DNA from: Spirochaetota bacterium
GTDB lineage: Bacteria; Spirochaetota; Spirochaetia; Treponematales; UBA12059
NCBI GenBank assembly: GCA_018816345.1
Contig: JAHIWG010000076.1
Location: 1 to 33,019, forward strand
Direction: 5' to 3'
Length of the DNA stretch: 33,019 bases
Positions 1 to 33,019 of this stretch are shown one piece after another (the stretch's first letter is position 1; each line of letters opens with the position of its first letter). A program made the translations under genes and the position numbers. A model generated the notes under the pieces. The model was not told the origin of the DNA. It saw nothing but the letters and a program-made list of their open reading frames with translations, and did not search any database.

Positions 1-383
1 GCCATCGCCTGCGTCATCAGCGTATAGCGAAGCTGGTTTGTCATCGCAGACATGAACTCCTGCTCCGCGTCAACGTTGTTGCCGTTGTTCTTCGTCGTCG
101 ACAGGTAGTCGAGGACCCGCCTCGGGCTCACGTCCCTCCAGTCGCTCGGCTTGAAGGACGCGATGTGCCCGGGATCGCTCGTCGCCAGCTCGAGGCGCGG
201 CCGGGCTCCCTCCGAGTCGAGGGCCCGCTTCAGCGACGACTCGAAGTTTATATCCGATCGCTTGAAGTTCGGCACCTCTGAATTCGCTATGTTGTTGGCT
301 ATAACGCCGTAGCGCAGGACGGACACGTCCATGCTGCGCTGCAGAAGGTCTACCGTCTTTCCGAACGTCGTTCCCTCGAGCAT
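1..383 (-). CDS. flgB: FlgB, flagellar basal-body rod protein (3' end off window)
   Basis: FlgB is a proximal rod subunit of the periplasmic flagellum, exported by the flagellar type III apparatus and built between the MS ring and the distal rod. About 127 residues are visible from the ATG at 381-383. The N-terminus begins MLEGTTFGKTVDLLQRSMDV, followed by the rod-protein signature NNIANSEVPNFKRSDINFE. The C-terminal part reads QEFMSAMTNQLRYTLMTQAM. FlgB is usually about 130 residues, so only a few residues are missing. A strong ribosome-binding site (GGAGGTGATCG) precedes the ATG and fixes the start. The gene lies 82 bases downstream of hslU on the same strand and would normally lead into flgC and fliE, beyond the edge. 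A sigma-28-like promoter lies in the gap, so it may be transcribed both by read-through and on its own. Confidence 0.93.
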   Translation of the reverse strand, partial: MLEGTTFGKTVDLLQRSMDVSVLRYGVIANNIANSEVPNFKRSDINFESSLKRALDSEGARPRLELATSDPGHIASFKPSDWRDVSPRRVLDYLSTTKNNGNNVDAEQEFMSAMTNQLRYTLMTQAM

Positions 384-431
384 CGATCACCTCCGAATGC
401 GGTCCCTTTGGCGGAACCCCTTCACCTTACC

Positions 432-458
432 TTATCGGCCCATTAACGGTCCCGATTA
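432..458 (-). promoter_or_regulatory. Sigma-28 (FliA)-like promoter in front of flgB
   Basis: On the minus strand the -10 element GCCGATAA (432-439) matches the sigma-28 consensus exactly. It is preceded, after 15 bases, by TAAT (455-458) where the consensus has TAAA. The predicted start of transcription is about 40-45 bases before the flgB ATG. The site lies in the only gap between hslU and flgB. Assignment is by consensus only. Basal-body genes are often early genes, so a sigma-28 site here would be somewhat unusual. Confidence 0.5.
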
Positions 459-465
459 ACATTCT

Positions 466-1947
466 CTATAGTATAAACTTCGCGAGGTCTTCGCTCTCGA
501 AGACCCCCTTGAAGCGATCCTCGACGAACTCGGGCGTGATGTCGACCTTGCGCCCGCTCATCTCAGACGCGTCGAACGACACGTCCTCGAGCAGATGCTC
601 CATCACGGTATGCAGCCGCCTCGCGCCTATGTTCTCTGTGCGTGAATTGGCCTTCTCGGCTATGCTCGCGAGCCTCTCGACCGCCGCGTCCGAGAACGTC
701 AGCTCGACGTTCTCGGTGCCGAGGAGCTGGATATACTGGGTGACCAGGGCGTTCTCCGGCTCAGTCAGGATGCGCTTGAAATCGGATGCCGACAGCGCCT
801 CGAGCTCCACGCGTATCGGGAAGCGGCCCTGCAGTTCAGGAATCAGGTCAGATGGCTTGGACACGTTGAACGCCCCTGCGGCAATGAACAGCACGTGGGT
901 CGTATCGACGATGCCGTACTTCGTATTGACCTTCGAGCCTTCGACGATGGGCAGGATGTCTCGCTGGACGCCCTCGCGCGAGACGTCCATGCCGCCCGAC
1001 TTGCCTTCCCTCGTCGCGATCTTGTCTATCTCGTCTATGAAGACGATACCCGACTGCTCGACGCGCTCGCGGGCCTCTGCCGAGGCGCGATCCTTGTCGA
1101 TGAGGCGTTCCGCCTCCTCCTCGAGTATGATGCGCCTGGCTTCCTTTATCGCGACCGTCTTCTTCTTCTTCTTGCCGCCGAATATGCTCGCGATGCCGGA
1201 GAAGGCCGACTCGAGCTCCTCCATCTGCTGCCCGGCGAACAGCTCTATCGCTGGCGCCGCCTGGGCGGAGACCTGGACCTCGACCTCCTTGTCCTCGATG
1301 AGGCCGTCGCGGAGCATCTTCCTGAACTTCTCGCGGGTATCGTTGCGCCTGGACGGAGCTATCACCGGCTCGGCATCGTCGCCACGGCCCGAGTCGCCGT
1401 CTGCCGCGCCGGTACCCCCGGTGTCGGTACTGCCGGCCGCGCCGGAGAAGAACCAGTTCGGCGATCCTGGCACGCCGGCCGGCTGGGATGCCGCCCCGGC
1501 GGCGTCGGGCTTGGCGCCCATGCCGGGCAGCAAGAGGTCCAGAAGTCGCTCCTCTGTCCTGCGCTCGGCGTCGTCCTTTACCCGGGCCGACATCTCTTCC
1601 ATGACCATACGGTACCCGGCGGCCATCAGGTCGCGAACCATCGACTCGACGTCGCGGCCGACGTAGCCGACCTCGGTGTACTTGGTCGCCTCCACCTTGA
1701 CGAAGGGGGCGCCGCATAGCTTGGCGAGGCGGCGGGCGATCTCGGTCTTGCCGACGCCCGTCGGCCCCATCATGAGTATGTTCTTCGGCGCTATCTCCTC
1801 GCGGGCGGCCTCGGGCAGCCGCTTCCGGCGTAGCCTGTTGCGGAGGGCGATCGCGACGGCCCTCTTGGCCTTGTCCTGGCCTATGATATAGCGGTCCAGT
1901 TCCTCGACTACGCGCTTAGGCGTGAATACCTCGAAGCTCTCGGTCAC
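466..1947 (-). CDS. hslU: HslU, ATPase subunit of the HslUV protease
   Basis: HslU is the AAA+ unfoldase that feeds proteins into the HslV peptidase in the cytoplasm. The 493-residue product has Walker A GPTGVGKT (61-68), the pore motif GYVGRD (94-99), Walker B with DEID (305-308) and the conserved C-terminal tail ending KFIL that docks into HslV. It is about 50 residues longer than the E. coli protein (443). The extra length is a Gly/Ala/Asp/Ser-rich stretch around residues 143-198 in the intermediate (I) domain, followed by a lysine run near 259-263. The start is GTG (1945-1947), overlapping the hslV stop as GTGA, with GGAGG seven bases upstream. The stop is TAG. It is the last gene before flgB. 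Confidence 0.97.
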
Positions 1948-2480
1948 GGCAGTTCCTCCACGAGGATGCGGTCGTTGGTATAGATGCAGATCCCGCCGGC
2001 GATGCCGAGGCTCCGCTTGGCGATCTCGGAGGCCGGCAGGTCGCTCGAATCGAGGTAGGCGAGCGCGGCGGCGTACGCGTAGTTGCCGCCCGAGCCTATG
2101 GCTATGGCGTCCCCGGCCGGCTCGATCACGTCGCCCGTACCGGATAGGAGCAAGGTCTTCTCCTTGTCGGCGACGAGGAGGAGGGCCTCGAGCTTGCGCA
2201 GCATCTTATCGGTGCGCCAGTCCTTGGCCAGCTCCACGGCGGCCCGCGTCAGGTCGCCCTGGAATTCCTTTATCTTGGCCTCGAAATGCTCGAGCAGGGT
2301 GAACGCGTCGGCCGTGGCCCCGGCGAACCCGGTGAGCACCTTGCCGTCGTATATGGTCCTGACCTTGCGGGCGTTGCTCTTCATCACGGTCTCGCCCATG
2401 GTCACCTGTCCGTCCCCGGCCATAGCGACCTTGCCGTCGCGCCTCACGGCGATAATAGTAGTGCTGCGTATCCTCGTCAT
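1944..2480 (-). CDS. hslV: HslV, peptidase subunit of the HslUV protease
   Basis: HslV is a proteasome-like threonine peptidase that forms a double hexamer capped by HslU. The 178-residue product carries TTIIAVRR at 7-14 and then AGDGQVTMG, which align with the mature N-terminus of HslV. The catalytic nucleophile is therefore probably Thr7, exposed after removal of a six-residue propeptide (MTRIRS); in E. coli only the initiator Met precedes it. The C-terminal half has the [11 protein letters not shown] segment typical of the family. The ATG overlaps the xerC stop (ATGA at 2477-2480), and the TGA stop overlaps the hslU GTG, so the three genes are translationally coupled. Confidence 0.96.
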
Positions 2481-3400
2481 CGAGTCTTCCCTTCGGTCGC
2501 CGGGCCGCCCTTGGCCTCGGCGTGCGGATGAGCTCCGTCGTACACGGCGCGTAGCCGCGCCATGTCGACGTGCGTGTAGATTTGCGTGGTAGATATGTTC
2601 TCGTGCCCGAGCAGGGCCTGGACGGTCCTGATATCGGCCCCGCGGCCGACCAGGTGCGTCGCGAAGCTGTGCCTGAAGCCGTGGGGCGACAGGCGCTTGC
2701 GCCTTCCCGAGGCCAGCGCCCGGCGCTCGACGATATAGGCGATGCCGCGGCTGGAAAGGGGCCCTGACTTGGCGTTCAGGAACAAGGTTTCCGCGTCGGA
2801 GCCGGAGGCTAGCCTGGCCTGGCGGTACGGGAGCCAGGCCCGTATCGCGTCCACCGCCTTGCCCGACAGGAACACGGTCCTCTCCTTCGAGCCCTTGCCC
2901 TTGACCCTCGCGCGCCCCGAGGCCAGGTCGACGTCGGAGAGGGCCAGGCCAGACAGCTCCGACACGCGGCAGCCGGTGCTATAGAGCGTCTCGAAGATGG
3001 CCCGGTCGCGGGCTCCCGCGAAACCGTCGCCGGAGGCGCTCTCGACGAATTCCTTCATCTCGTCCTCGAACATGAAATCCGGCAGGGTCCGGGCCATAGG
3101 CAGCGACTCGACGTCCTTGGCCGGGTTAGCGGCCACCTTCCCGAAGCGGACGAGGTACCGGTAGTAGCCCTTGACCGCCGACAGGGCCCTATTGATCGAG
3201 CTCGTCGCGTAGCCCGCCCGCACGAGCCCGGCCACGAAGGCCCTGGCGTCGGCCGGGCCGGCCGACTCGAGGCAGCATCCCTCCGCGGCGCAGGCGGCCT
3301 CGTAGAGCCTGAGGTCGTCGCGATAGGCCTCCACCGTGCGCGGGGACAGGGAGCGGATCGCGGCGAGGTAGGCGAGATAGGCTTCAGTCGACGTCGACAT
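2477..3400 (-). CDS. xerC: XerC-type tyrosine recombinase
   Basis: This is a site-specific tyrosine recombinase, expected to act with XerD at a dif site to resolve chromosome dimers before division. The product has 307 residues: an N-terminal SAM-like core-binding domain (about 1-95) and a catalytic domain. The full active-site set is visible: Arg145 (STGCRVSEL), Lys169 ([10 protein letters not shown]), His240 and Arg243 ([13 protein letters not shown]), His266 (LLGHENIS) and Tyr275 (TTQIYTHV). AGGAGG lies six bases upstream of the ATG. The start overlaps the topA 3' end by 17 bases, and the stop overlaps hslV. A second Xer protein is encoded at 7268-8221; the C/D labels rest on gene order, since the two have the same architecture. 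Confidence 0.92.
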
Positions 3401-5540
3401 GCTCGTCCTCCTGCCTATGCAGATTGTCGCAGGCCGGGTTGATGCAGGCCTTGTACGATCCGCGCTTCTTGTCGAAGCGCTCCACGAGGAACCAGCCGCA
3501 TTTCGGGCAATAGCTGTTCGTGGGCTTATAATACGTGATGAAGTCGCAGTCCGGATACCTGGAGCAACCGTAGAATTCCCGGCCCCGGCCCTTGGCCTTG
3601 CGCCTGGCGACTATCTCTCCCGAGCATTCGGGCCTGGGGCAGCGCGCGAGCGGTATCGACTTGGTGTTCTTGCAGCCGGGGAACCCGGAGCAGGCGAGGA
3701 AGAAGCCGAAGCGGCCCAGCTTCTTGACCATGGGCAGGCCGCACTTCTCGCAGACCGAGTCGGTAGGCTCGTCCAGGCTGCCCTTGACCGACTGGAGGTT
3801 CTCCATGATGTCGTCGACGCGCTTCTTGAAGGGCCCGTAGAAGCCTGCGATCGCGGCCACCCAGTCGCTCTTGGACTCCTCGACCTCGTCGAGCATCGAT
3901 TCCATCCCCGCCGTGAAGCCCGCGTCAACCACGTCCGGGAACGACCCGACGAGTATCTCGTGGATCGTGCGCCCCAGCGTCGTGGGCACGAGCTGCTTGT
4001 TCTCGCGCGTCACGTAGTAGCGCTCGAGCAGGACCGAGATGATAGGCGCGTAGGTAGAAGGTCGGCCTATGCCCTTCTCCTCGAGCACCTTGATTATCGA
4101 GGCGTCGGTGAACCTGGCGGGCCCCTGTGTAAAATGCTGTTCCGGCCTATAGCCCTCGAGCCGCAGCTCCTCGCCGAGGCGCGTATCGGGCAGCGTCGAC
4201 TCCTTGTCCTCTTTCGTCGCCAGGAGCCTTATGACCTTATAGAAGCCCTTCTCCACGAGCCGGGAGGCGTTGACCCTGAAAACGGCGTCGCCGACCAGGA
4301 CGTCCATCGACGCCGAGCGCTGCTTGGCGCTGGTCATCTGGCTCGCGATGAAGCGCTCCCATATGATGCCGTATAGGCGCTGCTGGTCCTTGGTAAGGTG
4401 CGCCTTGATGGATTCGGGCGTATACGCGACCGTGGTAGGCCTGATAGCCTCGTGGGCGTCCTGGGCCTTCTTGTCGGTAGCGTAGGCGACGGGCTCGGCC
4501 GGCAGCTCGGCGGGGTAATGCTCGCCTATCCAGGCGCGCGCCTCCTTGAGGGCCAGCTCGGATACGCGTACCGAGTCGGTTCGCATATACGTTATGAGCC
4601 CTAGTCGGGTAGAGCCTATATTGACGCCCTCGTAGAGCTGCTGGGCGATCTGCATCGTCTTCTTGCTGGTGAAGCCGAGCCTGTTCGCCGCCGTCTGCTG
4701 CAGCTTGGAGGTCGTGAACGGGGCCTTGGGCTTTATGACGCGCTCGCTCTCCCGCAGCTCCCCCACGGTGCAGGGCGCGCCCGCTATGGCCTCCATAATG
4801 GACTCGATCTCGGCCTCGCTCCTCGATTCCGCCTTGCCGTCCCTGAACGAGACGAGCTCGCCGTGCAGCGAGTACCGGCCCTTCTTGAAGTCCGCCTCCA
4901 GGGTCCAGAACTCCTCGGGTATGAATGACTCTACCTCGAGCTCCCGCTCGCATATGATGCGGAGGGCTACCGACTGGACGCGGCCGGCCGACAGGCCGTT
5001 CTTTACCTTCTTCCAGAGCAGGGGCGACAGGTTGTACCCGACGAGCCTATCGAGGACCCGCCTGGCCTTCTGCGCGTTCACCTTGTCCTCGTCGAGGCTC
5101 CGAGGCTGCTTGACGGCCTCGCGTATCGCCTGAGGGGTTATCTCGTTGAAGACTATCCGCCTGATATCCAGGCCCTGGTTCTTCTGGGCCAGGGCTCCGC
5201 GGATATGGAAGGATATAGCCTCTCCCTCCCGGTCGTTATCGGACGCGAGCAGGACGGCCTTGGATTTCCTCGCCGCCCTCTGGAGCTCCTTGAGGAGCTT
5301 GGCCTTGCCGCGTATCGTCAGGTACTCGGGAGCGAAGCCTCCCTCGACGTCGACGCCAAGCCTGGACTTGGGCAGGTCGATGAGGTGCCCCATGGAGGCC
5401 AGCACAATATACGACCCGCCGAGGTATTTCTCGATGGTCTTGGCCTTGGCCGGGGACTCCACGATGACGAGCGTAGGCTTCTCCGCGATCTTCGAGGCTT
5501 TCGTCTTACTGACCGCGGCATTCTCGCTCGCCATCGTCAT
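3384..5540 (-). CDS. topA: DNA topoisomerase I (type IA)
   Basis: Topoisomerase I relaxes negative supercoils by cutting one strand through a 5'-phosphotyrosine. The 718-residue product has a toprim domain near the N-terminus (TLVIVESPAKAKTIEKYL with Glu28, then DNDREGE at 101-107). The catalytic Tyr318 and Arg320 lie in GLITYMRTDSV. Three zinc-ribbon modules fill roughly the last 120 residues, each with the CxxC...C...C pattern: CEKCG...CSGFPGC, CPRPEC...CSRYPDC and CPKCG...CINPAC. The N-terminal 20 residues before the toprim strand are a Lys/Ala-rich extension. The ATG overlaps the dprA stop as ATGA (5537-5540), and AAGGAG precedes it. The stop lies inside xerC. Confidence 0.97.
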   Translation of the reverse strand: MTMASENAAVSKTKASKIAEKPTLVIVESPAKAKTIEKYLGGSYIVLASMGHLIDLPKSRLGVDVEGGFAPEYLTIRGKAKLLKELQRAARKSKAVLLASDNDREGEAISFHIRGALAQKNQGLDIRRIVFNEITPQAIREAVKQPRSLDEDKVNAQKARRVLDRLVGYNLSPLLWKKVKNGLSAGRVQSVALRIICERELEVESFIPEEFWTLEADFKKGRYSLHGELVSFRDGKAESRSEAEIESIMEAIAGAPCTVGELRESERVIKPKAPFTTSKLQQTAANRLGFTSKKTMQIAQQLYEGVNIGSTRLGLITYMRTDSVRVSELALKEARAWIGEHYPAELPAEPVAYATDKKAQDAHEAIRPTTVAYTPESIKAHLTKDQQRLYGIIWERFIASQMTSAKQRSASMDVLVGDAVFRVNASRLVEKGFYKVIRLLATKEDKESTLPDTRLGEELRLEGYRPEQHFTQGPARFTDASIIKVLEEKGIGRPSTYAPIISVLLERYYVTRENKQLVPTTLGRTIHEILVGSFPDVVDAGFTAGMESMLDEVEESKSDWVAAIAGFYGPFKKRVDDIMENLQSVKGSLDEPTDSVCEKCGLPMVKKLGRFGFFLACSGFPGCKNTKSIPLARCPRPECSGEIVARRKAKGRGREFYGCSRYPDCDFITYYKPTNSYCPKCGWFLVERFDKKRGSYKACINPACDNLHRQEDEHVDVD

Positions 5541-6547
5541 GGTCTCCTTCGGGCGGGCTCGAGGCGAGAGGCTGAGGCGCGCCGGCGTGACCGGCGCCTG
5601 CGAGTCAGCCTGCCGGGCCTGTAGCGCGGCGCTAGGCTGAGCGGGCCGGAGCGCGCCGCCGGACGGCTCCCGGCGTTAAGCCAGTCATCCAGGATATCGC
5701 CGAAGCACGCGAGCGCCACGGCGCCGTCGGCCGCTAGGGCGTCGGAACCGGCCGAGCGCACGCCGCCCATGCACGAGCGGGAGACGTAGACGTCCCTGCC
5801 CTCTTCCAGGGCGAAGGCGGCGCTGATGAGCGCGCCCGAAGCCCCCGGGGCCTCCACCACGACGAGGGCGCGGCATAGGCCGGCCAGTATCCTGTTGCGC
5901 TCCGGGAAGGTCCATCGCGAGGGCGGCGTCCCCGGAGGGTATTCCGACGCTATGCCGCCGCCCGTCGCTACCATCCTCGAGGCCAGCTCCCTGTTCGATT
6001 CGGGGTAAACCTCGTCGATGCCGCGGCCCAGGACGGCGTAGGAGAGCCCTCCCGCCGCCAAGGCGCCCCTGTGCGCGGCGGAGTCTATGCCCCGGGCCAG
6101 GCCCGAGACCACGGCGACTCCCTCGGCCCCCGCCTCCATCCCTAGCGCCAGCGCGGCGTCCAGGCCCCTGCCGGTCGGATAGCGCGTCCCGACCACGGCT
6201 ACCGACGGCCTCATCGGGTCAGGCAGGCTTCCCCTGACGTAGAGCATGAACGGGGGCCTGGAGGTCTCGCGAAGGATGGCCGGGTAGCCATGGTCGAAAT
6301 ACGCGAACGACGAGCCCCCTACCCGCTCGAGGAAGGCGGCGTCGCGCTCGGCCTCGGCCGACCACGCGGCGGCGTCCCAGGCCCGCCCGCGGAGGGCGCG
6401 GCCGACTATGCGCTCCGCGTCCCCGAGGCCGAGCTCCGACAGGGAGGCGGCGCCTATCGAGCACTGGAGCCGGATCTTCTCCCGCGCGGAGAGGAAGGGC
6501 ATGCGGGCGATGGCCATGGCCGTGGGGGAGGAGAGCTTAACCGCCAT
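5537..6547 (-). CDS. dprA: DprA/Smf, DNA-processing protein
   Basis: DprA binds incoming single-stranded DNA and loads RecA during natural transformation; it is a Rossmann-like cytoplasmic protein. Of the 336 residues, the middle carries the family motifs VAVVGTRYPTGRGLDAA, VSGLARGIDSAAHRGAL, VLGRGIDEVYPESNREL and GGIASEYPPGTPPSRWTFPERNRI (given as separate parts of the fold). The usual GREVFAVPG-type strand is altered to GRDVYVSRSC. The last 40 residues are an arginine-rich tail rather than a recognisable DML1 winged-helix domain. The start is the ATG at 6545-6547, which overlaps the upstream lipoprotein gene by 11 bases; the ribosome-binding site is weak, so an internal ATG is possible. It couples to topA through ATGA. 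Confidence 0.93.
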   Translation of the reverse strand: MAVKLSSPTAMAIARMPFLSAREKIRLQCSIGAASLSELGLGDAERIVGRALRGRAWDAAAWSAEAERDAAFLERVGGSSFAYFDHGYPAILRETSRPPFMLYVRGSLPDPMRPSVAVVGTRYPTGRGLDAALALGMEAGAEGVAVVSGLARGIDSAAHRGALAAGGLSYAVLGRGIDEVYPESNRELASRMVATGGGIASEYPPGTPPSRWTFPERNRILAGLCRALVVVEAPGASGALISAAFALEEGRDVYVSRSCMGGVRSAGSDALAADGAVALACFGDILDDWLNAGSRPAARSGPLSLAPRYRPGRLTRRRRSRRRASASRLEPARRRP

Positions 6548-7271
6548 AGAGCTCGTCCAGCGCGCGCTTCTTGTTATCGGCGGCCTGCTTCTTCTTGGCC
6601 TCTATGGTCGTCGCCGATATGATCCTGTCATAGGCGTCCGCGGCTTCCTGCAGGCGCCCCGATCCGTACAGGGCCCTCGCGTAGACGAAGAGGGCGTCGA
6701 TATTATTAGTCTCGGCCGACAGGAGCGCCTCGATAGGCGCGATGGCGGCCTCGTGGTTCTCCATCTCGAAGGTATAGAGCACCGCCAGGCCGTAGAGCGA
6801 GCGGGAGCTCGTGGGATTGATCTCCAGGGATCGCTTATACGAGCCCTCCGAGGTCGCTAGCCACGCGGCCCTCGAGGCTCCGCCTCCGCCAGGCTCGGCG
6901 GCCGCGGTCTTGGAGAGGAAGGCGGCCGAGAGGCCGACGACGTAGTACAGGCCCGCCGAATCGGGGTAATGGCGCAGGGCGACCACGGCGGCGTCGTACG
7001 CGTCCCCGTAGAGCCCCTTCTCCAGGTACTTTACGGCGAGCATCCTCCAGTACGTCCCTACCTTTTCCATGGCCAGGGCCGTCTTCTCCACGTCCTTGCC
7101 GTACTTGGCTATGCCGTCCTTGAGCTCCTCGACCGTCGACGGCGGCGCGTTCTTGGACGAGCGCGCGTCGATATCGAACATCTGCTCCAGGAAATTCTGC
7201 TTGTCGTCCCCGCAGGAGCCTAGCGCCGCGATGGCGGCCGCGGCCGCGAAGACGATGACCAACCGTTTCAT
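6537..7271 (-). CDS. TPR-repeat lipoprotein of unknown function
   Basis: The 244-residue product begins with a lipoprotein signal peptide: MKRLVIVF, a run of alanines, then LGSC with the lipidated Cys at position 20. The rest is helical with TPR-like pairs, for example [54 protein letters not shown] and [20 protein letters not shown], so it probably serves as a periplasmic or membrane-anchored scaffold. It is co-transcribed with xerD (start overlaps as ATGA, 7268-7271) and dprA. GGAGGGTAGG precedes the ATG. The resemblance to BamD-like or tol-linked TPR lipoproteins is only structural. Its specific partner is unknown; the context suggests a role near the division or envelope machinery. Confidence 0.88.
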
Positions 7272-8221
7272 ACGCCTACCCTCCCGTCATCCGGGACGCC
7301 CTTTCGCGCACCGGCGCTTGATTCCCCGTCGTTCGAGCGTGACCTGGGGAAGAACGCCTCGTGGGCCGCGGCCAGTTCCTCGGCGTCCACGTGGGTATAG
7401 ATCTGCGTCGTGGAGATGTCGGCGTGGCCGAGGAGCTCCTGGACCGTCCTCAGGTCGGCGCCGCCCGCCAGCAGGTGGGTGGCGAAGGAATGCCTGAGGG
7501 AGTGGACCTTGCCCTCGACGCCGCTAGCGACGCGGAGCTCGGAGAAGCGCTTCCATACGCCCTTCCTGGATATGCCCTTGCCCGCGCGATTGAGGAATAC
7601 CCTGTCGGAGCGCCTGCCCTTCTCCAGGGCGGGGCGCGCCTCGGCCAGGTAGCGCTCCAGCCACGCGCGGGCCTCGTCGCCGAACGGCAGGATGCGCTCC
7701 TTGCGCCGCTTCCCTACCACCCTGACGAAGCGCTCCTTCAGGTACAGCGACTCGAGGCAGAGGGAGGAGGCTTCCGATATGCGGAGGCCGCACGAGTATA
7801 TGAGCTCGAACAGCGCCCGGTCGCGGAGCCCGCCGGGAGTCGAGAGGTCTATGGCGCCGAGCATCAGGTTGACGTCGTCGGGACGGATGACGTCGGGGAG
7901 GCTACGCTCCTGCCTTGGGCTCTCGAGGAGCTCGGTCGGATCGTCGGTCCTGATGCCCTCCAGCCGGAGGTACTTGAAGAGGCCCCTGATGCTCGACATG
8001 ATACGCGCCATCGTCCTCGCCGACAGGCCGGAGGCCCGCCTATGGGCGAGGAATTCGAGGATATCGGCGACCGAGGCGGTCTCGACGCTCGACTCCCGCT
8101 CCGCGAGCCACGCCGAGAGGCTCCTCGCCTCCCGCACGTACGCCTCTAGAGTCAAGGGCGAGCGCCTCCTGGCGGCTAGGAGCCAGGCGCCGTAGCGTTC
8201 TATCGGGTCCAGGGTGCCCAC
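7268..8221 (-). CDS. xerD: XerD-type tyrosine recombinase next to ftsZ
   Basis: This is the second site-specific tyrosine recombinase of the locus, with 317 residues. The catalytic residues are at Arg147 (SCGLRISEA), Lys171 (VVGKRRKER), His240 and Arg243 ([12 protein letters not shown]), His266 (LLGHADIS) and Tyr275 (TTQIYTHV). These are almost the same positions as in XerC encoded at 2477-3400. The C-terminus carries a 35-residue polar tail after the catalytic Tyr. The start is GTG (8219-8221), four bases after the ftsZ stop, with only a weak ribosome-binding site, which suggests coupling to ftsZ. The stop overlaps the next gene as ATGA. Assignment as XerD rather than XerC is inferred from there being a pair. 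Confidence 0.9.
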
Positions 8222-8225
8222 GGGC

Positions 8226-9452
8226 CTACGCCCCGTTCCGTTCCGCCTGTGGCCTGCGCTCGCGGAGCACGGTCGGAATATCCAGCTCGTCGGCGTCGTT
8301 GCGGCCCATGAGGTAGCCCTTGGCCTTGGGCTCGGCGATGGTGCGCCACTCGTCCGCCGACAGGAAGTCGTCTATCTCGCGGGCCGTCTCCTTGCGCGCC
8401 GGGGCGCTAGGGGCCTTGGGCTTGATGGATCGGTCGAAGCCCGTGGCTATCACGGTGACGCTGACCTCGTCGCTCGCGCCCGGGTCGTTGACTATGCCCG
8501 ATATGACCAGGGCGTCGGGATCGGCGTCGCGCGTGATTATACCGACGATCTCCTCGTACTCGTTGAGGGTAAAGCTCTCCCCGCCCGTCACGTTGATCAG
8601 GATGTTCTTGGCGCCGTCTATGCGCGCGTCCTCCAAGAGCGGGTTTGACACGGCTTTCTCGGCCGCCTCGACGGCCCTGTTGTCGCCGCGGGCGTAGCCT
8701 ATGCCCATGATGGCGTCGCCCTGGCCGCTCATCACCGTGCTGACGTCGGCGAAGTCGATGTTGATGTCGCCGGCTACGGTTATGAGGTCGGAGATGCCCT
8801 GGACGCCCTGGCGGAGCACGTCGTCGGCGAGCTTGAAGGCCTCGCGGATGGGGGTGCGCTTCTCCACGACCTTGAGGAGGTGCTGGTTAGGAATGACTAT
8901 GAGCGTATCGACGGCCTGGCGAAGCTTCTCTATGCCTTCCTCGGCCAGGCGCATCTTGACCTTGCCCTCGAAGTCGAACGGCTTGGTGACGACCGCCACC
9001 GTAAGAGCGCCCAGCTCCTTGGCGACCTGGGCGATGATCGGCGCCGAGCCGGTGCCCGTCCCGCCGCCCATGCCCGCGGTTATGAAGACCATGTCCGCGC
9101 CGGCTAGAGCCTCGGCGAGGGCTACCTTGTCCTCGACCGCGGCCTTCTCGCCTATCTCCGGCTTGCCGCCCGCGCCCAGGCCGTGCGTGACCTTGGCGCC
9201 GAGCCCGAGCTTGACGTCGGCCTCCGAGCGCCTGAGCGCCTGCAGGTCCGTGTTGGCGACGATGAACTCGACGTTGCGCAGCCCCGCCTCGATCATCCTG
9301 TTCACCGCGTTCGACCCGCCGCCGCCCGCGCCGATCACCTTGATGACCGTCGAGCTGCACTGGTACTCGTCGGCCTCGGCCCGTCCGGCCGCCTCCGGCT
9401 CCGTCTCCGCCCTGCGGAACGCGCCGATCTCGTCTACGACACGTAGCGTCAT
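8226..9452 (-). CDS. ftsZ: FtsZ, cell-division GTPase
   Basis: FtsZ is the tubulin homologue that polymerises into the division ring. The 408-residue product has the N-terminal glycine loop [12 protein letters not shown] (39-50), the tubulin signature GGGTGTG (129-135) and the T7 loop NIDFAD (231-236), which carries the catalytic Asp. Near the end lies the conserved C-terminal peptide [13 protein letters not shown] that binds FtsA. About 36 residues precede the first conserved strand, a longer N-terminal arm than in E. coli. GGGGAGGGGAAT precedes the ATG. It sits 88 bases after ftsA, the largest gap inside the division cluster, and four bases before xerD. The stop is TAG. Confidence 0.98.
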
Positions 9453-9481
9453 ATTCCCCTCCCCGTTAGCTCGATTTCCTA

Positions 9482-9515
9482 ATAATATCCCCGGCCGCGC
9501 GCGGGAACGTGTCAG
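9482..9515 (-). promoter_or_regulatory. Weak candidate promoter in the ftsA-ftsZ gap
   Basis: On the minus strand TATTAT (9482-9487) matches five of six -10 bases, and CTGACA (9510-9515) resembles a -35. They are 22 bases apart, too far for a standard sigma-70 promoter. The gap is the longest one between division genes here, so a private ftsZ promoter is reasonable but not shown. Confidence 0.2.
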
Positions 9516-9540
9516 CGAACCGACGCGCGGGCTCTAGTCT

Positions 9541-10818
9541 CTAGAAGAACTCCTTGAGCCATTCGCCCAGGCGCCGTAGCGGCGCGTCCGGCTTGGCCTT
9601 CTGGGGCTTCGACTTCTCGCTTCCGCCCTTCGCGCCCGAGGCTCGGGCCCTGGGGTCCGCGTCGGGAACGCCTCCCTGGCGCTCCGCGCCCAGCAGCACG
9701 AGCCCGACCGCCGTCGAGTAGGCGGGGTTCCTGTAGGCGTCCACGAGGCCGCCTAGCGACGAAGGCGCGCCCGTCCTGACTGGAACCCCGAACACCTCGA
9801 AGGCCAGGTCCGCTGCCCCGGGCATAAGCGCCCCGCCGCCCGTGAGCACCACGCCGCCCTTTATGTGATGCCAGAAGCCCGGTTGCTCGACCTTCTCGCG
9901 GACCAGCCTGAATATCTCCTCCATCCGCGGCTGGATGACGCTGGCCACCCTCGCCTTGGAGATCTCCTGGGGCGGCCTTCCGCCTACTCCCGGGACGACG
10001 ATGCTCTCGTCCGCCTCCACGTGGGGCAGGTAGCACGATCCCGACTCGCGCTTGATACGCTCGGCCGCGTCCATGGGCACGTTGAGGATAATCGACAGGT
10101 CGTTCGTGACCTGGGCGCCGCCGGCCCCGACCGACGCGCTGAAATACGGCGCGCCGTCGGAGAACATCAGCACGTCGGTGGTACCGCCGCCGAGGTCGAC
10201 GAGGAGGCAGCCTAGCTCCTTCTCGTCGGAGGTGAGCACGGCCCGCGACGCCGCGAGGCTCTGGAGAATCAGGCCGTCCGCCTTGAAGCCGGCTCGGTTG
10301 ACGCATCGGACGAGGTTCTGGGCCGTCGTCACCGAGCCCGTGATGATATGGACCTCGGCCTCGAGCCTGACGCCTATCATGTCCAGGGGATCGCGTATGC
10401 CCTTCTGGTCGTCGACGATGAAGGTCTGCGGGATGACGTGCAGGACCTCCCTGTCCATGGGTATGACGATGGCGCGCGCGGCCTCTATGACCCGGTCGAC
10501 GTCGGCCTGGCATATCTCTCGGCCCTTGCCCGTCACGGCGACGACGCCGCGGGAGTTGATGCCCTCGACGTTGGCCCCGGCTACCCCGACGTAGCATTCC
10601 TTGACCTCGCGGCCCGACATCAGCTCCGACGCCTCCACGGCCTTGGTCACGGACTGCAGCGTCGCCTCGATGTTGACGACGACGCCCTTCCGCAGCCCGG
10701 TGCTCGGCGCGGTGCCGACGCCGGTGATCTCGAGGACGCCGTTATCGTTGTACTCGCCGATTACCGCGCAGGTCTTAGACGTGCCGATATCGAGCCCTAC
10801 TATCAGATTGTCACCCAG
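9541..10818 (-). CDS. ftsA: FtsA, actin-like membrane anchor of FtsZ
   Basis: FtsA tethers FtsZ filaments to the inner membrane. The product shows the actin-fold phosphate-1 motif IVGLDIGTSKTCAVIGE, the phosphate-2 motif LLVDLGGGTTDV and the adenosine motif VVLTGGGALMPG. The C-terminal amphipathic helix (PLRRLGEWLKEFF) is the membrane-targeting sequence. It follows a charged linker rich in Lys, Ala and Gly. No in-frame ATG or GTG exists at the expected place. A perfect AAAGGAGG (10825-10832) stands six bases before an in-frame CTG (10816-10818), giving an N-terminus GDNLIVGLDIG that matches FtsA well; I use that start (425 residues). The alternative is a TTG at 10864-10866 with no ribosome-binding site (441 residues). 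Confidence 0.94.
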   Translation of the reverse strand: MGDNLIVGLDIGTSKTCAVIGEYNDNGVLEITGVGTAPSTGLRKGVVVNIEATLQSVTKAVEASELMSGREVKECYVGVAGANVEGINSRGVVAVTGKGREICQADVDRVIEAARAIVIPMDREVLHVIPQTFIVDDQKGIRDPLDMIGVRLEAEVHIITGSVTTAQNLVRCVNRAGFKADGLILQSLAASRAVLTSDEKELGCLLVDLGGGTTDVLMFSDGAPYFSASVGAGGAQVTNDLSIILNVPMDAAERIKRESGSCYLPHVEADESIVVPGVGGRPPQEISKARVASVIQPRMEEIFRLVREKVEQPGFWHHIKGGVVLTGGGALMPGAADLAFEVFGVPVRTGAPSSLGGLVDAYRNPAYSTAVGLVLLGAERQGGVPDADPRARASGAKGGSEKSKPQKAKPDAPLRRLGEWLKEFF

Positions 10819-11749
10819 AGACGGCCTCCTTTGTCCGGTAGACGAACGTGTCGGTCCGCAGGTCAAGCTCGCGGATTGACGGGGACAGACCCTCCCCCTC
10901 GACGACGTCCAGAACGAGCATCATAGACTTGAGGAGCCCGGCGTCCAACGCGAGGCGCATCCTCACGGGCACCCGGTAGTTCGCCGGATAGAGGAGCAGC
11001 TCCGCCGGGGCTCCTTCCCGCGAGACGACCCTGAGCTCGGAGATGGCCGAGGACAGCAGAGGCTCCGACCTTCGTATATCCGCGAGCGAGGCGAGGAGCG
11101 GCGAGAACGGGCCTTCCAGCCTGATCCCGTATCGCATCCCCCGTATCTCGAGGCCGGAGAGCACCGGCAGGCCGGAAGCCTCCGGGAACGCGCGGGCCGG
11201 GGCGAAGACCACGCCGTGCCCGTCGACGCAATGAGCCTCCATGCGCCCCTCGCGGTTCCTCGCGAACACGACGGCTACCGGGGCCCGCTCCACTACGGAG
11301 ACGACGAGGCGATTGGGGAATCTCCTGGCGACCGAGACGCTCTCTATCCTCGGGTGGGCCGACAGTCTGGCCTCGACCGACGCCGCGTCGACGGAGAACC
11401 AATAGGCCTTCTCGGGCAGGCTCGCCCAGGCTAGCAGCTCCGCTCCGTCTATGGAGCTAGCTCCCGACACGGTCAATCCGCGCACCTCGGTGGCCGGGAG
11501 GGCGACGACGAAGAACAGCGCGGCCGCGGCCGCGGCGAGCAGGACGCCGGCGACGGCGGCGCGGGCCGCGCCCTTCCGCGAGCCGTCGGGGGCCGCTCGT
11601 CCGGAGGCCGCTCGTCCGGGGGCCGCTCGCCCGGGGGCCGCCTGAATCCGCTCCGGCCTGGCGCGATACCCCGGGGCCTCGCGCGGATGCTCCAGGGAAT
11701 AGGGCCGGGAAGGAGCGTAATCGCGGTCCATGATGGCCAGCTCAGACAT
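10811..11749 (-). CDS. ftsQ: FtsQ/DivIB, division protein with POTRA domain
   Basis: FtsQ links cytoplasmic and periplasmic parts of the divisome. The 312-residue product has a long cytoplasmic N-terminus (about 1-62), one membrane segment (about 63-87, ARAAVAGVLLAAAAAALFFVV) and a POTRA domain beginning VRGLTVSGASSIDGAELL and including SVARRFPNRLVVSVVERAP. A beta domain follows. The cytoplasmic tail contains an Ala-Pro-Gly-Arg repeat made by a 15-bp tandem DNA repeat. Overall similarity in this family is low, so the call rests on the POTRA pattern and position between ftsW and ftsA. The start overlaps the ftsW end by eight bases. The stop overlaps the probable ftsA CTG start. Confidence 0.88.
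   Translation of the reverse strand: MSELAIMDRDYAPSRPYSLEHPREAPGYRARPERIQAAPGRAAPGRAASGRAAPDGSRKGAARAAVAGVLLAAAAAALFFVVALPATEVRGLTVSGASSIDGAELLAWASLPEKAYWFSVDAASVEARLSAHPRIESVSVARRFPNRLVVSVVERAPVAVVFARNREGRMEAHCVDGHGVVFAPARAFPEASGLPVLSGLEIRGMRYGIRLEGPFSPLLASLADIRRSEPLLSSAISELRVVSREGAPAELLLYPANYRVPVRMRLALDAGLLKSMMLVLDVVEGEGLSPSIRELDLRTDTFVYRTKEAVSG
11591..11641. repeat. 15-bp tandem repeat inside ftsQ
   Basis: Three near-identical units of GGCCGCTCGTCCGGG lie head to tail (11591-11605, 11606-11620, 11621-11635), followed by the start of a fourth. They keep the reading frame and encode a five-residue Arg-Ala-Ala-(Pro/Ser)-Gly repeat in the cytoplasmic tail of FtsQ. Confidence 0.85.
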
Positions 11750-12899
11750 AGGCGGCCGCGCTTTCGGCGCCGGATTTGGGCGCTACGCTACGTGACACGT
11801 TGAACAGCAGCCCCGCCGCGAGCGCTACCGATATGAGCGACGAGCCTCCGGACGAGAAGAACGGCAAGGGAATGCCGGTCGCGGGGGCGGCGCCGGAGGC
11901 TACCATCACGTTGATGAGCGTCTGTATCGCAAGGTAGCAGGATAGCCCGAAGGCGAGGTGGCGTCGGAACGCGTCCGGCGCCTCGAACGATACCTTGAAG
12001 GACCGCCAGAGGAAGAAGCACCAGAGGGCGGCGAAGGCGAGCACGCCCGCGAAGCCCGTCTCCTCGGCCCAGGCCGAGAACACGAAATCCGACTGCACCT
12101 CGGGGATGCTGCGCAGCTTCAGCGTGCCCTGGCCGAGGCCCTTGCCCCAGGCGCCGCCCGAGCGTATGGCCCGTATCGACCCGTTCACCTGGTACGACAG
12201 GTCTGAGGGATCGTAGCTAGGCGCAAGGAAGCCGAGCACGCGCTTGAGGCGGTAATCGCTCGTCAGCACCGATAGCGATACGAGCGGCAGCCCTACCGAG
12301 GCGAGCGCGGCGAAGAACACGAGCGGGACCTCGGCTATCCAGAACATGACGACCGCCAGCATCCCCAGGAGCACGGCGGTAGAGAAGTCGTTCTGCGCCA
12401 GCACTATGAGTACCCCGGCCACCGCCACGAGGAAGGGAGGCACCACGCCGTTAACCACGTCGCCGAGCCGTTCCGCCTTCTTAGAGAGGATATGCGCCAA
12501 ATAGAGCACGAGTATCGGCTTGAACAGCTCCGAAGGCTGGAACATCTGGCCCGCGAACCCGAACCATCGCGACGCCCCGTTCTTGGAGATGCCTATGACC
12601 GGCATGAACGGGAGGACGAGGAGCAGTATCGCGCCGAGCACGAGCGCTCCTATAGAGGCCTGCACGTATTCCAGGGACACGAAGGCGCCCGCGGCGAAGA
12701 CGACGGCGGCCGGGACGATCCAGACTAGCTGCCGCGCGAAGAAATAGCCGCCCGGCTTGCCCAATGACATGGCGTATCCGTAGGAAGCGGAATAGAGGCT
12801 CGCGAGCCCTACGCCGACTATCAGGAAGAGCGCTCCCAGGAGCGCGGGGTCTCCCCCTACGCGTCCCTGGGGCCTATCCATCGCGAATCCGCCGTTCAT
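11742..12899 (-). CDS. ftsW: FtsW, SEDS-family septal peptidoglycan polymerase
   Basis: FtsW polymerises lipid II at the septum together with a class B penicillin-binding protein. The 385-residue product is strongly hydrophobic, with about ten membrane segments. It shows SEDS signatures: GASRWFGFAGQMFQPSELFK, VLAQNDFSTAVLLGM, VQSDFVFSAWAEETGFAG and TGIPLPFFSSGGSS (each in its expected order). Position after mraY and before ftsQ favours FtsW over RodA. The start is the ATG at 12897-12899, nine bases after the mraY stop; a second ATG six codons later is also possible because neither has a strong ribosome-binding site. No ftsI/pbp gene, its normal partner, lies in this cluster. Confidence 0.93.
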   Translation of the reverse strand: MNGGFAMDRPQGRVGGDPALLGALFLIVGVGLASLYSASYGYAMSLGKPGGYFFARQLVWIVPAAVVFAAGAFVSLEYVQASIGALVLGAILLLVLPFMPVIGISKNGASRWFGFAGQMFQPSELFKPILVLYLAHILSKKAERLGDVVNGVVPPFLVAVAGVLIVLAQNDFSTAVLLGMLAVVMFWIAEVPLVFFAALASVGLPLVSLSVLTSDYRLKRVLGFLAPSYDPSDLSYQVNGSIRAIRSGGAWGKGLGQGTLKLRSIPEVQSDFVFSAWAEETGFAGVLAFAALWCFFLWRSFKVSFEAPDAFRRHLAFGLSCYLAIQTLINVMVASGAAPATGIPLPFFSSGGSSLISVALAAGLLFNVSRSVAPKSGAESAAAYV

Positions 12900-12908
12900 A
12901 CCCGCCGC

Positions 12909-13991
12909 CTACTGTATCTTCAACGTGGACAGGGCGATGATCGCGAACAATCCGCCCAGTATCCAGAACCGCGTGACCACCTTGGTCTCTTTCCAGCCGC
13001 ACAGCTCGAAGTGGTGGTGTAGCGGAGCCATGCGGAAGACCCGCTTGCCCTTGGTAGCCTTGAAGTACAGTACCTGGATAGCGACCGAGGCCTCCTCGAG
13101 AATGAATACCCCCCCGATGATCAGGAGCAGGAGCTCTTTCTTGACGACGAGGGCCAGGACGGCCAGGACGCCGCCGAGGCTCAGGGAGCCGACGTCGCCC
13201 ATGAACACCTCGGCCGGATGGGCGTTGAACCAGAGGAAGCCGACGCAGGCGCCGAGCAGGGCTAGGCAGAACACCGTCAGCTCTCCCGAGCCGCGTATGA
13301 ACGGGATACCGAGGTACTCGGACCAATCGGCGCGCCCCGTCAGGTAGGTCAGTATCGAGAAGGCGATGACCGACATGATGACCAGCCCGGTCGCCAGGCC
13401 GTCGAGCCCGTCCGACAGGTTGACGGCGTTAGACCAGCCGACCAGGTACAGGACCGCTAGGGGAATCCAGAACACGCCCAGGTCGACGACCGGGTTCTTG
13501 AAGAACGGCACGTACAGCTTGGTCATCTCCCCGGAGGGGTCGAAATAGAGGAACAGCACCGTGACGAGGGCTACGAGGCCCTGGCCCGCCAGCTTAGCCT
13601 TGGCGGAGATGCCGTCCGAGTTCTTGCGCTTGATCTTCAGCCAGTCGTCCATGAAGCCCACGACGCCGAAGCCGAGCATCGAGCCTATGCATATCCATAT
13701 GTACCTATTGGACAGGTCGACCCATAGGAGCGTCGCGGCGACCACGGCGGCCAGGATGAGCAGTCCGCCCATGGTCGGCGTGCCCGTCTTCACGAGGTGC
13801 GTCTGCGGGCCGTCGAGGCGGATGGACTGGCCGAATTTTACCTTCCTGAGCTTCTCTATTATCACGGGCCCGAAGAGGAAGGCCACGAGGAGGGCGGTCA
13901 CGGCGGCGTAGGCCGACCGGAAGGTCAGGTAGCGGAAGACGTTGAGCGGCGTAAAGTACTTTACGAGCGGGTATATCCATTCAAGGAACAT
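12909..13991 (-). CDS. mraY: MraY, phospho-MurNAc-pentapeptide translocase
   Basis: MraY makes lipid I by moving phospho-MurNAc-pentapeptide onto undecaprenyl phosphate at the inner membrane. The 360-residue product equals the E. coli length and has about ten membrane segments. Catalytic motifs are DDWLK (115-119), NAVNLSDGLDGLA (188-200), NAHPAEVFMGDVGSL (256-270) and PLHHHFE (323-329), all intact. A ribosome-binding site CGGAGG lies five bases before the ATG. The start overlaps the end of murF by 11 bases, and ftsW follows after nine bases. The stop is TAG. Confidence 0.98.
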   Translation of the reverse strand: MFLEWIYPLVKYFTPLNVFRYLTFRSAYAAVTALLVAFLFGPVIIEKLRKVKFGQSIRLDGPQTHLVKTGTPTMGGLLILAAVVAATLLWVDLSNRYIWICIGSMLGFGVVGFMDDWLKIKRKNSDGISAKAKLAGQGLVALVTVLFLYFDPSGEMTKLYVPFFKNPVVDLGVFWIPLAVLYLVGWSNAVNLSDGLDGLATGLVIMSVIAFSILTYLTGRADWSEYLGIPFIRGSGELTVFCLALLGACVGFLWFNAHPAEVFMGDVGSLSLGGVLAVLALVVKKELLLLIIGGVFILEEASVAIQVLYFKATKGKRVFRMAPLHHHFELCGWKETKVVTRFWILGGLFAIIALSTLKIQ

Positions 13992-15390
13992 GGTGGCCTC
14001 CGATACCGGTCAATCGTTCCACGAGACGCTCGAGGGCCATGGAGCGGCTCGCCTTGACGAGCACCAGGTCTCCCCCGGCCGCGTAGCCCGAGACGAAACG
14101 CTCGAGCCCGTCGTAATCGTCGAAATGCCGCGCCTCCAGGTCGGGTCGCTCCCGTCGGGCCGCGTCGTAGGCGTCCCTCGCCTCCTCGCCGTAGAAAGCC
14201 AGCGCGTCGGCCCTCGACGAGGCGGCCGCCAGCCCTATCCTGCGGTGCGACGCGGCGCTCTCCTCGCCCAGCTCCTTCATGGAGCCGAGCACGTACAGCC
14301 GGCGCCCGTCGGTCGGCGCCGAGTCGCAGAACGCGATCGCGGCGAGGACGCTCTCGGCGTTGGCGTTATAGCAATCGTCGACGACGGTGAAGTCGCCGCG
14401 GATCACAGACGTCCTGCCCGAGAGCGGCGACACCGACTCGAGGCCCTCGGCCACGTCGGACTCGGTCGCGCCGTATAGGGAGGCGGCGCGTATCGCGGCG
14501 AGCGCGTTGAGCAGGTTATGGGCGCCAGGCAGCCTCAGCCGCGACTCTATCCCGCGGTAGCGCACGGCCCAGCCCTCCAGGCCGAGGTCGCGGGCGCCCT
14601 CGAAGCCGTCCGTGGACCTAGGCCCGTAGGTCTCGCAGCGGCCCCGTACGCCCGACAGGAGCGCGTCGCGGAAATCGTCGTCTTCCCATACGACGAGGCA
14701 TTGGCGGCCGTCGAAGCGCGACGCGACGCGTTTTTTCTCCGCGGCTATCGCGGCGCGGGTACCGCCTAGCACGCCTACGTGCGCGGTGCCGACGTTCGTG
14801 ACGATAGCGCAGTCGGGCTCGTAGACGGAGGCGAGGAGGTCCATCTCGCCCGGGCGATTGATCCCCATCTCGAAGACGGCGGCCTCGTGCTCCGGCCGGA
14901 CGAGGAAGACGGAGGCCGGCAGGCCTATATCGGAGTTGAGGTTGCCCGGGTTCTTAACGGTATTCTTGAAGGAGCCGACTATCGCGGCCAGGAGCTCCTT
15001 GGCGCTCGTCTTGCCGGCCGAGCCGGTGACGCCGAAGCGCAGGAGCGACGGGAAGAGCGACCTGTAGGCCGCGGCGGCCTTCTGGAGCGCCCCGAGAGGG
15101 TCGGGCGCGACGATGACCGGGCAGGAGGAGCCGGCGAAGGCGCGGCGGCCGGGCCCGGACCACCACGAGGCGGAGACCAGGACGGCGGACGCTCCGGAGT
15201 CGGCGGCCTTGCGGGCGTAGTCGTGGCCGTCGCTCCGCTCGCCCGCCAGCGCGACGAACAGGGAGCCGGGACCGGCGCCACGCGAATCGGTCTCGACGCG
15301 CTCTATAGCCGCGTCCGCGCCGTTCGCGAGCTCGCCTCCGGCCGCGCCAGCGAACCATCCCGCGCCGCAGCCCCCTCGCCTATCACCCAT
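13981..15390 (-). CDS. murF: MurF, UDP-MurNAc-tripeptide:D-Ala-D-Ala ligase
   Basis: MurF adds D-Ala-D-Ala to the UDP-MurNAc-tripeptide, the last cytoplasmic peptide-ligation step. The 469-residue product shows the Mur-ligase P-loop GVTGSAGKTSAKE (120-132), then NLNSDIGLPASV, EMGINRPGEM, VTNVGTAHVG and HNLLNALAAIRAA. The MurF hallmark DDCYNANAESV follows, where a murE product would differ. The N-terminal domain (TDSRGAGPGSLFVALAGE) is the UDP-binding part. The ATG overlaps the ftsL stop by eight bases and is preceded by GGAGAAGC. MurE and MurD, which make its substrate, must be encoded elsewhere. Confidence 0.96.
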   Translation of the reverse strand: MGDRRGGCGAGWFAGAAGGELANGADAAIERVETDSRGAGPGSLFVALAGERSDGHDYARKAADSGASAVLVSASWWSGPGRRAFAGSSCPVIVAPDPLGALQKAAAAYRSLFPSLLRFGVTGSAGKTSAKELLAAIVGSFKNTVKNPGNLNSDIGLPASVFLVRPEHEAAVFEMGINRPGEMDLLASVYEPDCAIVTNVGTAHVGVLGGTRAAIAAEKKRVASRFDGRQCLVVWEDDDFRDALLSGVRGRCETYGPRSTDGFEGARDLGLEGWAVRYRGIESRLRLPGAHNLLNALAAIRAASLYGATESDVAEGLESVSPLSGRTSVIRGDFTVVDDCYNANAESVLAAIAFCDSAPTDGRRLYVLGSMKELGEESAASHRRIGLAAASSRADALAFYGEEARDAYDAARRERPDLEARHFDDYDGLERFVSGYAAGGDLVLVKASRSMALERLVERLTGIGGHHVP

Positions 15391-15676
15391 CCCGCTTCTC
15401 CATTCCGGGGATCACCCGAATACGCAACGTCGTCTTTGGGCTCACCATACGGTAGCCCTCCGCGCCGGCCATGGACGCGTCCACCCTGGAACGCGACCGC
15501 GCGACGGCGATATTAGCCAGTAGCCTTCTGTTCTCCTCTATCCAGTCCGCCTGGGACGCCTCGAGACGGCGAAGCTCCACCGTCGCGGCGTAATACCTGG
15601 CTCCCTGGGCGGCGGTTAGCGTCAGCATGCAGGGAATCGAGAGCACGAAGAGTGCCAGCCAGAGCTTCTTCACCAT
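15383..15676 (-). CDS. ftsL: FtsL-like bitopic division protein
   Basis: FtsL forms a complex with FtsQ and FtsB that activates septal synthesis. The product is 97 residues from the ATG at 15674-15676. It has a short cytoplasmic start (MVKK), one membrane segment (LWLALFVLSIPCMLTLTAA) and a coiled-coil-like stretch (TVELRRLEASQADWIEENRR). GGAAGG is well placed for this ATG; an in-frame GTG four codons upstream lacks one. FtsL sequences are very divergent, so the name rests on topology, size and position between rsmH and murF. The usual next gene, ftsI, is absent, and murF follows directly. Confidence 0.8.
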   Translation of the reverse strand: MVKKLWLALFVLSIPCMLTLTAAQGARYYAATVELRRLEASQADWIEENRRLLANIAVARSRSRVDASMAGAEGYRMVSPKTTLRIRVIPGMEKRDG

Positions 15677-15712
15677 TTCGCCTTCCACGGCGGAGCGTCG
15701 TACGGCTGACGA

Positions 15713-16705
15713 TCACGGTCTCGTCCCCGCTACGGCCTTCGCGACCCTGAGCTTGGCGCTCCGGGACGCGGGGTTGGCCGCCACCTCGTCGTCAGCCGGT
15801 TCTACCGGCTTCTTGGTCAGGACGACGAGGCAGCGCTCCGCCTCTCCTACAGGTATCGGCGATTCCCTATCGTCCTTGAAGTACGCGCGCTCGCGTTTTA
15901 CGGCCTTAGCTCGGAAAGCGAGCTTCACGATCCTGTCTTCCAGGGAATGGAAGCTTATGCATCCGAGCAGGCCTCCGTCGGCGAGGCACGCGATCGCGGC
16001 GTCCACGGCTCGCCCTATACGCCCGAGCTCGTCGTTCACGGCGATGCGCAGGGCCTGGAACGTGCGCGTCGCCGGATGGATCCGTCCGTAGCGGACCTTG
16101 GAGGGCACGGCGCCGCGGACTATATCGGCCAGCCTCGCGGTCGAGTCTATCCTCGCGGCCTTCCGCTCCCTGACTATGGCCTGCGCGACCTTATACGCGA
16201 ACGGTTCCTCGCCGTACTCGGAAATGATCCTGTACAGCTCGCGCTCGTCCAGCTCGTTCACCAGCTCGGCGGCGGTGCGGGGCGCGTCGGAGCCGAGCCG
16301 CATATCCAGGGCCTCGTCGCCCTGGAGGCTGAAGCCGCGCCCGGATTCCCTGAAATGGAACATCGAGACCCCGAAATCGAACAGGACGAGCGCCGGTCGC
16401 TCCGCGGCCCCCTCCTCCGCCTCCTTAGCGTAATCGACGAAGAACTCGTCGAAGTACGAGTTGACGAAGCGGACCCGCTCCCCGTAGGGCTCGAGCCGGG
16501 CGCGCGCTATGGCCTGGACCTCCGCGTCGGCGTCTACGCCGACGAGCCTCAGCCCCGGGTGGCGCGACAGGAAGGCGCTAGAATGCCCCGCCAGCCCGAG
16601 GGTGCCGTCTATCATGAGGCAGTCCGGCGTCGGCGGGACGAGGTACTCGAGGGTCTCGCGGAGCATTACGGGAACGTGCCCGAAGGTCGGCTTCTGGTCG
16701 CTCAT
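15713..16705 (-). CDS. rsmH: RsmH (MraW), 16S rRNA m4C1402 methyltransferase
   Basis: RsmH methylates N4 of C1402 in 16S rRNA using S-adenosylmethionine. The 330-residue product starts MSDQKPTFGHVPVMLRETLE, as expected for the family. The SAM-binding motif IDGTLGLAGHSSAFL (32-46) has LAG where GGG is usual. Further family motifs are GVDADAE, LFDFGVSMFHF (usually DLGVSSxQLD), RGFSLQGDEALDMRL, RIHPATRTFQALRI and ISFHSLEDRIVK. The start is ATG 16703-16705, overlapping the mraZ stop as ATGA. The reading frame runs on upstream through mraZ, but that part is an out-of-frame shadow. The stop is TGA, and ftsL begins 36 bases later. Confidence 0.95.
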   Translation of the reverse strand: MSDQKPTFGHVPVMLRETLEYLVPPTPDCLMIDGTLGLAGHSSAFLSRHPGLRLVGVDADAEVQAIARARLEPYGERVRFVNSYFDEFFVDYAKEAEEGAAERPALVLFDFGVSMFHFRESGRGFSLQGDEALDMRLGSDAPRTAAELVNELDERELYRIISEYGEEPFAYKVAQAIVRERKAARIDSTARLADIVRGAVPSKVRYGRIHPATRTFQALRIAVNDELGRIGRAVDAAIACLADGGLLGCISFHSLEDRIVKLAFRAKAVKRERAYFKDDRESPIPVGEAERCLVVLTKKPVEPADDEVAANPASRSAKLRVAKAVAGTRP

Positions 16706-17145
16706 AGGTTCTGTATATCCAGGGCCTCGGAGGCCGCCGCGAATTCGGCCTCCGTGGCGTCGATCCAGGCCTTGTACGCGTCGGCGTCCCAGATCTCCAG
16801 CCTCTTGGTGATACCGAGGACTACGCAGTCCTTCGTAAGTCCGGCGTATTCGCGAAGGGATTGCGGGATGGCAATGCGCCCGGCCTTGTCGATCTCGACT
16901 TCCTGGGCGGGCGCGATGATGCGGCGCTGGATGATGCGCGCCTGCTGGTGAAAGAGGCTCGTGGAGGCGAACAGCTGCTCCGACAGCGCGTTCCAGCGCT
17001 CGGGCGTGAACAGCCACAGGCAGTTATCGACTCCCTGCGTGACGACAAGAACGCCCCCCTCCAGCCCGGCGCGCAGTTTCGCCGGCAGAGAGAGCCTTCC
17101 CTTGTCATCGAGGGTGTTCCTGAACTCGCCTGTTACCAGTTCCAT
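16702..17145 (-). CDS. mraZ: MraZ, transcriptional regulator of the division cluster
   Basis: MraZ is a ring-forming DNA-binding protein with two SpoVT/AbrB-like half-domains; in studied bacteria it controls its own operon. The 147-residue product has the paired motifs TLDDKGRLSLPAKLR (11-25) and VEIDKAGRIAIPQSLREYAGL (given as the second swapped-hairpin core, about 83-103). The C-terminus EALDIQNL overlaps rsmH. It is the first gene of the long leftward unit. Immediately upstream lie four boxes at exact 10-base spacing that look like its own operator, and a promoter. No classical ribosome-binding site is separable from these boxes. Confidence 0.97.
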   Translation of the reverse strand: MELVTGEFRNTLDDKGRLSLPAKLRAGLEGGVLVVTQGVDNCLWLFTPERWNALSEQLFASTSLFHQQARIIQRRIIAPAQEVEIDKAGRIAIPQSLREYAGLTKDCVVLGITKRLEIWDADAYKAWIDATEAEFAAASEALDIQNL

Positions 17146-17180
17146 TCCACTAATTCCCTTTTTCTCCCACTTTTTCCCAC
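17146..17180 (-). promoter_or_regulatory. MraZ operator: four boxes at 10-base spacing
   Basis: Read on the minus strand, GTGGG stands at 17176-17180 and 17166-17170, AAGGG at 17156-17160 and GTGGA at 17146-17150, next to the mraZ ATG. All four are spaced exactly ten bases, one helical turn, with A-rich spacers. MraZ is known to bind several direct TGGG-type repeats with this period in its own promoter region. The last two boxes are degenerate and also cover the place of the ribosome-binding site. Confidence 0.8.
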
Positions 17181-17186
17181 ATTTCT

Positions 17187-17219
17187 ACTATATACTACCG
17201 TACGGGCGGCCATTGTCAA
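17187..17219 (-). promoter_or_regulatory. Promoter of the mraZ-led division unit
   Basis: A perfect -35 TTGACA lies at 17214-17219 on the minus strand. The -10 falls in the AT-rich run TAGTATATAGT: TAGTAT (17192-17197) is 16 bases from the -35, while the better hexamer TATAGT (17187-17192) is 21 bases away. Transcription would start around 17180, so the MraZ boxes lie over the start and leader. Confidence 0.65.
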
Positions 17220-17270
17220 CGGAATCATGGTAAAAGGATTACTAGACAGAATTAATTTTAGTAAAAAGCG

Positions 17271-17286
17271 CTACACGCGCGTATAG
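17271..17286. repeat. Imperfect 16-bp palindrome in the mraZ divergent region
   Basis: CTACACGCGCGTATAG reads almost the same on both strands (14 of 16 positions). It overlaps a TATAGT hexamer (17282-17287) on the plus strand, so it could be an operator for a rightward promoter. No good -35 is seen. Confidence 0.35.
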
Positions 17287-17405
17287 TAATGGCTGGTTAG
17301 AAGTAGCGTTAAAGCGGAATATCGGGCTTATGCCGGCGAGCGAACGCGCCGATAGGGGCGAGGGCTAGCTTGCGCGGCGCTCGTTCGGACGGGTACTATC
17401 CGGGC

Positions 17406-17645
17406 ATGACCATAGAAACGCGCTGGCTCGTCTATCCTGACGGCGACCGCCAGGAGACTCAGAGAACGCTCAGGATAGACGAAATCGTCGATATGAACGG
17501 TTTCCCGATAGCGATGCCGCCGCGAGAGCGGATGATAGCCTATCGGGTTTATAAGGTACGGCGGGTAGAGGAACGCGGCGAGCTGGACGTGCTCCATTAC
17601 CTGGAGCTCGTGCCCGCCTCTGAGCTGCGCTCGAGGGGAGCCTAG
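17406..17645 (+). CDS. Small protein of unknown function (79 aa)
   Basis: This short gene is divergent from mraZ. The product starts MTIETRWLVYPDGDRQE and has a mixed charged, beta-rich sequence (PIAMPPRERMIAYRVYKVRR and then a LDVLHYLELVPASELR stretch near the end) without a signal peptide or membrane segment. I do not recognise a family. The codon pattern and TAG stop match the neighbours, which supports a real gene. The ATG at 17406-17408 is preferred over an in-frame TTG at 17370, because the extra residues look like non-coding translation; no strong ribosome-binding site is present. It ends nine bases before the convergent ComFB-type gene. Confidence 0.65.
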   Translation: MTIETRWLVYPDGDRQETQRTLRIDEIVDMNGFPIAMPPRERMIAYRVYKVRRVEERGELDVLHYLELVPASELRSRGA

Positions 17646-17654
17646 GCCGCGGCG

Positions 17655-18350
17655 CTATTTAGCGAAGACGTACAGGTCCTGAAGCCGATGCGCCGCCTGC
17701 GTCGAGAACTGCAGTATGGGCGCCGCCTCGGAGACGAGCTCGAACTCGAGGTAGTGGGAAAGCCTGTCGAAACCCGCTGGCTCCGCGCTTATGGTAAAGG
17801 CGAATAGCCGCTTCTCGCCGAGCTCGGCGCTGGGTACCGGGAACGGCCAGAAGGTGAACATGCCGCTGGTATTCTTAGCGAGAGGGTAAGGATTCGTCCA
17901 GTTGGAATCCATCATCTTGACGAGGCCGGACTCGTCGGAGAGGCTGACCGCGGCGTCGACTATAGGCTCGAAGGTCTCGCCGTTGAACAGGCGCCCCATA
18001 ATGGGCCGCACGTTGAAAACCGGCCCCGACGACGCGAACGAGGGCTCGTCCGCCGGCCTATGATCGTGGTTGGGCCTGGGAGCCGCGTTAATCTTGGCCC
18101 AGCCTTCCTTGACGAGCGTGACCACGTCGGCTCCGCGCTGGAGCTTCTCGCCGTAGTCGGTCTCCGAGTACGCTACGCCCCTGCCCGACAGGACGTACTC
18201 CGGCTTGAGCCTATTAAGGACGAAGCAGGCCACGTCCATGCGGCATTGCCTACAGGTGCACCACTCGACGGAGGAACCCTTCACATCGGCGTCGAACAGT
18301 TCATCAACGGTCTTGACGACGAGATCTTCCATCAGGTTGTGGATTTCCAT
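17655..18350 (-). CDS. ComFB-domain protein with a C-terminal beta-rich domain
   Basis: The first ~90 residues match the ComFB family: helical start MEIHNLMEDLVVKTVDELF, then CTCRQCRMDVACFVLNRLKPEYV with four cysteines (31, 33, 36, 42) in the usual metal-binding arrangement. ComFB proteins come from the Bacillus competence operon; members have been reported to bind cyclic dinucleotides. The remaining ~140 residues are extra. They start VFNVRPIMGRLFNGETFEPIVDAAVSL (two strands of what looks like a carboxypeptidase-regulatory or transthyretin-like sandwich) and run to a C-terminal LQDLYVFAK. A clear ribosome-binding site GGAGGAATCGCT precedes the ATG. The gene is 231 residues long, more than twice a plain ComFB. 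The role is unknown; a signalling adaptor is an inference. Confidence 0.82.
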   Translation of the reverse strand: MEIHNLMEDLVVKTVDELFDADVKGSSVEWCTCRQCRMDVACFVLNRLKPEYVLSGRGVAYSETDYGEKLQRGADVVTLVKEGWAKINAAPRPNHDHRPADEPSFASSGPVFNVRPIMGRLFNGETFEPIVDAAVSLSDESGLVKMMDSNWTNPYPLAKNTSGMFTFWPFPVPSAELGEKRLFAFTISAEPAGFDRLSHYLEFELVSEAAPILQFSTQAAHRLQDLYVFAK

Positions 18351-18375
18351 AGCGATTCCTCCGCCTGCGCGCGTA

Positions 18376-18404
18376 ACTATAAGATTCTCTTACGTACCAG
18401 TGTA
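18376..18404 (-). promoter_or_regulatory. Candidate promoter of the ComFB-type gene
   Basis: On the minus strand a good -10 TATAGT (18376-18381) lies about 26 bases before the start codon. The -35 at 17 bases, TACACT (18399-18404), is poor (three of six). The call rests mainly on the -10 and on the 130-base gap. Confidence 0.35.
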
Positions 18405-18442
18405 TCGATTTTCAGGAGTTCCGCAAGCGCCTTCTTCTCACG

Positions 18443-18485
18443 GCTCGGCCCCGAGCGTAGGCCGCGCCTAGCCCCTGCCCTAGGC
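18443..18485 (-). terminator. Two GC hairpins at the end of the HD-domain gene
   Basis: GCCTAG (18466-18471) pairs with CTAGGC (18480-18485) across an eight-base loop that overlaps the stop codon. Just beyond it, GCTCGG (18443-18448) pairs with CCGAGC (18451-18456). There is no T-run, so intrinsic termination is uncertain. Confidence 0.3.
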
Positions 18486-19760
18486 CAGGAGCTCGGCCGC
18501 GGCCGCCGCGACTCGCCGGCCGCTATCGCCGGCCTCGTCCGCGGAATAGACCCGGAGCACCCGGAGCGATCGGGCGAACGAATCGACGACCTCGGGCCTG
18601 AAGACGGTCGCGTAGCTAGAGAAACACGAGCCCGAGCCGATTATTGGCAGGTCGGACTCGAAGGAGATGGGCTCGGGGACGTCGACGATGACCTCCCCTA
18701 CCCCGGCGAGCCTCGCTATCTCGTCCTCAACGCCTGGCCTGAGCCTAAGGTCGGCGACCTTCCGGTGCGCGGCGTTCCCGGGATCGAACGGCGACTCGAA
18801 ACGGGGCCTCGCGAGCGCTCCGTCGAAAACGGCGCGTATAAGGCCCCTGGCGTCCCTGCCTCCTTCGGCCATCAGCGCGTAGAACCCCGGGTCGTCGAGC
18901 CCGTACAGTTCCTCGGGTGCGACGTCTCCCGAGCCGAGGGCCCCGGCGACGGCCTTCTTTATCATCGCAGTCGCGGCGCGCACCGACCTGTGCCAATAGA
19001 CGGCCCGGTACATCTGGTACTTGGAGAACAGGACCGCCTCGACGGCCATCACGCCGCGCTCGCCTACGCCCGGACGTCCGGAATCGTCCAGCCCCACGTG
19101 CTGGAGCGTGAAATCCACGTCCTGTATCCCGTACGGGACCCCGCAGGCCCACGCGTCGCGGTTAAGGTAGTCTAGCTTATCCGGGTCGAGCACGCCCGAG
19201 AGCATGGCCCTGAAGAGCCCCAGCGCCCGGGATCCGGCCCCGGCGGGGCACGGCAGGTCCTGGTCGACTATAGCGGCGACGAACTCCGGATCGGCCCCGG
19301 CGGCCAGCACGGCTTCCCGTAGCGGCCCTCTCACGACGTCGGCGGTAAGGCTCTCGTGGTCCCTGAGCGGCAGCTCCTTGAGCGAATGGGCGTACGGGAA
19401 GTGACCGAGGTCGTGGCACAGGGCCGCAGCCAGGAAGCCCCGCGCGCCCGCCGCGTCGATATCCTCGAGCCCGTTCCTCGAGGCGAGGTTCTCCCTCGAG
19501 GCGAGGTTCTCCCTCGAGGCGAGGGCCGCGAGCGAGCGCTTCGCCATCTCGAAGACGCCGATCGAGTGAGCGCGCCGGGTATGGGTAGCCCCGGGATAGG
19601 TAAGATGGGCGGGCCCGAGCTGGAGGATGCGGGAAAGCTTGACGAATTCGGGGCTCGACAGGATGGCCGAGAATTCGGCGGGTATCATGACGTTACGCCA
19701 GAGCGGGTCTCGTACCGGCTCGTCGAACGATACGCCCAGGCGTATCCATAGGTCGTCCAT
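18480..19760 (-). CDS. HD-domain phosphohydrolase (COG1078/SAMHD1-like)
   Basis: This is a predicted metal-dependent phosphohydrolase of the YdhJ/SAMHD1-like group, whose members act on deoxynucleotides or related phosphates. The 426-residue product shows THTRRAHSIGVFEMAKR with His65, the HD pair His116-Asp117 in CHDLGHFPYAHSLKE, and the last metal ligand Asp192 in SGVLDPDKLDYLNRDAW. WHRSVRAATAMIKKAV and the family fold follow. A six-residue repeat (ASRENL) between His65 and the HD pair comes from an 18-bp tandem duplication. The gene stands alone, divergent from the lipoprotein gene at 19818. It ends 129 bases before the ComFB-type gene on the same strand. The substrate cannot be read from sequence. 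Confidence 0.9.
   Translation of the reverse strand: MDDLWIRLGVSFDEPVRDPLWRNVMIPAEFSAILSSPEFVKLSRILQLGPAHLTYPGATHTRRAHSIGVFEMAKRSLAALASRENLASRENLASRNGLEDIDAAGARGFLAAALCHDLGHFPYAHSLKELPLRDHESLTADVVRGPLREAVLAAGADPEFVAAIVDQDLPCPAGAGSRALGLFRAMLSGVLDPDKLDYLNRDAWACGVPYGIQDVDFTLQHVGLDDSGRPGVGERGVMAVEAVLFSKYQMYRAVYWHRSVRAATAMIKKAVAGALGSGDVAPEELYGLDDPGFYALMAEGGRDARGLIRAVFDGALARPRFESPFDPGNAAHRKVADLRLRPGVEDEIARLAGVGEVIVDVPEPISFESDLPIIGSGSCFSSYATVFRPEVVDSFARSLRVLRVYSADEAGDSGRRVAAAAAELLA
19477..19524. repeat. 18-bp tandem repeat inside the HD-domain gene
   Basis: The unit CTCGAGGCGAGGTTCTCC occurs at 19477-19494 and again at 19495-19512, followed by 12 bases of a third copy (19513-19524). It keeps the frame and adds ASRENL units near residues 81-98. 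The perfect identity suggests recent slippage. Confidence 0.9.
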
Positions 19761-19809
19761 GGAACCTCCATCGCGCGCCCGTCGCTAGCCAGGCGCTATC
19801 TAGATTGAT

Positions 19810-19839
19810 ACTATAGCATGATGCGGCGCGGACTATCAC
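19810..19839 (-). promoter_or_regulatory. Promoter of the HD-domain gene
   Basis: On the minus strand TATAGT (19810-19815) is preceded by TGC, an extended -10. GTGATA (19834-19839), 18 bases away, matches four of six -35 bases. The element overlaps the first codons of the divergent lipoprotein gene, which begins at 19818. Confidence 0.5.
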
Positions 19840-20603
19840 GACCACGACGATACTATTACCTCTCCGCGCTCTTCGCCGCCTCGGCGGCGATGGTGGCATT
19901 CCTTCCTTCGTCGTGCGCGAGGCCCCCCGCTAAGCCTAGCGCGACGCCTCCTACGAGGCCCCTCTCGAAGCCCGAGGCGGCTCGGGGGGAAGCGACGCTC
20001 CCGGCGGTCCCGCCCGAAAGCCCCGGGGAACCCGCCCCGAGGAAAGCGCCCGTCGCGATGAAGCCGGCGGCGGTTACCGAGCCCGCGGGAGCCGCCAAGC
20101 CCAAGGCGACGCTGGCGGCCAGCCTAGGCGGCCCCGACAGGCGCCTGGCGCTCAGGCCCTTCGACGCGATACCCGCGGCGGACTTCGAGCTGGGCGAGCT
20201 CGTAGGCGGCGAGACGGAGCCGTCGCTCTCCGCGGCGCTCGGCGCGCTCGGGCTCTCCCTGGTCTCGGGCGAGCTTCCCCTCGACCTTTTCGCCGAGGGA
20301 GCGGCCGCCGCGGCCCGCGTCAGGTACGGGGAAACCGACTTCGAGGGCATAGGCTCTGTCCGCTTCTCGTCGCCGTCGTCGGAGTTCCCGGGCGTAGTCA
20401 GCGTCGGTATGCGCGCCTTGGCCGAACGTACGGCCTCCGGGGCCGACTCCTCCGGGGAGGCGCCGAGGAGCGCGCTCGGGCTCGCTATCCTGTCGCGGGG
20501 CGAGTCCGGCGAATGGACGATAGAGCATTTCGAATTGGACGTCGCGTCGCTCGGCATAGATGCCTCGAGGCCGGAACCCTGGGACCCGTACGGAACCCCC
20601 TAA
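19818..20603 (+). CDS. Putative lipoprotein of unknown function
   Basis: The 261-residue product starts with a basic segment (MMRRGLSRPRR), a hydrophobic stretch and PSSC, giving a probable lipidation Cys at 33; spirochaetal lipoboxes tolerate this form. Residues 34-100 are a Pro/Ala/Lys-rich linker. From about residue 101 there is a folded part with alternating strands (DRRLALRPFDAIPAADFEL, SLSAALGALGLSLVSGELPL, GESGEWTIEHFELDVASLG). I recognise no family. The ATG has no ribosome-binding site, and only 57 bases separate it from the divergent HD gene. It ends 109 bases before the PilZ-type gene on the same strand. The stop is TAA, one of only two in the window. Confidence 0.72.
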   Translation: MMRRGLSRPRRYYYLSALFAASAAMVAFLPSSCARPPAKPSATPPTRPLSKPEAARGEATLPAVPPESPGEPAPRKAPVAMKPAAVTEPAGAAKPKATLAASLGGPDRRLALRPFDAIPAADFELGELVGGETEPSLSAALGALGLSLVSGELPLDLFAEGAAAAARVRYGETDFEGIGSVRFSSPSSEFPGVVSVGMRALAERTASGADSSGEAPRSALGLAILSRGESGEWTIEHFELDVASLGIDASRPEPWDPYGTP

Positions 20604-20662
20604 GAGAACTGGGCGATTGCGTTGGCAGCATACAATAATCCAAATCGATTTCGACGAAAACG

Positions 20663-20691
20663 TTGAACAAAGTTCGCTTCTGCGGCACAAT
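20663..20691 (+). promoter_or_regulatory. Candidate promoter of the PilZ-type gene
   Basis: TTGAAC (20663-20668) and CACAAT (20686-20691) are 17 bases apart, with four matches each to the sigma-70 consensus. The predicted leader is about 15 bases and contains AGGAGG. The surrounding 80 bases are clearly more AT-rich than the genes. Confidence 0.4.
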
Positions 20692-20712
20692 ATGCCAGGA
20701 GGCATCTGTCGA

Positions 20713-21957
20713 ATGGCTACACCGGTGAAGAGCATAGAGCGCGAATTCCTCTTGGCGACGGCGATGCGGGAGAAATCCCGGATCGTGATGAGCGCGGGGG
20801 GCGGGGACTGGACGGTCAGGATCCTGGCCGTTGACAGGACCAAGGTCACGTTCGCCCACGAGATACCGCTCCAGCTACTCGGCAAGGGCTCGGCCTACGA
20901 CTTCCGCTATGACGTAAGGGGCCAGACCGTCGCCTTCAAGACCTCCATCACCGAGCCCGGGGAGAGGCGTTTCACCGCCGCGATGCCCGAGCAGGTATTC
21001 AAGAACCTGAGCCGACGCTTCCTGCGCATGCCGCCTCCCGGCGACCTGGCCGCCTCCTTCGCGTTCGCCGGAGAGCGCTTCGACCTCGATTTCCCGCCCA
21101 GCGCCGTATTCAACCCGGACAAGGAGCCCGAGGCCTCCCCCGACTTCGACCCCGCGGACCTGCGCGGGCTCATGGCCGAGTTCGAGCGCAAGGCGCTAGC
21201 CATCGCCAGCGACCGAGGCATCGTCATGTTCAAGGACAGGAAGCCTCAAAGCCCCGAGGAGCGCCTCGCCGCCGCCACCGGCCGCTGCTTCTACCTGCCT
21301 ACGGCCATCTCGGGCCTCCCCAAGAGCGATCCGTTCGCGGAGCGCACCATACTCACGAGGGACGACTTCCTGCAGTTCTACGTCGATTCGGGCGTAGAGC
21401 CCGAGTTCGCGGAGGCCGAGGTCGCGAAGCTGGAGAGGTCGAAGCGATCCTCGAGCGTGCTCTCGGAGCTCATAGTCCCCATACTGTTCCAGGATTACGC
21501 CATCGGCTACGCGTCGGTGGTTAATAAACAGGCCGGGAGGCCCCCCTTCGACCTCGGGGCGATAGAGACCTTCCAGGCGTTCGCGAGGGTATTCTCGTGG
21601 AGCCTCAAGCTGCACGGGTACTTCAAGGACGCGCCGAGGCTGGACGACGACTTCAGGCTACAGGTCGTGGACGTCTCCGCCGGGGGGCTCCTATTCGCGT
21701 GCGGCGAGCCGCGCCTCATCCAGGCGCTGAAGGAAGGCTCCTCCGTCACGGTCAGGCTGAACGCCAGGAGGCGGGCCGTCGACGCGAGCGGCACGATACG
21801 CAGGCACTACGCGGGCTCCAAGGAAGGGTATTTCGGCATCGAGTTCCATGCGATGGCCCCGGAGGATTTCAGGTTCCTTTTCGAATATCTCTACGGAAGG
21901 CCGTTCGGCGACGACGACTCGGACTCGGTGGAGGGCGCGCGCATCGTCGCCCCCTAG
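20713..21957 (+). CDS. PilZ-type cyclic-di-GMP effector candidate of a spirochaetal type
   Basis: The 414-residue product appears to have three parts. The first ~110 residues resemble a YcgR-like N-terminal barrel, ending in NLSRRFLRMP with an RxxxR at 101-105. A middle part (about 190-300) looks GAF-like (AGRPPFDLGAIETFQAFARV is its last helix region). The C-terminal ~100 residues have the PilZ signature DVSAGG (Asp320, Ser322, Gly325) followed by VTVRLNARRR and GYFGIEFHAM. In ordinary PilZ domains RxxxR and DxSxxG are about 25 residues apart; here they are over 200 apart. Spirochaetes have proteins of this kind (I believe annotated DUF1577/PilZ). The ATG follows AGGAGG by ten bases. It is cytoplasmic, with no membrane segment. 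Confidence 0.8.
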   Translation: MATPVKSIEREFLLATAMREKSRIVMSAGGGDWTVRILAVDRTKVTFAHEIPLQLLGKGSAYDFRYDVRGQTVAFKTSITEPGERRFTAAMPEQVFKNLSRRFLRMPPPGDLAASFAFAGERFDLDFPPSAVFNPDKEPEASPDFDPADLRGLMAEFERKALAIASDRGIVMFKDRKPQSPEERLAAATGRCFYLPTAISGLPKSDPFAERTILTRDDFLQFYVDSGVEPEFAEAEVAKLERSKRSSSVLSELIVPILFQDYAIGYASVVNKQAGRPPFDLGAIETFQAFARVFSWSLKLHGYFKDAPRLDDDFRLQVVDVSAGGLLFACGEPRLIQALKEGSSVTVRLNARRRAVDASGTIRRHYAGSKEGYFGIEFHAMAPEDFRFLFEYLYGRPFGDDDSDSVEGARIVAP

Positions 21958-21964
21958 GCGCTCA

Positions 21965-22044
21965 GGCGGCCGCCCGTGACCACTGGCTACCTAGCGTGAC
22001 TGCGGACTGCCAAGCGTGACCGCGGGCTGCCTAGCGCGCACCAG
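21965..22044. repeat. Degenerate 20-bp tandem repeat between convergent genes
   Basis: Four units of 20 bases lie head to tail (21965-21984, 21985-22004, 22005-22024, 22025-22044), with an approximate consensus GGCTGCCTAGCGTGACCGCG. Units two and three are the most alike; units one and four are diverged. They fill the space between the PilZ-type gene and the convergent HATPase gene. Confidence 0.7.
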
Positions 22045-22060
22045 GGCCTAGCTTGGGCCC
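22044..22060. terminator. Possible hairpin between convergent genes
   Basis: GGGCC (22044-22048) can pair with GGCCC (22056-22060) over a seven-base loop. It lies between two converging stop codons. The stem is only five pairs and no T-run follows, so the call is weak. Confidence 0.25.
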
Positions 22061-22078
22061 CGGCCGCCGCGCGGGAGC

Positions 22079-22636
22079 CTAGCCTATCGCGTGCTTCTTC
22101 TGAGGGAAGCTCTTGAGCATCGCGACGGCGTTCCTGGCGTCGTTGAACACGAAGCCCCCGTTCCAATACTCCAGGGCCGCGAACAGGGCGTTGCCGCCGT
22201 CGTTGTCGTCGCTCTTCTGCGTCCTAAAAGACACCCAGTCGGCCAGCTTCTCGAAGTCCTGGGCGGAGAGTATCTCGAGGCGCTTCCTATTGAAGTCGTT
22301 CCACTTCTCCATGTCCTTGAAGCCCTCGCCCTCGTCCTGGACGACCAGGTGAGCGTGCGTCGAGTCGAACGAGTACCAGACGCGGACCTTCTTGGCGGGC
22401 TCGCAGCGGTTGCCGTGCTTCACCGCGTTCTTGATCACCTCGCTTATCTGCTGCTCCAGCAGGTTGATCTCCTTGATCTCCAGCGGGGCCGACTGCACGA
22501 TGAGCAGGGTGAAGTACCTGATCTGCCTGTAATCGGAGGGGAACTCCTTGTAGAGCATGCCGGTCTTATCGAAGAGGGGGCTGTTCTCGTTTACCCTAAT
22601 TTCCTTGATGTCGCTCAGGTACGTCTTATCGGCCAT
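22079..22636 (-). CDS. HATPase anti-sigma-type regulator (RsbW-like)
   Basis: This is a 185-residue GHKL-type ATPase expected to phosphorylate or bind a STAS protein and to sequester a target, in the manner of RsbW/SpoIIAB. The N box is EQQISEVIKNAVKHGNR (61-77, with Glu66 and Asn70), and the G1 box is VVQDEGEGF (98-106). The glycine-rich G2 region is altered (NDGGNALFAALEYWNGG), so normal ATP-lid function is uncertain. The gene is last in the operon, 12 bases after the STAS gene. A good ribosome-binding site AGGAGAGGG precedes the ATG. No sigma-factor gene lies next to it, so the target is unknown. Confidence 0.85.
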   Translation of the reverse strand: MADKTYLSDIKEIRVNENSPLFDKTGMLYKEFPSDYRQIRYFTLLIVQSAPLEIKEINLLEQQISEVIKNAVKHGNRCEPAKKVRVWYSFDSTHAHLVVQDEGEGFKDMEKWNDFNRKRLEILSAQDFEKLADWVSFRTQKSDDNDGGNALFAALEYWNGGFVFNDARNAVAMLKSFPQKKHAIG

Positions 22637-22648
22637 GGTCGCCCTCTC

Positions 22649-22987
22649 CTAGTCTTCCATCTGCATGATAGCTTCCTCGATACTATTGGTGATCGGGAAG
22701 TAGCCCATGAGTTTCGTAAGCTCGATGACCTTCTTGACCGAGCCGTGGATGTTAGTGATGATCAACCTGAAGCTCATCTTCTTGATGGTAGAGCAGATAT
22801 AGATAAGCGCTCCTATTCCGCTCGAATCTATGTAATCGACGTTCTCCAGGTTGATGATGAAGCGCTCCACCTTCTTCTCGAGCATCTTCATCACCAGCTC
22901 CTTGAGCTTGTACGAGTTGTACAGATCCATCTCGCCGTTGACGTCTATTATATAATTATTGCCGTTCTTGCGGATCTTCAGCTCCAT
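22649..22987 (-). CDS. STAS anti-anti-sigma factor (RsbV-like)
   Basis: The 112-residue product is a single STAS domain. YIDSSGIGALIY (52-63) carries the phosphorylation site, probably Ser55, by comparison with SpoIIAA and RsbV. In the partner-switch scheme the neighbouring kinase phosphorylates it and the PP2C phosphatase encoded upstream removes the phosphate. It is unusually rich in Lys, Ile, Met and Asn, and the gene is clearly lower in G+C than its neighbours. It sits 17 bases after the phosphatase gene and 12 bases before the HATPase gene, and GGGGAAAGGGG precedes the ATG. The stop is TAG. Confidence 0.93.
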   Translation of the reverse strand: MELKIRKNGNNYIIDVNGEMDLYNSYKLKELVMKMLEKKVERFIINLENVDYIDSSGIGALIYICSTIKKMSFRLIITNIHGSVKKVIELTKLMGYFPITNSIEEAIMQMED

Positions 22988-23004
22988 GCGTCGGCCCCTT
23001 TCCC

Positions 23005-24954
23005 CTATAGCTTCATCTTGAAAACGAGCACCGTCTGGTCGTCGTGCTGGCGGGCGTCGCCTATGAAGGCCGCCACCTCCGCCCTGATCCTGCCGGCGAT
23101 GTCCTTAGGCGCGAGGTCCCGGTGCTTGGCTATCGCCTGCCCGAGGCTCTTCCTGCCGAACTGCTTGCCCTGCTCGTTCATCGCCTCCACGATGCCGTCC
23201 GTATACAGCGCGGCGATATCGCCGTCGTACAGGCGCAAGGCCTTGCGCTGGTACTCGGTCGCCTTCTCTACGCCTATCGGGACGCTCTTCGTATCTATCG
23301 TCTCTATAGTATCGGTCGCCCGCCTATAAACGAGGAGCGGCTGATGCGACGCGTTGGCGTACTCGAGCTCCCCTGAGCCTATATCGATGGCGACTATGCC
23401 GAGGGTGGCGTAATGGTCCATGTCGATCTTGCCCGTGATGCCGCGGTTCACCCAGTCGAGGACGGTGGCTATATCCCTGTTGGTATTGGTGATTAGGTGC
23501 AGGATAGACCGTATCATCACCATGATCAGCGCCGCCGAGACGCCCTTGCCGGCTACGTCGCCTATCACGCCCACTATCCTATCCTCGCGCGTGCGTATGA
23601 CGTCGTAATAGTCGCCCGACACGCCCCTGGCGGGGGCGGTGAACGCGCCAATGGCGAGGGAAGGGAACTGGGGAAGCTTCTTCGGGATTATGGTGCGCTG
23701 TATCTCCGCGGCTATGCCCGCGGACCGCTCGATGCCGCTCCGCTCGTTAGCCTCGAGGAACGAGAAGAAGTTGCTCACGGCCAGGGTGCCGAAGTTGGCC
23801 AGCAGCTTGCATCGGTCGAAGTCGGCCTCGTCGAAGCGCTCGCCTGGACGCGTCTTAACGACCGCCTGGACGCCGATTATCTTGTCCTCGACCATCAACG
23901 GCACCGCCATGAACGAGGAGATGCGCAGGAACTCCTCGTCGCCGTTAGCCACGAAACGGCCGTCGGCGGAGACGTCGGGGGCGAAGATGTTCTTCCCGGT
24001 CTTCGCCACGTCGCCGAAGATAGTCTCGCCTAGCCTGAACTGCGCGTGCCTCATATAGGACTCGACGCGGTTGGCCTTCCTCGGCAGGCTCTCGGGCAGG
24101 GCGAAGGGCGGAGGGAAGATACCGGAGTACGCCTTGGCGACGATGATGTCGTCGAACTCGTCGACGAGGAAGATCGAGCCCCCGTCTGCGCCCGTCTCCG
24201 AGATCAGCACGTCGTTCATGCTGCCGAGCACGTCCTCGGTGGAGAAGCTGCCCTTGAGCACCGTGCCGACTCGGAAGGACAGGTTGTACAGCGAGTCGAT
24301 CGACTCCTCGTAGTACGAGACCGCGGCGACCATCTCGCCGTCATGGATCCTCGAGCCCGCGAGGCCAACTAGCAGGAGCCACGCGTACGATACGGGCGCC
24401 GCGAGCCTCGCGAAGACCGGGTGCTCGTAGCCGAGCGCCAGCGACAGGCCCGCGTACGCGAGCAGGGCCGCGGATACCGGCAGCCACGTCTCGGCGAGCA
24501 GCCTCGAGGCCGTATCGCCGTCGTCGCGCTTATGCAGGGCGCCGGCGAGCCCGACCGCTACCGCGTCCGCCGCGAGGACGGCCCCGAACGCCGCGGCGGG
24601 GACGGCGACCGACAGGCCGAAGAAGACCGAGGCGGAATACAGACCCGCCGCGACGGCGTTTAGCGCTAGCGCGACCGCCAGATACGGCCTCATCGCGCGA
24701 TACGGCGCCATGACAATGAAGAGCACGATGCAGAGATAGGCTATATCGGTCAGGAGGAACGCTTCCTGCGCGGGGATAACGTAGAGCGCGAGGTCCCTCG
24801 CGGCGAGGAAGGAGGCTACAACGATGAAGGAGCCGGCCCGTCCCTCGGCGTCCTTCCTCCTGAGCGCGAAGAGCAACGCGCCGGCGCAAGCCAGCACGGC
24901 CAAGCGCGGAAGGAGCGGAGACGCGACGACCTGCATGAACGAATTGATGGTCAT
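23005..24954 (-). CDS. Membrane GAF-PP2C (RsbU-type) serine phosphatase
   Basis: This is a signal-responsive phosphatase that should dephosphorylate the STAS protein encoded next to it. The 649-residue product has about seven membrane segments in the first ~205 residues, a helical linker, a GAF-like sensor domain (GADGGSIFLVDEFDDIIVAK through ISSFMAVPLMVEDKIIGVQ) and a C-terminal SpoIIE/PP2C domain with GVSGDYYDVI, GVIGDVAGKGVSAAL, ALYTDGIVEA and HDDQTVLVF, which carry the metal-binding aspartates. The start is the ATG at 24952-24954 (MTINSF). An in-frame ATG 25 codons upstream lies before the predicted transcription start and is rejected. It heads the operon phosphatase-STAS-HATPase. Confidence 0.93.
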   Translation of the reverse strand: MTINSFMQVVASPLLPRLAVLACAGALLFALRRKDAEGRAGSFIVVASFLAARDLALYVIPAQEAFLLTDIAYLCIVLFIVMAPYRAMRPYLAVALALNAVAAGLYSASVFFGLSVAVPAAAFGAVLAADAVAVGLAGALHKRDDGDTASRLLAETWLPVSAALLAYAGLSLALGYEHPVFARLAAPVSYAWLLLVGLAGSRIHDGEMVAAVSYYEESIDSLYNLSFRVGTVLKGSFSTEDVLGSMNDVLISETGADGGSIFLVDEFDDIIVAKAYSGIFPPPFALPESLPRKANRVESYMRHAQFRLGETIFGDVAKTGKNIFAPDVSADGRFVANGDEEFLRISSFMAVPLMVEDKIIGVQAVVKTRPGERFDEADFDRCKLLANFGTLAVSNFFSFLEANERSGIERSAGIAAEIQRTIIPKKLPQFPSLAIGAFTAPARGVSGDYYDVIRTREDRIVGVIGDVAGKGVSAALIMVMIRSILHLITNTNRDIATVLDWVNRGITGKIDMDHYATLGIVAIDIGSGELEYANASHQPLLVYRRATDTIETIDTKSVPIGVEKATEYQRKALRLYDGDIAALYTDGIVEAMNEQGKQFGRKSLGQAIAKHRDLAPKDIAGRIRAEVAAFIGDARQHDDQTVLVFKMKL

Positions 24955-25019
24955 AGGGTTCCCTTGAGGCTTTACTGAAGCAGGAATGTCGTGGGACCGC
25001 TCTTGCCCGCTCGCTCGCA

Positions 25020-25049
25020 AGTGTAGCATGGCGAAAAAAATAACGTCAA
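25020..25049 (-). promoter_or_regulatory. Promoter of the phosphatase-STAS-HATPase operon
   Basis: On the minus strand TTGACG (25044-25049) and TACACT (25020-25025) are 18 bases apart, and TGC directly before TACACT makes an extended -10. A T-run lies in the spacer. Transcription would start near 25013, giving a leader of about 60 bases. Confidence 0.7.
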
Positions 25050-25110
25050 GTTTAAAAGGGGAACAGGGTATCGGGAAGCGTCACCGCTTCCAGTTCCAGT
25101 GCTCATAGAC

Positions 25111-25116
25111 TATACT
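25111..25116 (+). promoter_or_regulatory. Candidate -10 for the large TPR gene
   Basis: TATACT stands 27 bases before the start codon, with only weak -35 candidates (TTCCAG at 17 bases). Downstream, CTCGG and CCGAG form a tight inverted repeat followed by an A-run, in the leader. Confidence 0.35.
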
Positions 25117-25142
25117 CGGAGCCGAGCGAAAAAAGTCCGAGG

Positions 25143-27917
25143 ATGGTCGACCCAATGTTGTACTGTTGCATAACCATCGATTATCTCTCCCAATTAGAGC
25201 GCTCCGGAGCGCTCGAGGCGGGAGCCATCATAGAGGAACTGAGATCGATAGCCGCCGCCTTCGGAGCCTCGGCCGGCCAGAAGAAGAGCCCCCTCGTCAT
25301 TACCTTGCCTACCGGCTCCATGTTCGACGGCGTCCAAGCCGCCGAGGCGATACGCCGCATGGTAAAGACCTTCGGCACCTACGAATCCCGGCTCAGGGGC
25401 GCCACGCTCGTGGTTCACGACGCCGATTCGCCCGAGGACGCGCTCGCCTACGCCGCCAGGGCCCGATACGGTCAGTGCGACGCCTACTCGTACTCCCTGA
25501 GCCCGCAGGCCAAGGCTGCGCTGTCGGACTATTTCGACTTCCAAGGCGATTCGTGGAGCCCGCCGCTCCACGAAACGGCACTCGCCGACGCCGACGCGGC
25601 GAGGCTATTCCACAGGCCGCGCCTCGAGGCGACGCTGGAGCGGGCGATAGCCAAGTCTGGACGCTCCGGGCCCAGGCTGGTGCACCTCGAGGCCGGGCCA
25701 GGGGCCCGCTCGGTCGAGGCGCTCGCGGAAGCCGTAGGCCTTCCCGAGGAGAGCCTGCTCGTCCTTAGCGGCGGCCGTCGCAGGCCGATCCCCTTCTCTC
25801 CGCTCGTAGAGGCTATCAGCGCGCGCGCCCCGTCCCCTACAGCCGCGGGCGGCGCCGAAGCGATACGCTTCGTGACCGCCTCCTCCTTTTCAGGCGGAGC
25901 GCCGGAATCCGTCGCGAAGGGATGCGCCGCCTATATCGACGCGTGGCTCGACGGCTTCGGCGAGTCCGGCGGCATCGTGGCCTGCGACGGCCCCGGGGGA
26001 TTCTCGCCCGAGGCCGCGGAGCTCATCGCCCGCAGGCTCTCGGGAGGGCGGGGAACCGAGCGCTACCTTTCGATAGCCGACGGCGGCCTCATCGACGGAT
26101 GGTCGGGACCCTGGGCCGCGCGCGTCCCGGCCGGCCTGGCCGACGCGGACGACAGGAAGGCGGCCGTGCGGAAAGCCCTCGGCGACTCCTCGGGAGCCGC
26201 CGGCGACGCCCTCCTGCATCGGTTCCGAGCCGTTTCTGGAATCGACCGAGATTCGACGGGCGGTTCGAGCTGCAGGGCGGCGCTAGGCGCCCTGCCTCGG
26301 GAGGCGGGACTCTACCTGTACGCGCTCGCCGTCGCGGAGAACGAGCTTTCCGTGGCAGAGCTGTCGGAATTCACGGGAGGCCTCGGCCTCCGGGCCGAGG
26401 GCGAGAGACTCCTCAAGGACCTGCTCGCGCGCGCCGGCCTCGTGGAACCGGTTGCCGCCAGGACGCCCATCCCCCTCGTCGACGCGCTATCGGTGGCGGA
26501 GGCCGTCGGCCGCGATAACGCGGAGGCGATTCAACGCCTGCTATCGAAATTCCTCATAGGGCTGTATAGGGGCGGGAGGATACGTCCTAGCCTCGGGTTC
26601 CTCTCGCGGGTCGGCGAGCTGGAGACCGAGGAGAGGCTCCTGTACGACTGCCTCTTCGAGGAGGTGACGCGGCCGGATAGGCCGCCCGTCGTAGACCCGT
26701 CCTTCCTCTCCCCGTCGTCGGCCAGCGTCTACCGCTTCTGGTCGGCCCTGACCTCCAAGGATCGGTCCGCGAGCGAGGCGGCCGGCGCCGCGATAGAGGA
26801 GCGGGTATCGGGGCCGAGGGCCCAGGCGGTCAAGGCGCTCGCCCGCGCCGAGCTCGCCTACTCCATCGGGGACCCGGAGCGGGCGTCCAAGGGAGCCCGC
26901 GAGTCGATGCTGGCGATGGGCAAGGGCGCCCCGCCGAGGCTAGAGGCGCGATCGCAGAGGATGATGGGGCTATCGGCGCTGGCCCTCGATAAGCATACGG
27001 AGGCCGCCGACTACCTTACTAACGCCCAGGAGCTATCCGAGACGGCGGGAGACGATTACGAGCGCATGATGGCGGCCTTCGCCAAGGCCGGCGTCGAATT
27101 CATATCCGGCGCCCTCGTCAAGGCGGCGAAGGCCGCGAACTGCGCCGAGGAGTCGGCCGCGCGGCTTTTCAGGATGGACGCGCTGGCGGCGATAGCCGCG
27201 CTCAGGGGGAGGATAGACCTCGAGCTCGGCGCGTACGACGAGGCCGCCAGACGCTTCTCGTCCATCTCCGAGATAGCCCGCGAATACGGCATGCCCGGCA
27301 CGGGACGGCGCGCGACTATCTGGCGGGCCAGGGCCCTGGCGTTCGCCGGAGAGTACGACGAGGCCGTCGCCGCCCTCGAGGACGAGTCTAGCGACGCGGA
27401 GGCCAGGGCCTTCCGAGGCGAGCTCGAGATACTGAGGGGCAGGCCCCGCGAGGCCAGGGCCTGGCTCGACTCCCCCGAGGAACCCGCGGTACGGGCCTTC
27501 GCCCCGCCCGACTCGTTCGAGTGGGATAGCCTGTTCTCCGAATTCGAGGGCAGGTGCATAGGCTTCGGCTCGGCCAACGCCCCGCTGGCCGATTTCAGGA
27601 CGGCCCTGTCGCTGTTCGCCAAGGGCCTCGACGAGAGGGATCCCGCCTGCGCCTCGGAGCTCCACGCGATGACGCGCTCCGAGCGCGGCTCCAAGAACGA
27701 CCCGGGCGTAGGCACCTACGGCTTCTTCTGCTACCTCCTCGAGGAACGCCTCGCCGATCCGCCCGTCGATAAGCAGACCGTCCTCTCCAGGGCGTTCAAG
27801 ATACTGCAGCAGCGCGCCGGCCGCATCGAGGACCGGGCGCAACGAGCCCTATACATGGAGAAGAACGCGTGGAACAAGCGGCTCATGGAAGCCGCGCGCA
27901 CGCACAAATTCATATGA
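25143..27917 (+). CDS. Large TPR protein, apparent STAND/cyclase relative with degenerate ATPase motifs
   Basis: The 924-residue product follows the plan of bacterial cyclase-STAND-TPR regulators. Residues 1-135 resemble a degenerate class III cyclase fold (ending YSLSPQAKAALSDYFDF). RPRLEATLERAIAKSG (158-173) matches the segment before a STAND P-loop. The P-loop itself is LEAGPGARSVEAL (182-194), where the invariant GKS/GKT is lost. The Walker B-like VACDGPGGFSPEAAELI lacks the second acidic residue. The C-terminal half (about 540-900) is helical TPR-like repeats such as SQRMMGLSALALDKHTEAAD and RRATIWRARALAFAGEYDE. It is thus probably a non-hydrolysing scaffold; the function is unknown. It may start at this ATG or at the ATG at 25155. 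Its TGA overlaps the next start (ATGA at 27914-27917). Confidence 0.78.
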   Translation: MVDPMLYCCITIDYLSQLERSGALEAGAIIEELRSIAAAFGASAGQKKSPLVITLPTGSMFDGVQAAEAIRRMVKTFGTYESRLRGATLVVHDADSPEDALAYAARARYGQCDAYSYSLSPQAKAALSDYFDFQGDSWSPPLHETALADADAARLFHRPRLEATLERAIAKSGRSGPRLVHLEAGPGARSVEALAEAVGLPEESLLVLSGGRRRPIPFSPLVEAISARAPSPTAAGGAEAIRFVTASSFSGGAPESVAKGCAAYIDAWLDGFGESGGIVACDGPGGFSPEAAELIARRLSGGRGTERYLSIADGGLIDGWSGPWAARVPAGLADADDRKAAVRKALGDSSGAAGDALLHRFRAVSGIDRDSTGGSSCRAALGALPREAGLYLYALAVAENELSVAELSEFTGGLGLRAEGERLLKDLLARAGLVEPVAARTPIPLVDALSVAEAVGRDNAEAIQRLLSKFLIGLYRGGRIRPSLGFLSRVGELETEERLLYDCLFEEVTRPDRPPVVDPSFLSPSSASVYRFWSALTSKDRSASEAAGAAIEERVSGPRAQAVKALARAELAYSIGDPERASKGARESMLAMGKGAPPRLEARSQRMMGLSALALDKHTEAADYLTNAQELSETAGDDYERMMAAFAKAGVEFISGALVKAAKAANCAEESAARLFRMDALAAIAALRGRIDLELGAYDEAARRFSSISEIAREYGMPGTGRRATIWRARALAFAGEYDEAVAALEDESSDAEARAFRGELEILRGRPREARAWLDSPEEPAVRAFAPPDSFEWDSLFSEFEGRCIGFGSANAPLADFRTALSLFAKGLDERDPACASELHAMTRSERGSKNDPGVGTYGFFCYLLEERLADPPVDKQTVLSRAFKILQQRAGRIEDRAQRALYMEKNAWNKRLMEAARTHKFI

Positions 27918-28885
27918 GCCAGGACATACGATACCTAGAAGCGGCCTGCTACCACGCGGCCCCCGGATTCATGGAGCACCTGGAAGGCGAGCTTCCCGAG
28001 CCGTACCGCAGGGACGGAGAGCTCCTGACGGTCATGGGCCCGCTTCGGGAGGCGTACTGGACGAGGAACGTCTGGCGGCGCCCCTTCACGGCCGAATTCG
28101 GCTCGATCTCCGAGGCCGCAAAGATACTCCGCGGCTTGCAGCGCAATTGGGCGCCCTACCCCGTGAAGCTCGCCAGGAGGACGGCGCTGATAGCCGAGTC
28201 TCTGCCGCCCCTGCCGTCCAAGCCTAAGGCCTTCCCCTTCCGGGTCCCCGGCTCCCCGATGGGGGCCTTCACCCTGCTCGACGAGCACACGCTCCTCGCG
28301 TCGGCCGAATGCTCCAGCCCGTGGCCCAACGGGGAGCTCGGCTTCGACGAGGACAAGGAAGGCCCGCCTAGCCGCGCCTACCGCAAGCTATGGGAGGCCC
28401 TCGTGATGGCGGGGTCGATGCCCGGTCCCGGGCAGCGCTGCGTCGACGCCGGAGCCTGCCCCGGCGGCTGGACCTGGGCTCTCGCGGGGCTCGGGGCCGA
28501 GGTCGTAGCCATCGACCGCGCGCCTATTGACGATAGGGTCGCGGCGATGCCCGGGGTCACCTTCCTCAAGCATAACGCGTTCACGCTCAAGCCCGGGGAC
28601 ATAGGGCCCGTGGATTGGTTCTGTTCCGACGTCATTTGCTATCCGCCCACGCTGTTCGACTGGGTCTCCACGTGGCTCGAGTCCGGGCTAGCCCGTAACT
28701 TCATATGCACCATTAAGATGCAGGGCAAGGAATGGGACAGGCCGACGGTGGAGCGCTTCGCCGCCATCCCCGGCTCCCGCGTCGCGCACCTGTGGCATAA
28801 CAAGCACGAGCTGACGTGGAGCCTCGTCAGGGACGCCCCGGACGGACTCGCCCTGCGGGAAATTCCCGATCATCGCGTCGATTAG
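27914..28885 (+). CDS. RlmM-like 23S rRNA 2'-O-methyltransferase
   Basis: This is a SAM-dependent ribose methyltransferase of the FtsJ/RlmM type; RlmM modifies C2498 of 23S rRNA in E. coli. The 323-residue product has an N-terminal RNA-binding-like part (about 1-125) and a Rossmann methyltransferase domain with the SAM motif VDAGACPGGWTWAL (177-190). The K-D-K-E tetrad typical of FtsJ-type enzymes is visible: Lys158 (SRAYRKLWEAL), Asp239 (CSDVICYP), Lys268 (CTIKMQG) and the Glu in NKHELTWSL. It is about 40 residues shorter than E. coli RlmM. The ATG overlaps the upstream TPR gene's stop and has no ribosome-binding site of its own, so translation is probably coupled. The stop is TAG. Confidence 0.88.
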   Translation: MSQDIRYLEAACYHAAPGFMEHLEGELPEPYRRDGELLTVMGPLREAYWTRNVWRRPFTAEFGSISEAAKILRGLQRNWAPYPVKLARRTALIAESLPPLPSKPKAFPFRVPGSPMGAFTLLDEHTLLASAECSSPWPNGELGFDEDKEGPPSRAYRKLWEALVMAGSMPGPGQRCVDAGACPGGWTWALAGLGAEVVAIDRAPIDDRVAAMPGVTFLKHNAFTLKPGDIGPVDWFCSDVICYPPTLFDWVSTWLESGLARNFICTIKMQGKEWDRPTVERFAAIPGSRVAHLWHNKHELTWSLVRDAPDGLALREIPDHRVD

Positions 28886-28989
28886 GGGCGATAGGTACGT
28901 CCGCACCGATAGCTCCGTAAAATGAACCGACTGGCATAGCCTCTCGTAGAGCACCTCCACGCTCTTTCATACCGTGCGTCATGACGCCC

Positions 28990-29020
28990 CCCTGAGTCAG
29001 GGATCATGCCGGCATATGCC
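28990..29020. promoter_or_regulatory. Cluster of palindromes upstream of the hexosaminidase gene
   Basis: The 236-base gap after the methyltransferase gene has no credible reading frame. It contains CCCTGAGTCAGGG (28990-29002), a perfect odd palindrome, then ATGCCGGCAT (29006-29015) and GGCATATGCC (29011-29020), which overlap. These are candidate operator sites for the hexosaminidase gene. Confidence 0.4.
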
Positions 29021-29086
29021 TTTAATCGACTCAATTACTTGATTGCCGATACAGATCCCGCTTGTTCCTAGATAATCGCCCTTCGC

Positions 29087-29115
29087 TTGACAGGATCGCG
29101 GCCGGACGATAGACC
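29087..29115 (+). promoter_or_regulatory. Promoter of the hexosaminidase gene, possibly leaderless
   Basis: A perfect TTGACA (29087-29092) is followed after 17 bases by TAGACC (29110-29115), a weak -10. Transcription would start at about the ATG at 29122. No ribosome-binding site precedes that ATG, which agrees with a leaderless message. Confidence 0.45.
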
Positions 29116-29121
29116 GTATAT

Positions 29122-30627
29122 ATGGCACTACCCCGAAGATCCGAGCCCCCCGACGCCGGCTTGATACCTCGGCCCCGCTCTTTCGCGTACCTGCCCGGGG
29201 CCTACAAGCCGCGCGCCGGCGCGACGCTCTCGGCCGACCCTACGTTCGCGGCCGAGGCCGCCTGGGGCATCGAGGCGCTATCGAGCGCCTTCACCGTCCG
29301 TTTCGCGCCCGGCGCGCCGGGCAAGGGGGACGTCCGCGTCGTCCGCGCCCGCGGCCTCGGGGCCGAGGGATATAGGCTGGAGATCAAGACGGCCGGCGTG
29401 CGAGCCGAGGCCTCGGAGCCCGCGGGGGCTTTCTACGCGCTGCAGACATTACGGGCCCTGGCGCTTATATGGGGCGACAGGGCCCCCGCGTGCCGCGTGG
29501 AGGACGAGCCCCGCTTCGCCTGGCGCGGGTACATGCTGGATACGGTCCGCAACTACTTCGAGCCGTCGTTCGTCAAGCGCCTTATCGACCTGGCGGCATT
29601 ACACAAGCTTAACCGCTTCCACTGGCACCTGACCGACGACCAGGGCTGGCGGATGCCCGTGCGCTCGCACCCGGAGCTGGCCGAGACCGCCGCCAAGAAG
29701 GTGGACCGCCGCTACCTGCCGCACGTCGAGCGCACGCTCGTGTATAGCGAGGCGGCTATAGCGGACGTGCTCGCGTACGCGGCCGAGCGACACGTCCTCG
29801 TGATCCCGGAGATAGAGATGCCCGGCCACGTGACCGCCCTCCTGTCGGCCCATCCCGAGTACTCGTGCGCCGGGGGCACGTTCGAGCCGGAGGACCGCTT
29901 CGGCATCTTCCCGGACGTGCTATGCGCCGGCAGCGACGAGGCCCTCGGGTTCCTGGGCGACGTCATGGACGAGACCGCGCGCCTCTTCCCGGGGCCGATA
30001 GTCCACTTCGGGGGCGACGAGGTGCCCGTAGAGCGCTGGGCCGACTGCCCCCGATGCCGCGCGCGGATGGAGGCGGAAGGCGTGCCCGACGTAGCGGCGC
30101 TCCGCGGCTGGTTCACGAGGAAGGCCGCCGCGATGCTCGCGGAGCGGGGAAGGCGGGCCGCGGGCTGGGACGAGGTCGTCGAGGGCGCGGTGCCCTCTGA
30201 CGTCGTCGTGCTCGCTTGGCGCAGCGCCGAGCGCGGCCTCGAGGCGGCGCGGGCCGGGCACGACGTCGTCATGTGCCCCGGCGCCAAGGCCTGCTACCTG
30301 GACCACAAGCACCTCGACTCGCCGGACGAGCCCGGGCACCTCGGCGTCAGCACGGTGCGCGACTCGTACGCCTTCGAGCCCCTGGCCGGCTTCGACGCGG
30401 AATCCGCCGGGCGGGTGCTGGGCGTGCAGGGCAACCTGTGGACGGAGATCATGTACTTCGGCCGGCAGGTCGAGTACATGGCCTTCCCGAGGCTGTCCGC
30501 GCTGGCCGAGACGGGATGGACTCCCGCGGCCAGGAAGGGCTTCGAGGGCTTCTCCCGGCGCCTGCCGTACTGGGGCCGGGCCCTGGACAGGCTAGACGTG
30601 GCTCGCTACCGCGGCCCGCTCGGCTGA
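29122..30627 (+). CDS. GH20 beta-N-acetylhexosaminidase
   Basis: The enzyme removes terminal N-acetylglucosamine or N-acetylgalactosamine residues by substrate-assisted catalysis. The 501-residue product has a small N-terminal alpha/beta domain (about 1-125) and a TIM barrel. Barrel motifs are YMLDTVRNYF, LNRFHWHLTDDQGWRMPV, VIPEIEMPGHVTALL, the catalytic pair Asp299-Glu300 in HFGGDEVP, and VLGVQGNLWTEIMYF. There is no signal peptide, so it should act in the cytoplasm on imported chitin- or peptidoglycan-derived sugars. It stands alone between its own promoter region and a convergent helicase gene. No transporter or sugar kinase lies beside it. No ribosome-binding site is seen. Confidence 0.95.
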   Translation: MALPRRSEPPDAGLIPRPRSFAYLPGAYKPRAGATLSADPTFAAEAAWGIEALSSAFTVRFAPGAPGKGDVRVVRARGLGAEGYRLEIKTAGVRAEASEPAGAFYALQTLRALALIWGDRAPACRVEDEPRFAWRGYMLDTVRNYFEPSFVKRLIDLAALHKLNRFHWHLTDDQGWRMPVRSHPELAETAAKKVDRRYLPHVERTLVYSEAAIADVLAYAAERHVLVIPEIEMPGHVTALLSAHPEYSCAGGTFEPEDRFGIFPDVLCAGSDEALGFLGDVMDETARLFPGPIVHFGGDEVPVERWADCPRCRARMEAEGVPDVAALRGWFTRKAAAMLAERGRRAAGWDEVVEGAVPSDVVVLAWRSAERGLEAARAGHDVVMCPGAKACYLDHKHLDSPDEPGHLGVSTVRDSYAFEPLAGFDAESAGRVLGVQGNLWTEIMYFGRQVEYMAFPRLSALAETGWTPAARKGFEGFSRRLPYWGRALDRLDVARYRGPLG

Positions 30628-30639
30628 CGCGAGCGGGCC
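30613..30639 (+). terminator. Ten-pair GC hairpin over the hexosaminidase stop codon
   Basis: GGCCCGCTCG (30613-30622) pairs perfectly with CGAGCGGGCC (30630-30639); the seven-base loop holds the TGA stop. It sits between convergent genes. No T-run follows, so it may act as a processing or stability hairpin rather than an intrinsic terminator. Confidence 0.5.
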
Positions 30640-30686
30640 CGCTACGAGCCTAGGGCCCCGGACCGCCTGAGCGGCGCCGGCCCCGA

Positions 30687-32705
<2,019 letters not shown>

Positions 32706-32714
32706 GCGGCGGCG

Positions 32715-33019
32715 CTAGACTCTCTTTATGAACAGCGAGAGGGCCTCTACGCCGAACCCGACTACTAGCGAGACTATCACGCCCGAGACGAGCACGCCCG
32801 CGGCGACGGCGAGCATCGTCTTCTTCCTGTCCATGCCGAGTATCCACGCTCCCAGGACGCCCGTCCACGCCCCCGTGATGGGCAGGGGAACGGCGACGAA
32901 GAGCATGATGCCGAGGTAGCCGTACCGCTCCACCTTCTCGTGGACCTTGGCCCTCGCCTTGGCGACGAAGCGGTCGAAGACGCGGGCGTAGAAGCCCCAT
33001 CGGTAGAACAGCTTATGGA
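32715..33019 (-). CDS. Small multidrug export-type membrane protein (5' end off window)
   Basis: One hundred C-terminal residues are visible. They begin KLFYRWGFYARVFDRFV and continue with a basic amphipathic stretch, ERYGYLGIMLFVAVPLPITG (first visible membrane segment), AWTGVLGAWILGMDRKKTM and a final membrane helix (AAGVLVSGVIVSLVVGFGV). The PLPITGAWTG motif matches the family annotated as putative small multidrug export protein (COG2426). The function of that family is poorly established, and transport is not shown here. It is upstream of rep in the same orientation, nine bases apart. Confidence 0.8.
   Translation of the reverse strand, partial: HKLFYRWGFYARVFDRFVAKARAKVHEKVERYGYLGIMLFVAVPLPITGAWTGVLGAWILGMDRKKTMLAVAAGVLVSGVIVSLVVGFGVEALSLFIKRV

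Follow-up and report, generated by a model that had tools for sequence, protein, structure and literature searches.

Locus and gene content

The stretch of DNA analysed here, 33,019 nucleotides from a Spirochaetota genome and referred to below as the window, contains an intact open reading frame of 924 amino acids with an upstream ATG at position 25143. Because the starts of its homologues fall at an internal ATG at 25155 (MLYCC...) and not at 25143, the protein encoded in the window likely has 920 residues, and all residue numbers given below are counted from 25155. An initial annotation of this DNA had described the gene as long and intact, which the 924 open codons confirm, although the start codon it used probably has to be corrected to 25155. 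The features of the gene and of its surroundings are as follows:

20560-21957, forward: PilZ protein, weakly similar to GAF/DUF1577; its place in many members of the class is directly upstream of the family gene
22079-22636, reverse: HATPase_c_2 (RsbW-like) protein (Pfam 1.7e-9)
22649-22987, reverse: STAS-domain, anti-anti-sigma-like protein (Pfam STAS 7.6e-23)
23005-25029, reverse: GAF-SpoIIE (PP2C) phosphatase, a conserved divergent neighbour
25143-27917, forward: open reading frame, 924 aa, intact
25155-27917, forward: predicted pseudo-cyclase/pseudo-STAND/TPR protein, 920 aa (open reading frame, homologue starts and family alignment A1)
25155-25550, forward: residues 1-132, N-terminal domain of class III cyclase fold without the metal-binding acids (AF2, Foldseek, VIA, profile match and position tally)
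25551-26324, forward: residues 133-390, degenerate STAND/AAA_16-like NTPase domain (hhalign and AAA_16 matches of homologues)
25692-25715, forward: residues 180-187, P-loop position, AGPGARSV in place of GxxxxGK[ST]
25971-25988, forward: Walker B strand GIVACD, with the acid D278 kept
26325-26744, forward: residues 391-530, helical linker (model, and a weak match to the region behind the STAND core, hhalign E 0.0027)
26745-27914, forward: residues 531-920, MalT/Rap-like TPR superhelix with C-terminal cap (TPR_MalT 1.4e-6, VIA)
27914-28885, forward: FtsJ/RlmM-like rRNA methyltransferase (Pfam FtsJ 1.4e-10; RlmM model below cut-off), with an ATGA overlap

An HD-domain protein with a match to HD_assoc_2 is encoded at 18480-19760 on the reverse strand, near the signalling genes.

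Homology to cyclase-STAND-TPR regulators

Searched on its own, the window protein matched only TPR models in Pfam and only TPR proteins in a sequence search of the PDB. An assignment to a defence system was dropped when the Pfam, NCBIfam and PADLOC scans returned TPR matches or nothing. Three homologues (L015-L017) do match AAA_16, with E-values down to 3.1e-10. Since a HMMER search with the family profile against 20 loci carrying paralogues or AAA proteins gave no match, profile-profile comparison was needed, and we used hhalign to compare the profile of 40 family members (A1) with a reference (A2) built from nine cyclase-STAND-TPR proteins of the same bacterial group, including the intact L105 protein encoded by the window's own genome. 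The two are colinear over 864 columns (probability 99, E 7.5e-18). Compared domain by domain, the N-terminal part pairs with the cyclase domain (E 2.2e-5), the middle part with the STAND core (E 4.4e-6) and the C-terminal part with the TPR region (E 7e-10), each of these E-values referring to a single comparison, while none of the off-diagonal domain pairs or column shuffles reached significance. A profile of the family's N domains (n = 75) likewise scored 38.8 against one of cyclases (n = 45), with 40 shuffles giving 14.6 or less, and the family profile, which includes no intact cyclase, matches an intact cyclase-STAND-TPR protein (GEAGIGKS) in the genome of a relative at E 3.5e-8 over residues 96-376. 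These alignments, together with the models described below, bear out the order of segments put forward in the initial annotation, and show the homologous NTPase core ahead of a TPR superhelix by which a protein belongs to the STAND evolutionary family.

The genome from which the window derives (G000, 3.8 Mb) thus carries an intact paralogue (L105:1489-4482, reverse strand, with GEPGIGKT, VDN and the cyclase acids) alongside the degenerate protein. The same genome has seventeen matches to class III cyclase domains, and there are up to 29 in one relative.

Structural models

Structure prediction followed by a fold search had been proposed as a check on the STAND assignment, and this did recover a STAND-TPR protein: the model of the whole protein has a mean pLDDT of 91.5 and its top Foldseek match is 6mfv. 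The corresponding VIA list for the whole protein is dominated by the TPR part and says nothing on the STAND core. In that part, tandem TPR helical hairpins form a superhelix that superimposes on MalT domain III (VIA Z 26.1, rmsd 4.2 over 325 residues) and on the Rap/NprR/AimR receptors (Z up to 26.9, rmsd 5.2 over 336 residues). Modelled alone, the N domain (AF2 pLDDT 95.1) adopts the fold of a class III nucleotidyl cyclase homology domain; its top Foldseek matches are class III cyclases, and the top 50 VIA entries are all cyclases, at Z-scores of about 11-12 over 126-134 of its 135 residues. The highest of these is human soluble adenylyl cyclase, residues 292-465 (Z 12.3, rmsd 2.8, 132 residues), which ties with other cyclases.

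State of the cyclase and STAND active sites

The two metal-binding aspartates of a class III cyclase enzyme are absent from the window protein, as had been suspected at the outset. The first site is occupied by I6 and is neither D nor E in any of the 75 N domains, its position, just outside the stretch aligned by hhalign, having been placed by ungapped extension; the second is S45 in the window and acidic in 20 of 75. Most of the segment that bears the base-selecting and transition-state residues in intact proteins falls opposite gaps in the family.

In the STAND core, AGPGARSV stands in register with the GEPGIGKT of intact relatives, so that substitutions have removed the two glycines, the lysine and the S/T that define the motif. 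The degenerate P-loop (GPGARS) that had been read from the DNA is therefore real, and the GxxxxGK[ST] signature of a catalytically competent STAND NTPase is missing. The initial annotation had suggested aligning the spirochaete homologues over this loop: an intact GxxxxGK[ST] was found in 0 of 40 order-level and 4 of 39 class-level homologues (4 of 79 overall), and GxxxxGK is kept in 16 of 79. The four members with an intact loop (L122, L143, L145 and L156) belong to an otherwise degenerate family; of these, L143 has a match to AAA_16 and L145 to both AAA_16 and NACHT. On a tree based on the TPR region they are scattered, requiring a minimum of four state changes, for which the tree gives no root. 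Because these members are scattered and chance regain is unlikely, the natural reading of the alignment is that the P-loop has been lost repeatedly and long ago, and that its loss is not peculiar to the window sequence.

The Walker B motif tells a different story from the one first proposed, in which CDGPGG was taken to have one acid missing. The second position is indeed a glycine, but the intact paralogue of the same genome reads VDN and so also has a single acid, for which reason a single acid here is weak evidence and cannot be counted as a loss. D278 occupies the site of that acid in intact paralogues, and 52 of 79 members have an acid at this position.

From these substitutions we consider it probable that the window protein has lost the ability to bind ATP. 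The main alternative is a non-canonical mode of nucleotide binding through which the protein would still work as a switch, a behaviour seen in some pseudo-ATPases. It draws on the retained D278, the partly or fully preserved loops of other members and the AAA_16 matches of homologues; we regard it as unlikely, given a window loop with substitutions at all four defining positions, the want of a single intact loop among the order-level homologues, and the Treponema-like members, from which most of the P-loop region is absent. The four class members with an intact loop may be active ATPases, in which case nucleotide independence would not extend to the whole family.

Genomic neighbourhood

The genes for the STAS, HATPase_c_2 and PP2C/SpoIIE proteins lie together at 22079-25029, the composition of a partner-switch (Rsb-type) module. 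Relatives of the PilZ, HATPase, STAS and SpoIIE genes, or a gene for a small PilZ protein, flank the family gene in 32 of 39 class-level loci, mostly in divergent orientation or directly upstream, as against 0 of 52 control loci, which were centred mostly on cyclase/AAA genes and were shorter (4.9 versus 6.4 kb), the neighbour clusters having been chosen for recurrence. The block at 20560-25029 in the window, directly upstream of the family gene and with PilZ, HATPase_c_2, STAS and GAF-SpoIIE genes, has a partner-switch-like make-up, and throughout the class its relatives are found beside the family gene. As judged from gene order, the main genomic partner of the family is this partner-switch/PilZ gene set.

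In the Treponema-like families f3 and f5 the family gene is kept outside any PilZ/partner-switch neighbourhood and has other neighbours. In one Treponema-like genus (L040:3-5371, L042, L045) it is immediately preceded by fliI and fliJ and followed by a gene of glycoside hydrolase family 3. This position would suit a motility factor working with the flagellar export or collar apparatus, and TPR proteins reportedly figure in the literature on the Borrelia flagellar collar (e.g. PMC8609358). We nevertheless hold such a role to be rather improbable, as the fliI-fliJ position is confined to a single genus and Borrelia genomes match over a TPR stretch of roughly 60 residues only (E about 1e-5), a match that we judged unspecific; a link to the Borrelia collar proteins was rejected for this reason.

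The start of the methyltransferase gene overlaps the stop of the family gene (ATGA, 27914-27917), in agreement with the coupling of the two genes noted in the initial annotation. A targeting or chaperone subunit that helps the RlmM-like methyltransferase to modify the ribosome would fit this overlap, and also the presence of the methyltransferase downstream in nearly all those loci of families f1 and f4 that are long enough to show it. The arrangement is restricted to these two families, however; the methyltransferase adjoins the family gene in 0 of 39 class-level loci and in none of the Treponema-like ones, which makes the link lineage-restricted and such a function very unlikely.

Distribution and selection

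Among 59 genomes of relatives of the window's bacterium, 41 encode a homologue of the protein, about one each. Within the class, the A1 profile matches up to 151 of 248 Spirochaetia genomes and 77 of 102 genera, counts that are upper bounds since the weakest matches, including Borrelia-like ones, cover the TPR region only; 97 of the 248 genomes gave no match. Because matches outside Spirochaetia are limited to the TPR region, the full-length family appears to be confined to this class. A search of plasmids gave no match.

Pairwise dN/dS values are about 0.1-0.35 in the N and middle domains and about 0.1-0.2 in the TPR part, indicating purifying selection throughout: the apparently dead domains are not drifting freely, and the TPR part is usually under the tighter constraint. 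All the order-level matches listed, and nearly all those at class level, have an intact reading frame, and a reduced genome of 1.14 Mb (G032) retains the gene. That the gene is decaying and heading for loss, as two degenerate catalytic centres and the 97 genomes with no match might suggest, is barely credible in view of these intact frames, its retention in the reduced genome, a fold predicted with high confidence and, above all, dN/dS well below 1 in all domains, which contradicts it.

Discussion

The window protein is very likely a catalytically degenerate relative of the cyclase-STAND-TPR regulators, and its identity as a pseudoenzyme is well supported by the sequence comparisons. The proposal in the initial annotation that a pseudo-STAND protein has kept its fold is upheld by the match to 6mfv, the loop alignment and the colinear homology with intact enzymes, while the word scaffold, as used there, goes a step further and is our inference as well. 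In kind the system is not new: the architecture is a known one, of which this family is a catalytically degenerate variant. In the literature on pseudo-STAND proteins, degenerate Walker A motifs and spirochaete partner switching we found no description of it beyond the mention of tp0123, a probable member, as a TPR protein.

Its closest known counterparts are the cyclase-STAND-TPR regulators of the same bacteria (e.g. L105, GEPGIGKT), which have the same domain order and align with it from end to end at the profile level; these regulators keep the metal acids (FADL, YIGDA), the P-loop and Walker B, whereas the present family is without the cyclase motifs and has nearly always lost its P-loop. 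The architecture of the transcription activator MalT and of 6mfv, with a TPR superhelix after the STAND core, resembles that of the window protein. A point of difference is that MalT is an ATP-binding protein with a DNA-binding domain of the LuxR type, for which Pfam found no counterpart in the window protein. With the Rap/NprR/AimR peptide receptors, in which cyclase and STAND domains are lacking, the window protein shares the TPR superhelix as a fold only. In human soluble adenylyl cyclase (ADCY10), a STAND domain with a P-loop is predicted behind the cyclase domains (PMC12802110). The likeness lies in this order and in the fold match of the N domain to residues 292-465; the difference is that ADCY10 is catalytically active and has two cyclase domains. 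In Treponema pallidum, tp0123 is listed as a 'hypothetical protein containing TPR domains' (PMC2217670), the only form in which it is published in the literature found, and it is probably the orthologue represented by L041, whose neighbours are pckA and ychF.

The explanation that we favour, with some reserve, is that of a double pseudoenzyme, in which a class III cyclase and a STAND core, both disabled, are mounted on a MalT/Rap-like TPR superhelix and together serve as a nucleotide-independent scaffold of a PilZ/partner-switch circuit. Such a protein would make no cyclic nucleotide and would not be switched by ATP binding; its TPR superhelix would engage a partner, either a protein or a peptide, and dimerisation or docking would take place on the surfaces of the two dead domains. 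It could then act as a scaffold or sensor of the adjoining partner-switch circuit, which may take c-di-GMP input through PilZ. The part played in this circuit, taken by itself, is a tentative proposal drawn from the conserved neighbourhood. More speculative still is the broader picture of a Spirochaete-specific hub in which a dead cyclase and a dead STAND domain, the latter after repeated loss of the P-loop, have replaced second messenger and ATP switch with pure protein-protein scaffolding that links PilZ/c-di-GMP to the STAS-HATPase-SpoIIE proteins.

STAND proteins are normally ATP switches, and the family, if the preferred explanation is right, would show that their architecture can also be used as a scaffold. 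A conserved protein of the spirochaetes, apparently kept in the reduced genome of the agent of syphilis, would moreover gain a role open to testing.
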